A stretch of DNA of 64,000 bases from Hippea alviniae EP5-r (lineage in GTDB: Bacteria; Campylobacterota_A; Desulfurellia; Desulfurellales; Hippeaceae), in contig NZ_ATUV01000001.1 of assembly GCF_000420385.1 (NCBI RefSeq), positions 930,001-994,000 of the forward strand, in the 5' to 3' direction. The notes under the pieces are model-generated. The model was given only the letters and a program-made list of their open reading frames with translations, had not been told where the DNA came from and did not search any database. This document shows, in pieces, positions 1 to 64,000 of the stretch. Both the position numbers and the translations under genes were made by a program. Position 1 is the stretch's first letter. Each line of letters starts with the position of its first letter.

Positions 1-732
1 CGGTTTGAAGCTTTGAGAAAACCCAAATACATCATCTGCAACTTCTTTAGCAGAGAAATCAAGGTTTAAATACTCTGCAACCCTAACAATCTCGTTTAGA
101 GACTCTCTAACAATCCACCTTGCGTGCTCGAAAGATAAATCCAAAATGCCCGTCAAAGCATTGAGCGTGGCAGATGAGCAGTAAAACATGAACTTATGCC
201 ACTTATCTCTCATAATGTTGCCGCTTTTTTCTATCTTTATACCTGCATTTTCAAAAACATTGCATATTTTGTCCAACCTGTTGTTTTCGATAAGCGAGCC
301 TATCTTCATTCCTTCATTTAGGAACTCTTCAATTGTAGATTCATTAATAAATCTTGAGCCTATTAAGACACTTGCAGGGAATATTTTGTCTTTGCCAAAC
401 AGCTTTTCTGCAACTTCTTCCGTATAAATACCGTTTTGAATGGTTATAATATCGACACTATTCCACTTTGATTTGATTGTTTTCAAAGCTTCTTCAGAAT
501 CATAACTCTTCGTGGCAAGAAGAACAAAGTCTGGTTTTCCAACGCTGTTTATACTCGTCTCTATCTTCAATTTCTTGCTTTTCAACTCATCGCCTTTTTT
601 GAGAACAAGAGTGTTGTTTTTCAAAGTGTTTTTTATCCTTTCTCTTGAGATACAGACAACATCTGCAACATTATCCAGCATAAAACCAAACCACAAACCC
701 AAAGCACCAGCACCGAAAATAACAACTCTCAT
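1..732 (-). CDS. panE: 2-dehydropantoate 2-reductase (partial, C-terminus beyond left edge)
   Basis: Reading the minus strand from an ATG at 732 gives 244 codons open to the window edge, so the C-terminal end is missing. The N-terminus is a Rossmann nucleotide-binding motif, VIFGAGALGLWFG. Further on are FVLLATKSYD and ITIQNGI, typical of ketopantoate reductases, and a helical segment DKWHKFMFYCSSATLNALTG that begins the substrate-binding domain. The family uses NADPH to reduce 2-dehydropantoate to pantoate in pantothenate/CoA synthesis. An AAGGAG ribosome-binding site precedes the ATG and a good promoter lies upstream. Family members run about 300 residues, so roughly 50-60 are off-window. 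Confidence 0.85.
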   Translation of the reverse strand, partial: MRVVIFGAGALGLWFGFMLDNVADVVCISRERIKNTLKNNTLVLKKGDELKSKKLKIETSINSVGKPDFVLLATKSYDSEEALKTIKSKWNSVDIITIQNGIYTEEVAEKLFGKDKIFPASVLIGSRFINESTIEEFLNEGMKIGSLIENNRLDKICNVFENAGIKIEKSGNIMRDKWHKFMFYCSSATLNALTGILDLSFEHARWIVRESLNEIVRVAEYLNLDFSAKEVADDVFGFSQSFKP

Positions 733-759
733 AAAGTTTCTCCTTCTTCTTTTCTTTCT

Positions 760-787
760 ATTATAACAAGATATGAACACTTTACAA
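760..787 (-). promoter_or_regulatory. sigma-70-type promoter for the panE-like gene
   Basis: On the minus strand TTGTAA (782-787) and TATAAT (760-765) are separated by 16 bases. The expected transcript starts near 753, about 20 bases before the ATG, leaving room for the AAGGAG site. Confidence 0.6.
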
Positions 788-834
788 CAGATTAACAATT
801 TATTAAAATTTAAAAAACTCAAGGAGGTATTAAA

Positions 835-1608
835 ATGTATGAGAGTATAAAAACTAAGAAGGAGAATTTTATAGGAACAATAACATTGAACAAGCCAGAG
901 AGTCTCAATGTTTTTACAAGCCAACTTGCAGAAGAGCTAAACAGTGCTCTTGTTGAGTTTGACAACGATAAAGAAGTAAGGGTTATCGTTATAAATGCTG
1001 AAGGAAAAGGGTTTTCAGCTGGCATAGATGTAAACGAGCTAAAAAACAAGACTCCATTTGAGTTGCTCCAGACAACAAAATTAATGGAAAAAATGAATTT
1101 AACGATAACAAGCATGAAAAAACCGACTATTGCATCGATTCATGGATTTGCCGTTGCAAATGGCTTTGGTTTAGTTGCCCTATGCGACCTTGCAATAGCA
1201 GCAGAAGGCACAAAATTGGGTGCAACGGCGATAAATGTTGGACTCTCATGTATAGGACCAGCTGTTGCTTTAAGTAAGCTCATAGGAAGAAAAAGAACCT
1301 TAGAGTTGCTTCTAACAGGAAGAATAATAACAGCAGAAGAAGCATATCAGTGGGGTATAATAAACAAAGTTGTGCCAAAAGATAAATTAAAAGAAGAGAC
1401 CTACAAATTAGCAGAAGAGCTTGCAAGCAAAAGCCCGCTTGCGCTTCAGATAACAAGAAAGGCGTTTTACGAGATGGCTGATATGCCGCTTGAAAAGGCT
1501 ATTGAGCTTGCCAATTACGCATTTAGTCAAATATGCGCCTTAGAAGATGCAGAAGAAGGTATAAATGCGTTTTTAGAGAAGAGAGAGCCCAATTGGAAAG
1601 AGAGATAA
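835..1608 (+). CDS. enoyl-CoA hydratase/isomerase (crotonase) family protein
   Basis: A 257-residue crotonase-fold protein. Visible family marks are the substrate loop GKGFSAGIDV (58-66), the oxyanion-hole segment HGFAVANGFGLVALCDLAIA (103-122) and LTGRIITAEEAYQWGIINKVVP. In enoyl-CoA hydratases two glutamates do the chemistry. By my eye alignment both positions are replaced here, by Gly112 (usual CEL) and Ala132 (usual PEILLG). It therefore probably acts on another acyl-CoA reaction of the superfamily or is not a hydratase; the substrate cannot be told from the sequence. The start is fixed by an AAGGAGG site at about 821-827. It stands alone, divergent from the panE-like gene. Confidence 0.8.
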   Translation: MYESIKTKKENFIGTITLNKPESLNVFTSQLAEELNSALVEFDNDKEVRVIVINAEGKGFSAGIDVNELKNKTPFELLQTTKLMEKMNLTITSMKKPTIASIHGFAVANGFGLVALCDLAIAAEGTKLGATAINVGLSCIGPAVALSKLIGRKRTLELLLTGRIITAEEAYQWGIINKVVPKDKLKEETYKLAEELASKSPLALQITRKAFYEMADMPLEKAIELANYAFSQICALEDAEEGINAFLEKREPNWKER

Positions 1609-1628
1609 GGAAACCTTTCACAAATCAC

Positions 1629-1656
1629 TTGAATTTTAGACAGACACAACTATAAT
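1629..1656 (+). promoter_or_regulatory. promoter of tRNA-Pro
   Basis: TTGAAT (1629-1634) and a perfect TATAAT (1651-1656) are 16 bases apart and end 9 bases before the tRNA 5' end. Confidence 0.7.
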
Positions 1657-1665
1657 GAGCGCTGA

Positions 1666-1742
1666 CGGGGCGTAGCGCAGTCTGGTAGCGCACCAGTTTC
1701 GGGTACTGGGGGTCGGCGGTTCGAGCCCGCCCGCCCCGACCA
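1666..1742 (+). tRNA. tRNA-Pro (anticodon CGG)
   Basis: The acceptor arms CGGGGCG and CGCCCCG pair fully, the anticodon stem CCAGT/ACTGG encloses loop TTCGGGT (anticodon CGG), and the T-loop is GTTCGAGCC-like. The discriminator A and CCA end are encoded (1740-1742). Length is 77 bases. The gene ends 3 bases before the stop codon of the convergent peptidase gene. Confidence 0.95.
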
Positions 1743-1745
1743 GTT

Positions 1746-2789
1746 TTACATTATCTCCATAAAAGGTGTAAAGGCTATAACTTCTGTATCCATATCATGA
1801 ACTAAAACCATATGCTCAAGTCTAATTCCAAGCCTATTTGGTATGTAGATGCCGGGTTCTATTGTAAAAACCATATCTTTTTGCAAAACTATATCGCTAT
1901 CTGCATTTATAAAAGGAAACTCATGAACATCAAGCCCAACACCATGACCCGTCGAATGAATGAAATACTTATCAAGCCCATACTTTGCAAGCTCTTTTCT
2001 AACCCTTGCATCCACTTCGTTTGCCTTTGTTCTACCTGGTGCTATCATCTCTGTAGCGTACAACTGGGCATAAAAAACAGCATTAAATAACTCCTTTTTC
2101 TCGTCGTCCTTCTCACCCATCAAAAATGTGTATGTTGTATCTGAGTTATAACCGTCAACTGTCGCTCCAAAATCAATCACAACAAACTCGCCATCTTCGA
2201 TTTTTTTATCTGTTGGAATGTGGTGCGGATGGGCAGCATTGGGACCACTTGCAACAATAATATCAAACGACTCCTTCTGGGCTCCCGCTTTTCTTATTTG
2301 ATAGGCAAGCTCATCGGCAAACTCCTTCTCTGTAATGCCCGGCTTTAGAGTGGGATAAACCTTTAAAAATGCGTTTCTTGCCGCAAATGCCGCACGCTTT
2401 ATCTGATTTATCTCTTCTCTTTCTTTAATCATCCTTATAATCAGTGTCTGATTGGTAAAATCAACAATATCAAACTCTTCAAACGCCTTCGCCTGCCTGT
2501 GCGTTGTTTTTATAAAATCAAGCCCAACCCTTTTTAGCTTTTGAGACTTCAAAAACTCAACAACATCATCAAGACTTCTGCTCTCTTTTGCTCTATCAGA
2601 CAAATTTTCCTTCGCCTTCTGAAAATACAAAGGACTAACAAACAGAATAGCATCATCATAAACAACCAAAACACCACTGACATCAACACCAGTAAAATAC
2701 CTTATGTCCGAATCAGAAAATAAAACAACAGCATCAACATCAAACTCTCTCATCTTCTCTTTCAATTTAGATATTCTTCTTTCTATCAT
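1746..2789 (-). CDS. pepQ: M24 family Xaa-Pro aminopeptidase/dipeptidase
   Basis: A 347-residue pita-bread metallopeptidase, the normal length for PepQ-type enzymes that cleave Xaa-Pro bonds in the cytoplasm. An N-terminal creatinase-like domain (about 1-120) is followed by the catalytic domain. The five dinuclear-metal ligands are visible: Asp in VVIDFGATVDGY, Asp in NSDTTYTF, His in HSTGHGVGLDVHE, Glu in TIEPGIYIPN and Glu in IRLEHMVLV. The start overlaps the end of the upstream diguanylate cyclase gene by 4 bases, so the two are probably co-transcribed. Whether it is PepP- or PepQ-like is not decided by the sequence alone. Confidence 0.88.
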   Translation of the reverse strand: MIERRISKLKEKMREFDVDAVVLFSDSDIRYFTGVDVSGVLVVYDDAILFVSPLYFQKAKENLSDRAKESRSLDDVVEFLKSQKLKRVGLDFIKTTHRQAKAFEEFDIVDFTNQTLIIRMIKEREEINQIKRAAFAARNAFLKVYPTLKPGITEKEFADELAYQIRKAGAQKESFDIIVASGPNAAHPHHIPTDKKIEDGEFVVIDFGATVDGYNSDTTYTFLMGEKDDEKKELFNAVFYAQLYATEMIAPGRTKANEVDARVRKELAKYGLDKYFIHSTGHGVGLDVHEFPFINADSDIVLQKDMVFTIEPGIYIPNRLGIRLEHMVLVHDMDTEVIAFTPFMEIM

Positions 2790-4234
2790 AACTGCGACTC
2801 CCTAACACTCATATTTCTCTTCTCTTTTGCCTTGTAAAGGGCTCTATCTGCCTTCTTAATAAGAGATTCCATCGTGTCTCCTTCCTTAAACGAAGCAACA
2901 CCAAAACTCGATGTTATAGAAAAGATATCGCTCTTATACTTGAATTTAAGCCTTGCAACGGCTTCTCTTAACTTCTCTGCCACTTCGAATGCTGCATCTT
3001 CGTCCGTATTCGGAAGCAGAATAATAAACTCTTCACCACCGTATCGTGCAAATATATCGCCAGCTCTTATCATGGATTTAACCGTTTTACAAAAACCCTT
3101 TAAAACCATGTCTCCGGCTAAATGGCCGTATGTGTTGTTTACATTGCTAAAATGATCAAGGTCTGCCATAATGATAGAAAATGGTTGTTTGTATCGCTGG
3201 GCTCTATTTATCTCAACCCTAAAGAAATGCAATAAACCTCTCCTGTTGTAAATACCCGTCAATGGGTCTATTATTAGATTCTCTTGTGCTTTCTTTAGCT
3301 TCTCTTTTAAATCCTTTATCACTTCTTCTGCTTCTTTCATCTTCTTTGAATACTCTTCTATCTCATTCTTCATCGTAACGGTTGTATCTTTTATCTTTAT
3401 CGCTATACCTATAAGTCTTCTGCTTAACTCGTCAACATCTATATCTTTACTCGATATGGCACTGTTTATCTCGTCTATATGACCTTGAAATGTATCAACA
3501 TAGTTGGAAGATGAAGATGTAAATGTTGTTATTGTATAAATAAGGGCCTTCAACGCCTTGTCGAGTTTGTTCTGCAGTGTTTCTATATACTCTTCTTCGA
3601 GCTCTTCTTTCTCTTTAACTAAAGCCTTTATCTCTTCTCTTATCTCTTTTTCATCAAGCCTGTATGGGTATGATGAGAGTTTAGATTGCAGCTCTTTTAC
3701 CTTGTTTAGATAATCCTTAGCCTTAACATCGTCACTTTCAACATCTAAAAGCAGAAACAGAATCTCGAGTATATCTCTATAAACAACATCCTTTGAGTCT
3801 TTTGTTGAAGTTCCAAGCCTAAATAGAATCTCCTTAGACGCAACAAGACTCTCTTCATCTATCTTCTGTTTTAGAATCTCTTTAACCTTATCAAGGCTAT
3901 CTCTCCATCTCTTGTCGGCTTCCGCAGATTTCGCAAGTGTTATGAGTATTGAGAGATTACTCAAAAGCAAGCTGTTGAATCTGTTTCTCTTTTTCTGTAA
4001 AAACTCATCGTATTTTATGACAAACTCGGCTATCTCGTTTCTAAAGGCAATGAGTTTTGATGTATCCTCTTCGTACTTAATCTTTTTAATTTTCTCTTTA
4101 TACTCGTCTAATCTTTCGTCTATCTCTTTATCCCCTGTTTTTAGAGATATCAGAAGATAAATAATAGCAGCAGATAAATTTTCAATATAAGTTGAACATG
4201 AAACCTTTGATTTACCCTTTGTCTTTCTTATCAA
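2786..4234 (-). CDS. diguanylate cyclase (GGDEF) with long helical N-terminal region
   Basis: The C-terminal 165 residues are a complete GGDEF domain: it begins LIIDPLTGIYNRRGL and contains RYGGEEF, so it should make cyclic di-GMP. An RxxD inhibitory site (RAGD) lies five residues before GGEEF. The preceding 300 residues are mostly charged helix and coiled coil with no recognised sensor or membrane segment. I place the start at a TTG (4234), because GGGAGG lies 5 bases upstream of it and the likely promoter would start transcription near 4299. The longer reading to 4315 would begin before that transcript. The gene overlaps the peptidase gene downstream. Confidence 0.85.
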   Translation of the reverse strand: MIRKTKGKSKVSCSTYIENLSAAIIYLLISLKTGDKEIDERLDEYKEKIKKIKYEEDTSKLIAFRNEIAEFVIKYDEFLQKKRNRFNSLLLSNLSILITLAKSAEADKRWRDSLDKVKEILKQKIDEESLVASKEILFRLGTSTKDSKDVVYRDILEILFLLLDVESDDVKAKDYLNKVKELQSKLSSYPYRLDEKEIREEIKALVKEKEELEEEYIETLQNKLDKALKALIYTITTFTSSSSNYVDTFQGHIDEINSAISSKDIDVDELSRRLIGIAIKIKDTTVTMKNEIEEYSKKMKEAEEVIKDLKEKLKKAQENLIIDPLTGIYNRRGLLHFFRVEINRAQRYKQPFSIIMADLDHFSNVNNTYGHLAGDMVLKGFCKTVKSMIRAGDIFARYGGEEFIILLPNTDEDAAFEVAEKLREAVARLKFKYKSDIFSITSSFGVASFKEGDTMESLIKKADRALYKAKEKRNMSVRESQL

Positions 4235-4305
4235 GGATTCCTCCCTCTTTTTACGAACAAAAAGACTTTTTAGTTTGACAAAAAGCCAACTAACCACTAA
4301 CCTAT

Positions 4306-4334
4306 AGTATAGCAAAATGTTAATGTCTGTCCAA
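4306..4334 (-). promoter_or_regulatory. promoter of the diguanylate cyclase/peptidase pair
   Basis: Minus-strand TTGGAC (4329-4334), 17-base spacer, TATACT (4306-4311). Transcription is expected near 4299, about 65 bases before the chosen TTG start. Confidence 0.6.
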
Positions 4335-4351
4335 TTTTTGGGTGCCGTCTA

Positions 4352-5653
4352 ATGGTAAAAGCTCAGCATTTTACCGACATACCAAAGACAAATCTTTTGA
4401 TTTTGTCAATACGCCTTATCTCTGTCTCTGGTGCCGTTATATGGACAACATACCCAAATCTATATCTCGCAAATGTAAATAAACTCTTGCTCATATACTT
4501 ATACAATAGCCTAATCTACATCTATACCCTGTTTTTTGTGATAAGGTTTTACTTTCCACCAGATTCAAATAAATGTGAGTACTTTTGTCTATTTACCTTT
4601 ATATTCGACCAAGCAGTAATATCATACTTCACCTATACAACAGGTGGGTTTTCAAGCCCTTTCTATTCAGGATACTTTGTTGTGATAAGCATATCAGCAT
4701 TTGTGCTCGGAACAAAGCCATCGTTCATTGTAGCATTAACGGGAGCCATATTTTATATACTATTCAACTTAAGCTATGGCATAGGCATCTATAACATAGG
4801 TGAACTAATTTACAGAATTGTCCCATTTTTCGTAATCGTGTTTCCAACAGGTATCTTAAGCGATGCAATGGAGAAGCATCTCAAAGAGATAGACGATTTA
4901 AACCTTGAGCTATCAGAAAAAAACAAAAAACTCGAAGAGTCTTTAAGAAAAATAGAAGCAATACAGCAACAGCTCATAAAAAAAGAGAAAGAAAAAGCAA
5001 TGCTTGATTTAGCAGAAAGCGTTGCTCACAGATTAAGAAACCCACTTATGAGTCTTGGTGGTATAGCATCCATCGTAGATAAAAAACTAAAGAAAGGTGC
5101 AAAACCAGAAGAGTTAGAAAAATACATAGAATACATAAAAACCGAAAGCAAAAACATGAGCATGTTGCTTGATAACCTTCTAACCATGAGCGATTCAGCA
5201 GTTGAGTTAAAATTCTCTGTCTTGCAAAATATAGTAAAAGAAGTTATAGAAGAGTACAAAAACGCCATATCATCAAACAAAATAAAACTAACACTAAAAA
5301 TAGAAGAGAAATTGCCACCTGTAAGAACAGACCCTAAAAAATTAAAAATGGCTTTAAAAAATATTATCGACAACTGCATAAAGGTTATGCCAAACGGTGG
5401 AGAGTTATTTGTTGGTATAAAAAAATCTGAAGAAGTAAAAAACTCTATCGAGATAGTAATAAAAGACACAGGACCAGGCATACCAAAGGATATACTCAGA
5501 AACATATTCAAACCGTTTGAATCAGGCGGCAAGGTAAAGAAGGGCTTGGGCTTGCCACTTGCGAAACACACAATTGAAATCTTGGGTGGTGAACTTTACA
5601 TAGATAGCAAAATAGCCGAAGGCACAACATTTAAAATCATTCTTCCAATGTGA
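4352..5653 (+). CDS. membrane sensor histidine kinase (orphan)
   Basis: A 433-residue kinase. The first 170 residues hold about five or six hydrophobic membrane segments with no periplasmic domain of note. A coiled coil (about 175-220) follows, then the phosphoacceptor box ESVAHRLRNPLMSLGG with His226. The ATPase domain shows an N box (IDNCIKV), DTGPGIP and GLGLPLAKHTIEILGG. No response regulator is adjacent, so its partner is unknown; the gene lies opposite a diguanylate cyclase. The ribosome-binding site is weak (GGGTG, 7 bases before ATG). A TTGACA at 4275-4280 could be its -35 but no good -10 is seen. Confidence 0.87.
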   Translation: MVKAQHFTDIPKTNLLILSIRLISVSGAVIWTTYPNLYLANVNKLLLIYLYNSLIYIYTLFFVIRFYFPPDSNKCEYFCLFTFIFDQAVISYFTYTTGGFSSPFYSGYFVVISISAFVLGTKPSFIVALTGAIFYILFNLSYGIGIYNIGELIYRIVPFFVIVFPTGILSDAMEKHLKEIDDLNLELSEKNKKLEESLRKIEAIQQQLIKKEKEKAMLDLAESVAHRLRNPLMSLGGIASIVDKKLKKGAKPEELEKYIEYIKTESKNMSMLLDNLLTMSDSAVELKFSVLQNIVKEVIEEYKNAISSNKIKLTLKIEEKLPPVRTDPKKLKMALKNIIDNCIKVMPNGGELFVGIKKSEEVKNSIEIVIKDTGPGIPKDILRNIFKPFESGGKVKKGLGLPLAKHTIEILGGELYIDSKIAEGTTFKIILPM

Positions 5654-5663
5654 GGGGTAAAAG

Positions 5664-6665
5664 ATGGAAAAAACCGTTTTAAGTGGCATGAGACCAACAG
5701 GAGATTTACATCTCGGTAACCTTTATGGAGCATTACAGAATTGGATAAACTTACAAAACGAAGATTACGAAAGATTCTATTTCGTTGCAGACTGGCATGC
5801 TTTAACAACAGGCTTTGACTCATCAAAAGAGATACCTAAAAACACAATAAACATGGTGGCAGACTGGCTTGCTTTTGGACTTGACCCTTCAAAAAGCATA
5901 ATTTTTGTTCAATCACTTGTAAAGGAGCATGCCGAACTATTCCTGCTTCTTTCAATGATAACACCGGTAGGATGGCTGGAAAGAGTTCCGTCATACAAAG
6001 ACCAGATAGCCCAACTGGGCAAAGCCAAAACATCCAACTACGGTTTTTTAGGGTATCCCGTTCTAATGGCTGCAGACATTATTATTTACAAAGCGCATTA
6101 TGTTCCTGTTGGACTTGACCAGGTCGCCCATCTTGAATTTACAAGGGAGCTTGTAAGACACTTCAACCATACAACACAAAAAGATGTCTTCATAGAACCA
6201 CAGCCACTCTTGACAAAAGTGCCAAAGATTTTAGGTCTTGACGGCAGAAAGATGAGCAAATCCTACGACAATGCAATTTATCTATCCGATTCCGAAGAAG
6301 AGACAACAAAAAAGATACGCATCATGTTTACGGACCCACGAAGAAAAAGAAGAACAGACCCTGGTGTCGCAGAAGAGTGTGGCGTTTTTATGCTGCATAA
6401 AATATTTTCATCAAAAGAGAAGCAGGAAGAGATAAAACAAGCCTGCTCAAAAGCAGAAATAGGTTGTGTTGACTGCAAAAAAATGTTAATTAAGAATTTA
6501 AATGAAGCATTAAAACCGTTTAGAGAAAAACGCAAAGAGCTTCTAAACAAGGAAAAGACGATAAAAGAGATACTAATAGAAGGCTCAAAGAAGGCAAGTC
6601 AAAAAGCAAAGGAAACTTTAGAAGAGGTGAGAGATGCAATTTTTTCAACAGGAAGACTTAGATAG
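5664..6665 (+). CDS. trpS: tryptophanyl-tRNA synthetase
   Basis: A 333-residue class I aminoacyl-tRNA synthetase of normal bacterial TrpS length. The ATP-binding HIGH-type motif is PTGDLHLGN near the N-terminus and the second signature is KMSKS in LDGRKMSKSYDNAI. It charges tRNA-Trp in the cytoplasm. The gene follows the histidine kinase by 10 bases, with a GAGGGG-like ribosome-binding site, and its 3' end overlaps the next reading frame by 32 bases. Confidence 0.95.
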   Translation: MEKTVLSGMRPTGDLHLGNLYGALQNWINLQNEDYERFYFVADWHALTTGFDSSKEIPKNTINMVADWLAFGLDPSKSIIFVQSLVKEHAELFLLLSMITPVGWLERVPSYKDQIAQLGKAKTSNYGFLGYPVLMAADIIIYKAHYVPVGLDQVAHLEFTRELVRHFNHTTQKDVFIEPQPLLTKVPKILGLDGRKMSKSYDNAIYLSDSEEETTKKIRIMFTDPRRKRRTDPGVAEECGVFMLHKIFSSKEKQEEIKQACSKAEIGCVDCKKMLIKNLNEALKPFREKRKELLNKEKTIKEILIEGSKKASQKAKETLEEVRDAIFSTGRLR

Positions 6666-7152
6666 ATTAGAAAAGGCACTTAAAAACGAAACAACAGGCC
6701 TTTATAACAAGTCAACACTGTATTTACTAATGGACAACATACTAAAACAACACGAAAGATACGAAGAGAACTGGAGTTTTATACTTATGGACTGCTCTTT
6801 GGAAAGAATTAGCTCAAGCTGTGAAGCATTAAAACAAGAACAGGTAGATAAAGCAGTCGCAGAAAAACTAAAGTCAATCTGCAGAAAAAGTGATATTCTA
6901 TTCTACTGCGAAAACGGGTTGTTCTGTATATTAACGCGAGTATTTGAAGGTGATGATACGGTAAAATTTTGCGAAAAATTGTCAAAAAATCTAAAAGAGC
7001 TTAACGCAGAAGGATGCATCATAGATATTATGCCAAAGTTTGGTATAACATTCTCAAAACTTAACGACACACCCGAAGCCTTCTCTCAAAGAAGCTATGA
7101 CGCATTAAATAAAGCAATTTCAACAAAAGAAGATATCCTGGTGCAAGCTTAA
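6634..7152 (+). CDS. degenerate GGDEF-domain protein
   Basis: A 172-residue protein that aligns by eye with a GGDEF domain. It has the entry motif TGLYNKSTLYLLMD, the strand WSFILMDCS and the helix EKLKSICRKSDILFY. The signature loop reads CENGLF in place of GGDEF and the metal-binding Asp positions are not kept, so it should not make cyclic di-GMP. It may bind a nucleotide or act as a protein partner. GAGGTGAGAG just before the ATG supports this start, inside the trpS 3' end. It converges on accC; the two stop codons share the bases TTAA. Confidence 0.72.
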   Translation: MQFFQQEDLDRLEKALKNETTGLYNKSTLYLLMDNILKQHERYEENWSFILMDCSLERISSSCEALKQEQVDKAVAEKLKSICRKSDILFYCENGLFCILTRVFEGDDTVKFCEKLSKNLKELNAEGCIIDIMPKFGITFSKLNDTPEAFSQRSYDALNKAISTKEDILVQA

Positions 7153-8492
7153 GGCTTGCCCAGGAACTCTTTATCTATAAAGTTTGTATCGTAATTGTTG
7201 TTTATAAATCTATCGCTTGTCAGTATCTTTTTAAAGAAAGGAATGCTTGTCTTTATTCCTTCAATCACAAACTCATCAAGACATCTCAGCATTCTCTTTC
7301 TTGCTTCTTCTCTGTCTGAGCCTCTAACTATGAGCTTTGCTATCATAGAATCGTAATAAGGCGATATTACACTATTACATGAAACTGCAGTATCAATCCT
7401 TACACCAGGACCACCGGGCAGGTATAAATTCTTTATCCTTCCGGGAGATGGGTAAAACTTCTCTGGGTCTTCTGCATTGATTCTGCACTCTATAACATGA
7501 AACTTAGGCACAATGGCAGACTGCATAATGCTTAACTCTTCACCGGATGCTATAGCTATCTGCTCCTTTATCAAATCAACGCCATAAACCATCTCACTTA
7601 CGGGATGTTCAACCTGAATGCGCGTATTTATCTCGATAAAATAGAAGTTTTCACCATCAAAGAGAAACTCAAGTGTTCCAGCATTCTTATATCCCAACAC
7701 CCTGCATGCTTCAGTTGCCGTCTCGTGTAATCTCTTTCTTGTCTCTTCTTTTAAAACGGGAGATGGTGCTTCTTCAAGCAGTTTTTGATGTCTTCTTTGA
7801 AGTGTACAGTCCCTTTCGCCTACATGGATAACATTGCCATGTTCATCTGCAAGCACCTGAACTTCTATATGTCTTGGATGCTCGATAAACTTCTCAAGAT
7901 AGATATCTTCCCTTCCAAACGAAGCTCTTGCTTCCATCTTTGCAGAGTTGTAAGCAGAGATAAGCTCATCCCTATCCCTTACAACTCGCATTCCCTTACC
8001 GCCGCCGCCCCATGCTGCTTTAAGCAGAACGGGATAACCTATCCTTTCGGCTGTCTCAATAAGCGTATTCTCATCGTTTATAGAGCCCTTGCTTCCTGGA
8101 ACAGTCGGTATGCCGTTGTCTGCAAGTATCTGCTTAACGACGGATTTATCCGCCAATCTCTCCATCGTTTCAGCGTCAGGGCCTATAAACTTAACACCTA
8201 AATCATTGCACACCCTAACAAATGTCGGATTTTCACTCAAAAATCCGTATCCTGGATGCACAGCATCGCATTTTGAGTTGACTATAGCCTGAGCAAGGTT
8301 GAACAAGTGAAGATAGCTCTTTTGTGCTTCGGCAGAGCCTATACATATAGACTCATCTGCCAACTTCACATGCATAGACTCTTTATCTTCTGTCGAATAG
8401 ACAGCAACAGTTTTAATACCCAGCTCTTTTGCTGCTCTTATTATTCTGACTGCTATCTCTCCCCTGTTGGCGATTAGGATTTTTTTGAACAT
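7149..8492 (-). CDS. accC: biotin carboxylase subunit of acetyl-CoA carboxylase
   Basis: A 447-residue ATP-grasp enzyme of exact family length. It starts MFKKILIANRGEIAVRIIRA, the standard biotin carboxylase N-terminus. Other marks are the glycine-rich ATP loop GGGGKGMRVV, KLLEEAPSP and EINTRIQVEHPVSEMV, which holds catalytic residues. It carboxylates the biotin on AccB for malonyl-CoA and fatty acid synthesis. The ATG directly follows the accB stop codon, so the two form one operon. A pyruvate or propionyl-CoA carboxylase role is possible in principle, but the accB-accC pairing is the usual acetyl-CoA carboxylase arrangement. Confidence 0.95.
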   Translation of the reverse strand: MFKKILIANRGEIAVRIIRAAKELGIKTVAVYSTEDKESMHVKLADESICIGSAEAQKSYLHLFNLAQAIVNSKCDAVHPGYGFLSENPTFVRVCNDLGVKFIGPDAETMERLADKSVVKQILADNGIPTVPGSKGSINDENTLIETAERIGYPVLLKAAWGGGGKGMRVVRDRDELISAYNSAKMEARASFGREDIYLEKFIEHPRHIEVQVLADEHGNVIHVGERDCTLQRRHQKLLEEAPSPVLKEETRKRLHETATEACRVLGYKNAGTLEFLFDGENFYFIEINTRIQVEHPVSEMVYGVDLIKEQIAIASGEELSIMQSAIVPKFHVIECRINAEDPEKFYPSPGRIKNLYLPGGPGVRIDTAVSCNSVISPYYDSMIAKLIVRGSDREEARKRMLRCLDEFVIEGIKTSIPFFKKILTSDRFINNNYDTNFIDKEFLGKP

Positions 8493-8972
8493 TTAGCCTA
8501 ACCTCTTTACAAGGAATAGTGGCTGGTCATATTCAACCTTTTGGCCGTTTTCAACCAGAATTTTCTCTATCCTGCACGGAAATTCTGCTTCAAGCTCATT
8601 CATTATCTTCATAGCTTCAAGAATACAGAGCACATCACCCTTTTTCACTTCATCACCCACTTCCACATAAGGTGGAGATGTTGGCGAAGGCGCTCTGTAG
8701 AATGTTGCAACCATAGGTGATTTTATCTCTACAAGGTCTTTGTCTAATACCTTATCTTCTTTGGCTTCTTCCTTTTTCTCTTCTTTTACCTGTTGCGGAG
8801 TCGCAGCTTGCGTCTCAACAACCAAAGGTTGAGCTTGGGCAACTATATTCTCTCCCACAAACGCTTCTTTCTTTTTTAAGACCAGATGCAACTCGTCATC
8901 TTTGTATTCAAACTCGACAAAGTTGCTCTTCTCAACAAAACGCATCAGCTCTTTAAGCTGCTTTAAATCCAT
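8493..8972 (-). CDS. accB: biotin carboxyl carrier protein of acetyl-CoA carboxylase
   Basis: A 159-residue AccB. The N-terminal helical segment (1-35) is followed by a linker rich in Gln, Ala, Glu and Lys (45-80), then the biotinyl domain with the acceptor motif EAMKIMNE (biotinylated Lys122) and the family thumb segment [12 protein letters not shown]. An AAGGAGG site precedes the ATG. It is the first gene of the accB-accC operon and has its own promoter. Confidence 0.95.
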
Positions 8973-9001
8973 TTCTTACCCTCCTTTTCAATATCGTGAA
9001 C

Positions 9002-9030
9002 AATATAACAAAAGGCTGTTTATTTTTCAA
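9002..9030 (-). promoter_or_regulatory. promoter of accB-accC
   Basis: Minus-strand TTGAAA (9025-9030), 17-base spacer, TATATT (9002-9007), about 30 bases upstream of the accB start. Confidence 0.65.
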
Positions 9031-9036
9031 ATTTTA

Positions 9037-11163
9037 CTAAGAAGTTAAGTGTGAATTATGAACTCGCCGTATCTGTTTAAGTCTTAAGCGCAACTTGTAT
9101 AGCAAATCTTCAAATGTCAAACCATCTTCTGGAAACCTAACGAATGTCTTATACAGCAATCCTTCTGAATATTTCTTTACATCTTCCTGTTTGAAAAGGA
9201 ATTTATTTCTAACCTTTGCGTCAACATCTTCAATGAACGAGAAAAATCTCTCCATATTGCCTTCAGGACAAAGACATACAAAAGAGTCCGCACCATCTCT
9301 CATAACCCTTAAAAGATAAGGATTAGCAAGCAACTCTTCTGCAAGATACTCTATAAGCTTATTCGCATAATCTATACCGTAGGTATGGTTTATATACCCT
9401 AAATCCTTTATATCCACAACAAACAACAAGAACGACTCTCTATTTTTTATCTTCGATACCACAAACTCCCTAAACAAAACGAGCCTGTCCGCCCCTGTCA
9501 AGTAATCTTTAAAGAAAACGCTAACCCTTTCTTCTTCTATCTCTCTCAACTGCGGCAAGTTGCTTCCTTGCTCATCCTGCAAACAGTTGTTAACTAAAAT
9601 ATCCTTAGAAACCTTTAAGGTATATCTATCAAGAGCCATTTCTTCCATAACCTTTATCGCCTCTTTTGGAGAATATCTACTTTTCTCTCTATAAGTTCTC
9701 TTGCTCGTCAAAGCATCAAACACATCAGCTATAGCTAAAACTCTTGCACAGCACTCTATCTGATGACACTTGAGTCTATCAGGGTATCCACTACCATCAC
9801 ACCTCTCGTGATGGTGTTTAATGCAATCAGCTACATATTCAAGCTGGTCTATACCCTTAACCATCTCATAAGAAAATACGGGATGATACTTTACTATCTC
9901 AAACTCATGCTTTGAAAGCCTGCCCGGCTTAAGCAAGATTGAATCTGGTATTCCTATTTTTCCTATATCGTGAAGAAGGCCAGCGGTGTATATAAGATTT
10001 TTTTCCCTTTCACTTTTACCAAGTGCTTCCCCTATAAGTCTCGCGTAATATGCAACCCTTTCTGAATGCCCTTTTGTGTATGTATCTCTTAATTCTGCGA
10101 CTTTCATGAGAGATTTCAAAAATTGCTCTTCGTTTTTAGTAAGAACATGAGTTATTTCTGCAAGCCTTCTAAAAGATAAGACAGACATAACAAGATGCAT
10201 ACCTATATTTTTAAGCAAAATCTTGTGATATCCTATATTTTCTATCTTTTTTTTAAAGCCATAAGCAAAAGATGCTACGAGTTGCCCATTGTATTCAATA
10301 GGAACAAATATGCCATCTTCCAAGCCGAGAATATTTGCCTGTTTTGATAATTCTAACCCATATCTCTTAATGGCTTCTGAGTAGGTAATAGTAGTCTTGA
10401 CATTTTTACTAAATAGTTTATATGTAATCCAATCCTCAACATCATCATTAAAATCATCATAGCAAACGGTAAAATCTCCCGTTCTATCAACCACACAATA
10501 AACACTATCGTAAGGCATTATAAAACCTGTTATATCTGCATGAGAGTATCTCAAAACATATCTGAGATTACTTATCAACCAATCGTGCAAAGATACATAA
10601 GCTATATTCCTTAAAGAAGAAGAAATCTTTATATGCAATTGTTCAGTTTGATTGTGAAGCAGAATTTTGTAGCTTTTAAACTCGCTTGATATTACAGTCG
10701 AGATAATGTCCGCTACCAGTTTTAAATCTTTCTCGTTATCACTATCAAAATAGTTATATTCATCTAAACAAACAACTTGGATTGCACCAAAAACATCAAC
10801 ACCTTTAATAAGTGGCGCTGTAAGAACAGATTTGACTTTAGCATCCTTCCATTCTTTTACCGCATGTTTATATCTCGGATAATTCCCTACATTGACTAAG
10901 TTTCTTTTTTCTAAACTCTCCTTAAAAGCACCAGCCATATAGATATCATCGAGTTTTTCTTTTATCCCAATACTGTTAGACAAAAAATAAGAAAAGCTAA
11001 CTTCCTTATTTAGATTCAAAACACTTTCAAAGTTAGCAATTCCAAGAACAGAAAACTCAACACCAAAATATTCAGCTATTCTCCTAAGAAGCTCTTCATT
11101 GTTTATATTCAGACGCCACTTATTTAAAATAAAAAATAATAGTTCAGATAATTTTACTTTCAC
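9037..11163 (-). CDS. HD-GYP cyclic di-GMP phosphodiesterase with GAF-type region and degenerate GGDEF tail
   Basis: A 708-residue cytoplasmic protein. The N-terminal 340 residues contain one or two GAF-like sensor domains (for example SVLTAPLIKGVDVFGAIQVV). The HD-GYP domain (about 345-540) is intact, with LLHDIGKIGIPD near residue 396 and HHERCDGSGYP near 454, so it should hydrolyse cyclic di-GMP. The last 150 residues resemble a GGDEF domain (FKDYLTGADRLVLFREF, VVDIKDLGYINHTYG) but the active loop reads RDGADSF, so no cyclase activity is expected. The start is a GTG with GGGGG upstream, downstream of a strong promoter. Confidence 0.87.
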   Translation of the reverse strand: MKVKLSELLFFILNKWRLNINNEELLRRIAEYFGVEFSVLGIANFESVLNLNKEVSFSYFLSNSIGIKEKLDDIYMAGAFKESLEKRNLVNVGNYPRYKHAVKEWKDAKVKSVLTAPLIKGVDVFGAIQVVCLDEYNYFDSDNEKDLKLVADIISTVISSEFKSYKILLHNQTEQLHIKISSSLRNIAYVSLHDWLISNLRYVLRYSHADITGFIMPYDSVYCVVDRTGDFTVCYDDFNDDVEDWITYKLFSKNVKTTITYSEAIKRYGLELSKQANILGLEDGIFVPIEYNGQLVASFAYGFKKKIENIGYHKILLKNIGMHLVMSVLSFRRLAEITHVLTKNEEQFLKSLMKVAELRDTYTKGHSERVAYYARLIGEALGKSEREKNLIYTAGLLHDIGKIGIPDSILLKPGRLSKHEFEIVKYHPVFSYEMVKGIDQLEYVADCIKHHHERCDGSGYPDRLKCHQIECCARVLAIADVFDALTSKRTYREKSRYSPKEAIKVMEEMALDRYTLKVSKDILVNNCLQDEQGSNLPQLREIEEERVSVFFKDYLTGADRLVLFREFVVSKIKNRESFLLFVVDIKDLGYINHTYGIDYANKLIEYLAEELLANPYLLRVMRDGADSFVCLCPEGNMERFFSFIEDVDAKVRNKFLFKQEDVKKYSEGLLYKTFVRFPEDGLTFEDLLYKLRLRLKQIRRVHNSHLTS

Positions 11164-11177
11164 TTATCCCCCTGCAA

Positions 11178-11206
11178 ATTATAGTGAAATGTTAAACAAA
11201 TATCAA
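11178..11206 (-). promoter_or_regulatory. promoter of the HD-GYP gene
   Basis: Minus-strand TTGATA (11201-11206), 17-base spacer, perfect TATAAT (11178-11183). It lies just before the GTG start, in the 55-base gap after the GGDEF-EAL gene. Confidence 0.7.
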
Positions 11207-11218
11207 ACTATTATCAAA

Positions 11219-14200
11219 TTATTTTAACATTTCTGCAAAGCTATCTTTATCTATAGGCTTACAAAACAGATAACCTTGAGCGTAATCACAGCCCATACTC
11301 TTTAAAATTTCAACCTGCTTTTTAGTCTCAACACCCTCAGCAGTTGTTTTAAATCCAAACTCTTTAGCTATACTAATTATAAGCTTAACAAGACTTAAAT
11401 CTTTTCTATTTGTAAGCATACCTCTTACAAAAGCCATATCTATTTTAACTACATCAACAGGAAGCTCCCTTATGTATGTTAAAGATGAATATCCTGTGCC
11501 AAAATCGTCAACGGCTATTTTAACACCAACATCTTTAAGCTCATATAAAACCTTTTTAGTGTAATCTCTGTCGTCTATAAACACTCTTTCTATTATCTCA
11601 ACCGTTAAAAGATTGCCTTCAACTCCAAAATCTCTTAGCACTTGTTTAATAAACTGAACAATATAATCTCTCCTAAAACTTTTAGGAGAGATATTCACTG
11701 AAATAGGAATCCTTTTATTAAGAGAAGCTACTGTCTTAACCGCTTCGTAAATTATTCTCTCTTCTACATCAAACATAAGATTTGAATCTTCGAGCACTTC
11801 TATAAACTCAGAAGGCGGAACTATTTTACCTTTATGAACCCATCTAAGGAGTGCTTCTGCACCTGCAATCTCTTCTGTTTCTATAGAGTAATAAGGCTGA
11901 TAGAACAAGACAAACTCGTTATTTTCAAAAGCCTTTTTTAGTTTATCTTTGAGTTGTATAATTTTAAATACTCTCTTCTGAGTATTTTTCTTGAAAAAAC
12001 CTATTTCATTTTCACCTTGCGATTTAGAAGATACAAGAGCAAGTTCAGCTTTCGATAAAAGGTCATCGGGACTCTCACCGTCAATAGGGTAAAAACTAAC
12101 GCCTATATGATAAGAAGGTAAAATACTGTTGTTGTCAATCTTAACAGGTTCGTTTAACCTTCTCAGAATTCCCATAAGCTTAACAAGAGCATCCTCTTCG
12201 CTATTAACTGAAGACATAAACAAAGCGAATTTATCACCAGTAAGCCTACCAACAATATCGTTATTCTTTATATCCGCAGTTAACCTTTTAGCAGTTTCTT
12301 TTATTAACTCATCTCCAACGGTATAACCGTAAACCTGATTTATATAGGAACAGTTGTGAATATCTATAACAGCAAAAGCTGAAATTTTTCCTTTTTCATT
12401 TTTTAGAACCAGCCCAACTTTTCTTAAAAACTCGTCTTTATTTGGCAATTTAGTTAATAAATCATGTCTTGATAGAAATATAAGTTTCTTCTGAAGTTCT
12501 TTTTCCTTCGTTATATCCTTACCAACAGCTATATAATACCTTATTTTTCCATCTTCTTTATAAGGAATAATTGTCGTATAACCCTCAACAAGTTTCCCGT
12601 CCTTAGTCCTGTAAACAAATAAATCACTAAACACCTCACCTTTTCTTAAAGACTTTGCAAGTCTTTTTATAAACTCTCTATCATGCTGATTAGAAGAGAA
12701 AATCGAATGCTTTTTTCCTATAACTTCCTCATACTTATAACCATGAAGTTCAAGTGCTGCTTCGTTCATATACACAATTCTAAAGAACCTATCCATTATA
12801 ACAACATACGAAAAGCCTGCGTTGAGAGCTATTGAGATTATTTTATTCCATCTTCTATTTCTTAAGTATTGTAAAGAAGCTTCTATATCACCTTTAACTT
12901 GAAGAAGCAGTTTATAAAATTTCTTGGTAAATTCTATTCTAAAATCAAAAACAGCTATTACAACAGCAAAAACATTTGAAGATAAATTCAAAGGAATAGC
13001 AAAGCAACTTTGCAATCCATATTTCTCAACAAGACCCTTAAATTTAACTGTTCTAAAATCACTGCTTATATCAGAAGTCAGCTTTATGCTGTTTGTCGAA
13101 TAAGCTCTAACAAAAGGAAATTCATTATCCTCTGGCTTTAACTTATCTATACCGGTTTTCAATTCTTTAGCAAAACTTTCCATTTTATCGTTTCTCACCG
13201 ATGCATAACTAACAATCCACTTACTATCAGCATTTACTATAACAAACGAAGCAGCAGCATTTAAGTGCTCAACCAAAATTGCACAACTTTCTTTTAATAA
13301 TTCACTCTCATCTTCAACAGATATAAATACTTCGTTTAAGTGATAGAGAGTCAAATAAAACCTATTAAGAGACTCAAGCTGCTCCTGTTGCTTCTTTTGA
13401 ATAGTTATATCTCTCATCAAGCCAACAAACTTAAATATTTTCCCGCGTTTATATATAGGAACAACACTAACATTGAAGGTTTTATGCTCTTTATTTTTTG
13501 TTATAGTCTCATATTCAAACTCAACAGGACTTTTCTTTAACAGACGAGCATAAACTTCAGTTTTCTTACACTCCTTTTTTCTCTCCTCAGCCCCGAGAAA
13601 CAATGGGGTTCTTCCCCTAACATCTTCAAGTGTATATCCAAGCGCCTTAACAAATGCACTATTTACATATTCTATTTCGCAATCTTCATTTGTAATGACA
13701 ACACACTCTTCTATTTCTTCTAAAACTTTACTTACAAGTTTTAGATTTCTCTCTGACTTTATCTTCTTAATAGCGAACTCAACATCACCTTTCAATTCCT
13801 TTAGCAAATCCAAATATTCGCTTATAAAGGCATTTCTTTTTTGAGAAAAAACAAGTAGTATATTTTCAACTCTCCCATCAACAACTATAGGAATGGCACA
13901 ATTTGAACGAAATCCAAGTTTTAACAAATCATCACGCCAGTAAACCATATCAGGATTTGATTCTGTATCGGGATTTATCACTATCTCGCCTTTGGAAAAT
14001 GCTTTAGCAGCCGTCCCTCTGCCATACTCTGACACACCATCAACAGTTGCAAATACACTTTCAAAAAATTCTCTGCCTTTGCCTGCTACATAATTGATGC
14101 CAATTCTTTTCTCTTCGTCAACAGAAGCTACAACAGCTGCAGCAAAACCAACCCTAATTAATACATTGCAAATCTCAGCAAATAAATCACTCTCATCTTC

Positions 14201-14884
14201 AACTTTTATTATTGCTTGATTTATATCTTTAAGAGCCATATAAAGCTTTTTAAGATTACTCTCTTCAGTTATATCTACACCAAAGAGAATTCCAGCCGGC
14301 TTGGAGTTATATACAACTGTGCTACCATAAATGCTAAAAATCTTTTCCGTCCCATCAGAAGAGACAACTTTAACGCCGTGATATACACTACTGAATTTAA
14401 TACCTTTAAGTCTCTGAGAGGCATGATGATAACATATATCCCTATGAAGTTTACCTATAAATTCACAGATATGCTTGCCTTTTAAATCTTTTTCCCTGTA
14501 TCCTAAAACCCTATAAAAGTTCTTATTTGCAAAAACTATCTCTCCATTTTCCTGATACAGCACAATGCACACATTACCCACATCATTGAAAATCTCAAAT
14601 AATTCAGAACTCACAAGTCTCCCATCAGGAACAATAAATCCATAAACAAAAGTAAACTCTTTATCTTTTTTAAACACTGCAGTGATAGAAATATCACCTA
14701 TACCTTCACAAAACAGAGACTCTTGAACAATGCCGTCTCTTTTTGAGTTTTTTAAAACGAAGAATTTTATCTTGTCTGATGATATCTCTTTAGCAAACGT
14801 ATTTTTCAATATATTGAACTTATCTATTTTAGAACCATCTTTTGTTAAAACAGCATCAAAAATTAAACTGCCACTCTGCAACAT
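11219..14884 (-). CDS. large PAS/GAF/PAS/GAF/PAS-GGDEF-EAL signalling protein
   Basis: A 1221-residue soluble protein. By eye the order is: N-terminal region (1-100), PAS (105-215), GAF (225-370), PAS (385-495), GAF (505-660), PAS (665-780), GGDEF (785-945) and EAL (955-1215). The GGDEF loop reads RLTGDKF near residue 882, which departs from GGDEF and is probably inactive or only GTP-binding. The EAL domain keeps EALLRW (about 1011), NISPKSF, DDFGTGYSS, KID, AEGVET and the final Gln, so it should degrade cyclic di-GMP. The ATG at 14884 lies exactly 6 bases after a -10 box with no ribosome-binding site, suggesting a leaderless message. Confidence 0.88.
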   Translation of the reverse strand: MLQSGSLIFDAVLTKDGSKIDKFNILKNTFAKEISSDKIKFFVLKNSKRDGIVQESLFCEGIGDISITAVFKKDKEFTFVYGFIVPDGRLVSSELFEIFNDVGNVCIVLYQENGEIVFANKNFYRVLGYREKDLKGKHICEFIGKLHRDICYHHASQRLKGIKFSSVYHGVKVVSSDGTEKIFSIYGSTVVYNSKPAGILFGVDITEESNLKKLYMALKDINQAIIKVEDESDLFAEICNVLIRVGFAAAVVASVDEEKRIGINYVAGKGREFFESVFATVDGVSEYGRGTAAKAFSKGEIVINPDTESNPDMVYWRDDLLKLGFRSNCAIPIVVDGRVENILLVFSQKRNAFISEYLDLLKELKGDVEFAIKKIKSERNLKLVSKVLEEIEECVVITNEDCEIEYVNSAFVKALGYTLEDVRGRTPLFLGAEERKKECKKTEVYARLLKKSPVEFEYETITKNKEHKTFNVSVVPIYKRGKIFKFVGLMRDITIQKKQQEQLESLNRFYLTLYHLNEVFISVEDESELLKESCAILVEHLNAAASFVIVNADSKWIVSYASVRNDKMESFAKELKTGIDKLKPEDNEFPFVRAYSTNSIKLTSDISSDFRTVKFKGLVEKYGLQSCFAIPLNLSSNVFAVVIAVFDFRIEFTKKFYKLLLQVKGDIEASLQYLRNRRWNKIISIALNAGFSYVVIMDRFFRIVYMNEAALELHGYKYEEVIGKKHSIFSSNQHDREFIKRLAKSLRKGEVFSDLFVYRTKDGKLVEGYTTIIPYKEDGKIRYYIAVGKDITKEKELQKKLIFLSRHDLLTKLPNKDEFLRKVGLVLKNEKGKISAFAVIDIHNCSYINQVYGYTVGDELIKETAKRLTADIKNNDIVGRLTGDKFALFMSSVNSEEDALVKLMGILRRLNEPVKIDNNSILPSYHIGVSFYPIDGESPDDLLSKAELALVSSKSQGENEIGFFKKNTQKRVFKIIQLKDKLKKAFENNEFVLFYQPYYSIETEEIAGAEALLRWVHKGKIVPPSEFIEVLEDSNLMFDVEERIIYEAVKTVASLNKRIPISVNISPKSFRRDYIVQFIKQVLRDFGVEGNLLTVEIIERVFIDDRDYTKKVLYELKDVGVKIAVDDFGTGYSSLTYIRELPVDVVKIDMAFVRGMLTNRKDLSLVKLIISIAKEFGFKTTAEGVETKKQVEILKSMGCDYAQGYLFCKPIDKDSFAEMLK

Positions 14885-14890
14885 ATTTAC

Positions 14891-14920
14891 ATTTTATTAC
14901 CCTAATAGTGGCAATGTCAA
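14891..14920 (-). promoter_or_regulatory. leaderless-type promoter of the GGDEF-EAL gene
   Basis: Minus-strand TTGACA (14915-14920), 18-base spacer, TAAAAT (14891-14896). Six bases after the -10 box comes the ATG, so transcription should start at its first base. Confidence 0.6.
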
Positions 14921-14937
14921 CAACAAGATTGTATTAT
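14909..14937 (+). promoter_or_regulatory. probable leaderless promoter of the DUF763 gene
   Basis: TATTAT (14932-14937) lies exactly 6 bases before the ATG at 14944. The -35 candidate TGGCAA (17-base spacer) is poor. It overlaps the divergent promoter of the GGDEF-EAL gene in a 59-base gap. Confidence 0.4.
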
Positions 14938-14943
14938 TATGAT

Positions 14944-16017
14944 ATGGCAAGAACGGGTATTGCAAATCTGCCCTTACATACAGGAAAAGCTCCACGATGG
15001 TTGTTTGAGAAAATGGTTGAACTATCAGAGCAGATAACATACTTAATCTGCCTTGATTTAGGAAAAGACGAGTTTTTAAACAAAATATCAGACCCTTTCT
15101 GGTTTCAGGCTTTTGGTTGTGTCTTGGGTTTTGATTGGCACTCAAGCGGTCTTACGACAACAGTATGCGGAGCATTAAAAATTGCTTTAGATAAAATAGG
15201 AAACGAAATTGGCCTGTTTATGGCTGGTGGCAAGGGTAAAACTGCACTAAAAACACCGCAGGAGATTGAAACAGTTGCAGAAAAACACTCAATAAACGCA
15301 AACTTTCTAAAATACACAAGTAAAATCATAGCAAAAATAGACAATGCTGCACTGCAGGATGGCTACCAACTTTATCATCACACAATTATATTCACAGATA
15401 AAAACAACTGGTGTGTAATTCAGCAGGGATTAAACGAGAAAAACTCAATGGCAAGAAGGTATCACTGGCTAAAAGACACAACAAAAAGCTTCACAAAAGA
15501 ACCACACAAAGCCATCTGCTCGCAAAGATTAGAAAACCTTGTTCTAAACCTTGTGGCAAAAGAGAGTATAAAGGTGCAAAATGATTTTATCGATTTTTTA
15601 AACTCACCAATCCATTCCATAGAAAAGGAATTAAGCAGAATAGAAACATTGAATTTACCACGAAGGCATTACATCACTCTATCCGACTTAAATATAAAAA
15701 GGCTTAAGAAAAACATTTTAGAAATATCAGACAAAAAGCCTTCAAACTTTGAACAGCTTTTAAACATAAAAGGAGCAGGCAGTAAAACCCTAAGGGCTTT
15801 GAGCTTAATATCTGAGATTGTATATTCGGACAAGCCAAGCTTTAAAGACCCTGCACGATACTCGTTTGCTCACGGCGGTAAAGATGGCCATCCATATCCC
15901 GTTGACTTAGAAACTTATACAGAGAGCATAGAAACATTAAAAGAGATAGTAAACAGAGCAAAAATAGGCCACTACGACAAAGCAAGGGCTTTAAAAAGAC
16001 TCTCAAAACTGTTATAA
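14944..16017 (+). CDS. DUF763 family protein
   Basis: A 357-residue protein starting MARTGIANLPLHTGKAPRWLF, the family's typical N-terminus, which is why I place the start at 14944 and not at the in-frame ATG 102 bases earlier. The middle contains DGYQLYHHTIIFTDKNNWCVIQQG. The C-terminal third contains a helix-hairpin-helix-like segment (LLNIKGAGSKTLRALSLISE) that often binds DNA, followed by DPARYSFAHGGKDGHPYPVD. I know of no established function for the family; the hairpin-helix suggests nucleic acid work. No ribosome-binding site is present and a -10 box sits just ahead of the ATG. Confidence 0.82.
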   Translation: MARTGIANLPLHTGKAPRWLFEKMVELSEQITYLICLDLGKDEFLNKISDPFWFQAFGCVLGFDWHSSGLTTTVCGALKIALDKIGNEIGLFMAGGKGKTALKTPQEIETVAEKHSINANFLKYTSKIIAKIDNAALQDGYQLYHHTIIFTDKNNWCVIQQGLNEKNSMARRYHWLKDTTKSFTKEPHKAICSQRLENLVLNLVAKESIKVQNDFIDFLNSPIHSIEKELSRIETLNLPRRHYITLSDLNIKRLKKNILEISDKKPSNFEQLLNIKGAGSKTLRALSLISEIVYSDKPSFKDPARYSFAHGGKDGHPYPVDLETYTESIETLKEIVNRAKIGHYDKARALKRLSKLL

Positions 16018-16425
16018 CGGCTTAGGTTTTCTCCTTATAGGATTAATACAGATACTCTTTATAACAACATCTATAGACGCACAATAAGTCTCGCTTTTAT
16101 TACACAGATACAGCTTAACCTTCTCATTATTCACACCAAAATTTGAGACAAAACCTTTGGGAATATGCCACAAAAACTCACCCTTCAACGCATCAACATT
16201 GCAATTACCCAAAATGCCAGCAGGATGTCCGCCTATTACCGGCTCTATACATAGCTTTTTAACATTTCTCGATTTCCACTTTATAAGATAACTCCTACCT
16301 TCACACAGAACAGCATTGTGTCTTGGCGAGAGTATAACAATAAAAGGAGAACTGTTAGAGCTCATTCCAAACGAATTAAAACTCAAAACAAAAACAGCAC
16401 TTAACACAAACAATAGCCTTCTCAT
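16012..16425 (-). CDS. secreted protein with an Ig-like (Kre9/KNH-type) domain
   Basis: A 137-residue protein with a signal peptide (MRRLLFVLSAVFVLSFNSFG). A single beta-sandwich-like domain follows, marked by the pattern ILSPRHNAVLCEGRSYLIKW, which resembles the Kre9/KNH N-terminal Ig-like repeat found in secreted bacterial proteins. It has five cysteines in the mature part, which could pair outside the membrane. The start at 16425 has AAGGAG upstream; the reading 24 bases longer lacks one. It follows the M48 peptidase gene closely and may share its message. No specific function can be assigned. Confidence 0.65.
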   Translation of the reverse strand: MRRLLFVLSAVFVLSFNSFGMSSNSSPFIVILSPRHNAVLCEGRSYLIKWKSRNVKKLCIEPVIGGHPAGILGNCNVDALKGEFLWHIPKGFVSNFGVNNEKVKLYLCNKSETYCASIDVVIKSICINPIRRKPKPL

Positions 16426-16438
16426 CTTCGCTTCTCCT

Positions 16439-17869
16439 TCACCTTTCAATCAAAACTTTAACCAGCTCACCTTCTGCAAGTAGTGTATCGGGATACATGT
16501 TATTCATAACATAAATTGTCTTATAAAATTTCCTTTTTATACCTAATTGTTTAAGCAAGCTCTCAAATGTGCAGCTTCTTTTTACCTTTACAACCTTAAC
16601 ATAGGTGTTTTTTACATAAATCTTAGACGAATCTGTCAATCTCTTAAATGTCTTCATAGGCATGTTCAGATAAAATCTATCCTTGCGATACACTGCTAAA
16701 GGAGATTGAGCGATGAATATAAAACTCGTTGAACCATACCTTACAAAAACACCCTTTTTATAGAACAGAACACCGTTTTCTGATATTACCTTAGAAAATT
16801 CAAAAGCATCAAAACCGTTTACTGATATATGTTTTATTGGACTTCTATTTGAGAATTTAGCTGCAAGCGTATAAATATCAACCTTCGAAGTTGTAATCTT
16901 TATAAACTCTCCTTTAACCTTGGGATTGTAAACAAGGATAAACCTGCGTGTATCAGAAAGGCTCCAGCCTTTGGGAAATCTAAACTCAAATCTCATAGCA
17001 GGATGATAGTAATGATTACCTTCGACATAACCGTATCTTTTATCTTTACCGAACAAGATCCCGTTTATATGAGCTAAATACCTATCCCTTCCAATCTCAT
17101 AATACTTTCGTCTTGCTACACTCTGCCACAGTCTAACTTCCCTGTAAATTTTCTCTTTTCTGTGCGGTGGTGATGGGTGGGTTGCTAAAAACTCAGGAAG
17201 AGAATAATGTTTCTCTGACTGATAACGCATAAGTTCATCAAAAAATTTGGCCATCTGCGTAGCATCATAACCAGCTAAAGTAGCATACTTTACATCCAAA
17301 TAATCAGCCTGATACTCATCTTCTCTGCTGAAACTCAGAAACAGAAGATTACCCGCTATGCCTATAAGCGGAATATACCTTCTAAATTTTTTAGACTCAG
17401 AATAAGCTATCGCCAGACCAAGATTGAATAGAAGCTGTTTTGAAATCATCGATGCAACATGATGGGCGTTTATGTGTCCTGCTTCATGACCTATAACGGT
17501 GGCAAGCTGGGCTTCATTGTTGAGATATGCCAAAATTCCACGGGTTATGTATATATACCCGCCGGGAGTTGAGAAAGCGTTAACGGCTTCAGAATCAAGC
17601 AAAATAAAGTGATAAGGTATTTTCAAGTCGGCATGACTTACAACCCTAAGCCCAACGGATTTCACATATGCATTTAAATTCTTATACCTATAAATCCCAT
17701 ATGTTGAAACAATATCTTTATAAGCTTTACTGCCGAGTTCAAACTCCTGCTGCATCGAAAGAAGAACAAGCTCTTTTCTACCCGTCGCAGGATTAATAGT
17801 GCAAGAGTTAAGTAAAAATAGGGTTAAAAAAAGTAAAACCCCTTTAAAGAGTCTAATCCTTCTCGACAT
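16439..17869 (-). CDS. M48 family metallopeptidase lipoprotein (BepA-like)
   Basis: A roughly 476-residue lipoprotein: the N-terminus ends in the lipobox LLNSC (Cys23). The zinc site HEAGHINAHH and the downstream glutamate in REDEYQAD are intact, so it should be an active periplasmic peptidase. Proteins of this layout (BepA/YfgC and LoiP) act in outer-membrane protein quality control. The C-terminal 200 residues are not the TPR repeat of E. coli BepA. They contain FRFPKGWSLSDTRRF and end with a LysM-like stretch (TFESLLKQLGIKRKFYKTIYVMNN type). I chose the second ATG (17869); the first, at 17881, is also possible. It overlaps the small gene upstream. Confidence 0.82.
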   Translation of the reverse strand: MSRRIRLFKGVLLFLTLFLLNSCTINPATGRKELVLLSMQQEFELGSKAYKDIVSTYGIYRYKNLNAYVKSVGLRVVSHADLKIPYHFILLDSEAVNAFSTPGGYIYITRGILAYLNNEAQLATVIGHEAGHINAHHVASMISKQLLFNLGLAIAYSESKKFRRYIPLIGIAGNLLFLSFSREDEYQADYLDVKYATLAGYDATQMAKFFDELMRYQSEKHYSLPEFLATHPSPPHRKEKIYREVRLWQSVARRKYYEIGRDRYLAHINGILFGKDKRYGYVEGNHYYHPAMRFEFRFPKGWSLSDTRRFILVYNPKVKGEFIKITTSKVDIYTLAAKFSNRSPIKHISVNGFDAFEFSKVISENGVLFYKKGVFVRYGSTSFIFIAQSPLAVYRKDRFYLNMPMKTFKRLTDSSKIYVKNTYVKVVKVKRSCTFESLLKQLGIKRKFYKTIYVMNNMYPDTLLAEGELVKVLIER

Positions 17870-18035
17870 AATCCCTGACATATTCTATATCAAGATGTTT
17901 TGGCGCTAACTTCTCTTCAACAACTTTTATAGCTTCTTCTTCTGTTGCACAATACTCTTCTATACCGAACTCAACACAACTAACATGCACCTTTCCTTCA
18001 TTTTTCTTAAGTTTAACCACAACCTTCTCAGCCAT
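17853..18035 (-). CDS. 60-residue protein of unknown function
   Basis: A small, charged, soluble protein (MAEKVVVKLKKNEGKVHVSC...), rich in Glu, Lys and Val, with two cysteines. No family is recognised. A perfect AAGGAGG lies before the ATG. The gene overlaps the start of the M48 lipoprotein gene, suggesting translational coupling. A short beta-strand start and a long charged helix (EEEAIKVVEEKL) are plausible. It is real by its ribosome-binding site and position; its function is unknown. Confidence 0.6.
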   Translation of the reverse strand: MAEKVVVKLKKNEGKVHVSCVEFGIEEYCATEEEAIKVVEEKLAPKHLDIEYVRDYVEKD

Positions 18036-18127
18036 AGAGCACCTCCTTTTTTATATACATTTGTTAATAAAATTAATGCGTTTATCCTAAAAATCAAGAA
18101 GTATCTGGACTAAGTATAAGTTTTTCG

Positions 18128-18133
18128 TATAAT
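18128..18133 (+). promoter_or_regulatory. -10 box upstream of mqnD
   Basis: A perfect TATAAT lies about 30 bases before the ATG, which has its own GGGAGG site. A -35 at the right distance (CTGGAC, 18105-18110) is weak. Confidence 0.4.
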
Positions 18134-18163
18134 CTATTCAACTTTCATAGGGAGGTTCAAAAA

Positions 18164-19000
18164 ATGGAAAAAAAGCTTCTAACATTGGGACACAGCCCAG
18201 ACCCAGACGATGCGTTTATGTTCTATGGTTTAAACATAGAAAATGGCGTTGACACAAATGGCTATGAGTTTGAACAAATCCTAAAGGATATCCAGACATT
18301 AAACGAGATGGCAATTGAAGAAAAGCTTGATATAACAGCAATATCCTTAGCAGCATACCCAACAATCTCAGATAAATATGCAATACTCTCAAGCGGTGCA
18401 AGTATGGGTTATAAGTATGGGCCGCTGATTGTGGCTAAAGAGAAGTTTGAGCTTGAAGAACTTAAAAAGAAACTCATAGCCATACCGGGAAAACTGACAA
18501 GTGCATACCTTGAGTTAAGACTGCTTTTGGGAAAGGATTTAACCGTTGAAGTTATACCGTTTGACAAGATATTTGATGCTGTTTTAAACGGAGATGTTGA
18601 TGCTGGTTTGATAATACACGAAGGCCAGTTAACATACTCAAACTATAAGCTTGAAAAAATTGTCGATTTAGGCGTTTGGTGGTATGAGAAGACAAAATTA
18701 CCACTACCACTTGGCGTAAATGCCATTCATAGAAAATTCGGCGAAGAGATGAAAAACATATCGAATATTTTAAGAGAGAGTATTCTGTTTTCTTTAAATC
18801 ACAGAGAAGAAGCCGTAAAATATGCACTCAACTTTGCTCGTGGAATGGACAAAAACTTAGCTGATAAATTCGTTGGCATGTATGTAAACGAACTAACTGT
18901 CGATATGGGCGAAAACGGACTCAAAGCATGCAGACTGCTTCTAAAAGAAGCATACGACAAAGGTTTAATAGATAAACTGCCAGAAATAGACCTTGTCTGA
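18164..19000 (+). CDS. mqnD: 1,4-dihydroxy-6-naphthoate synthase, futalosine menaquinone pathway
   Basis: A 278-residue protein with the MqnD signature LTLGHSPDPDDAFMFYGL at the N-terminus and the substrate-pocket segment GASMGYKYGPLIVAK. It has the two-lobe fold of periplasmic binding proteins but no signal peptide. In the futalosine route MqnD converts cyclic dehypoxanthine futalosine to 1,4-dihydroxy-6-naphthoate. This implies respiration with menaquinone made by the futalosine pathway. The other mqn genes are not in the window. GGGAGG precedes the ATG. The stop codon lies within the start of the next gene. Confidence 0.9.
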   Translation: MEKKLLTLGHSPDPDDAFMFYGLNIENGVDTNGYEFEQILKDIQTLNEMAIEEKLDITAISLAAYPTISDKYAILSSGASMGYKYGPLIVAKEKFELEELKKKLIAIPGKLTSAYLELRLLLGKDLTVEVIPFDKIFDAVLNGDVDAGLIIHEGQLTYSNYKLEKIVDLGVWWYEKTKLPLPLGVNAIHRKFGEEMKNISNILRESILFSLNHREEAVKYALNFARGMDKNLADKFVGMYVNELTVDMGENGLKACRLLLKEAYDKGLIDKLPEIDLV

Positions 19001-20168
19001 AATTTACGATGTTGCAATCATAGGCGCAGGTGCATGTGGGCTTGCCTGCGCTTTAAATCTAAAAACTGATAATGTTATAATTCTTGATGCAAAAAGTGGA
19101 GCGTTAAAGTTAGCTTTAACGGGAAATAATCGCTGCAATATCACAAATACGTTTACAATTGATGAATTTATCCAATCATACGGCAAAAATGGAAGGTTTG
19201 TTATTGATACATTCAGAAGATTTTTCAGAAATGAACTGCTTGAGTTTCTTAAATATTACGGCATAGAAACCATAACGGAAAATGAAAAGATTAGATTAAA
19301 AAACAGAAGCTCAAAAGAGCTCGCCCATATTCTGCTAAATGAAACACAAAAAAAGTTCAAACTTAAAAAGTTTCACAAAGTTATCAAAGTAAAACAAGAA
19401 GATGAAACATTTGGGATAGAAACTCTAAACAACAAGACATATAAAAGTAAGTTTGTTCTGCTTGCAACGGGTGGCAAAAGCTATCCACAGACAGGTTCTG
19501 ATGGTTCAGGATATAAACTTGCAGAGCAACTTGGACACAGAATAGAATCGTTGGAACCTATTGAAACACCATTTTGTTGTAAAAAAACAAAAAATCTTCA
19601 GGGTATATCACTGCGTAATGTTGAACTAACACTAAAAATAGGCAAAAAAACCATAAAAACAGAAGGTGACATTATCTTTACTCATTTTGGGATAAGCGGG
19701 CCAGCAGTCTTAAAACTCTCAAGCGAAAGTTTCAAAAAAGGAAAACTCTTTTTAAGACTCATAAACCTTGATGAGAAAACCTTTATAAACAGACTCCACT
19801 TTTTCAAAGGCAAAACAAAAAATCTTCTATCAAAACACATACCAGAAAGGCTTGCTCAATTAGCACCTTATGCTGAGCTAAACTGTGCAAATCTAAATAG
19901 AAAACAACTAAACAAAATAGCCGATTTCGTCTTTAGGTTTGAGTTAAACATAGAAAAATGCGGCTTTAAAAAAGCATTTGCAACAAAAGGTGGTGTAAGC
20001 TTAAAAGAAGTTAACCCTAAGACTCTTGAGTCAAAAATCGCCAAAAACCTATTCTTCTGCGGAGAAATCTTAAATATTCAAGGTCCCATAGGCGGATTTA
20101 ACCTTCAGTTTGCATTCTCAAGCGGATTTTTAGTTGCAGACGAGATAAACAGAAGACTATTCAAGTGA
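18993..20168 (+). CDS. BaiN/HI0933-like FAD-dependent oxidoreductase
   Basis: A 391-residue flavoprotein. The dinucleotide-binding motif GAGACGLACAL lies at the N-terminus, followed by LTGNNRCNITN (the family's GGGRCN-type signature) and LLATGGKSYPQTGSDGSGY. It ends with FFCGEILNIQGPIGGFNLQFAFSSG, diagnostic for this family. Members are annotated only as NAD(P)/FAD-dependent oxidoreductases; the physiological reaction is unknown. The start codon is TTG, 8 bases inside the end of mqnD, so translation is probably coupled. It converges with the O-antigen ligase gene, overlapping by 12 bases. Confidence 0.87.
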   Translation: MSEIYDVAIIGAGACGLACALNLKTDNVIILDAKSGALKLALTGNNRCNITNTFTIDEFIQSYGKNGRFVIDTFRRFFRNELLEFLKYYGIETITENEKIRLKNRSSKELAHILLNETQKKFKLKKFHKVIKVKQEDETFGIETLNNKTYKSKFVLLATGGKSYPQTGSDGSGYKLAEQLGHRIESLEPIETPFCCKKTKNLQGISLRNVELTLKIGKKTIKTEGDIIFTHFGISGPAVLKLSSESFKKGKLFLRLINLDEKTFINRLHFFKGKTKNLLSKHIPERLAQLAPYAELNCANLNRKQLNKIADFVFRFELNIEKCGFKKAFATKGGVSLKEVNPKTLESKIAKNLFFCGEILNIQGPIGGFNLQFAFSSGFLVADEINRRLFK

Positions 20169-21413
20169 TTTTTCCTTCTCGTCCATGAGATAGAAGTTCA
20201 TACCAATTACAAACATCAAAGCCATCTTTATTGTCGCATCAACAAATGTATTTTCAAAGAAACCCATAACAAGAAACGCAATATAACTGCCAACAAACGA
20301 ATAGAATATAGCCTTCATTCTTGGCGACTCTCTTGCTGCTTTAAAATTTAAAAATAACATATAAAACCAAAACAGAAGATAACCCAAAAGGCCCACTATA
20401 CCCGTTTCACCTAAGTATCTTAAATAGATGTTATGAGAGATGCCACCATAAAATCTTTCTTCGGGTTTAACTTTTAAATTAGCAGGAATAGTATTTTTAA
20501 AAATAACAACAAACTCTTTATAAACCAAATCCCTGGTGTCTCTTCCTGCTCCAAATATTTTCTGCTTAATTGTATAGTTTTTAAATGTATTTAAATATGA
20601 CTTCCATATAATAATTCTATTTATGTTCCCGCTCGCTCTCTTTCCTATATTAACTTTAAAAGAACTCATAAATCTACTTTTAAGGGTAGGAAAAGCAAAG
20701 ATCAACAGCATAAAAAGTAACAACCCTACTACAAACACACCCACTTTCTTCAATAAAGTCTTAGGAACCAACACGGAAAAAAAACCCACTCCAACAATAA
20801 AGCCAAGCCAAGCCGAACGGGCTTGAGCTAAAATAATAGCAATAAAAATAAACAAAGAAGCAACTGCATACAAAACCCTTTTAAGATAAAAAGATAAACC
20901 AACAAATAAAAAAAATAGAAGCAATAAGACACCTGAAGTTGTAAGATGATTATTTAGAAAGCCCCATGCTTCAGAAGGGTGAAAATAAAAATGCAAATTA
21001 TAAAAGTCAATGTGTTTTAGGTGTTGATGGGTAAACGCTTCGAATATTATTGCAACTGATAGAACCATCGATGAGAGAGCAAGCAAATTTATCACATTCC
21101 TAAAAACCTTTTTCTCTTTAAATGATTTATACGAAGAGAAATAGGGAATAAGATGGTGATTTAAGCAACTCATCTTTAAAAACGACAAGCTCATTTGACT
21201 GATCATAGTTAAAACATCAGGTATAAGAAAAATAAGAAGCGGCCTAAATAGTGGATAATTCTTAAAATCCTTACTCAAAAGAAACAACAAGATACCGGCA
21301 GATGCAACACCAATGGCTATATTATCGCCAGCTATAGAAATAGGAATAGTTAAAGCAAACAGATATGAAGACAAAGTTATAAAAAATATGGCTACTCTTT
21401 TGAACTTCGCCAT
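20157..21413 (-). CDS. O-antigen ligase (WaaL/Wzy-like)
   Basis: A 418-residue membrane protein with about ten to twelve hydrophobic segments. A large periplasmic loop carries FGAGRDTRD and the motif ISHNIYLRYLGETGIVG, whose His is conserved in WaaL ligases. These enzymes move polymer from undecaprenyl diphosphate to lipid A core at the periplasmic face. It is the last gene of the minus-strand polysaccharide cluster. It also has its own promoter, whose predicted start lies only 2 bases before the ATG; no ribosome-binding site is seen. A Wzy-type polymerase role is the main alternative. Confidence 0.8.
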   Translation of the reverse strand: MAKFKRVAIFFITLSSYLFALTIPISIAGDNIAIGVASAGILLFLLSKDFKNYPLFRPLLIFLIPDVLTMISQMSLSFLKMSCLNHHLIPYFSSYKSFKEKKVFRNVINLLALSSMVLSVAIIFEAFTHQHLKHIDFYNLHFYFHPSEAWGFLNNHLTTSGVLLLLFFLFVGLSFYLKRVLYAVASLFIFIAIILAQARSAWLGFIVGVGFFSVLVPKTLLKKVGVFVVGLLLFMLLIFAFPTLKSRFMSSFKVNIGKRASGNINRIIIWKSYLNTFKNYTIKQKIFGAGRDTRDLVYKEFVVIFKNTIPANLKVKPEERFYGGISHNIYLRYLGETGIVGLLGYLLFWFYMLFLNFKAARESPRMKAIFYSFVGSYIAFLVMGFFENTFVDATIKMALMFVIGMNFYLMDEKEKSLE

Positions 21414-21421
21414 TTCATAAA

Positions 21422-21450
21422 ATTATACTCGAAACAAACAAAAATTTCAA
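21422..21450 (-). promoter_or_regulatory. promoter of the O-antigen ligase gene
   Basis: Minus-strand TTGAAA (21445-21450), 17-base spacer, perfect TATAAT (21422-21427). Predicted transcription starts near 21415, 2 bases before the ATG. Confidence 0.65.
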
Positions 21451-21480
21451 AAAAATACAAAAATTTAAACCACCAAAAAG

Positions 21481-22527
21481 TTAAAGTAGAATATTTTTGT
21501 AAGGTACCCAAAAACTCCCATGAGAAGAAAATAAAAACCATCCTATAAGCATAGCTAAATAAAATATAGAAATAAAAGAAAATAATCCATACTTTAGTAA
21601 TTTATTTTCAACAAAATAAATTACTCTATTAAAAACAATAATCTGTAGAGAATAGAAAAAAAGCAATATTCTGTCTCCTAAAGTTGTCAAGTGAGTCGTC
21701 AAAACCATTATCAAAACCAAGCCCGAAAAGATGCTCACCACTCCCCACATCCAAAAATCTCCATACCTATTCTCCCATTCATTTTTCAGAAAAAACAAAA
21801 AAACTCCAGGAATTGTATTTATTATTGACCTTATTATAGCTCCGGTAGAATGCATTATATTAGATACAACATAAAGTTGATAAAAATGCATAAATCTATC
21901 ATATATAACTTTATGCATTATTATAGATATAAACAATAAAAGAATTAACGTTAATTTAACATATTTACTGAAATATCTTTTATCAGATAAAAATATTATA
22001 CCCGATACAATGGCACTTTCGTGAAATACAATCGCAAGAGCATAAAACAATAACGTTTTTATTATATCTTTTTTTCTAAAAGCTCCAAACATAGCCATAA
22101 CAAACCCTATAGATACACTCTGTCTCGAATATCCCCCAACAACAACTGTTATTAAATAAGGAAAAGCTATAACCAAACTTTGAGATAAGCTTAACTCGAA
22201 GCTCTCTAAAAAATAAATAAAACCTAACCCAAAAAGAAAAACACATATACTATTAACTCCAACTATACCTAACCCCAAAAATTTTGATATATATTCTACA
22301 ACCACATATCCAGGGTCAAATGTAAATATTTGTCTGAAAGAAAGATTTTTATATGCACCCAAATAGCTATCCCAATCTCCCCCTATTTTCCATCTAAAAC
22401 CAACAAAAAGCACTAAAAACAAAAGAAATATGCCATACTTTATTTTTTTATTAAGGCTTACATTAAATTCCAAAGAGAGAAAAGCACTTACTATAATTGT
22501 TATGTAAATTAAAACATAAAACAACAT
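21481..22527 (-). CDS. EpsG-family polysaccharide polymerase-like membrane protein
   Basis: A 348-residue protein with about ten membrane segments. It carries the EpsG-family marker FRWKIGGDWDSYLGAYK after the second segment, and SRQSVSIGFVMAMFGA, also typical. EpsG/Wzy-type proteins are thought to polymerise repeat units at the outer face of the inner membrane. Beside a WecA-like enzyme, a flippase and a ligase, a polymerase role fits. AT content is high even for this window. The ribosome-binding site is weak. Confidence 0.75.
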   Translation of the reverse strand: MLFYVLIYITIIVSAFLSLEFNVSLNKKIKYGIFLLFLVLFVGFRWKIGGDWDSYLGAYKNLSFRQIFTFDPGYVVVEYISKFLGLGIVGVNSICVFLFGLGFIYFLESFELSLSQSLVIAFPYLITVVVGGYSRQSVSIGFVMAMFGAFRKKDIIKTLLFYALAIVFHESAIVSGIIFLSDKRYFSKYVKLTLILLLFISIIMHKVIYDRFMHFYQLYVVSNIMHSTGAIIRSIINTIPGVFLFFLKNEWENRYGDFWMWGVVSIFSGLVLIMVLTTHLTTLGDRILLFFYSLQIIVFNRVIYFVENKLLKYGLFSFISIFYLAMLIGWFLFSSHGSFWVPYKNILL

Positions 22528-22546
22528 CGTTCTGCTCTACTTTCAG

Positions 22547-23656
22547 CTAAGTCAATTTTTCTATAATATTAAGATACTTGCGTATAACTATATCTTCGTT
22601 GAATTTTTCCTTTACAATCTCCCTTCCGATCTTACCCATTTTTCTTCTTTCGTCTTCTGTAAAGTTAACCATCTTTTCCATTTTCTCAGTCAAATCTTTA
22701 ACATCTTTAGGTTTACATAAAAAACCGTTTACCCCATTTTTCACAGCATCTCTGCACCCTGGAACATCAGTTGTCACTACAGGTTTTTCCATACTCAGCG
22801 ATTCTAAGATAACCTTAGGAACACCTTCTTTATAATAAGTAGGCAAAACTACACAATCAGCTTTAGCAATCACATCTTTTGGGTTATCTGTCTCACCTAA
22901 ATATCTAACAACACCCTGCTTTTCCCACATTGCTAATTCACTTAAAGATACATACTCTAAATCATTTTCATCTACTTTCCCGACCAATAAAAAATTTACA
23001 TCTTTATATTTGCTTTTAATAATGCCAGCAGCTTTAATATACTCTTTAACTCCTTTCTCTTTTAACATTCTACCTATAAATAGAAAAGTAAAGCGTTCTC
23101 CCTTTCTCTTTTGGTTAACAGCTTTGAAAAATTCAACATTAACGCCACTTCCCGGCAATACATCACTACTCCTATTATCGACAATACCCAATTCCAAAAA
23201 CATATTTCTATCTTCGCTATTTTGAAAAAAAACGAATGAGTTTTTAAGTGCCACTTTGTACATACTTACTACAATCTTGGTTAATAAGGTTTGATTGGAA
23301 AAAACATGACCCAATCCTGTTATATTATTAATAGTAGGAATATTCAAAACTTTACAAACCAAATTTCCGTATATATTAGGCTTTATAGTAAAATGCAGAG
23401 CTATATCGGGTTTAATTTTCTTATAAATTTTATAATATTCCAACAATGTTTCAAAATCAACAAGGGGATTCTTACCTTTTCTATCCATCTTTATATCGTA
23501 AAATTTAAATCCCAACTTTTCTATCTCTTCGCTATATTTATCCTTAGGTGCAACTATAAATACATCATAGTGTTCAGAAAGTTTTTTGATTAAACCCAAA
23601 CGAAAATTATATATAGACCAACATGTATTAGAACTTACAGCTACTTTAATACTCAC
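22547..23656 (-). CDS. GT4 family glycosyltransferase (PglA/WbpJ-like)
   Basis: A 369-residue GT-B enzyme that starts VAVSSNTCWSIYNFRLGLIKKL and contains HFTIKPNIYGNLVCKVLNIP and INNITGLGHVF, which resemble second-sugar transferases acting on undecaprenyl-diphosphate-linked HexNAc. The donor-binding motif is EGVPKVILESLSMEKPVVTTDVPG (E-x7-E). It should act at the cytoplasmic face of the membrane. Its start overlaps the previous gene by 4 bases. Donor and linkage cannot be read from the sequence. Confidence 0.85.
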   Translation of the reverse strand: MSIKVAVSSNTCWSIYNFRLGLIKKLSEHYDVFIVAPKDKYSEEIEKLGFKFYDIKMDRKGKNPLVDFETLLEYYKIYKKIKPDIALHFTIKPNIYGNLVCKVLNIPTINNITGLGHVFSNQTLLTKIVVSMYKVALKNSFVFFQNSEDRNMFLELGIVDNRSSDVLPGSGVNVEFFKAVNQKRKGERFTFLFIGRMLKEKGVKEYIKAAGIIKSKYKDVNFLLVGKVDENDLEYVSLSELAMWEKQGVVRYLGETDNPKDVIAKADCVVLPTYYKEGVPKVILESLSMEKPVVTTDVPGCRDAVKNGVNGFLCKPKDVKDLTEKMEKMVNFTEDERRKMGKIGREIVKEKFNEDIVIRKYLNIIEKLT

Positions 23657-24807
23657 AGACCTAAAACTTCTTTATATTTCCTAATTACTTTTTTTACAGA
23701 AAAATCATAAACTCTCTGTTTAACTTTCTTTTTATATAAATCGTATAAATCGTTATTTTGAATAAGAAAATTTATAGCCTCTACCAATTTACCAACATTA
23801 CCTACAGGATAGAGTATACCGTATTCTGCAACCTCTATTCCATCATTATAATCAAGACGCTTAGAACAAGAAGTATTAGGAGAAAGTATCTCTCTTGGTC
23901 CACTAACACAATCACTGCTAACAACGGGAATACCACAAGCCATGGCTTCAACTAACACATTAGGGAAACCCTCTGTTTCACTTGTATGAACAAGCAAATA
24001 GGAATTTTTCATATATTTGTAGGGATTTCCAACACTTCCTAAAAAATGCACTCTCTCTTTTACACCCAATTTTTTCGATAAATATATCAACTTTTCCTTC
24101 TCTTCACCATCCCCAAGAAATAATGCTTCAGTATTCTCAGGTAAAAACTTTAAAGCCCTTATCAAATCTTTATTTCTCTTTAACTTTATAAGTCTTCCAA
24201 CGGAAATCAAATATATCTTACCCGATTCAAAATCAAAATCCTCAACCTTTTCTCGGCTCATTTTCACTATCAAATCTACATCGTAAGGATTGTTTATAAC
24301 AGCCTGTTTTATTTTTAGCTTTAACTTTTTATTCGCATCATTTTGCATACCTTTTGAAACCCATATTATTAAATCTGCTTTCGAATAAAAAATTTTTATC
24401 AAAAACAATCTTATAGAAACAAATTTACTTTTCTTATACCTACTTAAAGTTCCATGATTAACAATTTGAACACGATGTTTACTACCAAAAATCTTAGCTA
24501 ACACATTAACATAATTAGCCCTATATAAATGACTTTGGATAAACTTTATTCTTTCTTTTTTTACATATTTTTTTAACTTAAAAGCCATAATAAAAGTAGA
24601 TAAAACTTTTATCAAACCAGACTCATTACCCGACAAGTTAGACAGATATACAACCTTAACATTAGGGTTTATTTGATACTTTATATTTTTTTCTAACAAA
24701 ATTATTTCAACACCACACTCTTTGCTTATCTCATTTGCAACGGTCGCAAGAACTTTCTCCGCTCCTCCATTAGAAAGAGAGTTAATCAAAAAAGCAAACT
24801 TATTCAT
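23653..24807 (-). CDS. GT4 family glycosyltransferase
   Basis: A 384-residue GT-B glycosyltransferase, intact. The acceptor-side N-terminal motif is SLSNGGAEKVLATVANEI and the donor-site motif is EGFPNVLVEAMACGIPVVSSDCVSGPREIL. It overlaps both neighbours by 4 bases (ATGA), indicating one polycistronic message. Its AT-rich coding sequence matches the rest of the cluster. Sugar specificity is unknown. Confidence 0.83.
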   Translation of the reverse strand: MNKFAFLINSLSNGGAEKVLATVANEISKECGVEIILLEKNIKYQINPNVKVVYLSNLSGNESGLIKVLSTFIMAFKLKKYVKKERIKFIQSHLYRANYVNVLAKIFGSKHRVQIVNHGTLSRYKKSKFVSIRLFLIKIFYSKADLIIWVSKGMQNDANKKLKLKIKQAVINNPYDVDLIVKMSREKVEDFDFESGKIYLISVGRLIKLKRNKDLIRALKFLPENTEALFLGDGEEKEKLIYLSKKLGVKERVHFLGSVGNPYKYMKNSYLLVHTSETEGFPNVLVEAMACGIPVVSSDCVSGPREILSPNTSCSKRLDYNDGIEVAEYGILYPVGNVGKLVEAINFLIQNNDLYDLYKKKVKQRVYDFSVKKVIRKYKEVLGL

Positions 24808-25874
24808 ATTTGAAGCAACTTTTCATACATTAAACCTATATATTTTACATCAAACCTTAACGCATGCTCAATTATTTCTTCTTTATCCCACTTATATCTT
24901 ATCGCTGTTTCAACTGTATTTGCCAAATCATAAGTATCTTCACACTTTGCTAAAAACCCATTTACCCCATTTTTTATCACATCCACAGTTCCACCAGGAC
25001 ACCCAAAAGCTACTACTGGAATACCGCAAGCATTAGCTTCAAGAACCACATTGGGCAAACCTTCGTATCTTGAAGGCAAAATTAACAGGTCAGCTTGGCT
25101 CATGTACTTATACGGATTGGTTTTAAATCCCAATAAATGCACCCTTTTTTTTACATTCAAGCTATCTGCCAAGCTAATCACAGAGTTTTTATCTTTCCCA
25201 TCGCCAATTATATACAAATGGTAATCTTTTTTCATTAAAGAGAGAGACTTTATCAATAAATCACATCCTTTTTGATACTCCATTCTACCTACGAATAGAA
25301 GTCTTCTATCGCCATACCTTAATAGTGAATCTTTACAAGCTGATTTACTTTTTATATTCTCAATATCAATAGGGTTGGGTATTACATGTATTATGTTAGG
25401 TTTTATGCCAAAATTCAAAATCAAGTCTCTTTTCATAAATTTAGATTGAGAAACGATTGCATTGAAGTTGTTATAAAACATATATAATATTTTATCAAAA
25501 TGACGGAATTTTTCCCTTCTGTTATTTATACTTGGAATATTCGTCTCTCTTGCTATAAATTTTATTTCTTTTGGCAACAGCGGAATTAACATACCAACAA
25601 TCAAATTAACATGGGCTATACCAGAAAATACCACATCTGGTTTAAGTTTCCTTAATGCAGTGTAAAGCTTCAAAATTCCGCTTTTTACATTTGGAGTATT
25701 TAATGTAATAATATCAATTGGCTTTCTTATGTATTATTCCATCTCATTTCTTCCATGAAATTTTATAAGAGTAACTCTATAACGACTAATATCCAAGCTA
25801 TTTATAATGTTTATTAATACTCTTTGCGCACCACCAAAGTTTAACTGATGAATAACAAAAACAACATGTTTCAT
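24804..25874 (-). pseudogene. GT4 glycosyltransferase interrupted by an in-frame stop codon
   Basis: From an ATG at 25874, overlapping the deacetylase stop by 4 bases, the frame reads MKHVVFVIHQLNFGGAQRVL, the classic GT4 N-terminus. It runs 46 codons to a TAA (25736-25734), then continues in the same frame without loss to the natural stop at 24804. Full length would be about 356 residues, normal for the family. The rest is intact: GRMEYQKGCDLLIKSL and the donor motif EGLPNVVLEANACGIPVVAF. A TTG at 25673 could start a 289-residue fragment lacking the first 67 residues, including the GGAQR motif. A sequencing error or stop-codon readthrough are alternatives. Confidence 0.8.
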
Positions 25875-26608
25875 GATTTTCCCTTTCTCATCATACTTCT
25901 AAGTCTTCTTATTGGCCAATAAACCTTTCCAAAAATCATATTCAAAACGCAGAAATTTTTATATTTCAGAGAAGACACATCTATAAAACTCTCTTTATTC
26001 TTTTTAATAAAGTCTTCCATATTCTTAAAATCATCTTTTCCCATCTTATTAGGATGCAAACAAATAGTCCAAACACCAAAGGGCATAACTCTAAAATGCC
26101 ACAATTGTTGAGGTATCCACTTAAAACCATACTTTACAAAAGGATACAAAGCTATACCATCACTTACGATACTTATACCCACTTCTCTTAAGGCAAGCAG
26201 AGTATTCTTATCAAAAGAGTGAGCAGGCGCTACCCATATATTAGGCTCTATACCATGCTCTTTAAATATTCTCATTCCTTTTTCTATTTTTTCTTTTTGT
26301 TCTTCATAAGACAAACCTGCAAACTCAGACCTATTATTTATAGGAACCAATCCGCTATTTTGAGTTACATATTTATGCTCATATCCATGTAAAGCTATAT
26401 ACCATCCTTTATCTTGCCAATCTTTAACCTTACTCCAAAACGAGCTGTCATAAGAATCACAAACAAGGTCACTATCTTTATTATTAGGTACAATAGCCAC
26501 TATGGGCTTTATATTATACTCATCACATAACCTTTCAACTCGTTGCCATTTTTTTTTATTCATCGTTGGAGACGCATCATCAAATCTCACTATATACTTA
26601 GCACTCAT
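25871..26608 (-). CDS. polysaccharide deacetylase family protein (DUF2334-like)
   Basis: A 245-residue protein with a NodB-like fold: YIVRFDDASPTMNKKKW (catalytic and metal Asp pair), VAIVPNN, YIALHGYEHKY (metal His) and WVAPAHSFD. These resemble DUF2334-type deacetylases that remove acetyl groups from sugars. No signal peptide is seen, so it may act on cytoplasmic sugar intermediates or lipid-linked glycans. I chose the ATG at 26608, since AAGG lies just before it and the upstream gene stops there. It sits inside the polysaccharide operon. Confidence 0.75.
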   Translation of the reverse strand: MSAKYIVRFDDASPTMNKKKWQRVERLCDEYNIKPIVAIVPNNKDSDLVCDSYDSSFWSKVKDWQDKGWYIALHGYEHKYVTQNSGLVPINNRSEFAGLSYEEQKEKIEKGMRIFKEHGIEPNIWVAPAHSFDKNTLLALREVGISIVSDGIALYPFVKYGFKWIPQQLWHFRVMPFGVWTICLHPNKMGKDDFKNMEDFIKKNKESFIDVSSLKYKNFCVLNMIFGKVYWPIRRLRSMMRKGKS

Positions 26609-26613
26609 AATGC

Positions 26614-27309
26614 TTACCTTATTATACGATTTATCTCCTTTTCCCACATTTTTACTATCTCATTAAAGCTATATTTTTTTGCTTTTTCTATTGCATTTTC
26701 AGAAAGCCTTTTTATAAGGTTATCATTTTTCACCAACTCTGACAGCTTTATTAAAAATTCTTCCTTATCTTGATTTCTCACCAACAAACCATCAATATTA
26801 TCACTAATTATTTCAGCAGGTCCATAAGGGCAATCAAAACTTATAACAGCACATCCACAACTCATGGCTTCTATCAGAACATTTGAAAAAGCCTCAAATC
26901 TTGATGTCAAGGCAAAAATTTTTGCTCTTGCATAATATCTCTCTATATCCTTCACCCTACCAATAAGCCTTACTGAATTTTCTAATTTCTTCCCTTTTAT
27001 TATATTCTTCAAATTTTCTCTTTCTTCTCCATCTCCAATTATATATAATTTGAATTTTTTTGCATCTAAGTTAGAATAAATATCTATAAGAACATCGAAC
27101 TGCTTTACCTTATTCAACCTTCCATTAGACTTTCCACAAAGATCAAGCATATGGACGGTAATGTCGTCTCTCAAATCATAAAAAATCTCGCTTTTACATA
27201 TGGTTAGTATATGCACTTCAAGCTTGGAACTGAAATAATTAGCTAATAAGCTCAAAACTCTTTCTGCTTCACCCATTCCAAGAGATGGTATAACAAAAAG
27301 CATTCTCAT
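26614..27309 (-). pseudogene. GT4 glycosyltransferase with an internal in-frame deletion
   Basis: The frame is open for 231 codons but the protein is about 120-130 residues short. It has a GT4 N-terminus (MRMLFVIPSLGMGEAERVL) and a complete donor domain (GRLNKVKQFDVLIDIYSNL to EAFSNVLIEAMSCGCAVISF). The join near 27126-27140, in CGKSNGRLNK, skips most of the N-terminal Rossmann domain. In addition the usual GGAER motif reads GEAER. The acceptor site is therefore lost and activity is unlikely. The ATG at 27309 has AAAGGA upstream, 5 bases after the flippase stop. Confidence 0.7.
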
Positions 27310-27313
27310 AATA

Positions 27314-28873
27314 TTATCCTTTAATTTTATTTGAAACTTTACCAAGCAAAAACCTAATTTCCTTCTTAGCGGATATAATCACAAAAATAAAAAACATTAA
27401 AAGCTTCATAAATAGACCTTCATACTTGGAAAAACCATAGTATGAACATACAAAATTACAAATAAAGATATACAGAACAAATAGAATCAATGAAACGAGT
27501 ACCTCTTTGTTTAAAAAATTTATATTTACTCTATATCGTCTTTTTACATCAAAAAATAAAACAACTCCACGCAAGAAGCCAGCAATGCTCGATACCAAAG
27601 ATAAACCGAATACACCAAATAATTTAACAAAAAACCAATCAAGGAAAGCATTTAGTAAAACAAAAGGTAAACTCATAATTGTTATTGTTATTGTGTTTTT
27701 TTTAGATATATATAAATTACTCAGAATCTTATTGAACGGTATAGTAATCAACATAAAGGAATACCCCATCAAAGCCATAGAGGTCTTATTTGTAGACTCC
27801 GCGGTAAATCTACCATGCTGATATATAATAGATACTATATCTGAGGAAGCAACTATAAATAAAGCAATAACAGGCAGCATAACTTTAATAATAAATTTTA
27901 TTATTTCGCTTATCTGAGACTCTAATCTCTTCGATTCAAACACAACAATCTTTTCTGAAATATAAGTAAAAGAAGAGTAAACTATTCCTTGCGTAGCTAA
28001 TGCCGACACAACACTTATTAAATTAAAAGAATAACTAAGAGCTGACACATTACCAAAAGGTAAAAACGAAGCAAACGCCTTATCTACCATATTGTTCACA
28101 ACCCCTATTAAATCAGATATAAACAATGGTACAGACACCACAAATGCTTTAAAAGTCTTAAGCCCAAAGTTAAAAGAAAAAGGGATTAAACCCCACACAT
28201 TTCTACCCAAAAAATAAGAAATTAACAATACAAAAAAAGAAGCGACAGAAAAAGCTACTGGATACGATTTAGCTCCCTCAGTTGAAAACAATATAACAAG
28301 TATAGGTATAGCGAAAATATTAAAAGCAAAAAAAGGTAAAGAACTTTGCAAGAACATTCTCTCCGCTCTTAGAAAGGAGACAAACATATTTACCACTCCG
28401 CTAAATACCGAAAAGATGGTAAATATTCTTATATACTCATAAGAAAGAGATTTTAAATTAGCTGAAAAACCGGGGGCTAAAATAATTATAAAAAAATCAG
28501 GAAAAATAAAAAGTAAAGTATTCGAGACAAGGAGAAAAATAAGTGTTAATCCTAAGAAACTTTTAGTAAATTGTTTTGCAAGCTCTTCTTTTATCAACTT
28601 TTCTTCTAAATAAAAAGGAACTGCTACCAAAGAAAAAGATGATTGAACTGTATCAGCAAAAAATACCGCTGGTTCTTTAGCTATAACAATAGCATCAAAT
28701 GCAGGAGTAGTCCCAAACAAAGTAGCGGTTATAATTTGACGAACAAAGCCAAGAATTTTTGACCCTAAAGTAAATAGAGTTATCCACAACGCACCGCTTA
28801 TTATATTCTGTTTACTTGCTAATATTTTAGCCGACTTATGATTTCCTACCTTCTTGGTTTTATTCTGGTCCAT
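27314..28873 (-). CDS. MurJ/MviN-like lipid-linked oligosaccharide flippase
   Basis: A 519-residue MOP-superfamily membrane protein with about 13-14 hydrophobic segments. The N-terminus NIISGALWITLFTLGSKILGFVRQIITATLFGTT and AFDAIVIAKEPAVFFADTV are MurJ-like. MurJ flips lipid II. Placed between a WecA-like enzyme and glycosyltransferases, this copy more likely serves as the Wzx-type flippase for the O-antigen unit. The start lies 28 bases inside the preceding gene with no clear ribosome-binding site, suggesting coupling. Whether another murJ exists outside the window is not visible. Confidence 0.82.
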   Translation of the reverse strand: MDQNKTKKVGNHKSAKILASKQNIISGALWITLFTLGSKILGFVRQIITATLFGTTPAFDAIVIAKEPAVFFADTVQSSFSLVAVPFYLEEKLIKEELAKQFTKSFLGLTLIFLLVSNTLLFIFPDFFIIILAPGFSANLKSLSYEYIRIFTIFSVFSGVVNMFVSFLRAERMFLQSSLPFFAFNIFAIPILVILFSTEGAKSYPVAFSVASFFVLLISYFLGRNVWGLIPFSFNFGLKTFKAFVVSVPLFISDLIGVVNNMVDKAFASFLPFGNVSALSYSFNLISVVSALATQGIVYSSFTYISEKIVVFESKRLESQISEIIKFIIKVMLPVIALFIVASSDIVSIIYQHGRFTAESTNKTSMALMGYSFMLITIPFNKILSNLYISKKNTITITIMSLPFVLLNAFLDWFFVKLFGVFGLSLVSSIAGFLRGVVLFFDVKRRYRVNINFLNKEVLVSLILFVLYIFICNFVCSYYGFSKYEGLFMKLLMFFIFVIISAKKEIRFLLGKVSNKIKG

Positions 28874-29865
28874 ATCAAAGTACTGTAAACAAAAAGATAA
28901 ATACTAATAAAAAAGAATATTACCAACATCGAAAGAGATGTTCTACTTCTGAAGAGAAGGGCTAATACCTCAAAAGGCAATAGAGAAACCAAGATTACTA
29001 AAGAGCTCAAGTAATTAGTTTTCGTTAATTTTCTTGTCAAAATACTATGAAAATGCATTTTGTCAGGAGACATTGCAGGAGCACCTTTCAATATTTTTCT
29101 TCTATAGAAAGAGAAACAAACTTCCCAAACGGGATATATCATAACGGCAAGACAAAACCATGGAGAAATGCTACTATACTTAAAAACTATAGCTACTGAA
29201 AGCTCAGCTAACATAAACCCCAAAAAATAAGCGCCACCATCTCCCAAAAAAATCAACCCTTTAGGAAAGTTTAAAACAAAAAAACCAAAAGTAGCAACAG
29301 CAAGCATCACGCCAACTTTTAAAAGCTCATAATTATGCAAGAAATAAAGGGTAATATTAAAAATTATAAGGGCTATAATAGAAAACCCACTAGCCAAACC
29401 ATTAAGTCCATCTATTATATTTATAGAATTCGTCACGCCTGCCACGGCAAAAATAGTAAACAATATAGAAACCATGTAAGGTAAACCAACAAAACCAAGA
29501 TTTTCTACTCTAAACCCTGTAAGTAAAATGGCCAGGACAGCTGACAAAAAAGCTAAAAAAAGTCTGACAGAAGGTTTTACACCCCCTTTTAAATCCTCAA
29601 AAATACCACCAAAAAGGACAGGTAAAGATGAAATAAACAATTTTAACCCTATTCCATTGCAAGCTAATAAAGTTCCTACAAAAAAGGATAGAGCCACACC
29701 TATACCACCAGCTCTGGGGGTATCTTTTTTATGGAACTTCTGAGGCTTGTTTTCTCTTCCTTTATCTAAAAATATGCCCTTGCTTTTAGATATATGCCAT
29801 ATAAAAAGATTTAAAACTAAAGACAGATAAAAAACTAAAATCAATACAACTGAAGTATTATTCAA
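28846..29865 (-). CDS. WecA/MraY-family undecaprenyl-phosphate sugar-1-phosphate transferase
   Basis: A 339-residue membrane enzyme with about ten to eleven hydrophobic segments. Family motifs are FHKKDTPRAGGIGVALSF, SINIIDGLNGLASG, FLGDGGAYFLGF and the cytoplasmic HFHSIL loop. Such enzymes move a HexNAc-1-phosphate onto undecaprenyl phosphate, the first step of O-antigen or wall polymer synthesis. It is first in the cluster behind a clear promoter. The start codon is TTG, with AGGAG about 10 bases upstream. GlcNAc, GalNAc or QuiNAc specificity cannot be told apart. Confidence 0.87.
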   Translation of the reverse strand: MNNTSVVLILVFYLSLVLNLFIWHISKSKGIFLDKGRENKPQKFHKKDTPRAGGIGVALSFFVGTLLACNGIGLKLFISSLPVLFGGIFEDLKGGVKPSVRLFLAFLSAVLAILLTGFRVENLGFVGLPYMVSILFTIFAVAGVTNSINIIDGLNGLASGFSIIALIIFNITLYFLHNYELLKVGVMLAVATFGFFVLNFPKGLIFLGDGGAYFLGFMLAELSVAIVFKYSSISPWFCLAVMIYPVWEVCFSFYRRKILKGAPAMSPDKMHFHSILTRKLTKTNYLSSLVILVSLLPFEVLALLFRSRTSLSMLVIFFFISIYLFVYSTLIWTRIKPRR

Positions 29866-29949
29866 TTACAATATTCTCCTGACTACAAATCAGATTTCAA
29901 ATTCAATGCATCTAATAAAAATAAAAACATCCAATTCATATTACAGTTT

Positions 29950-29978
29950 ATAATATTTTTTTCCTTTTGAAGTTGCAA
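29950..29978 (-). promoter_or_regulatory. promoter of the polysaccharide cluster
   Basis: Minus-strand TTGCAA (29973-29978), 17-base spacer, TATTAT (29950-29955), giving a leader of about 78 bases before the TTG start at 29865. Confidence 0.55.
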
Positions 29979-30013
29979 GATTTTACAATATTTTACGATG
30001 CTTCTTAATTTTT

Positions 30014-30041
30014 TTGAATTTTACTCCAAACTTTGTAATAA
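30014..30041 (+). promoter_or_regulatory. possible promoter of the SIMPL-hemY pair
   Basis: TTGAAT (30014-30019), 16-base spacer, TAATAA (30036-30041), about 55 bases before the ATG. The -10 is imperfect. The 230-base divergent gap (29866-30095) holds no other feature that I can support. Confidence 0.4.
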
Positions 30042-30095
30042 TGATCCTTGCAGCGATAACTCTTTAAAAGAAAATGTAAGAGGAGGAGATGTGTT

Positions 30096-30767
30096 ATGAA
30101 AAGGATAGTTTTGGTTGCCGTAATAGCTATCCTACTTGCAACATCAACAAAAGCAGCCGAAGTTTCGGTTATATCAACATCATTCGAGATAAAAAAATTG
30201 GTAAATTGCGACAGGGTAAATATGACATTCAAGGTATGGGCTGAAGGAGACAACTACACAGAAGCCCTAAAAAGATTAAAGCCCATAAACAACGAGTTTG
30301 TGGGCTTTTTGAAGAAGATTTACGCTTCAAAATCGATAAAAACAGTTTCAGGTTATAACTCATCAAAAATGGCTTCTATTATAATAACGGTAAACAGCGA
30401 CAAAATAAACTCAACGGGCAGAGTTCTAAATTACATATCAAACAGACGCTTCCCGTATAAAACAGGCATAACAACAGTAAACATAAAATACACACTATCG
30501 GATAAAAAGGAGACAGAGATAAAAAACGAGATATTCAAAGAAGCCCTTGTAAAATGCAAAAGACTGCTATCAATAGTAAACAGCACATTAAACAGTAAAT
30601 ACAAGATTGGCTCCATAGATGTAAAATACTCACATCCGTTTTTTATCAGAGAAGGAAATATTAGAGCATTCTCAAAAAGCAGTCCAAACTCCAACTTCTC
30701 TCTATCATCTGGCCAAAAGCTGATAAAAGCCAATGTGAGATTTTCGGCTATCTTAACGCTAAAATGA
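30096..30767 (+). CDS. periplasmic SIMPL (DUF541) domain protein
   Basis: A 223-residue exported protein. The signal peptide MKRIVLVAVIAILLATSTKA ends at a likely AxA-type site near residue 20. The rest resembles the SIMPL/DUF541 fold: the repeated helix EALKRLKPINNEFVGFLKK and the strand pairs MASIIITVNSDKI and TGITTVNIKYTLSDKKE. Members (for example BP26/OMP28) are periplasmic and of unclear role. GAGGAGGAG precedes the ATG. The stop overlaps the hemY start by 4 bases. Confidence 0.7.
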   Translation: MKRIVLVAVIAILLATSTKAAEVSVISTSFEIKKLVNCDRVNMTFKVWAEGDNYTEALKRLKPINNEFVGFLKKIYASKSIKTVSGYNSSKMASIIITVNSDKINSTGRVLNYISNRRFPYKTGITTVNIKYTLSDKKETEIKNEIFKEALVKCKRLLSIVNSTLNSKYKIGSIDVKYSHPFFIREGNIRAFSKSSPNSNFSLSSGQKLIKANVRFSAILTLK

Positions 30768-32092
30768 GAGCTATAGTCGTAGGTGGTGGAATCTCTGGTG
30801 TATCTGCTGCATATCTTATAAAAAAATACACACCCTACGATGTTCTGCTTATAGAAAAGTCTAACTTTGGCGGCAAAGCTCAAAGCATAAGAAAAGAATC
30901 ATATCTAATAGAAACAGGCCCAAACGGATTCTTAGAGAACAAAAAAGAGACAATAAAACTCATTGAAGAGAGCGGCTTTGAAAACAGTATAATAGAGAGC
31001 AACGATGAAGCAAGAAGACGGTTTATATTCTCAGACGGCAGACTAAAAGAGATATCATCAAACCCACTGAAGCTGTTTAGCTCGGGCTTGTTAAGAAAAA
31101 AATCCATTTTAAACATACTAAAAGAGCCATTTATAAAACCTATAATTGAAGATGAAACTGTTGAAAATTTTGTAAAGAGAAGATTGGGCGAAGATTTTTT
31201 AAACAAAATCATAGGGCCTATGGTTTGTGGTGTCTTTGCAGGTGATCCGGCTATTATGAGCATGGAGTCAAACTTTAAAAGGATAAAAGAGATAGAAAAA
31301 GAGCACGGCTCTTTAATTAAAGGCCTTATAAATCTTATGAGAAACAAAAAGGCAAAGGCTTCTTCGGCATCTGGTGGATTTGACTCAAAACTGCTCTCAT
31401 TCAAAGACGGTATAAGCAGTTTTATAGAACATCTAAACAAAGATATAGATAAAACAAACGATGAGATAATATCAATAAAAAGCGAATCAAAAGGATACAC
31501 ACTATTTGGCAAAAAATCAGAATACAAAAGCGATATAGTCATATTTGCCGTTGAATCATACTCGCTTGCAAACATTCTAAAAAACACAGATTTAGAGACA
31601 TCAAAACTTCTAAACCAGATACCGTATGCACCAATGGCTGTTGTAGCCTTAGGGTTCAATAAAAACAAACTTCCAGATATAGTAAACTCATTTGGATACT
31701 TGTTTGCCCTTGATGAGATTAGAGATGTTATAGGTGTTCTGTTCGATTCAAGTATATTTCCGTTTCGCTCAACAGAAGATAAGTTTCTGATAAGACTAAT
31801 GGTTGGCGGCGCATTGGCAAAAGAGAGCCCATTTAAGAAAAACCTATTCCAAATAGCAACAGAAGAACTCCAGCGTAGCGCTAAAATATTCGCTCCATTC
31901 GAGTTCTCATATAAGGTAATTCACAAAAAAGCCATACCGATATACACAATGCAACACAAAGAGATTATAGAAACAACCAAAGCGTTTGAACTAAAGCATA
32001 AAGGCATATTTATAACAGGAAACGCCTTTTACGGTATCAGTTTTAACGACTGCATAAAATCGGCTTATAATCTTTTAAAAAAAATAAAATAA
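30764..32092 (+). CDS. hemY: HemY-type protoporphyrinogen/coproporphyrinogen oxidase
   Basis: A 442-residue FAD enzyme. The N-terminal VVGGGISGVSAAYLI binds FAD, and LIETGPNGFLENKKET is the diagnostic HemY motif. IGPMVCGVFAGDPAIMSMES is the substrate-side segment typical of the family, and FITGNAFYGISFNDCIKSA closes the FAD site. It performs a late oxidation of heme synthesis. HemY of oxygen-using organisms needs O2; in an anaerobe another acceptor would be required. A coproporphyrin-specific (HemY/CgoX) activity is possible. It ends at a strong hairpin terminator. Confidence 0.87.
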   Translation: MRAIVVGGGISGVSAAYLIKKYTPYDVLLIEKSNFGGKAQSIRKESYLIETGPNGFLENKKETIKLIEESGFENSIIESNDEARRRFIFSDGRLKEISSNPLKLFSSGLLRKKSILNILKEPFIKPIIEDETVENFVKRRLGEDFLNKIIGPMVCGVFAGDPAIMSMESNFKRIKEIEKEHGSLIKGLINLMRNKKAKASSASGGFDSKLLSFKDGISSFIEHLNKDIDKTNDEIISIKSESKGYTLFGKKSEYKSDIVIFAVESYSLANILKNTDLETSKLLNQIPYAPMAVVALGFNKNKLPDIVNSFGYLFALDEIRDVIGVLFDSSIFPFRSTEDKFLIRLMVGGALAKESPFKKNLFQIATEELQRSAKIFAPFEFSYKVIHKKAIPIYTMQHKEIIETTKAFELKHKGIFITGNAFYGISFNDCIKSAYNLLKKIK

Positions 32093-32093
32093 A

Positions 32094-32119
32094 GGCAGGC
32101 AAAAAGCCTGCCAGGTTTT
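32094..32119. terminator. bidirectional rho-independent terminator between hemY and glnA
   Basis: Stem GGCAGGC (32094-32100), loop AAAAA, stem GCCTGCC (32106-32112). A T tract follows on the plus strand (AGGTTTTT), and the plus-strand A-rich stretch before it gives a T tract on the minus strand, so it can serve both converging genes. Confidence 0.8.
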
Positions 32120-33531
32120 TACACATCGAAATAGAGATAGAACTCTGCAGGATGCGGGATAGAGTTGACATATTTGATTTCGTTTTCTCTTTTGTACTCA
32201 ATCCAAGTTTTGATTAAATCTTCTGTGAAAACATCGCCTCTTAGCAAGAATTCATAGTCTTTTTCAAGCTCGTTTAGAGCTTCTTCTAAGTTTCTCGGCA
32301 TCTTTTCAACCTTAGCGAGCTCTTCGGGTGGCAAGTCGTAAATATTCTTATCAAGTGGCTCACCTGGGTCAATCTTGTTGATTATTCCGTCAATTCCAGC
32401 CATGAGCATTGCAGTAAATGCAAGATATGGATTGGCAGATGGGTCTGGGAATCTCACTTCTATTCTTTTTGCCTTTGGAGATGGCGAGTACATTGGAATT
32501 CTCACAGCTGCAGACCTGTTTCTTGATGAGTATGCAAGGTTAATAGGAGCTTCAAAACCAGGAACAAGTCTCTTGTATGAGTTCATTGTTGGGTTTGTAA
32601 AAGCGGCCAAAGCCTTGCCGTGCTTCAATATACCACCAATGTAATAAAGGCCTATTTCACTTAAACCTGCATAACCGTTTCCAGCAAACAAAGGCTTGCC
32701 ATCTTTCCATAAACTCTGATGCGTATGCATACCTGTTCCGTTATCACCGGCTATAGGCTTAGGCATAAATGTTATTGTCTTGCCATACATAAATGCAACA
32801 TTTTTTGCAATGTATTTATACTTCATAACATTGTCAGCCTGCTGTAAGAGTGATGCATACTTTATATCTATCTCAGCTTGACCAGCAGTTGCAACTTCGT
32901 GATGATGTGCTTCAACTTCTATGCCAGCCTTCTCAAGCTCAAGCACTATCTCACTTCTTAAATCCTGCAGACTGTCAAGCGGCGCAACAGGGAAATAACC
33001 TTCTTTATGTTTTATCTTATATCCGAGATTTGGGTCTTCATCTTTACCAGAATTCCAGATACCTTCAACAGAGTCAACAGCATAGTAAGATGTATTTGGT
33101 TTTACATCGTATCTAACATCATCAAGTATAAAGAACTCAAGCTCAGGACCAAAGAATGCAACATCTGCAATACCAGAAGATTTTAAGAATTCCTCTGCCT
33201 TTTTTGCTATCGCCCTTGGATGTCTCTCATAAGGCTCTCTTGTTATTGGGTCAACGATATCGCAGATAATATTGAGTGTTGCAACTTCAGCAAATGGGTC
33301 CATAAATGCCGTTGCTGGGTCCGGCATTACGAGCATATCACTCTCGTTTATACTCTTCCACCCTCTAATTGAAGAGCCGTCAAAACCTAAACCTTCTTCG
33401 AAAACTTCTTCTGTAAACACATGTGCAGGAACGCTAAAATGCTGCCATGTTCCAAGTAAATCAACGAACCTTACATCAACAATCTTAATGTCTTCTTCCT
33501 GAATCTTTTTTACGATTTCTTCAACCGTCAT
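32119..33531 (-). CDS. glnA: glutamine synthetase, type I
   Basis: A 470-residue dodecameric-type glutamine synthetase that makes glutamine from glutamate, ammonia and ATP. Visible signatures are [12 protein letters not shown], the glutamate-binding [18 protein letters not shown] (GSI pattern) and the metal/ATP segment RSAAVRIP. The adenylylation-loop tyrosine is present in [10 protein letters not shown], so control by adenylylation is possible. I set the start at the ATG (33531) with GGAGG 8 bases upstream, not the GTG five codons earlier. A sigma-54-type promoter lies upstream and a NifA-like activator is divergent, pointing to nitrogen control. Confidence 0.95.
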
Positions 33532-33567
33532 ACCTTTTACCTCCACTTAAAGTTTTGTCGGTTTTAG

Positions 33568-33583
33568 AGCAAAAGCAGTTCCA
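33568..33583 (-). promoter_or_regulatory. sigma-54 (-24/-12) promoter of glnA
   Basis: The minus strand reads TGGAAC-N5-TTGCT, one mismatch from the consensus TGGCAC-N5-TTGCW. The invariant GG and GC are exactly 10 bases apart. Transcription is predicted near 33557, about 26 bases before the glnA ATG. The divergent gene encodes a sigma-54 activator. Confidence 0.75.
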
Positions 33584-33637
33584 TTACTGTTTTAATAGGA
33601 ATTTTTACAAACTTAACGCCTTTTAAAACATTTATGC

Positions 33638-33666
33638 TTGCTATTTTGAATACATTTTTGTAAAAT
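33638..33666 (+). promoter_or_regulatory. promoter of the NifA-like activator
   Basis: TTGCTA (33638-33643), 17-base spacer, TAAAAT (33661-33666). The predicted start near 33673 is only 4 bases before the ATG. A dyad TTGT-N7-ACAA (33658-33672) overlaps the -10 and could be an operator. Confidence 0.5.
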
Positions 33667-33676
33667 TGACAACACT

Positions 33677-35221
33677 ATGATAGTGCAACAGATAAATATA
33701 AAAGAAGGATATCTGAACATTATCCACGAAGCAAGCAAAATATTAAGTAAAAAGAACACACTAAACGAATCACTTAAGGAGATATTGAAAATCTTATACT
33801 CATACTGGGATGCTCCAATCTCATTTGTCGTGTTATATGATGAGCAGATAGGTGCATTGAAAATAGCAGAAAGTTTTGGTATGACAAAAAAGGAAGTATC
33901 TAAAGGTGTATTCAAAAATGGAGAGGGTGTTGTTGGAAGTATCTTTAAAAATGAACTACCAGCTGTTATTTACGACATAAAAAACAATCCAAAATACCTA
34001 AACAAAACAAAATTAACGAAAAGAGTAAGTGAAGAGCTTGTATTCTTGGGCGTTCCTATAAAGGTTGGTGGAGAGAAGTTCGGAGTTTTATGCACATACA
34101 AAGAGAAATCAAAGGGATTCTCCCACGATGACGCAATAAAGATGCTTTCAACACTCGCAACATTGATTGGTTTGACAAAAAAGATGTATGAGAGAATGGA
34201 AGAAGAGCGTAAATACTGGCAGGAAGAAAAAGAGATTCTTTTAAGCACAATAAGCAAAGAAGCAATAGCCTTAAACGATATAATCGGTGTATCTGATGCA
34301 ATCTCTAATTTAAAAAAGGTCTTGCTCAAAGTTGCAACAACAGATTCAACAATTCTAATAACAGGAGAGAGCGGAACAGGAAAAAGCTTAATAGCAAAAA
34401 CGATACATAAACTAAGTCCGAGAAGGGATAAGCCATTTGCAACGATAAACTGTGCAGCCATACCAGAAAATCTATTAGAAAGTGAATTGTTCGGATATGA
34501 GAAAGGTGCTTTTACTGGTGCTACATCAAGAAAAAAAGGCAAATTCGAGCTTGTAGATGGCGGAACGCTATTTTTGGACGAGATAGGAGATATGCCATTA
34601 ACACTTCAAGCAAAGCTGTTAAATGTGCTTCAGGATAAAGAAATTTCAAGATTGGGAAGTGAGCAAACTATTCCTATTAATGTAAGAATCATTGCAGCAA
34701 CAAACAAAGATATAGAAAAATTAATAAAACTCGGGCATTTTAGGGAAGATTTGTATTACCGTCTCAATGTTATACCAATACATGTGCCACCTTTAAGGGA
34801 AAGAAAAGAAGACATACCGATACTGATAGATTACTTCTTAAAAAAGTTTAACAAACAATACAAAAAAAGAATCGGCATAACCAAAGAAGCAGTAAAGATA
34901 ATGGTTAACTACAGATGGGGCGGCAATATAAGAGAACTTGAAAATACCATTGAAAGGCTCGTAATTATGAATGACAAAGATATAAAAGAAGACGACTTGC
35001 CAACATACATAAAAGACGAAGCAGAAGAGCCAACAATCCAACAGCCATCGACTTTAACAGACATACCTTCAACCATAGAGTCAATAGAGAAACAGCAGAT
35101 ACAAGACGCCTTAAAAAAAGTTGGTTATGTAAAATCAAGGGCAGCAAGGCTTTTAGGTTATACAATCAGACAGCTTGATTACAGAATCAAAAAATACGGT
35201 ATAAAGATACAGAAGTTTTAA
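33677..35221 (+). CDS. sigma-54-dependent activator, GAF-AAA-Fis (NifA-like)
   Basis: A 514-residue enhancer-binding protein. An N-terminal GAF domain (about 20-165) is followed by an AAA+ domain (about 200-430) with Walker A GESGTGKSLIAK, the sigma-54-contacting GAFTGA (277-282), Walker B GTLFLDEIGDM and the arginine-finger region FREDLYYRLNVIPIHVPPLRER. A Fis-type helix-turn-helix (SRAARLLGYTIRQLDYRIKKYG) closes the protein. It has no receiver domain, so it is NifA-like, not NtrC-like; the GAF domain would sense a small ligand. It is divergent from glnA and its sigma-54 promoter. No ribosome-binding site precedes the ATG. It shares 4 bases with the converging gene. Confidence 0.9.
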   Translation: MIVQQINIKEGYLNIIHEASKILSKKNTLNESLKEILKILYSYWDAPISFVVLYDEQIGALKIAESFGMTKKEVSKGVFKNGEGVVGSIFKNELPAVIYDIKNNPKYLNKTKLTKRVSEELVFLGVPIKVGGEKFGVLCTYKEKSKGFSHDDAIKMLSTLATLIGLTKKMYERMEEERKYWQEEKEILLSTISKEAIALNDIIGVSDAISNLKKVLLKVATTDSTILITGESGTGKSLIAKTIHKLSPRRDKPFATINCAAIPENLLESELFGYEKGAFTGATSRKKGKFELVDGGTLFLDEIGDMPLTLQAKLLNVLQDKEISRLGSEQTIPINVRIIAATNKDIEKLIKLGHFREDLYYRLNVIPIHVPPLRERKEDIPILIDYFLKKFNKQYKKRIGITKEAVKIMVNYRWGGNIRELENTIERLVIMNDKDIKEDDLPTYIKDEAEEPTIQQPSTLTDIPSTIESIEKQQIQDALKKVGYVKSRAARLLGYTIRQLDYRIKKYGIKIQKF

Positions 35222-35466
35222 TGTCTATAGATAAAGGCAAGAATCTTCGCTATGGCTTCGTATAGCTCTTCTGGTATCTCTTCGTTTAGTTTGAGTTTAT
35301 AGAGACTCTCAGCCAATTGTGGGTCTTTCTCTATGTGTATGTCATACTCTTTTGCTAACTCTTCTATTTTCTGAGCCAAATATCCCCTACCCTTTGCAAC
35401 AACCTTGGGTGCGTTATCTTCACCTTGAAGATATCTCAATGCAACGGCCTTTTTATTTCCTTCCAT
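35218..35466 (-). CDS. FlhB C-terminal-domain-like protein (FhlB/YlqH type)
   Basis: An 82-residue stand-alone version of the cytoplasmic tail of FlhB/EscU export-gate proteins. AVALRYLQGEDNAPKVVAKGRGYLAQKIEELA and EIPEELYEAIAKILAFIY follow the FlhB tail after its cleavage site; the NPTH site itself is absent. Such small homologues accompany many flagellar systems, and some can partly replace the FlhB tail in substrate switching. The ATG overlaps the lptD stop (TGATG), so its translation is coupled to lptD, an unrelated neighbour. Confidence 0.8.
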   Translation of the reverse strand: MEGNKKAVALRYLQGEDNAPKVVAKGRGYLAQKIEELAKEYDIHIEKDPQLAESLYKLKLNEEIPEELYEAIAKILAFIYRH

Positions 35467-37565
35467 CAATACTGCCTTTTTATGCTAAATAAACCAGTAA
35501 GATTGAGTGTTATCCAGAAACCTTTGTTTAAATGAGTGGAATAGTTGCCATTTGAGTCTTCTTCTGCAACTCTGTTGAGATAGAAGTCTATGCCTATACC
35601 CCAGCAGTCTTCAGTGTACATAAAACCAAACTTTCTCTCTGGAAAGTAATGATGCATTATGCTTTTTTTGGCTTCAGTATAGAGATAAAGCTCCTTTATC
35701 GGATAGACATAAACTTTAGAATTTACTGTCTCATCTTCAAGGTTATAGTCGGAATCTCTTGCCATAGAATAACCAATACCAAAACCTGCTCTTTTACTTG
35801 AAATATCCAAACTCTCTGTTGAGTCGGTAAATAGATGCTTTTTAAAGAAGTAGTGAGCCTTTGAAGTCAAAGAGAGAAAGTTAAACGGCCTTATAGTTGT
35901 CTCTTCATATACCGGTGGGAATGGCGTGTCGTATTTCTTAATAAAATCATACTTAACAATGAGCTTGTTATAAAAGACATCCCTATAAATAGGGTTATCT
36001 TTGAACAGATATTTTGCCGTTAAGTTATTCTCAAGCGTAAAGGTTATAAGGTTTGTTTTCGGATAGGTATTCACAAAATCCGGAAAATCTTGAGACCTTT
36101 CTGGAATATACTCATACTCAACTGTTGGTTTTATTGTGTGTTTTAAACCTTTAAACCCTTCTGTATTATCATTTAGAAAGACACCAATAATTTGCGTGCT
36201 TGATGAGATGATATAATCCGGAATAAAAGAGCTCTTATAATGCTTATCATTATCAGGAGCATTTCTCCACTCAGACCAGAGCCTATGAGCACCAACCTTA
36301 GGCGTAATATTAAAATATGAAACCTTAAAAGGATAATAGAGAAAACCAGAACTATCTGTATAAACGCCCCTTTCTCCTTTTATCCTAAACTCATTTGCAA
36401 TAGTCTGAGTAAAATCAAGCGTTAAATTTTCATAAAGTTTTTTCCCAGTGATACCAAATTTAACAACAGGCAAGTCTTGAAGTGTTTCTTTATTATTTTC
36501 AGAAACTAAATCTTGTCTATAATTTCCATAAACAGAGAAGAAGTACTCATTATGAGAAAGATAATACGACGCAGTTGATACGGTATATCTATCACCAGAA
36601 AGTTCTATATTGCTCTGATTTATAACCCTAAGATTGTTTTTATTGTTTACAATGTTGAGCTTATAATTAAATCTTCCGTATTTTCCAAAATCAGCCCACT
36701 GTGTTGCTTTAAGGTTAATCCTTGTATGCCTACTACTGCTGCTTTTGTATGGTGTTTTCTCTTTAAATACCGTCACTTGCCATCTGCCCTTTGAATGCCT
36801 TGTCCAATAAAATCTATATTCAGCTGAGATGCCGTTTCCCTTTTTCGTGTATGTAAATGGATAGAGTGTTATATCCTGAGACGGGCTAATATTGATAAAA
36901 AACGGCTGAATATATACAGTTCCCTTACCTGAAGAGACGCCAAGCTGCGGCATTAAAAAACCCGTTTTTCTTTCCTTAGACAAACTTCTATGCAAAAAAG
37001 GTAAGACAAATACAGGAACACTTCGTGCTCTTAAAATAATAGGATAAGACAAAAGATAATCATCTTTAACTATGTAAGTATTGGATGCACTTACAGTCCA
37101 CTTCGGATAACATCTACTATTAAAATTCAAAAATTCGTCGCATTTACAACTTGTGATTATCCCGTCTTTTATAAAGTAATGATTTTTATCATACATAATT
37201 ATCTTCTTAGCTTTAACATACAATCCATTGCCCTTTATAAACATAATCGCATTCTTTATAAAACCTTGATAGGTTGAGTAATTTATTTTAGCATAATCGC
37301 CCTTTATCCAGTTTCCCTTGGAATCTTCTAAAAACACATTGCCTTTGGCTTCTGCAACAGATGAGTTGTCATTGTATGCAATAGTGTCGGCTTTAAGCGA
37401 GTATTGAGAGTCATAAACTATACAATTGCCGTATGCATAGTATGTAGAAAGCCCTTTATTATAAGAAATGTGGTCAGCTTTTATATGGACAACACTATCA
37501 GCAAAAACCCTTAAAGGGACAAATAAAAAAAAGAGAAGGACAAAAATTTTTATACCCTTCATCAT
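35466..37565 (-). CDS. lptD: LPS-assembly outer-membrane protein LptD
   Basis: A 699-residue exported protein. After a signal peptide (IKIFVLLFFLFVPLRVFA) comes an OstA-type beta-jellyroll (about 25-140: VVHIKADHISYNKGLSTYYAYGNC). A long C-terminal beta barrel follows, including KTGFLMPQLGVSSGKGTVYIQPFF, the characteristic LptD segment. Cysteines cluster at SCKCDEF and SRCYPKW. LptD with LptE places LPS in the outer leaflet. The promoter's predicted start is 1 base before the first ATG and no ribosome-binding site is present; the second ATG, at 37562, is an alternative start. Confidence 0.88.
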   Translation of the reverse strand: MMKGIKIFVLLFFLFVPLRVFADSVVHIKADHISYNKGLSTYYAYGNCIVYDSQYSLKADTIAYNDNSSVAEAKGNVFLEDSKGNWIKGDYAKINYSTYQGFIKNAIMFIKGNGLYVKAKKIIMYDKNHYFIKDGIITSCKCDEFLNFNSRCYPKWTVSASNTYIVKDDYLLSYPIILRARSVPVFVLPFLHRSLSKERKTGFLMPQLGVSSGKGTVYIQPFFINISPSQDITLYPFTYTKKGNGISAEYRFYWTRHSKGRWQVTVFKEKTPYKSSSSRHTRINLKATQWADFGKYGRFNYKLNIVNNKNNLRVINQSNIELSGDRYTVSTASYYLSHNEYFFSVYGNYRQDLVSENNKETLQDLPVVKFGITGKKLYENLTLDFTQTIANEFRIKGERGVYTDSSGFLYYPFKVSYFNITPKVGAHRLWSEWRNAPDNDKHYKSSFIPDYIISSSTQIIGVFLNDNTEGFKGLKHTIKPTVEYEYIPERSQDFPDFVNTYPKTNLITFTLENNLTAKYLFKDNPIYRDVFYNKLIVKYDFIKKYDTPFPPVYEETTIRPFNFLSLTSKAHYFFKKHLFTDSTESLDISSKRAGFGIGYSMARDSDYNLEDETVNSKVYVYPIKELYLYTEAKKSIMHHYFPERKFGFMYTEDCWGIGIDFYLNRVAEEDSNGNYSTHLNKGFWITLNLTGLFSIKRQY

Positions 37566-37572
37566 GCTTTTA

Positions 37573-37601
37573 AGTATATGCGTTTAATTGGCTTTTTGCA
37601 A
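37573..37601 (-). promoter_or_regulatory. promoter of lptD
   Basis: Minus-strand TTGCAA (37596-37601), 17-base spacer, TATACT (37573-37578). The predicted transcription start is 37566, directly before the ATG. Confidence 0.6.
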
Positions 37602-37745
37602 CTCAATAATATAATAACCCTTCAAACGACTAAATAATTTTATCATTTAACTAATTAAATTAGAAAATTGATTTTAAATTTTAAGTCAGATATTATCTCA
37701 CTTGAGCTAACAAAAAGAAAATTTTATGTATGTTGGGAGGTTTTT

Positions 37746-38231
37746 ATGAAAATATTACATGCGATAGGCGGAGCTGCAATAGGAGCAGCATCCTTAGGAG
37801 CTTTAACTTTAAAACTATTCCAAACACAAATGGTAAAAGAGATACCATCACCAAAAAACTTTGAAGAAACATGTAAAGCCATCGAAAAGGTAATACCCCA
37901 GTTTTCAAACAGTGGTTGGGGTTTTCCTTTTGAAAAATGGAATTTCTACAAAGTCTTCGAAGACAGAAACATTGATGTTCCAAACATCAGAAAACTAACA
38001 GTTTATTTTGTTTGTAATGCGAATTTGGCAGCAAGGGTAATAAACACAAACAATGCAATGGCTGGAATTATGCCATGCTCTTGGGCTGTTATGGAAAAAG
38101 CAGACGGTAAAACCTATATTTCAAAAATGAATATAGGATTAATGGCAAAGATGTTTACTGGAGAAATTAAAAAGGCAATGCTCGAAGTTGAGAAAACAGA
38201 AAAAGAAATGTTCAAAAGAATATTCTCATAA
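37746..38231 (+). CDS. DUF302 domain protein
   Basis: A 161-residue protein with one N-terminal hydrophobic segment (IGGAAIGAASLGALTLKLF), then a DUF302-like domain: KEIPSPKNFEETCKAIEKVIPQ, VYFVCNANLAARVINTN and GIMPCSWAVMEKADGKTYISKMN. Two cysteines are near the conserved positions of the family. The function of DUF302 is not established. The start at 37746 has GGGAGG 8 bases upstream; the longer frame from 37668 has none. The 180-base gap before it holds the lptD promoter and nothing else that I recognise. Confidence 0.75.
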   Translation: MKILHAIGGAAIGAASLGALTLKLFQTQMVKEIPSPKNFEETCKAIEKVIPQFSNSGWGFPFEKWNFYKVFEDRNIDVPNIRKLTVYFVCNANLAARVINTNNAMAGIMPCSWAVMEKADGKTYISKMNIGLMAKMFTGEIKKAMLEVEKTEKEMFKRIFS

Positions 38232-38241
38232 AAAGCAAAAA

Positions 38242-38260
38242 GCCGGGCATAATGCCCGGC
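38242..38260 (-). terminator. rho-independent terminator of the chemoreceptor gene
   Basis: GCCGGGCAT-A-ATGCCCGGC is a near-perfect hairpin. On the minus strand it is followed by TTTTTGCTTTTT. It lies between two converging genes and may stop both, though the plus side has no T tract. Confidence 0.8.
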
Positions 38261-38266
38261 AATCCC

Positions 38267-39931
38267 CTATACTTCTACTCCTACCCTTAGGCCACCCCAA
38301 TGCTTGCCTTCAACATAAATAGGAACTGAGACATCATACATAGCATTTCCTGTGTCCCTTAAATATGTCTGAACAAGTAAAGGTTCTGTGTTCCTTGCAC
38401 TTGCTAAACCAACAGGGTCATCAAATTTTCTTTTTGACCTATTACCTATTAAGTCTTTCTCATAATCACCTGTTAAAGGTTTGTCGTAGATAGAGTTGTG
38501 AGCAGCGGCATATCCATTATTGTCAACTAATAAGAAATACTTAAATTTGTTGTTCTTTGCCAAATATTTATCCTCAATGGGCTGAATATACTTTTTAACA
38601 AAATCAGTAAACCTTGTCTCATACTTTTGAGGATTTGTATTAGGAACAGGCACATAATTTCTATCCCAGATATCAGCCGAAGATATAACACCGTTTTTAA
38701 TTGCATCCTCTATAGTTTTCTCTATTTCTGCTTTTGCCTCTCTCAACAACTTATATATATCCTCCATCGGGTGGTCTATCCTCAGTTTTTGTAAAATCTT
38801 AAAAGCCTCATCAGAAACCTCACTTAAGTCCACACTTTGATTTGCTACATCATTAAGACTATTCACAACTTCACGAGTAGATTGAGTTACTGTGGTTACT
38901 GTTTGGGTAACCTCTTCAATTGAAGCAGATTGCTCTTCAATAGCCGCTGTTATATTGGAAAGCATCTGAGACGCTTTTTGAATTTCACCAACAACACCTT
39001 CAAATGTATCCTTTATTTTTACGGCTTCTTCTCCACTTTCCTTTATTTTGTTTGCAATAATTAGGTTCTGTTCAATAAGTTTCTCGGCATTTGCACTTAC
39101 AGTTCTTATCATTTCATAAATTTCAGAAGCATTAGCCTGTGTTTTTTCTGCAAGTTTTCTTACTTCATCGGCAACAACGGCAAAACCACGACCAGCTTCT
39201 CCTGCTCGTGCTGCTTCGATGGCTGCATTTAGAGCAAGTAGGTTTGTCTGGTCTGCTATGTCATTTATAACATTAACTATGTTAGAAATATTCTTTAGAT
39301 TATCTCCAAGTTCGTCTATAAGATGCCTTCCACTCTCCATCATTTCGACATTATTCTGCATCGTATTCTCAACATTTACAGCTATTTGCAAGACCTCTTT
39401 TGATGCTGCTTCTATTTCACTCATAAAATTACTAAACTCTTCAATATTCTTTGAAATATCCGTTACAGCATACGAAGCATCTTTCATTGTTGCATTAATT
39501 GCATCGAACTGAGCCATATTCTCATTAATTGCTTCAATGGTTTTCTTAAGTTCATGATTAAACTTAGCGTTAAACACACTTGCTTTACCTGCAGCGGTTA
39601 TAAGCTTTCCAACAACACCATGAATAAAATCTTTGAATCTCTTAACAAATGTTTCAACAAATGGAATTCCTGGAGTTTTAATCTCTTTTAATAAATCTAT
39701 TCTTTCATCTTTGAGCAGCTCTCCAAATTCTTTATTTATCTTACTGAAGTTTGATATAAGTTGAACATAGTAGTACCATAGGTTGGCAGCAGTAAAAACA
39801 ACTGACGCCAAAACAAAAAACAAAAGAAAATGATTTAAGAATGTTTCCCTAAAAAATAGATAACCGAGAAGACCGCCTAAAAAATAAAGCAAAAAACTTA
39901 CAGCTGTAAAAACAAACAGCCTAAACAACAT
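38267..39931 (-). CDS. methyl-accepting chemotaxis protein with a C-terminal sensor domain
   Basis: A 554-residue chemoreceptor. Two closely spaced membrane segments lie in the first 60 residues with almost no periplasmic loop. The signalling hairpin follows, with the perfect tip [42 protein letters not shown] (about 225-265). After it comes a roughly 170-residue domain ([17 protein letters not shown] to GGLRVGVEV) that resembles a PDC/Cache-type sensor placed at the C-terminus, in the cytoplasm. This layout suggests sensing of an internal signal. It lacks a HAMP domain that I can recognise. Confidence 0.85.
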
Positions 39932-40070
39932 CGTGTAACCCTCCCACTACAATTTTAAACCGATTGAATCTATCAAACTCATACTTTAAATTCAAGTTAA
40001 TAATAAAATTACCGATAGCACAACAACGCATAGCATGCATACGGCTTCCAATATAACCCTTTTCAAAAGT

Positions 40071-40099
40071 TTGACAAGGCAAACTTAGAGTGATATAAA
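40071..40099 (+). promoter_or_regulatory. promoter of the RRM protein gene
   Basis: A perfect TTGACA (40071-40076), 17-base spacer, TATAAA (40094-40099). Transcription is expected near 40106, just before a stable hairpin. The rest of the 261-base gap (39932-40070) holds nothing I can name. Confidence 0.75.
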
Positions 40100-40105
40100 A
40101 GAGTC

Positions 40106-40192
40106 AACTTCATTGACTATTGGCCATATAGTTCAATGAAGAGCCAAACGCTTAAGCGTTGGCAATAGATTTTTGTGTTGAGGTGTATTTTT
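40106..40192 (+). promoter_or_regulatory. structured 5' leader of the RRM gene (two hairpins)
   Basis: Hairpin 1 (40108-40141) pairs CTTCATTGA with TCAATGAAG and then CTAT with ATAG across a one-base bulge, with a 7-base loop. Hairpin 2 (40143-40163) pairs GCCAACGC with GCGTTGGC around TTAA with a bulged A; a T run (40171-40175 area) follows, so it resembles a terminator. The loop of hairpin 1 contains TTGGC, which could pair with GCCAA of hairpin 2. A leader of this kind may attenuate transcription or respond to temperature or the RRM protein itself. Confidence 0.55.
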
Positions 40193-40456
40193 ATGGTTAA
40201 GACGCTTTATGTTGGAAATCTTCCCTACGCAACGACGGAGGAAGAGCTCAAGGAATTATTTGGGGAGTATGGTGAAGTAAGTTCAACTAAGATTATCACC
40301 GACAGAGAGACAGGCAGGTCCAGAGGATTTGGATTTGTCGAGATGGATTCAGATGCTGCTCAAAAGGCTATCGAGTCATTAAATGGAACAAGCTTTGGCG
40401 GAAGAAACTTAAAGGTTAACGAAGCCAGAGAGAGAAAGCCACGCAACAGATTCTAA
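40193..40456 (+). CDS. RRM-type RNA-binding protein
   Basis: An 87-residue single RNA-recognition-motif protein. RNP2 is LYVGNL (residues 4-9) and RNP1 is RGFGFVEM (about 43-50), both with the aromatic residues that stack on RNA. The short tail ARERKPRNRF is basic. Bacterial members are often cold-induced RNA chaperones. The start at 40193 has GAGGTG upstream; the longer frame is not supported. It is monocistronic, between its own promoter and a hairpin terminator. Confidence 0.92.
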   Translation: MVKTLYVGNLPYATTEEELKELFGEYGEVSSTKIITDRETGRSRGFGFVEMDSDAAQKAIESLNGTSFGGRNLKVNEARERKPRNRF

Positions 40457-40469
40457 CAAAACTCAAACA

Positions 40470-40491
40470 GGGCAGGTTTAACCTGCCCTTT
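40470..40491 (+). terminator. rho-independent terminator after the RRM gene
   Basis: GGGCAGGTT-T-AACCTGCCC followed by TTTC. The reverse strand also shows T-rich sequence beyond the hairpin, so it may serve the converging thioredoxin gene. Confidence 0.75.
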
Positions 40492-40504
40492 CAATATCCT
40501 TCTC

Positions 40505-40864
40505 TTACTCTTCTATTTTAAACACTTCTTTTATAGCCTGCTTGAAAGCTTCTTTTGGAAGTGCTCCAACTGCCATTTGCGGTTGCTCATTTAAAGGAAC
40601 AAAAAGTAATGATGGTATGCTTCTGATGCCAAATACCGCAGCAAGTTCCTGTTCTTGGTCAGTGTTAACCCTATAAAACTTAACTTTTCCATCATACTCT
40701 TCAGAAAGCTCATTTAAGATTGGTTCAACCATTTTGCATGGCCCGCACCAGTCTGCATAAAAATCGATGATACAAGGCACATCACCCTTGTAATGCCAAT
40801 CCTTGCTCTCTTCCCAGTTAAAAATCTTCTCCTTAAAATCCTGCGTCGTTAAATTTTCAACCAT
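40505..40864 (-). CDS. thioredoxin family protein
   Basis: A 119-residue cytoplasmic thioredoxin-fold protein with the canonical active site WCGPC in DFYADWCGPCKMVEPIL, and the cis-proline in IRSIPSLLFV. The N-terminal 25 residues are longer than E. coli thioredoxin. It reduces protein disulfides. The start at 40864 lies 6 bases after GGAGG; the ATG two codons upstream sits on the ribosome-binding site itself. Confidence 0.9.
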   Translation of the reverse strand: MVENLTTQDFKEKIFNWEESKDWHYKGDVPCIIDFYADWCGPCKMVEPILNELSEEYDGKVKFYRVNTDQEQELAAVFGIRSIPSLLFVPLNEQPQMAVGALPKEAFKQAIKEVFKIEE

Positions 40865-40919
40865 CAACATCCTCCATACACAAAAAATTCGTCCATAAGG
40901 CTAACATACAACTATCTCA

Positions 40920-40948
40920 TTGTCAAACCCATCAACCTGTTATAAAAT
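40920..40948 (+). promoter_or_regulatory. leaderless-type promoter of the TauE-like gene
   Basis: TTGTCA (40920-40925), 17-base spacer, TAAAAT (40943-40948). The ATG begins exactly 6 bases after the -10 box. Confidence 0.6.
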
Positions 40949-40954
40949 GTCTTT

Positions 40955-41713
40955 ATGTTTGAGATTGGAAGTTTGACTCTGCTTAAGGGCATAGGCATTT
41001 TTACCTTAGGCATAATTGTCGGATTTATAAATGTGCTGGCAGCCGGTGGTTCTTTTCTTACCCTTGCCTTTTTGATAGCAATAGGCCTGCCACCAAATGT
41101 AGCAAATGGAACAACAAGAGTTGGACTCATTATTCAAAATGTATTCGCATCCTTAAATTTTCACAAACTCAAGATATTAAAAGTAAAATTTGCATTTTTA
41201 ATGGGCATACCCGCAATAGCTGGAGCGCTCTTTGGAAGTTATATAGCAACCTGCACACCCAATGAGATTTTAAAGAAAATCATAGCCGTTTTAATGGTTC
41301 TAATAAGCTTAATTACAATATACAAGCCGGACAAGTTTATAAAAAACAGAGACTTCAGTAAAAAAAAGTGGGTTTTTATGATTATAGCCTTTTTCTTTAT
41401 AGGTATCTATGGCGGATTTATTCAGGCAGGTGTAGGGTTCTTCATAATCACAGCATCAATATGGGGCGGATTCAACATGGTTGAAGCAAACTCAATAAAA
41501 GTGCTCATAATCACACTTTATACGATAATGATTTTGCCTGTTTTTTTATTAGCCCATCAGGTAAATATACCCATAGGCATACTGCTTGGTCTTGGAAGTA
41601 TAATCGGAGCAAAACTCGCAATCAATGTATCGATAAAGAAAGGTGATAAATTCATAAGGGCTGCACTGCTCATACTTCTTGTGATATTTGCAATAAAACT
41701 GTTTCTATTTTAA
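40955..41713 (+). CDS. TauE/SafE family membrane transporter
   Basis: A 252-residue membrane protein with about eight hydrophobic segments in two halves. Each half carries the family's glycine-rich repeat: GFINVLAAGGSFLTLAFLIAIGLPPNVANGT and GIYGGFIQAGVGFFIITASI. Members export sulfite, sulfoacetate or other organosulfur anions; the substrate here is unknown. There is no ribosome-binding site and the promoter predicts a leaderless message. cinA follows 12 bases downstream with its own AAGGAG site. Confidence 0.87.
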   Translation: MFEIGSLTLLKGIGIFTLGIIVGFINVLAAGGSFLTLAFLIAIGLPPNVANGTTRVGLIIQNVFASLNFHKLKILKVKFAFLMGIPAIAGALFGSYIATCTPNEILKKIIAVLMVLISLITIYKPDKFIKNRDFSKKKWVFMIIAFFFIGIYGGFIQAGVGFFIITASIWGGFNMVEANSIKVLIITLYTIMILPVFLLAHQVNIPIGILLGLGSIIGAKLAINVSIKKGDKFIRAALLILLVIFAIKLFLF

Positions 41714-41725
41714 GGAGAAAAGGGC

Positions 41726-42820
41726 ATGAAAATTTACATCGTCTCAATTGGAGAAGAGATACTCGAAGGCTCTATTTTAGACACAAACACAAACTATATA
41801 GCAAAACAGCTTACAAAAGAAGGATATAAGCCCGATGGCTTTTTTGCCGTTGGAGATAGTCTAAAAGAGATAGTCAGCCTATTTGAGAATCTAATCAAAA
41901 AAGAGTCTATAATCATAACGACAGGCGGATTAGGGCCAACATTTGACGACAACACAACCCTTGCCATTGCCAAAACCTGCAAAAAAAAGTTAAAACTAAA
42001 CAGAGAAGCCTATTTTGATGTTTTGAAAAAGGTAAGAGCCAAAGGTGTAAAATTAAAACTTTCACATACACGACAGGCTTTTTTACCAGAAAGCTGCAAA
42101 CTTATACCAAACAAACACGGGACGGCATCGGGAATATTTATCAAATGTGAGAATTCATACTTCATAAGTTTACCCGGCGTGCCAACAGAGATGAAACCGA
42201 TGTTTGACAATTACTGCATAAACATAATAAAAGAGATAATCCCAAAAAAAGAGCTATTTAGAATGGATTTAAAGCTAATAGGTGTGCCAGAATCCGACAT
42301 GGACAAATTTGTAAAGAGTATTAATACCGACAATGTGAAGGTTATATTGAATGCTATGGAAGGTGAGCTTGCAGTAAGGTTAATATCTCAAGACAAAAGC
42401 AGAATAGAACAGATAAAACAGATTATCGAAGATGAGTTTGGATATAGGTTATACTCCGATAAAAACGAGACAATCGAAGATGTGCTTTCTGAGACACTTG
42501 AAAAGCTCAATTTAAACATAGCATTCTTGGAGAGCATAACGGCAGGATATCTATCTCAACTTATGTATGATAAACCATCTTTTGTTGGAAGTCTCATAAG
42601 CGACAAAAACAGCGATATCAAAAATATATTCGAAGAAGCCGATATTTTAGCATGCCCGTGTAATCTCGTTGGAAACGAGTTTGATTTAAAAGTAAGGATA
42701 AATGACGAGAGGATAGAGACAACATTGAGATACTTAGGTAATATAAATTTCTTAAGAAAATCTATATCAAAAAGAACGCTTGGATTTATTTACGAGTGGC
42801 TTATGGAAAATTATGATTAA
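41726..42820 (+). CDS. cinA: CinA-like protein (molybdopterin-binding fold, degenerate C-terminal domain)
   Basis: A 364-residue protein. The N-terminal two thirds are clear CinA/MoaB-fold: IVSIGEEILEGSILDTNTNYIA, TTGGLGPTFDDNT and SLPGVPTEMKPMF. The C-terminal region should be the nicotinamide-mononucleotide deamidase (PncC) domain, but it is only about 115 residues, and the usual ESCTGG motif reads ESITAG. Deamidase activity is doubtful, while the N-terminal pyrophosphatase-like domain looks intact. It heads a tight run with def, fmt and lnt. Confidence 0.85.
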   Translation: MKIYIVSIGEEILEGSILDTNTNYIAKQLTKEGYKPDGFFAVGDSLKEIVSLFENLIKKESIIITTGGLGPTFDDNTTLAIAKTCKKKLKLNREAYFDVLKKVRAKGVKLKLSHTRQAFLPESCKLIPNKHGTASGIFIKCENSYFISLPGVPTEMKPMFDNYCINIIKEIIPKKELFRMDLKLIGVPESDMDKFVKSINTDNVKVILNAMEGELAVRLISQDKSRIEQIKQIIEDEFGYRLYSDKNETIEDVLSETLEKLNLNIAFLESITAGYLSQLMYDKPSFVGSLISDKNSDIKNIFEEADILACPCNLVGNEFDLKVRINDERIETTLRYLGNINFLRKSISKRTLGFIYEWLMENYD

Positions 42821-42852
42821 TTGTGCTATTATAACAAACAGGAGGTAAAAAA

Positions 42853-43365
42853 ATGGAAATTAAGGTTTATCCTGATAGAATTTTAAGAAGAAAGGCGAAG
42901 GATGTTGAGAAGATAGATGATAGAATTATAAAGCTGTTAGACGATATGGCTCAAACCATGTATAAGTTCAACGGCATAGGTCTTGCAGCTGAGCAGGTTG
43001 GCATTTTAGAGAAGCTTGTTGTGATAGATTTAAGGCCAGATGGCAAAAATCAACTTATAGAGCTGATAAACCCAGAAATTATAGCAAGCGAAGGCATATA
43101 TGAAGAACACGAAGAAGGTTGTCTAAGTATTCCCGGATACTATGATACAGTAAAGGATAGAAAAAAGTGGATTAAGGTAAAATATTTAGATAGAGACGAA
43201 AATGAGCAGATACTCGAGACGGAAGATTTTTTAAGCGTTGTTATTCAGCATGAGATAGACCACCTAAACGGCAAGCTATTTATAGACAGACTATCACCAA
43301 CAAAAAGAGAGTTCTTCAAAAAACAGTGGAAAAAGATACAGAAAGAGAGAGAAGAGAAAAAATGA
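42853..43365 (+). CDS. def: peptide deformylase
   Basis: A 170-residue enzyme with all three metal-site motifs in order: GIGLAAEQVG (family GxGLAAxQ), EEGCLSIPG (EGCLS, metal Cys) and QHEIDHLNGKLF (HExxH). It removes the formyl group from new proteins. An AGGAGG site precedes the ATG. The fmt start overlaps its stop, pairing the enzymes that add and remove the formyl group. Confidence 0.96.
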   Translation: MEIKVYPDRILRRKAKDVEKIDDRIIKLLDDMAQTMYKFNGIGLAAEQVGILEKLVVIDLRPDGKNQLIELINPEIIASEGIYEEHEEGCLSIPGYYDTVKDRKKWIKVKYLDRDENEQILETEDFLSVVIQHEIDHLNGKLFIDRLSPTKREFFKKQWKKIQKEREEKK

Positions 43366-44288
43366 GAATCCTATTTTTTGGAACAAGCGAGTTTTCTGTT
43401 GAGCCTTTAAAGGCACTTATTAATTCATCCATGTTTGAAGTTGTTGGCGTAATATCAACACCTGACGCCAAAGGAAAAAGAGGCAAAAAGCTCATCCAAC
43501 CGCCAACAAAGATAGAAGCTCTAAAACACAATATCGAAGTGTATCAGCCCGAAAAGTTAAAAGACAAAGAGACGCTGAATAAAATAAGCTCTTTCAAAGC
43601 CGATATATTTGTTGTTGTCTCATACGGCAAATTCATACCAAGCGAGATGTTGAAACTGCCAAAGTATGGCTCTGTTAATATTCACCCTTCCCTTCTGCCA
43701 AAATACAGAGGCCCATCACCAATCAACTATGCACTTTTGAATGGAGATGAATACACAGGCGTATCACTTATTGATGTTATAGACAAAATGGATGCAGGCG
43801 ACATATATATGCAGTGGGTGGAAAAGATAAGCAGAGACGATAACTATTTAACTTTGCATGATAGACTTTCAAAAATTGGCTCAGAAATGCTGCTCTGCTG
43901 CCTTGAAAATTTCTCAAACATAAAACCAAAACCGCAGGATGAGAGCCTTGCAACATACACAAAGATAATAAAAAAGGAAGACGGATTGATCGATTTCAAA
44001 AACGAGACGGCCTATCAGATAATAAACAAGATAAGGGCATTTTATAGCTGGCCAACAGCTCATTTCAAACACAAAGGGAAACTGTTCAAGGTCTTTGATG
44101 CAGAATTAATAAAGACAGAAAATACTAAACCGGCTGAAGTGGTAAAAGTAAACAAAAACGAGCTCGTAATAGGATGCAGCAAAGACGCTATATCAATAAA
44201 AATAATTCAGCCTGAATCCAAAAAGCCAATGGAAATAAAGGCATTTTTGGCAGGCTATAAGTTCTCTGTCGGTGAAACTATCGGCTAA
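43362..44288 (+). CDS. fmt: methionyl-tRNA formyltransferase
   Basis: A 308-residue enzyme starting MRILFFGTSEFSVEPLKAL. The formyl-donor site SLLPKYRGPSPINYALLNGD with the preceding VNIHP is canonical, and the C-terminal OB-like domain is present. It formylates initiator Met-tRNA. I set the start at the ATG that overlaps the def stop (ATGA), since upstream in-frame ATGs fall deep in def. It overlaps lnt by 17 bases. Confidence 0.95.
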   Translation: MRILFFGTSEFSVEPLKALINSSMFEVVGVISTPDAKGKRGKKLIQPPTKIEALKHNIEVYQPEKLKDKETLNKISSFKADIFVVVSYGKFIPSEMLKLPKYGSVNIHPSLLPKYRGPSPINYALLNGDEYTGVSLIDVIDKMDAGDIYMQWVEKISRDDNYLTLHDRLSKIGSEMLLCCLENFSNIKPKPQDESLATYTKIIKKEDGLIDFKNETAYQIINKIRAFYSWPTAHFKHKGKLFKVFDAELIKTENTKPAEVVKVNKNELVIGCSKDAISIKIIQPESKKPMEIKAFLAGYKFSVGETIG

Positions 44289-45672
44289 ATATCTTCTTCT
44301 CTTCTCCATACTGCCGATAGCATCATATCATCTCTCCATTCTATCTTTAATCGCATTTGTGCCTATATTCCTTCTTTTAGAAGAAGGGAAATCCCACATT
44401 TACATAGCAATATACATGTTTGTCTTTTATCTATACATTTACAGTGGAATATACAAAAGCACGCATACTTACTATGGGCTGTTTTTTCTTCTATCAATTG
44501 GCCTTGTTGTTGCTTTGGCTTTATATCAAGCTTTTTACATACTTATCGGAACATGGGTTTTTAAAAAGTCAAACTTACCGCTTGAATTTTACCCTATCTT
44601 TTTTGTTGCTTTTGAGTTTTTAAAAGACAAGCTCTTCTACGGTATGCCACTTGGCAATCTAAATATCTTAACCTACAACTTAACATCGTTTATCCAAGAT
44701 GCATCACTATTTGGCAGTCTATTTGTTGATTTAAAAATACTCCTTATAAACTTAGCGGTATTCCTTTTTTTAAAAAAAGAACCAAAAAAGGCAACAATCA
44801 TCCTTCTTTTAACTCTAATCCCATTAGCATTTGTTCATGATAAAAAGCAATACTCAAAAACAGCAACCTTAACAATCGTTCAGGGCAACATACCACAAAA
44901 TCAGAAGTGGGAAGAGAAATACTTAAAAAGAAATCTAAACATATACACACATCTAAGCAATCAGTTAAAAAGCGATTATGTGCTTTGGCCTGAATCCGCA
45001 TACCCTTACCTTTTCAGCAAAAGCTATTCACCTTCAATAAAAAGGCTCGTTCAATCAAACAAATTCACGCTCATATTTGGAGCAATAAGAGAGAAAAACG
45101 GCAAATATTACAACTCTGTTATCTCATACTCAAAACAGAAAATAGAGATATACGACAAGCAAAAGCTCGTTCCTTTCGCAGAGTTTATACCATTGGGCAA
45201 TCTGCTTGGATTTAAAGATGAAAGCCTATCAAAAGGTAAGTCAAATGTAATATTCAAAGAAAAACTCAAGATAGCGCCAATGGTATGTTATGAAGAGAAC
45301 TTCGAAAGTATTGCAAGAAGATACAAAACAAAAGGTGCTGAACTGCTTGCAGTATTCACAAACGACGCATGGTTTGATAAAACGCCCACATTCTATCTCT
45401 TCCCACGAAGCGATATATATAGGGCAATAGAGAATAGAATGTGGCTTGTAAGGGCAGCAAATACAGGCATAAGCTTTATTGTCAATCCAGAAGGCAAAAT
45501 CAAAGCAGAGATTAAACCCGACAAAAGAGAAATCTTAACAACAAAACTGAAGATTGCAGTCTATAAAAAAACAATTTACGACAGGTTCGGCTGGCTGTTT
45601 GGGTGGGTTATGCTTTTTGCATCTATACTTTTATCTTTCTATAAAACATATAAAGCCCGACAAAGAACATAA
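44272..45672 (+). CDS. lnt: apolipoprotein N-acyltransferase
   Basis: A 466-residue inner-membrane enzyme that adds the third acyl chain to lipoproteins. About six to seven membrane segments (1-200) precede a periplasmic nitrilase-type domain. Its catalytic residues are visible as Glu241 (LWPESAYP), Lys296 (YDKQKLVPFAE) and Cys339 (MVCYEENF). A final membrane segment (GWLFGWVMLFASILLSF) ends the protein. The start is GTG inside fmt. Its 3' end overlaps the converging permease gene by 50 bases. It is shorter than E. coli Lnt (512). Confidence 0.9.
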   Translation: MKLSAKYLLLFSILPIASYHLSILSLIAFVPIFLLLEEGKSHIYIAIYMFVFYLYIYSGIYKSTHTYYGLFFLLSIGLVVALALYQAFYILIGTWVFKKSNLPLEFYPIFFVAFEFLKDKLFYGMPLGNLNILTYNLTSFIQDASLFGSLFVDLKILLINLAVFLFLKKEPKKATIILLLTLIPLAFVHDKKQYSKTATLTIVQGNIPQNQKWEEKYLKRNLNIYTHLSNQLKSDYVLWPESAYPYLFSKSYSPSIKRLVQSNKFTLIFGAIREKNGKYYNSVISYSKQKIEIYDKQKLVPFAEFIPLGNLLGFKDESLSKGKSNVIFKEKLKIAPMVCYEENFESIARRYKTKGAELLAVFTNDAWFDKTPTFYLFPRSDIYRAIENRMWLVRAANTGISFIVNPEGKIKAEIKPDKREILTTKLKIAVYKKTIYDRFGWLFGWVMLFASILLSFYKTYKARQRT

Positions 45673-46663
45673 ACACACTTGGAGCATACACAGGAAAGAT
45701 TACGCCATATCCATCAAAGAGAGAACCCGCAAGTGCAAGCAAAACATACAGACCAAAAAACAGAAACAGACTAACAACAATGCCTGCACTTTTACCACTT
45801 CTTGAGAATGTTATGCCAAAACTAAAGGCAATAAGCGATAAAGAGAAGACACTCAAAGACATCGAAATCATCTTGTTTATTTTATAGAGCGCATCTCTAT
45901 CCTTAGTTTTCTTGTAATATCCAATAAGTTTAGCTATTGTCATATATCTTACGCCCGACGGCTTTTTATTTATCTCCTTCAATGCAAAAGAGACTTCATA
46001 GTCTTTAAAAGAACCAAATTCCCATCCGCTTTTCTTCTCGGAATAGGCTTTAACAGATAGAAAATCCGCCAATATACCGTTGTATGTATCCTTCAAAACT
46101 CCCTTCTTAGATACAAACACATCATTCTTGTTTGAAAAAAACACATCTGTCAGATGCTTATGGTCTGCAGAGATAGAACCCATCCACATTACACCACCCA
46201 AATTTTTGTAAAATGTTGATGGCTTCAAATTCATATAAATTTTATTTCTAAATGCCTTAACAAGCTCATCCTTATAATGAAACCTTGCCTTTGGAGCAAG
46301 AAAAGCAATATCATATACAAGAAAAACAAAAACGGCAAATGTGAATATCAAAGAAGGAAGATATACCCTTGCAAGAGAGATGCCAGAGCTTCTAATAGCC
46401 GTTATCTCCGAACTATTAGACATCTCGGAATAAACATAATTTATAGCAATGGTCAAGGCCATAGGAATACTAAAAATTGAAAGAAACAATGTTATGTATA
46501 GAAGTATATTCAAAATTCTTCTCAAAGAAGAACCGGATGCAAAGATAATGTCGTAAATTTTGATTACATCACCTATTATCATTACAGCAGAAATAATAAA
46601 AAAAGAGATAAAAAACGATACTGCAAGACTCTTTAGAATGTAAATATCTATCTTTTTAAACAT
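45623..46663 (-). CDS. LptF/LptG-family LPS transport permease
   Basis: A 346-residue YjgP/YjgQ-family permease with three N-terminal membrane segments, a periplasmic beta-jellyroll (about 130-240) and three C-terminal segments. The N-terminus DIYILKSLAVSFFISFFIISAVMIIGDVI and SEITAIRSSGISLARVYLP are typical; the latter contacts the LptB ATPase. LptF and LptG form the inner-membrane channel that feeds LPS toward LptD. Which of the two this is cannot be settled by eye. Its start overlaps the prepilin peptidase gene. Confidence 0.85.
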   Translation of the reverse strand: MFKKIDIYILKSLAVSFFISFFIISAVMIIGDVIKIYDIIFASGSSLRRILNILLYITLFLSIFSIPMALTIAINYVYSEMSNSSEITAIRSSGISLARVYLPSLIFTFAVFVFLVYDIAFLAPKARFHYKDELVKAFRNKIYMNLKPSTFYKNLGGVMWMGSISADHKHLTDVFFSNKNDVFVSKKGVLKDTYNGILADFLSVKAYSEKKSGWEFGSFKDYEVSFALKEINKKPSGVRYMTIAKLIGYYKKTKDRDALYKINKMISMSLSVFSLSLIAFSFGITFSRSGKSAGIVVSLFLFFGLYVLLALAGSLFDGYGVIFPVYAPSVFMFFVGLYMFYRKIKV

Positions 46664-47405
46664 AGCCCAAAAACCTTAGAATCTGCTGGCCAAAAAAGAG
46701 ATAAATCAAAGCGGCAAAAGATAAATAAGGGCCAAACGGTATCCTGCCACTCATCTCTGTTTTTTTAGCAATTATAAGAGCAATACCAACAAGACTGCCG
46801 ATTAAAGATGAGAAAAACAAAACAAAAAGAACACCCTTAATCCCAACAAAAGCACCTATGCCGCCAAGCAGCTTTATATCACCACCACCCATCGCTTCCT
46901 TTTTAAAAAGTAACTTTCCTAAAACTGCAACAAAATACAACAGAGCAAAACCAAAGACAAGTCCGTAAAGCGAAAAGAGAAATCTATGGGCAAAATATCC
47001 AAAGACAAGCCCTAAAACCATCAAACCCAAGCTTATTCTATCAGGTATTATATAATGTTTAAAATCAACAAAACTTCCGACTATAAGCATATAGCAAAAC
47101 AGAAGATAAAAGAGCGTATTAATGTCTAAACCAAACTTCTTATAAACACCAACCGTTATAACTGCGGTCAAAAGCTCAACAGCAGGATAGACGAGTGATA
47201 TTCTGCTTTTGCAGTATCTACATCTACCGCCAAGCAGTATATAGCTTATAACTGGTATATTGTCATACCACTTTATCCTTCTATCACAAACAGGACAACT
47301 TGAAGGCGGAAAAACTATCGATTTTCCCAAAGGTATCCTGTATATACAAACATTTAAGAAGCTGCCAATAACAAGGCCAAACAAAAACACAACAAGATAA
47401 ATCAT
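46656..47405 (-). CDS. prepilin peptidase (A24)
   Basis: A 249-residue bifunctional prepilin peptidase/methyltransferase. The N-terminal part has IGSFLNVCIYRIP and the four-cysteine zinc motif (CPVCDRR and CRYCKSR). The aspartyl protease sites are Asp in DFKHYIIPDRISLG and GGGDIKLLGGIGAFVG. It cleaves and N-methylates type IV pilin or type II pseudopilin leaders. I start it at the ATG overlapping the tatC stop, with AAGGAG upstream. No pilus genes are in the window. Confidence 0.92.
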   Translation of the reverse strand: MIYLVVFLFGLVIGSFLNVCIYRIPLGKSIVFPPSSCPVCDRRIKWYDNIPVISYILLGGRCRYCKSRISLVYPAVELLTAVITVGVYKKFGLDINTLFYLLFCYMLIVGSFVDFKHYIIPDRISLGLMVLGLVFGYFAHRFLFSLYGLVFGFALLYFVAVLGKLLFKKEAMGGGDIKLLGGIGAFVGIKGVLFVLFFSSLIGSLVGIALIIAKKTEMSGRIPFGPYLSFAALIYLFFGQQILRFLGYV

Positions 47406-48112
47406 GACTCCTTCTTTGTTGAGAATATCCAAGCTATAATTATACTAATAACATATAGAAGCGTTAGCGGCGTTGCCATAAGAAATTGAGTAAACACATC
47501 CGGAGGAGTTAGAATCGCAGCAACAAAAAAGATAATCAAAAGCGCATAATCAAAACGTCTAAGCAAATCCTTACCATTTATAATGCCCAATCTTGCAAGA
47601 ATGAAACTAACAACAGGAAGCTCAAAAACAAGTCCAAATGCCATTATCATCTTCAAAAATAGAGACATATATTGCTTTATCGTGGGCATTGCAGAAAGCT
47701 CTTGCCCACCATATCTTAAAAGAAACTTAAATCCCAAAGGTAAAACAACCTTATAAGCAAAAACAGAGCCAGATATAAAAAAGAAACTGAAAGCCAAGAC
47801 AAATGGAATGGCGAATTTTTTCTCACTCTCTTTCAAGCCGGGCTTTACAAACAGCCATATCTGATAAAAAGTAAACGGAATACTAACAATAACAGCAGCA
47901 ACAGCGGCAGCTTCTATCCTAACCCAAAATGCTTCGGTTACTCCCGTAAAGATTATTTTACTGCCCTTTGGAAGAGCCTGCTGAAGTGGAGCTATAGCCA
48001 AATTTATCAGTTTCTCTGAATAGTTAAGCATCACAGCCAAAGCAACACCTATACCGCCTATTATCCACAACAGCCTTATCCTTAACTCTTCTATATGTTC
48101 AAGAAGAGTCAT
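47402..48112 (-). CDS. tatC: twin-arginine translocase subunit TatC
   Basis: About 236 residues with six membrane segments. The N-terminus MTLLEHIEELRIRLLW contains the conserved Glu and Arg of the signal-recognition site. FYQIWLFVKPGLKESEKK follows the first periplasmic loop, as in all TatC. It exports folded proteins together with TatB. The ATG at 48112 directly follows the tatB stop. An in-frame ATG at 48151 would add a lysine-rich stretch read inside tatB; neither has a good ribosome-binding site. Confidence 0.92.
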   Translation of the reverse strand: MTLLEHIEELRIRLLWIIGGIGVALAVMLNYSEKLINLAIAPLQQALPKGSKIIFTGVTEAFWVRIEAAAVAAVIVSIPFTFYQIWLFVKPGLKESEKKFAIPFVLAFSFFFISGSVFAYKVVLPLGFKFLLRYGGQELSAMPTIKQYMSLFLKMIMAFGLVFELPVVSFILARLGIINGKDLLRRFDYALLIIFFVAAILTPPDVFTQFLMATPLTLLYVISIIIAWIFSTKKES

Positions 48113-48113
48113 A

Positions 48114-48380
48114 TTATTCGGGTCTTTTTTTATCCTTCTTTTCTTCTTCATCTATCTCTAAGAACTCCTCCCACTTTTTCTGGATGCTTTTTTTCGGGTT
48201 CAGCTCGTCTATCTCTTCCAAATCTTCTTCAAGTTCTCGTTTTAACTCATCTATCGCCTTCATAAAGTTTTTATAGACATAGGCAATCCCTCTTAAAATC
48301 TCTGGCAACCTTTTAGGACCTACTATGAATAAGGCTATGACGGCTATGACAATCATCTCTGGAGTGCCAATGGAAAACAT
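48114..48380 (-). CDS. tatB: Tat translocase TatA/B-type subunit (TatB-like)
   Basis: An 88-residue protein: one N-terminal membrane helix, the hinge FIVGPKRLPEILRGI and an amphipathic helix, then a charged Glu/Lys-rich tail. Glu at position 8 (MFSIGTPE) matches TatB; TatA usually has a polar neutral residue there. I start it at 48380, where AAGGAGG precedes the ATG; the 36 residues upstream in frame are not part of the family. It is paired with tatC. A separate tatA is not in the window. Confidence 0.85.
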   Translation of the reverse strand: MFSIGTPEMIVIAVIALFIVGPKRLPEILRGIAYVYKNFMKAIDELKRELEEDLEEIDELNPKKSIQKKWEEFLEIDEEEKKDKKRPE

Positions 48381-48476
48381 AAAGCTTGCCTCCTTGCTGA
48401 AAGAAGCGTAATAAAAGTTGACCTCTTTGTCAAAAAATAATACTTTAAGCCAAAAAGAAAGGGGGAAAGGCAAAAA

Positions 48477-49265
48477 ATGCAATGTCATGAGATTGATTAC
48501 GAGATAATAGGCAATGATATGCAGATTGTTGAGATAGAGCTCGACCCAGATGAGACAGTAATCGCAGAAGCAGGAGCAATGAACTATATGGAAGATGGTA
48601 TAACATTTGAAGCAAAGCTGGGTGATGGCTCTGAAAGTGGCGGATTGCTTGGAAAACTGTTTCAGGCTGGCAAACGGATATTGGCAGAAGAGTCTCTGTT
48701 TTTAACACACTTTACAAATAGAAGCTCTCAGAAACGCAGGGTTGCATTCTCTGCTCCATATCCAGGAAAAATCATACCTGTTGACCTATCCAAAATCAAC
48801 GGCGACCTTTTGTGTCAAAAGGATGCTTTCTTATGTGCAGCGTATGGAACAAGAATAGACATAGCATTCACAAAACGCTTTGGAACGGGCCTATTTGGTG
48901 GTGAAGGATTTATATTGGAAAGACTCTCCGGCGACGGGCTGGTTTTTATACATGCAGGCGGAATGGTGATTAAGAAAAACCTAAACGGCGAAACTTTAAG
49001 GGTTGACACAGGCTGCATAGTCGCATTTGAAGAGAGCATAGACTACTCAATAGAAAGAGCAGGCAATCTAAAATCCATGTTCTTTGGTGGCGAAGGTCTG
49101 TTTCTTGCAACGCTGTCAGGAACGGGTACTGTATATTTACAGAGTCTGCCATTCTCAAGACTTGCAGACAGAATCATAGAAAATGCGCCAAAGCTATTTG
49201 GCAACCAGAAAGGCGAAGGCTCAATCCTGGGTGGATTGGGAAGACTCATAGACGGAGACGATTAA
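48477..49265 (+). CDS. TIGR00266/AIM24 family protein
   Basis: A 262-residue soluble beta-rich protein. It begins [35 protein letters not shown], the family signature, and contains repeated beta segments such as [20 protein letters not shown] and [14 protein letters not shown]. The fold is a double beta-sandwich related to mitochondrial AIM24. No biochemical function is established. GGGGGAAAGG precedes the ATG. It is divergent from tatB. Confidence 0.85.
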
Positions 49266-49271
49266 TCAAGT

Positions 49272-50315
49272 ATGGGAGCCTTGATACTCTGCTATCACAA
49301 TATAGATTATTCAAAACGCATAACGCCTGACGACTTAGAAAAACAGCTAATTCTTTTGAAAGAGAGTGGCTTTAAACCAATAAAGTTAAGCGAGATTTAC
49401 TCATACATAAAAGAAGGCAAAAATCCACCTTCAAAAACAGTTCATTTAACTTTCGACGATGGCTATGCAGACAATTACATCTATGCTTACCCCATTCTAA
49501 AAAAATACGGTTTTTTTGCGACAATATTTGTCATAGCAAATAAAATCACAGAAGGTCTAAAAAGGGCAACATACGAAGAACTTATAAGCATAAACTCTGC
49601 GGATAAGGTCAAAGAACTTCTCGACAAATCTGAATATGTGAGCTGGGAAGAGCTAAACGAGATGCTAAACAGCGGCATATTCGAAGTTGGCAGCCACTCT
49701 CTCAACCATCGAGCCTGTTTCTGTTGTCCAAAGGTTCACAAATTTAATGAAGATAACTCATATAGGTGGTTTTTAGAGCTTACGCAAGACAGAAGGTTGG
49801 GCATTCCAATATATGAGAAAAAGTGGGACTGCACAACACTGTGTATGAGAGACGATATGCGCATAAGGGATTATCTAAGTGAGTTTGTAAAGGCAAATGG
49901 CGGAATCTTATTCTTTAAAAAACCCAACGCTCAAAGGATATTACGAAAGGAGTATAAAAACTTCATCAAAAAAAATGGGATGAAAATAGAATACGAGACA
50001 AAAGAAGAAAAACTTAAACGCATAAAAAGTGAAATTGCAGAGTCAAAACGCATAATAGAAGAGAAACTCAACAGTCAGGTTGACTTCTTCTGCTATCCGT
50101 GGGGACATTACGATGTCGATGTTATATATGAACTTATAAATCAATCATACAAAGCTGCGCTTACGCTCAACGTCGGTCTGGTTTTTAAAGATACATACCC
50201 TTATCTTCTTCCAAGAGTTGAAGTAAGAAGTACAGAGTGGTTAAGAAAACGGCTAAAAATTTACAAAAGCCCAACAAGGGCAAAACTATATGCAAGGGTG
50301 CATAGGCTGATATGA
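49272..50315 (+). CDS. polysaccharide deacetylase (NodB homology) family protein
   Basis: A 347-residue protein with the NodB motifs LTFDDGYADNYIYAYPILKKYG (catalytic Asp pair), VGSHSLNHRACF (metal His residues) and FFCYPWGHYD. An insert of about 80 residues (180-260) separates the last two and contains two cysteines (DCTTLC). No signal peptide is seen. It removes N-acetyl groups from cell-envelope sugars in known members; the target here is unknown. It lies between the AIM24-like gene and the permease gene, overlapping the latter by 4 bases. Confidence 0.8.
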   Translation: MGALILCYHNIDYSKRITPDDLEKQLILLKESGFKPIKLSEIYSYIKEGKNPPSKTVHLTFDDGYADNYIYAYPILKKYGFFATIFVIANKITEGLKRATYEELISINSADKVKELLDKSEYVSWEELNEMLNSGIFEVGSHSLNHRACFCCPKVHKFNEDNSYRWFLELTQDRRLGIPIYEKKWDCTTLCMRDDMRIRDYLSEFVKANGGILFFKKPNAQRILRKEYKNFIKKNGMKIEYETKEEKLKRIKSEIAESKRIIEEKLNSQVDFFCYPWGHYDVDVIYELINQSYKAALTLNVGLVFKDTYPYLLPRVEVRSTEWLRKRLKIYKSPTRAKLYARVHRLI

Positions 50316-51337
50316 GATCAAGTATAATTGCCTTTTTTCTGATAATCGTAACCATAGCGTTTTTTACTATAATGCTGCCGTTTTGGAAATCCTTTGTCTG
50401 GGGAATAACAATAGCCATTGTATTTTATCCAATATTCGACAAGATAAAAAAATCCTTAAAAAATAGAAACATAGCATCATTTTTAAGCATAATTATTGTG
50501 CTTTTGATTATAGCCCTGCCAATAACCCTTGCCGTATATATCATGGTTAACGAAACAGAAAAATTCATAGGCAATATAGACAAGATAAAGGTTGCATTCG
50601 AAAGCCTACTTTTGAAACTGCAAAACTTCTCAAAACTTAAGGTTTTTGCTCCATACATTGATAAAATCGACGAAGCTATATTTTCGCTTCTGCAAAACAC
50701 AGGTGTCTTAATAACAAAAAACATAGGTGCAATATTCTCTCAAACCTACAGCATCGTCGCCAATTTTCTATTTTCATTCATTATCGCCTTTTATCTAATC
50801 AGAGACAACGAAGAGTTTTTAGAGTATCTTTCAAATATAGTGGACGATAAAGAAGGCTTCTATAAAATACTAAAATCCATAAGGGACAGCATTAATGCAA
50901 CTGTATTAGGCGGCGTATTAACGGCACTTATTCAAGGAACCGTTGGTGCGGTGGGCTTTCTCATTGTTGGCTTAAACGCATTCTTCCTATGGCTGTTTCT
51001 CATTGCTATGTTTAGCTTTGTTCCTTTGGTTGGAACAGCAATCATTTGGCTTCCCGTAGGAATTTATTTGTTTGTTGAAGGTTCAATCGTAAAAGGTATA
51101 TTCATACTCGTCTGGGGTGTTGCAGCAATAGGCCTTGTGGATAATTATGTAAGACCACTGATAATTAGCAGCAAGATAAACATACATCCTATGATTCTCT
51201 TTTTTGCCATTTTAGGCTCTGTTATTGTTTTTGGCCCTATAGGAATTATTCTTGGCCCTGTTATTGTCTCTGTGGGCGATGCAATGGTAAAAATTTATGT
51301 CTCTTCCAAAAATAAGAGAAAGCTTAAAAACCTGTAA
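50312..51337 (+). CDS. AI-2E/PerM family membrane permease
   Basis: A 341-residue protein with about eight membrane segments. The family signature is the C-terminal block GPIGIILGPVIVSVGDAMVKIY preceded by VDNYVRPLIISSKINIHPMILFFAILGS. Members were named after TqsA, an autoinducer-2 exporter, but others are Na+/H+ antiporters or of unknown substrate. A central amphipathic stretch (100-150) is typical. It overlaps its two neighbours. Confidence 0.87.
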   Translation: MRSSIIAFFLIIVTIAFFTIMLPFWKSFVWGITIAIVFYPIFDKIKKSLKNRNIASFLSIIIVLLIIALPITLAVYIMVNETEKFIGNIDKIKVAFESLLLKLQNFSKLKVFAPYIDKIDEAIFSLLQNTGVLITKNIGAIFSQTYSIVANFLFSFIIAFYLIRDNEEFLEYLSNIVDDKEGFYKILKSIRDSINATVLGGVLTALIQGTVGAVGFLIVGLNAFFLWLFLIAMFSFVPLVGTAIIWLPVGIYLFVEGSIVKGIFILVWGVAAIGLVDNYVRPLIISSKINIHPMILFFAILGSVIVFGPIGIILGPVIVSVGDAMVKIYVSSKNKRKLKNL

Positions 51338-52598
51338 ACAGACAGCCAAATGCACCCATATAAACTGGGCGTATATAGTTATTCAAACATTGAAATGGAT
51401 ACCGTTTTCTATTCTATGTGGCACAATTATAGGATTGGTTGCGGCAGGATTCGACATAGCTGTTGTAAAAATAAACAATTTTCTTATCTCGCACAAAACA
51501 GCCTTAATCCTTTTTCCCATAATTGTCGCCATTACAACGGGCATACTCATAGAGAAGGATACATCAATAGCAGGTGCAGGCATAAATTACATCCTAAACC
51601 ACTTAAAAGAAGCTGCACCACCTATTAAACTGATTAAAAAAACACTAATAAGCATCTTGGCACTTTCTGGAGTATTCATAGCAGGCAGAGAAGGGCCATC
51701 ATTCTTCATCGGCTCATCACTCTCTCTATACCTATCAAAGCTATTTAAGATAGATAATTCCCTAAAAGATAGAGTCGCACTTATCGGTGCAGGTGCATTT
51801 ACATCAGCCCTTTTAAAGGCGCCCTTAGGTGGTGCAATCTTTGCATTGGAGATAAGATACACATCGGATATGGAGTATGAGTTCTTCCCACAAACGCTGA
51901 TAGCATCAATATTTAGTTATATGGTCTTTTCTTTTTTTAGAAGCAAACATAGTCTTGTAAGCATAAGCTCTGCCAATATATCATACTCAATACACTCACT
52001 ATTTCTTCTTATGGTTCTTGGCATTGTAATATCAATTATGGCATATATCTTCATCACAATCTTTCATCTTTCAAACTGCTTATCTGGTTTTGCAAGGCCT
52101 ATACTGAGACCTTTGATTGGTGTTGTTTTTGCCCTGCCCTTTATTTTCATAATAGCAAAATACAACTCTATAGACCTGCTCAACGCAAGCGTAAATTACA
52201 AGGCTTTAAGCAACATAGCAAATCTAACACTTAACCCTTACTATGCCCTGATAATGCTATTTTTAACAATGGCAAGCGTGTCTCTAACAATAGGGTTTGG
52301 AATTTCTGGCGGATTAATCTTACCGTCGCTTATAATGGGTGCACTTTTGGGCAATATAATGGCAACAGTCTTTGGCGAAAACTTAACCCTGTTTGCTCTC
52401 TCAGGAATGGCTGCATCATTAGCCGCTGTTGCCAAAACACCACTTGCCGCAATAGTACTTGTTCTTGAGTTGTCTCAAACAGATTTAATTATACCACTCA
52501 CAGCTTCAGTAATTGTAAGCTACATATTCACATACGGTTTAAGCATCTATACATCCCAGAAAGCATGCAAGCTGTTTAACGAATACCATGAAAAATAA
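51297..52598 (+). CDS. ClC family chloride channel/antiporter
   Basis: A 433-residue membrane protein. The gate motif AGREGPSFFIGSSLSLYLSK contains the gating glutamate. GGAIFALEI and GISGGLILPSLIMGALLGN (GxFxP-type) follow, with the C-terminal VLELSQTDLIIPLTASV helix. There are no CBS domains. Whether it is a channel or a Cl-/H+ exchanger cannot be settled. The start overlaps the previous gene by 41 bases; the message may be shared. A promoter for flhA starts inside its last codons. Confidence 0.88.
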   Translation: MSLPKIRESLKTCKQTAKCTHINWAYIVIQTLKWIPFSILCGTIIGLVAAGFDIAVVKINNFLISHKTALILFPIIVAITTGILIEKDTSIAGAGINYILNHLKEAAPPIKLIKKTLISILALSGVFIAGREGPSFFIGSSLSLYLSKLFKIDNSLKDRVALIGAGAFTSALLKAPLGGAIFALEIRYTSDMEYEFFPQTLIASIFSYMVFSFFRSKHSLVSISSANISYSIHSLFLLMVLGIVISIMAYIFITIFHLSNCLSGFARPILRPLIGVVFALPFIFIIAKYNSIDLLNASVNYKALSNIANLTLNPYYALIMLFLTMASVSLTIGFGISGGLILPSLIMGALLGNIMATVFGENLTLFALSGMAASLAAVAKTPLAAIVLVLELSQTDLIIPLTASVIVSYIFTYGLSIYTSQKACKLFNEYHEK

Positions 52599-52616
52599 CA
52601 ACAAAGATGCTATAAT
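52588..52616 (+). promoter_or_regulatory. promoter of flhA-flhF-flhG-ccdA
   Basis: ATGAAA (52588-52593), 17-base spacer, perfect TATAAT (52611-52616). Transcription near 52623 would give a leader of about 27 bases that contains the GGAGG site before the ATA start. Confidence 0.55.
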
Positions 52617-52649
52617 GTTAATTTTGAGAGCAGAAGAAGGAGGGCAGCG

Positions 52650-54704
52650 ATAAAAAACATAAAACTCAGCGACTTTAGTGTCGTCTTAACAGTAATAGCA
52701 ATATTCGCCGTTTTAGTCATACCACTACCGGGATTTATTATAGATTTTTTGGTTTCAACATCATTTGCTTTGGCTCTGCTTATATTCTTCATAAGCGTAT
52801 ATGTTCCAAGACCGCTGGATTTCTCAACATTTCCATCGATTCTGCTTGCCGTAACACTCTTTAGGCTATCTCTAAATGTTGCAACAACAAGGGCAATACT
52901 CCTGCATGGCAGTCAAACACCCGAAGCAGCAGGAAAGATGATAGAAACATTTGGATATTTCGTTGTTGGCGGAAACTATGTCGTTGGCTTAATCGTATTT
53001 ATCATTCTTGTCATAATAAACTTTGTTGTCATCACAAAAGGTGCAGGCAGGGTAGCAGAAGTTGCAGCAAGGTTTACTCTCGATGCAATGCCAGGAAAAC
53101 AGATGAGCATTGATGCAGATTTAAACGCAGGACTGATAGATGAGAAGGAAGCTCGAAGAAGAAGAGAAGAGATAGCTCGTCAGGCTGACTTTTATGGCGC
53201 AATGGACGGTGCAAGTAAGTTTGTTCGCGGTGATGCTATAGCAGGTTTATTAATAACGGCAATAAATATTATCGGCGGTATAATTATTGGAGTCCTGCAG
53301 CATCACATGAGCTTATCGGCTGCTGCAAGCAGATACACAGTTTTAACCATCGGCGATGGTCTTGTAAGCCAACTTCCTGCTCTAACCGTATCAACAGCGG
53401 CAGGTATAATCATCACAAGAAGCTCAGAAGAAGTGAACTTATCAGAAAATATAGTAAATCAGCTTATAAATCAGTATCAAACTCTCTATATTGCTGCTGT
53501 TGTGCTGATTGTTTTATCACTTGTTCCCGGAATGCCAACACTCCATCTAACAACGCTTGCTTTAATACTTGCGGGCATAGCATACTCCATATCTGCCCAA
53601 AAGAAAAAGAAAGAAGAAGCCAAAGAACTTGAAGAATCCGAAGAAGAACAGCCGCAAGAAGAGATAACAATGGAAGATATAGAAGAAGCCGTAAAGGTTG
53701 ACTTACTGGAACTTAAGATAGGCTATGGACTAATAAGCTTTGTTGATGAAAAAAATGGCGGTGGCTTAATAAAGAGAATAAAGTTAATGCGCAAACAGAT
53801 AGCTTCAGAGCTTGGTGTTATTGTGCCATCGATCAGGATTAGAGACGATTTAAATCTCGACAGAAATGAGTATGTCTTCTTAATAAAGGGCATAGAAGTT
53901 GCACGATACACGGTTTATCCTGATAAGTTTTTGGCAATGAAACCCGGCGGCGGCTCAGACATAGAAGGTATACCAACGAAAGAGCCTGCCTTTGGACTTG
54001 ATGCCATCTGGATTGACGGTTCAATCAAAAGCACAGCAATTGTTAAAGGATACACAGTTGTCGACCCTGTTACCGTTATAATCACACACATAACTGAGAT
54101 AATTAAAACACATATATCCGACATATTCACCCGTCAAGATGCAAGCAAACTTCTCGACACAATAAAGGAAGAGTATCCAAAGATTATAGAAGAACTAACA
54201 AATCAATTACCCTTAGGCACGATACACAAAATACTTAAAAATCTTCTAAGTGAAGGTGTGCCGGTAAAAGACATGATAACAATTGCAGAAACCCTAACGG
54301 ATTATGCCGTTTACACAAAAGACCCTGATGTGTTGACAGAGTATGTAAGAATGGCGCTTGCAAATCACATATCAAACAAATACAAAGATGAGAACAACAC
54401 GATAAATGTTATAACTTTGGGAAGCAATGTTGACGGTATAATAAATGCGAACTTAAAGGAACAGAACGGAATGACATATCTTGACTTACCACCAAACATA
54501 AGCGAAAAGTTGATAGAAAAAACCCAACAGGTAATATCTGAAGTTGTTGAAAACGGCATAGAGCCAATTATCTTGACATCACCCAAAATAAGAAGATACT
54601 TTAAAGGATTCTTGCAAAGGTTTTTCCCGAAAATTCCGGTTATCTCATACGCTGAGATAGCCGAAGGCATTCAGATAAACAGCGTAGGAACAATTGAGTT
54701 ATGA
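52650..54704 (+). CDS. flhA: flagellar export gate protein FlhA (apparent ATA start)
   Basis: About 684 residues. The membrane part (1-320) includes YVPRPLDFSTFPSILLAVTLFRLSLNVATTR and FTLDAMPGKQMSIDADLNAG (FHIPEP signature); the cytoplasmic domain follows. The first canonical start codon in frame is a TTG at 52749, but the 33 codons before it encode the conserved first helix (FAVLVIPLPGFIIDFL). Between the previous in-frame stop (52596-52598) and 52749 there is no ATG, GTG or TTG. GGAGG (52639-52643) stands 6 bases before an ATA at 52650, which I take as the start. A mutation or sequence error from ATG is the alternative. Confidence 0.88.
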   Translation: MKNIKLSDFSVVLTVIAIFAVLVIPLPGFIIDFLVSTSFALALLIFFISVYVPRPLDFSTFPSILLAVTLFRLSLNVATTRAILLHGSQTPEAAGKMIETFGYFVVGGNYVVGLIVFIILVIINFVVITKGAGRVAEVAARFTLDAMPGKQMSIDADLNAGLIDEKEARRRREEIARQADFYGAMDGASKFVRGDAIAGLLITAINIIGGIIIGVLQHHMSLSAAASRYTVLTIGDGLVSQLPALTVSTAAGIIITRSSEEVNLSENIVNQLINQYQTLYIAAVVLIVLSLVPGMPTLHLTTLALILAGIAYSISAQKKKKEEAKELEESEEEQPQEEITMEDIEEAVKVDLLELKIGYGLISFVDEKNGGGLIKRIKLMRKQIASELGVIVPSIRIRDDLNLDRNEYVFLIKGIEVARYTVYPDKFLAMKPGGGSDIEGIPTKEPAFGLDAIWIDGSIKSTAIVKGYTVVDPVTVIITHITEIIKTHISDIFTRQDASKLLDTIKEEYPKIIEELTNQLPLGTIHKILKNLLSEGVPVKDMITIAETLTDYAVYTKDPDVLTEYVRMALANHISNKYKDENNTINVITLGSNVDGIINANLKEQNGMTYLDLPPNISEKLIEKTQQVISEVVENGIEPIILTSPKIRRYFKGFLQRFFPKIPVISYAEIAEGIQINSVGTIEL

Positions 54705-55897
54705 TAGTAAAAACATACAGAGCAAACACCGTTCAAGAAGCCTTAAAAAAGATAAAGGCTGAATTGGGCGAAGATGCCATAATACTCTCATCAAAAAAGG
54801 TAAAAAAAGGCGGATTCTTCTCTTTCTTTAAAAAAGAGATATACGAAGTAACAGCAGCTGTTGACGATAAACCGCCAAAACAGAACAGAAGTTTTGAAGC
54901 TGTCGCTAAAAAATATGCCAAAGTAGAGTTTTCTCAAAAGAAACAGAGCGAAACAGAGAAACTTGAAGAGAGAGTAAAGAAATTAGAGCAGCTTATCGTA
55001 TCGGCAGGCAAAGAGAGTATAGAAAAGCTCGTAAGCGATATAAAAGCCGACCTAAACGACCTAAAGACAGCCATAAACTATGTAAAAAAGGATAATGATG
55101 TTGACATATCAAAGATACCACTTGGAATGAATAAATACTTCACATATATGTGTGAGATAGGAATAAAGAGAAAATATGCATACAAAATAGCTATTGGACT
55201 TTACAAAACCATAGACAAAACCAGACTAAACGATGAAGAGTATGTGAAAGAGTATCTATCGGCTGTATTGTCTCAATTCTTCAAAAAAAGCATACCAACA
55301 AACAAAAATATCGTTCTTTTAGGGCCAACAGGTGTAGGAAAAACAACAACTTTGGCCAAACTTGCGGCTATTTACAAGCTAAAAATGGACAAAAAGGTTG
55401 GCATAATAACAACAGACACATACAGAATCGGAGCAGTTGACCAGCTTTTAAACTATGCAAAGATAATGGACATACCAGCAATTGTAAGCATAACAAAGGA
55501 AGACTTTATCAATGCCATCGAAGAGCTGAAAGACACGGATGTCGTGCTGGTTGACACCGTCGGAAGAAGTCCTAACGACATAAAAAGGCTCAAAGAGATT
55601 TTTGGAATGTTTCAAGGAGACACAAGGCTTCATCTGTCGCTTGTAATTGCAATAAACACAAAGGAAGAAGACTGCCTTAATACATTCAAACAATTCTCAA
55701 CACTTCCGATAAACGACTTAATATTCACGAAGGTAGATGAGACAAAGACACCGGGAACAATGTTAAACTTGGTCGTAAAGCTAAAGAAACCCGTGGCTTG
55801 GGTCTCATACGGACAGGATGTGCCGGATGATATCATGGAAGCAGAGCCTTTAAAAATCTCATCCTTAATCGTAAAAAGGAGAGTCCAAAATGGCTGA
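54701..55897 (+). CDS. flhF: flagellar SRP-like GTPase FlhF
   Basis: A 398-residue protein. An N-terminal B domain (1-60: VQEALKKIKAELGEDAIILSSKKVKKGGFFSFF) and a coiled linker are followed by the NG GTPase domain. The P-loop is GPTGVGKTTTLAKLA (about 207-221), with TTDTYRIGAVDQL and VLVDTVGRSP. It sets the place and number of flagella, usually at the pole, together with FlhG. It overlaps flhA by 4 bases and flhG by 8. Confidence 0.94.
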   Translation: MIVKTYRANTVQEALKKIKAELGEDAIILSSKKVKKGGFFSFFKKEIYEVTAAVDDKPPKQNRSFEAVAKKYAKVEFSQKKQSETEKLEERVKKLEQLIVSAGKESIEKLVSDIKADLNDLKTAINYVKKDNDVDISKIPLGMNKYFTYMCEIGIKRKYAYKIAIGLYKTIDKTRLNDEEYVKEYLSAVLSQFFKKSIPTNKNIVLLGPTGVGKTTTLAKLAAIYKLKMDKKVGIITTDTYRIGAVDQLLNYAKIMDIPAIVSITKEDFINAIEELKDTDVVLVDTVGRSPNDIKRLKEIFGMFQGDTRLHLSLVIAINTKEEDCLNTFKQFSTLPINDLIFTKVDETKTPGTMLNLVVKLKKPVAWVSYGQDVPDDIMEAEPLKISSLIVKRRVQNG

Positions 55898-56750
55898 CCA
55901 AGCTGAAAAGTTAAGAGAGATGGTCGAAAAAAAGAATAAAGAGAACAAAAAGAGATACAGGGTTATAGCATTTACAAGTGGCAAAGGTGGTGTAGGCAAA
56001 ACAAATATGGTTGCAAATATCGCATACCTTTTAAGTAGCATAGGGAAAAAGGTTGTCGTATTTGATGCAGATTTAGGCCTTGCAAACATAGATATACTGC
56101 TTGGATTAAAAAGCAAATATTCTTTAATCGATGTCGTAAAGAGCGGTAAAAAACTCAAAGAGATAATGATAAAGGTAAATGATAATTTCCAAGTGATACC
56201 TGCAGGCAGTGGTATAGAAGAGATAGCAAATATCAACGAGCCAATATTTTCAAAGATAAAAGACGAGCTGATAGATATAACCAAAGAGACTGACATACTC
56301 CTTATCGACACAGGTGCAGGTATATCAAGAAAGGTTACATTCTTCCTAAAAAGCTCAGAAGAGATTGTTGTAATAACAACGCCCGAGCCAACAGCATTGG
56401 CAGATGCATACGCAATGCTAAAAATAACTTCGACAAATTACAAAAAAGATAAAGTCAGCGTATTCGTGAATATGGCAAAAAATAAACAAGAAGCAGAAAA
56501 TACATTCAACAATCTCAACAAGATATGCAAAAAGTTTCTAAACAAAGAGTTTAAAAGCTCAGGATACGCTTTAATTGATAAAAACCTACCCGCAGCAGTA
56601 AAGCAACAGAAACCAATAGCTGAACTCTATCCCAATAGTGCCTTTACAATATCTATGAAAAAGTTTATAAATAACATGTTTAAAGAAAATATAAAGATTC
56701 GGGAAAATCCAATCGCCCGATTCTTTGCATCAATTTTTGGTGGAGGCTAA
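55890..56750 (+). CDS. flhG: flagellar number regulator FlhG (MinD/FleN-like ATPase)
   Basis: A 286-residue P-loop ATPase with the deviant Walker A motif SGKGGVGKTNMVANIA, DADLGLANIDILLG and LIDTGAGISRKVTFFL. A short N-terminal segment (1-25) resembles the helix that stimulates FlhF. The C-terminal amphipathic region allows membrane binding. It limits flagellar number. In many genomes fliA follows; here a ccdA gene does. Confidence 0.92.
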   Translation: MADQAEKLREMVEKKNKENKKRYRVIAFTSGKGGVGKTNMVANIAYLLSSIGKKVVVFDADLGLANIDILLGLKSKYSLIDVVKSGKKLKEIMIKVNDNFQVIPAGSGIEEIANINEPIFSKIKDELIDITKETDILLIDTGAGISRKVTFFLKSSEEIVVITTPEPTALADAYAMLKITSTNYKKDKVSVFVNMAKNKQEAENTFNNLNKICKKFLNKEFKSSGYALIDKNLPAAVKQQKPIAELYPNSAFTISMKKFINNMFKENIKIRENPIARFFASIFGGG

Positions 56751-56751
56751 T

Positions 56752-57426
56752 GTGAATCTTGGCTCAATGTGGGGAGCATTTATAGGTGGCTTAACAAGCT
56801 TTTTCTCTCCTTGCATTTTTCCGTTAATTCCTGTTTATATTTCATTTGTAACAGGTTATAGTTTGGAAGAATTAAAAAACTCAAAAGACATAAGTCCATT
56901 AAATATATTCGTAAGGACGACAGCTTTTATATTAGGATTTTCCATAATATTTATAAGTATGGGCATAGTGTCAAGCAGTGTCGGAACATTTCTTTTAACA
57001 AATAAAATACTATTCGCTCGTATATCTGGTGCAATAGTTATCTTGTTTGGTTTACAACTTGCAGGTATTTTAAATATTGGCTTTATGTCAAAAACAAAAA
57101 AATTCACCACATGTTTTCATTCAGCAAGCATACTATCATCGTTCGTTTTTGGAATTATCTTTGCTTTTGGTTGGAGTCCCTGCGTGGGTCCTATCCTTTC
57201 ATCTATACTAATACTCGCAGCAGACACAGCAAGCGTCAAACAAGGCTCTCTGTTGTTGCTCTTATACTCCTTGGGCATAGGTCTTCCGTTTCTCATATTT
57301 TCTTTTTCAATTAATTACTTCTTTAAAATTTCAAAAATACTCAAAAGACCTGATATTGTTCAAAAAGCCTCTGGCTGGGCTTTAATGGCAGCAGGTGCTT
57401 ATCTAATATACAACGGTGGATTTTAA
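56752..57426 (+). CDS. ccdA: cytochrome c biogenesis/thiol transfer protein CcdA
   Basis: A 224-residue membrane protein with six segments. Each half carries a redox cysteine after a proline: FFSPCIFPLIPVYISF and FGWSPCVGPILSSI. CcdA passes electrons from cytoplasmic thioredoxin to periplasmic acceptors. I start it at GTG 56752, where GGAGG lies 5 bases upstream; the ATG at 56725 lies inside flhG. It directly follows flhG and is probably on the same message. A thioredoxin-like lipoprotein encoded at 60739 could be its partner. Confidence 0.87.
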   Translation: MNLGSMWGAFIGGLTSFFSPCIFPLIPVYISFVTGYSLEELKNSKDISPLNIFVRTTAFILGFSIIFISMGIVSSSVGTFLLTNKILFARISGAIVILFGLQLAGILNIGFMSKTKKFTTCFHSASILSSFVFGIIFAFGWSPCVGPILSSILILAADTASVKQGSLLLLLYSLGIGLPFLIFSFSINYFFKISKILKRPDIVQKASGWALMAAGAYLIYNGGF

Positions 57427-57427
57427 C

Positions 57428-57455
57428 TTGAAAATGGAAAATTAAGCATTAAATT
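57428..57455 (+). promoter_or_regulatory. possible promoter of the second chemoreceptor gene
   Basis: TTGAAA (57428-57433), 16-base spacer, TAAATT (57450-57455), about 30 bases before an ATG with GGGGG upstream. Confidence 0.4.
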
Positions 57456-57484
57456 TTTTCACAAAAAAATTTAGGGGGTGGGTT

Positions 57485-59095
57485 ATGAAAAACATCTCAG
57501 TCAAAAATCTAACTCTTGGCTCGTTTATATTAATTTTTATTGGTTTACTGGTAGTATTCTTCTATACGCTCTCTGCCTTTAACTCCAATAAAAGCAAGAT
57601 AGATTCAATGTATTATCGAGATTTAAGGCAGATATCACTTTATCACCAAATAGAGCATAATTTTAATAAAGGTGAAAAACTTCTCCTCAAAGCCTACTCC
57701 CTTTCAGACAAAAATCTGCTCAATCAAGCAAAGAAATACTTCTACAAAGTAGACGAACTAATAGACAAAAACATATCAACATTTGGGAACATGCTTTCAA
57801 ATTCTGAAATAGCTGCATTACGCTCTCTAAAACAAACAATAGACAATCAACTAACTATTGCGGTAAAACAAGTCGAAAACTCGATAGAGTCAAAAGAAAT
57901 AAAAAGAAGCGAGATAGAGAGTATAGACAAAATGACAAACTCAATAGATGCTCAGATAACAAACCTAACTAACAATAGAATATCAATAATGAGAAGCTCA
58001 ATGAGAAAAATAAAATCAAGTCTAAATTCAACCCTAATAATTACAATTTTTATTTATGTAATCTTAACTGCAATCATAATATTTGCTTTCACCATTATAA
58101 AAGGTTATCTGCTAAATCCATTACTTGAAGTCTCCAAAGTAATAAACGAATTCAAGAAAGGCAATCTCAACATAAGATTCAACATAGACTCCAAAAACGA
58201 GATAGGAAAACTAAAACAAGACCTGAACGACATGGCAAAAGAGTTAGAACAGATGATAAAGAACATAAAGCAGGCAACAGATGTAATGGTAAGCCACTCT
58301 GCAAGCCTATCTTCTGCAGCTGTTGAGATGAGTGCAACGAACGAGCAGACAACACGCAGCATGGAAGAGATTGTCCATGCAATAAACGACACGACAAAGG
58401 CAATTGATGACATTGCAAGGTCAGCTGAAAATGTAACACACCTTGCTCAAACAATCGGTGAAGTAAACCAGAAGATGATTCAGGATATAGAAGAGAGAGT
58501 CAAAAACATGGAAATCAACGCTAAATTAGCAGAAGAGACAATGAATCAGATAAACATAGTTGGAGAGTCTTCCAAAAACATAGGCAAGATAGTTGATGTT
58601 ATTAGTGATATTGCAGACCAAACAAATCTTTTAGCTTTGAATGCTGCAATCGAAGCTGCACGAGCAGGAGAAGCTGGTCGTGGTTTTGCCGTTGTTGCAG
58701 ATGAAGTAAGAAAACTCGCAGAGAAGACTCAAAGCTCAACAGAAGAGATAAGAAGCATGATAGTTAAGATGCAAACAGATGTTGAGAAGTCTATACAAAA
58801 GACAAAAGAGACACAAGATAGCATCCTCTCTGAAGCAAAAGCAATACAAGAGAACAAAGAACACATTAACGAAGTTGTAGAGAGAACAAACCAGACAATA
58901 GAAGAAATCTCTTCAACTTCTGCAGCTATTGAAGAGATATCTGCAACAGTTGCAGAGATAGATTCGCAGGTTAGAGAAGTTACAGAAGCAGCAAAAGAGA
59001 ATGCAAAAGCGGCAGAAGATGTATCAAGGGCATCTGTTGAGCTGAAAGATATGGCTCAGAGAGTCTCAGAAGCAGTCAACAAGTTCAATGTATAA
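57485..59095 (+). CDS. methyl-accepting chemotaxis protein, four-helix-bundle type
   Basis: A 536-residue receptor of standard layout. A first membrane helix (10-32), a helical periplasmic domain (35-180, four-helix-bundle type), a second membrane helix (about 182-208), a HAMP domain ([20 protein letters not shown]) and the signalling domain follow in order. The tip motif [41 protein letters not shown] is perfect. It ends without a CheR-binding pentapeptide. It lies after the flagellar genes; its ligand is unknown. Confidence 0.92.
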
Positions 59096-59105
59096 AGGGG
59101 GAAAT

Positions 59106-60380
59106 ATGAGAATAGCCGTTGTAGGTGGCGGTGGAAGAGAGCATGCTTTGGCATACAAGATAAAAGAGTCCAAGCTGTGCGATAAACTTTACTGTCTGCC
59201 CGGCAATGCAGGAACGGCAGCAATAGCAGAAAACATAGATATATCAGCAGAAGATATAGACGGTATTGTTGATTTCTGCCTAAAAAATAAAATAGAGCTT
59301 GTTGCTGTTGGACCTGAAAACCCTTTGGCAGAAGGTATTGTCGATAAACTCGAAGAAAAGGGAATAAAGGCATTTGGCCCAAAAAAACAGGCTGCACAAA
59401 TTGAAGCAAGCAAATCGTTTGCCAAAGAGTTTTTCAAGAAATACGAGATACCAACAGCAGAGTATGAAGTTTTTGATAATTACGAACAGGCAAAAGCCTA
59501 TATAGAAAAGGTCGGTGCGCCAATCGTTGTAAAAGCAGATGGACTTGCAGCGGGCAAAGGCGTAACGGTGGCAAAAACAGAAGAAGAAGCATTCAAAGCC
59601 TTAGAAGATATATTCATAAAAAAGCGCTTCAAGGAGGCAGGCAAAAGAGTAGTAATTGAAGAGTTCTTGGAAGGCGAAGAAGCATCCTTCTTAATCTTCT
59701 CCGACGGAGAGCACATACTACCGATGATTGCCGCACAAGACCACAAACCCGTATTCAACAACGATGAAGGGCCAAACACCGGCGGCATGGGTTCTTATGC
59801 TCCAGCACCAATAGTAAACGAAGAGCTAAAGCAGTATATAATCGATAACATAATGAAAAAAGCTATCGAAGGAATGAAAAACGAAGACTCTCAATACAAA
59901 GGTGTTTTATACGCTGGCTTGATGATAAAAGAGAACAAACCGTATGTGCTTGAGTTCAACTGCAGGTTTGGAGACCCAGAGACACAGGCGATACTGCCGT
60001 TGCTTGAAAGCGACATAGTTGAGATTATGCTTGCAACTATCGATGGCACGCTAAATAAACACTCTTTAAAATGGAAAGACGCTTATGCTGTTAGCGTCGT
60101 TCTTGCAAGTGGTGGATATCCTTTAAATTATGAAAAAGGAAAAGAGATAACGGGATTAGACGAAGTTGAAAAACTCGACGATGTCATTGTATTCCACGCA
60201 GGAACAAAGCTCGAAAATGGCAAAGTTCTAACAAACGGCGGAAGGGTTTTAAATGTTGTTGGAATAGATAAAGAGTTTAAAAAAGCCCAACAGAAGGCAT
60301 ATGATGCAATAAAACTGATTCATTTTGACAAAATGCATTACAGAACGGACATTGGCAACAAAGCTTATAAACATCTGTGA
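59106..60380 (+). CDS. purD: phosphoribosylamine-glycine ligase
   Basis: A 424-residue ATP-grasp enzyme for the second step of purine synthesis. It starts MRIAVVGGGGREHALAYKI. Further marks are VKADGLAAGKGVTVAKT, PMIAAQDHKPVFNNDEGPNTGGMGSYAP and FNCRFGDPETQ. I start it at 59106, where GGGGG lies 6-8 bases upstream; the ATG at 59088 falls inside the chemoreceptor gene. The next gene starts in its stop codon. Confidence 0.95.
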   Translation: MRIAVVGGGGREHALAYKIKESKLCDKLYCLPGNAGTAAIAENIDISAEDIDGIVDFCLKNKIELVAVGPENPLAEGIVDKLEEKGIKAFGPKKQAAQIEASKSFAKEFFKKYEIPTAEYEVFDNYEQAKAYIEKVGAPIVVKADGLAAGKGVTVAKTEEEAFKALEDIFIKKRFKEAGKRVVIEEFLEGEEASFLIFSDGEHILPMIAAQDHKPVFNNDEGPNTGGMGSYAPAPIVNEELKQYIIDNIMKKAIEGMKNEDSQYKGVLYAGLMIKENKPYVLEFNCRFGDPETQAILPLLESDIVEIMLATIDGTLNKHSLKWKDAYAVSVVLASGGYPLNYEKGKEITGLDEVEKLDDVIVFHAGTKLENGKVLTNGGRVLNVVGIDKEFKKAQQKAYDAIKLIHFDKMHYRTDIGNKAYKHL

Positions 60381-60694
60381 AAAAAGAGAAACGCATAAAG
60401 AGAGACGAGAAGATACTGCGTAAGTTTATAGAAGTTTACTGCAGGGAAAATCACCTAAAAAAGGGCGTTGAAGAGTATAAAGACGGTTTATGTAAAGAGT
60501 GTTATGATTTACTTCAATACTCTCTAAATAAGCTTTACAACTGCCCTTTAGACCCAAAACCGCAGTGTAAACATTGCAAAGTTCACTGTTATGCACCATC
60601 AAAGAGAAAGAAAATCAAAGAAGTTATGAAATACAGCGGCATCTGGTTTATAAAACATGGGAGATTGGACTGGGTTTTTCATTACTTTTTTTAG
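60377..60694 (+). CDS. YgbA-type (nitrous oxide-stimulated promoter family) protein
   Basis: A 105-residue basic, cysteine-rich protein. The pattern KFIEVYCRENHLKKG, LCKECYDLLQYS and NCPLDPKPQCKHCKVHCY matches the YgbA_NO family, whose E. coli member is induced by nitric oxide. The eight or so cysteines suggest a metal or iron-sulfur site. Its start is a GTG overlapping the purD stop (GTGA). The biochemical role is unknown. Confidence 0.8.
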   Translation: MKKEKRIKRDEKILRKFIEVYCRENHLKKGVEEYKDGLCKECYDLLQYSLNKLYNCPLDPKPQCKHCKVHCYAPSKRKKIKEVMKYSGIWFIKHGRLDWVFHYFF

Positions 60695-60738
60695 TTGACA
60701 AAAGTTGGTTTTTAGAATAGCAATAGAAGGGAGTTGGT

Positions 60739-61212
60739 ATGAGAAAATTTTTGTTTGTCGCTTTTTTGTTGGTTGCAATTGCCATATTTTCATGCTCAAA
60801 AGAAGAGAGTAAAGAGACAATAAAAATAGAAACACACAACAAACCAACAATTCTGATATTCGATAGCACAACATGCCATTACTGCAAAAAACTGCACAAC
60901 GACTTAGAAAACAATGACAAGCTTGCAAAACTTAAAAAATCATTCACGATATATTTTATTCATGTGAATCAAAACAGATATTACATACTGCCAACAAAAA
61001 ATGGCACTTTGAAATTAGACACTGGAGACATAGCCGTCACCTTCGGATTTAGGGGTTCAACACCATTTATCGTATTTACAGATAAACACCTAAAACCCAT
61101 TCTAACCATACCAGGATACCTAAAACCAGACACCTTAAGCAAAGTGTTTAAATTCATACTCTCAAAATCCTACGAAACCATGAGCCTTGAACAATACCTA
61201 TCAACACCTTAA
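60739..61212 (+). CDS. thioredoxin-like lipoprotein (SoxW-type)
   Basis: A 157-residue lipoprotein with a signal peptide ending at the lipobox AIFSC (Cys19), then a thioredoxin fold. The active site is STTCHYCKKLHNDL (CHYC) and the cis-proline lies in RGSTPFIVF. It resembles SoxW/DsbC-like thiol reductases in the periplasm. The CcdA protein encoded 3 kb upstream could supply electrons. GGGAG precedes the ATG; TTGACA at 60695-60700 may be its -35 box. Confidence 0.85.
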   Translation: MRKFLFVAFLLVAIAIFSCSKEESKETIKIETHNKPTILIFDSTTCHYCKKLHNDLENNDKLAKLKKSFTIYFIHVNQNRYYILPTKNGTLKLDTGDIAVTFGFRGSTPFIVFTDKHLKPILTIPGYLKPDTLSKVFKFILSKSYETMSLEQYLSTP

Positions 61213-61224
61213 AAGGAGCAAAAG

Positions 61225-62439
61225 ATGGATTTCCTTGTTGGGAGACAAGCAATACTTGACAGAAAGGGAAAAGTTTTTGGATATGAGCTTCTATACAGGG
61301 AAAACATAACAAAAAAGACTTCTCAAACAAATTTAGATGGAGATACAGCAACATTAAGGGTTATAGTAAACACCTTTTTGAGTCTTGGCTTAAATAAGAT
61401 AGCAAAACAGGGAAGGATTTTTATAAACTTCACTGAAGACTTGATTATAGAAAAACTGTTTGAAACACTACCAAAAGAGAGAATAGTCATAGAAGTATTA
61501 GAGACAGTAAAAGCAAAGCAGGAAGTTATCGAAGCATTAAAAGAAGCAAAAAGAAACGGATATACAATTGCACTTGACGATTTCGTATTTGAAGAAAACC
61601 TGCAAGAACTTGTCAAATTGGCCGATATCATAAAGATTGATTTTTTAGAGCTTTCGAAAGAAGAGATAAAAAAAGAATTAAAAAAATACAAAAAATACAA
61701 TCTAAAATTACTTGCAGAAAAGGTGGAAACCGAAAGTGATTACAAATTCGCACTCGATTTAGGCTTTGACTATTTTCAGGGTTTTTTCTTTGAAAAACCA
61801 GAGATAGAGTCAAAAAAGGATATATCACCGTATCAAGCAAACCTTCTAAAGGCTTTAAAAATAGTAAATGACCCGTCAAGTCAGATGGAAGATTTAATTG
61901 AACTCATAAGCGGCGATTTTTACCTGCATTCAAAAATCTTAGCACTTGTAAACTCACCATTCTTTGGTTTAAAGACAAAGATAACAAGCGTAAAAAATGC
62001 CGTTTCTCTGCTTGGAACAGACAAAACAAAAAAATGGCTGAATATCCTGTATATCTCTAAACTTGCAGAAAACAAACCAGAAGAGCTTGTAATACTCTCA
62101 ACCGTAAGGGCAAAATTTGCATCTCTGCTTGCAAAAAACTTCTCTATAGATGAAGAAGATGCCTATATGCTTGGCATGTACTCTTTAATAGACTCACTCC
62201 TTGGCGTAACCATGGAAAAGGCTTTGAGCGAATTTGAGTATTTAGAAGAAGAGATAAAAGAAGCCCTGCTTGGCAAAGATAACAGATTTAGAGAACTCTT
62301 AAACTTTATCGAGCTTTACGAGAAAGGCGACTTCGACAAGGCAAAAGAGATTATGGATAAATTCGACCTAATCCCGCAGAATATAAACCTTAACTATTTT
62401 GAAGCTGTAGAGTTTGCAGATAGCATATACTTGTTGTAA
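61225..62439 (+). CDS. EAL-HDOD signalling protein (YuxH/CdgJ-like)
   Basis: A 404-residue cytoplasmic protein. The N-terminal EAL-like domain (1-200) starts FLVGRQAILDRKGKVFGYELLYRE. It keeps NFTEDL, LDDFVFEENL, IKIDFLEL, AEKVETESDY and YFQGFFFEKP, so several metal residues remain. An HDOD domain (about 205-395) follows, with LVNSPFFGLKTKITSVKNAVSLLGTDKTKKW. Proteins of this layout (CdgJ, PdeK relatives) usually act on motility through contacts and not by catalysis. AAGGAG precedes the ATG. The stop overlaps the next ATG by 1 base. Confidence 0.85.
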   Translation: MDFLVGRQAILDRKGKVFGYELLYRENITKKTSQTNLDGDTATLRVIVNTFLSLGLNKIAKQGRIFINFTEDLIIEKLFETLPKERIVIEVLETVKAKQEVIEALKEAKRNGYTIALDDFVFEENLQELVKLADIIKIDFLELSKEEIKKELKKYKKYNLKLLAEKVETESDYKFALDLGFDYFQGFFFEKPEIESKKDISPYQANLLKALKIVNDPSSQMEDLIELISGDFYLHSKILALVNSPFFGLKTKITSVKNAVSLLGTDKTKKWLNILYISKLAENKPEELVILSTVRAKFASLLAKNFSIDEEDAYMLGMYSLIDSLLGVTMEKALSEFEYLEEEIKEALLGKDNRFRELLNFIELYEKGDFDKAKEIMDKFDLIPQNINLNYFEAVEFADSIYLL

Positions 62440-63257
62440 TGCCCTCTGGATTTTTTGCTCTATTGGACGATATCTCTTACCTGTTAGATGATGTCGCAAC
62501 TGCAGCCAAAATAACAACAAAAAAGACGGCCGTAATCTTGGGTGACGACCTTGCCGTTGGCGCAAAGAAAACCTTAGGCGTAAGCTCAAGCAGAGAGATA
62601 CCGATAATAATTGCAATCATAAAAGGTTCACTTCTAAACAAACTGATTATCTTGCCTTTAATATTTCTCCTTAAATACTTTATACCTTGGATTATAAGTC
62701 CACTTTTGATAATAGGTGGAACATACCTAAGTTTTGAAGGTGTTGAGAATGTCATTGACTTTCTAAAGCATAAAGAGAAAAAATCTGCACCAAAAAGCGA
62801 GAAAGAGAAGATAAAATCCGCCATTTTAACTGATTTCATACTCTCACTTGAGATTGTTATCATCTCACTTGCAAGTGTTCAGGATAAACCATTCTTAGTT
62901 CAGGTTGCATCAACAACAGTAGCTGCTCTTTTTGCAACAGCAGGTGTTTACGGAACGGTTGCACTAATCATAAGAATGGACGATATAGGACTGTTTTTGG
63001 TCGAGAAGTTTGATGGATTTTTAGAAAAATTCGGCATGTTTTTAATAAAACTTCTGCCCAAAACAATAAAATTTCTCTCTGTCATAGGAACAGCCGCTAT
63101 GATTTTAGTTGGCGGTGGTATTTATCTGCATAGAATTCCCTTATTTCACAATCTAACCATGATAAATATACCACTTGTATCAGAACTTCTCCTTGGACTA
63201 ACTGCAGGATTTTTTATCTTTTTCTTAATCTCTATGATAAAACACTCAATAAAATAA
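62439..63257 (+). CDS. DUF808 (YedI-like) membrane protein
   Basis: A 272-residue inner-membrane protein with about seven hydrophobic segments. The N-terminus FFALLDDISYLLDDVATAAKITTKKTAVILGDDLAVGA is the unmistakable DUF808 signature. YedI-type proteins have no known function. It is co-transcribed with the EAL-HDOD gene (TAATG overlap). A promoter for tRNA-Ser follows its end. Confidence 0.88.
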   Translation: MPSGFFALLDDISYLLDDVATAAKITTKKTAVILGDDLAVGAKKTLGVSSSREIPIIIAIIKGSLLNKLIILPLIFLLKYFIPWIISPLLIIGGTYLSFEGVENVIDFLKHKEKKSAPKSEKEKIKSAILTDFILSLEIVIISLASVQDKPFLVQVASTTVAALFATAGVYGTVALIIRMDDIGLFLVEKFDGFLEKFGMFLIKLLPKTIKFLSVIGTAAMILVGGGIYLHRIPLFHNLTMINIPLVSELLLGLTAGFFIFFLISMIKHSIK

Positions 63258-63275
63258 CTTACAAATCTGCACTCT

Positions 63276-63304
63276 TGACTTTTTAAACAGATGCTGTTAG
63301 TATC
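63276..63304 (+). promoter_or_regulatory. promoter of the tRNA-Ser/tRNA-Arg/SRP RNA run
   Basis: TTGACT (63276-63281), 17-base spacer, TAGTAT (63299-63304), 13 bases before the tRNA-Ser. No separate promoter is seen before the tRNA-Arg or the SRP RNA. Confidence 0.6.
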
Positions 63305-63317
63305 GTAAGCGCAAAGC

Positions 63318-63412
<95 letters not shown>

Positions 63413-63434
63413 TTTTTTATGGCAAACAAAATCG

Positions 63435-63511
63435 GCGCCCATAGCTCAGCTGGATAGAGCACAAGATTGCGGTTCTTGGGGTCGGAGGTTCAAGTCCTCC
63501 TGGGCGCGCCA
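63435..63511 (+). tRNA. tRNA-Arg (anticodon GCG)
   Basis: Acceptor arms GCGCCCA and TGGGCGC pair, discriminator G and CCA are encoded. The anticodon stem CAAGA/TCTTG encloses TTGCGGT, so the anticodon is GCG. Most bacteria read CGN arginine codons with an ACG (inosine) tRNA, so a GCG anticodon is unusual. Length 77 bases. Confidence 0.93.
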
Positions 63512-63521
63512 AATATTTCTT

Positions 63522-63647
63522 TTAGCGATGTCCAGCGTGGTGGGCTTGTGCGACACACTCCCTACTGAACCCCGCCAGGCCCGGAAGGGAGCAACGGTAG
63601 GTAGGGTTGTGTGAGCGTGCAATGTCCTGCCCGTTGGGCATCGCTAA
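63522..63647 (+). ncRNA. ffs: signal recognition particle RNA (4.5S type)
   Basis: The conserved core ACTGAACCCCGCCAGGCCCG (63565-63584 region), then GGAAGGGAGCAACGGTAGG, holds the GNRA-type tetraloop and Ffh-binding internal loops. The ends TTAGCGATG and CATCGCTAA pair, giving about 126 bases. It forms the SRP with Ffh to target membrane proteins. It lies between tRNA-Arg and dnaX, an arrangement common in bacteria. Confidence 0.94.
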
Positions 63648-63657
63648 GGGAGATAAG

Positions 63658-64000
63658 ATGTATAAGGTTTTTGCACGAAAATATAGACCTTCCAAACTAA
63701 GCGAAGTTGTCGGCCAGCCAGTCGCCGTTCAAATCCTAAAAAATGCTATACAAACGGGTAAAGTTCATCATGCTATTTTGCTTAGCGGCCCTATGGGAAC
63801 AGGCAAAACATCGCTTGCCCGCATTATTTCAAAATCTCTAAACTGCAAAAATGGGCCTACAGTTGAACCGTGCGGAGAGTGTGAAGCATGCAAAGCCATT
63901 TCGATAGGCAAAGATGTTGATGTTATAGAGATAGACGGAGCATCAAATAGAAAGGTTGAAGATGCAAGAGCCATCATAGAAAGCGTTAAATATCCACCCT
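63658..64000 (+). CDS. dnaX: DNA polymerase III gamma/tau subunit (partial, right edge)
   Basis: An ATG at 63658 opens a frame to the window end (114 codons). It starts MYKVFARKYRPSKLSEVVGQ, the DnaX N-terminus. The P-loop is SGPMGTGKTSLARIIS. The zinc module NCKNGPTVEPCGECEACKAI has its cysteines, and EIDGASNRKVEDARAI follows. It is the clamp-loader ATPase. The GGGAG ribosome-binding site (63648-63652) touches the 3' end of the SRP RNA. Confidence 0.95.
   Translation, partial: MYKVFARKYRPSKLSEVVGQPVAVQILKNAIQTGKVHHAILLSGPMGTGKTSLARIISKSLNCKNGPTVEPCGECEACKAISIGKDVDVIEIDGASNRKVEDARAIIESVKYPP

Follow-up and report, generated by a model that had tools for sequence, protein, structure and literature searches.

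Organization of the flhA locus

The window analyzed here, a 64,000-nucleotide stretch of the Hippea alviniae EP5-r genome (G000; contig NZ_ATUV01000001.1, positions 930,001 to 994,000), carries on its plus strand flhA (positions 52650 to 54704), specifying the 684-amino-acid flagellar type III export gate protein, followed by flhF (54701 to 55897) and an flhG-like gene for a MinD-family ATPase (55890 to 56750). The flhF product matches TIGR03499 (FlhF) with 232 bits, while the MinD-family matches of the third gene product fall below their cut-offs, its flhG designation being based on gene order. The upstream neighbor of flhA (51297 to 52598, plus strand) specifies a ClcA-like chloride channel, with a profile match below the cut-off, and is not constant across the family.

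The flhA frame (52599 to 54704) is opened by a TAA at 52596 to 52598, from which 50 in-frame codons separate the first canonical triplet, a TTG at 52749 to 52751; neither ATG, GTG nor TTG occurs in frame before it. The 18th codon after the stop is an ATA (52650 to 52652), and 33 codons, this ATA counted, lead from it to the TTG. Up to the ATA the frame consists of CAA CAA AGA TGC TAT AAT GTT AAT TTT GAG AGC AGA AGA AGG AGG GCA GCG, thus passing through promoter-like and ribosome-binding sequences, and it continues beyond the ATA with AAA AAC ATA AAA CTC AGC. Taken alone, the 17 start-free codons 5′ of the ATA are unremarkable. The ATA is, however, a near-cognate triplet with a Shine-Dalgarno sequence at normal spacing, namely AAGGAGG (52637 to 52643) followed by the six-nucleotide spacer GCAGCG, and the predicted anti-Shine-Dalgarno duplex (−12.7 kcal/mol) is the strongest among the genomes compared. 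Further upstream, a TATAAT (52611 to 52616) lies 33 nucleotides 5′ of the ATA, with TGC just before it and ATGAAA 17 nucleotides further up; the resulting promoter-like site (52588 to 52616, plus strand) has 10 of 12 promoter matches, and the TATAAT is present 5′ of flhA in all eight congeners. Folding of the flhA leader RNA revealed no notable structure (z = +1.14). The preliminary description of this locus had reported the absence of a canonical start before the TTG, the Shine-Dalgarno sequence, the ATA and the TATAAT, all of whose coordinates hold on the window sequence.

Coding character of the region upstream of the first canonical triplet

The product initiated at the ATA matches the NCBIfam FlhA equivalog TIGR01398 across profile positions 3 to 678 of 678 (residues 8 to 682 of the protein; 919 bits versus a cut-off of 772), while its score against the injectisome protein SctV (663) is below the cut-off of 692 for that model, identifying it as a full-length FlhA equivalog. 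Among eight congeners, the variable columns within codons 2 to 33 are distributed as 10, 7 and 30 across codon positions 1, 2 and 3, whereas the 12 codons 5′ of the ATA, compared without gaps, are variable in every column (12, 12 and 12); coding constraint thus begins at about the ATA. Codons 2 to 33, which include the first helix of FlhA, are under clear protein-level selection and, together with the profile match, this confirms the earlier proposal that the 33 codons 5′ of the TTG encode the FlhA N-terminal helix. The position of the TTG is occupied by CTT, CTC or TTA in most relatives, and no Shine-Dalgarno sequence precedes it. In certain relatives canonical triplets are also scarce after the start, with none among the first 60 codons of flhA in G006 and none before codon 40 in G003.

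Conservation of the flhA start codon

Comparison of close relatives at this codon, as suggested in the preliminary description, was possible for 15 of 16 family genomes, representing five genera, from which flhA was recovered. The homologous start codon is ATA or ATT, accompanied by a Shine-Dalgarno sequence, in 12 of these 15 genomes (four to five genera): ATA in G000, G009, G010, G011, G013, G014 and G015 (and possibly also G012), and ATT in G001, G002, G003, G006 and G007. In nine genomes (G000, G001, G002, G003, G009, G010, G011, G014 and G015), the frame from the preceding stop to the ATA/ATT contains no canonical start, and in G010 a TAG stop forms the codon directly 5′ of the ATA; the non-canonical flhA start is conserved between species and, in these nine, has no canonical alternative upstream. 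The nearest canonical triplet in G006 and G013 is a GTG within the Shine-Dalgarno sequence, and that in G007 is an ATG which adjoins this sequence and has no Shine-Dalgarno sequence of its own; anti-Shine-Dalgarno duplex energies at normal spacing favor the ATA/ATT over these upstream triplets in all three genomes. G012 is ambiguous, as its Shine-Dalgarno sequence is weak and an ATG, which it could use, is located six codons upstream.

The ATA/ATT codon has been lost in G004 and G008, which share 97% and 95% identity, respectively, over the N-terminal query, and flhA of both has an in-frame ATG six codons upstream; the weak start is thus not indispensable. This ATG (L002 in G004, L004 in G008) lies nine bases after the TATAAT, with little or no Shine-Dalgarno sequence, a spacing which suggests that the flhA mRNA of these two genomes may be leaderless. 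High levels of initiation factor IF3 are known to inhibit some leaderless mRNAs (PMC9031893), and it might be speculated from the same spacing that IF3 sensitivity is kept by another route in this pair.

Across the 15 family genomes no canonical start triplet occurs at the aligned codon, while ATA and ATT interchange. The sister family f2, in contrast, has ATG at exactly the aligned codon (three genomes), and elsewhere a canonical start is located 5′ of the first helix in 76 of 77 flhA genes, the single exception being on a low-coverage metagenome-assembled contig. The gene upstream of flhA differs between genera; the start has been kept while its neighborhood has changed. It appears most likely that flhA has started with AUA or AUU since the base of the family. 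For the direction of this change, from ATG to ATA, the main grounds are the sister family and the genus and family labels; a single FlhA tree gives only moderate support for pairing G004 with G008 and provides no firm root for the family. Based on the FlhA profile match, the codon-position variation and the occurrence of ATA/ATT in 12 of 15 family genomes, the flhA ATA is beyond chance, and translation of flhA very probably begins at the AUA at position 52650.

Other non-canonical starts in the genome

A coding-potential scan of 864 kb, or approximately half of G000 (799 gene calls; upstream extensions shorter than about 20 codons would be missed), detected strong coding signal 5′ of the first canonical start in only four genes, being yraN, infC, a gene for a LivH-like ABC permease, and flhA. 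The prfB gene (C1:356406-357452, L151), whose known release factor 2 +1 frameshift signal, AGGAGTATCTTTGACC, served as a positive control, ranked slightly below these four. Coding signal extending 5′ of the first canonical triplet was also observed for a histidine kinase gene (C1:757356-758339, minus strand, L171) and a glnE-like gene (C1:702275-705004, minus strand, L169).

The infC gene, which encodes IF3 (C1:277283-277828, L121; other family and sister-family copies among L120-L132 and L243-L245), has an ATA start preceded by AGGAGGTGAT in each of the 13 complete copies from the family, and is in this respect the equivalent of Escherichia coli infC with its AUU start. Sister-family infC also lacks a canonical start and apparently initiates at an ATA preceded by AGGGGGTG. 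The start of the LivH-like permease gene (C1:447058-447933, minus strand, L174; orthologues L175-L187) is ATA in 13 of the 14 family genomes that carry this gene and ATT in the remaining one (G013), with no canonical in-frame start upstream in any of them; it is mostly located behind a GGAGG-type Shine-Dalgarno sequence, and in 8 of the 14 an in-frame stop occurs one or two codons earlier. The yraN gene (UPF0102; C1:103120-103506, minus strand, L139; orthologues L247-L261) overlaps the end of rplS, and its conserved core is not preceded by any ATG, GTG or TTG in 14 of the 15 genomes. Candidate starts are ATT, ACT or TCT at the rplS stop, or a CTG upstream, and yraN is perhaps translated by termination-reinitiation. 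A scan of G004 (780 kb, 649 gene calls) likewise placed yraN at the top of the list. The infC gene was not found in this single-contig genome, in which 5,000 N positions within 780 kb point to a masked region rather than to a true loss of the gene.

AUA and AUU starts in this family are, on sequence evidence, few, gene specific and conserved. A genome which is generally lax in start selection was considered and rejected, as only 4 of 799 gene calls are involved and the partner gene flhB starts with ATG in all 15 genomes where it was found. Among the 800 kb scanned for an AUA-reading initiator tRNA, only Met-type tRNAs with a CAU anticodon and no tRNA with a UAU anticodon were present; one encoded elsewhere in the genome is possible.

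Proposed mechanism of flhA expression and alternative explanations

We propose, with a probability of roughly 0.7, that the conserved AUA start, discriminated against by IF3, keeps FlhA low and probably, through an ATGA overlap, FlhF and FlhG as well. The ancestral AUG, as retained in the sister family, would have been replaced by AUA or AUU in this family. The fMet-tRNA would read AUA with a third-position mismatch, its CAU anticodon pairing at two positions, and the strong, well-placed Shine-Dalgarno sequence would partly compensate for the weak codon. IF3 would nonetheless discriminate against the AUA, rendering flhA output low and sensitive to IF3. Lowered FlhA is expected by analogy with published AUA/AUU reporter data, and FlhA output is expected to fall with more IF3 and to rise in IF3 fidelity mutants (by analogy with PMC5472188). 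The flhF ATG overlaps the flhA stop as ATGA (54701 to 54704), a four-nucleotide overlap found in every one of the 18 genomes compared (17 with ATGA, and the outlier G020 with TTGA), and flhF in turn overlaps flhG, arrangements by which the limitation would be passed on to the regulators of flagellar position and number; the weak flhA start is, therefore, believed probably to limit FlhF and FlhG also. These two proteins control the place and number of flagella in polar flagellates (PMC7226244). The low FlhA output, its IF3 dependence, the coupling of flhF and flhG, and a selective reason for the arrangement are inferred. Because the pattern is family-wide and shared with infC, flhA looks like a case of deliberate low-level expression, and not like a broken gene.

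The best surviving alternative, which we nevertheless consider unlikely, is that initiation at AUA/AUU does occur but is neutral, an ancestral ATG-to-ATA change having been compensated by a strong Shine-Dalgarno sequence and promoter without any regulatory use. Such a history is consistent with the strong Shine-Dalgarno sequences and conserved −10 element that accompany ATA/ATT and with the move of two congeners to an upstream ATG, and neutral persistence of ATA could occur if the level of FlhA is buffered. Reversion of ATA to ATG, however, requires a single transition, yet the family has only interchanged ATA with ATT, and both infC and the LivH-like permease gene keep the same class of start.

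Entry from an out-of-frame mini-ORF (52615 to 52653, plus strand), through a −1 slip or through reinitiation after termination at ATAA, was suggested by the overlap of its TAA stop with the ATA; it is rejected as very improbable, since its ATG overlaps the −10 box and lies 5′ of the point at which the transcript is expected to begin, and no equivalent mini-ORF is conserved among genera that differ in their upstream genes. Still more remote is translation from the TTG at 52749, which automatic annotation would pick as the first canonical start and which would cost FlhA its first transmembrane helix: the TTG is an unconserved internal leucine codon without a Shine-Dalgarno sequence, preceded by codons under protein-coding constraint and by a profile match from residue 8 of the ATA-started protein. 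Equally negligible is a sequencing error or a recent ATG-to-ATA mutation impairing flhA, which, although ATA is one transition away from ATG, is excluded by the retention of ATA or ATT at the equivalent codon in 11 other, separately assembled family genomes and by an intact reading frame for 684 amino acids with an N terminus under purifying selection. The preliminary description had left two options, use of the ATA with throttled synthesis or an impairing change from ATG; the former is upheld as regards the start codon, with infC and the LivH-like gene behaving likewise, while the latter is abandoned.

Beyond the throttling of flhA itself, infC, flhA (with its coupled flhF and flhG), the LivH-like permease gene and perhaps yraN could constitute a translational regulon read by IF3, an extension that we regard as tentative and rather doubtful. 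If true, the IF3 level, self-set through the same codon, would also set the amounts of export-gate and flagellum-number proteins and of an amino-acid transporter, so that motility and uptake would follow the condition of the translation machinery.

Relation to known non-canonical starts and implications

IF3 is known to repress non-canonical starts, including the conserved GTC start of Streptomyces sigR (PMC5472188). In Staphylococcus aureus, infC and ccpN start with AUA and cvfC1 with AUU, all behind strong Shine-Dalgarno sequences and conserved, with ccpN and cvfC1 yielding approximately 10% of the output of AUG, a figure that for ccpN reaches 30% when the medium is rich (PMC13009471). When the ATG of E. 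coli rpoS was accidentally changed to ATA, protein levels fell by as much as five-fold (PMC12864459).

The flhA start resembles that of infC (ATT in E. coli, AUA in S. aureus and ATC in Streptomyces) in being non-canonical, conserved and preceded by a strong Shine-Dalgarno sequence; infC, however, is autoregulated and its product is IF3, whereas FlhA takes no part in initiation, and any effect of IF3 on flhA would accordingly be one-way. Like flhA, sigR has a genus-wide non-canonical start with a strong Shine-Dalgarno sequence that is misannotated by pipelines, and in sigR this start sets protein dose; it nevertheless involves another codon, gene and phylum, and IF3 repression is proven for sigR but is an analogy for flhA. 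The ccpN (AUA) of S. aureus and Bacillus subtilis and the staphylococcal cvfC1 (AUU) likewise combine strong Shine-Dalgarno sequences with conservation between species, although their starts were demonstrated by ribosome profiling and reporters, unlike the sequence-based case of flhA, and they specify a regulator and a small protein, respectively, rather than a flagellar export gate. The AUU start of E. coli pcnB, which limits dose, is similarly non-canonical but belongs to a different gene. To our knowledge, very few bacterial genes have a documented conserved non-canonical start, and annotation pipelines hide such starts. The open-access literature yielded neither a paper on both Hippea and flhA nor a description of a non-AUG flhA.

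The flhA gene is an unexpected addition to this known class, and it is likely that flhA, infC, the LivH-like permease gene and yraN are misannotated across the family wherever only ATG, GTG and TTG are allowed. A core flagellar gene with a family-wide AUA/AUU start, alongside infC, represents a clean natural case which bears on whether IF3 regulates beyond itself and on whether the dose of FlhA limits flagellum number.
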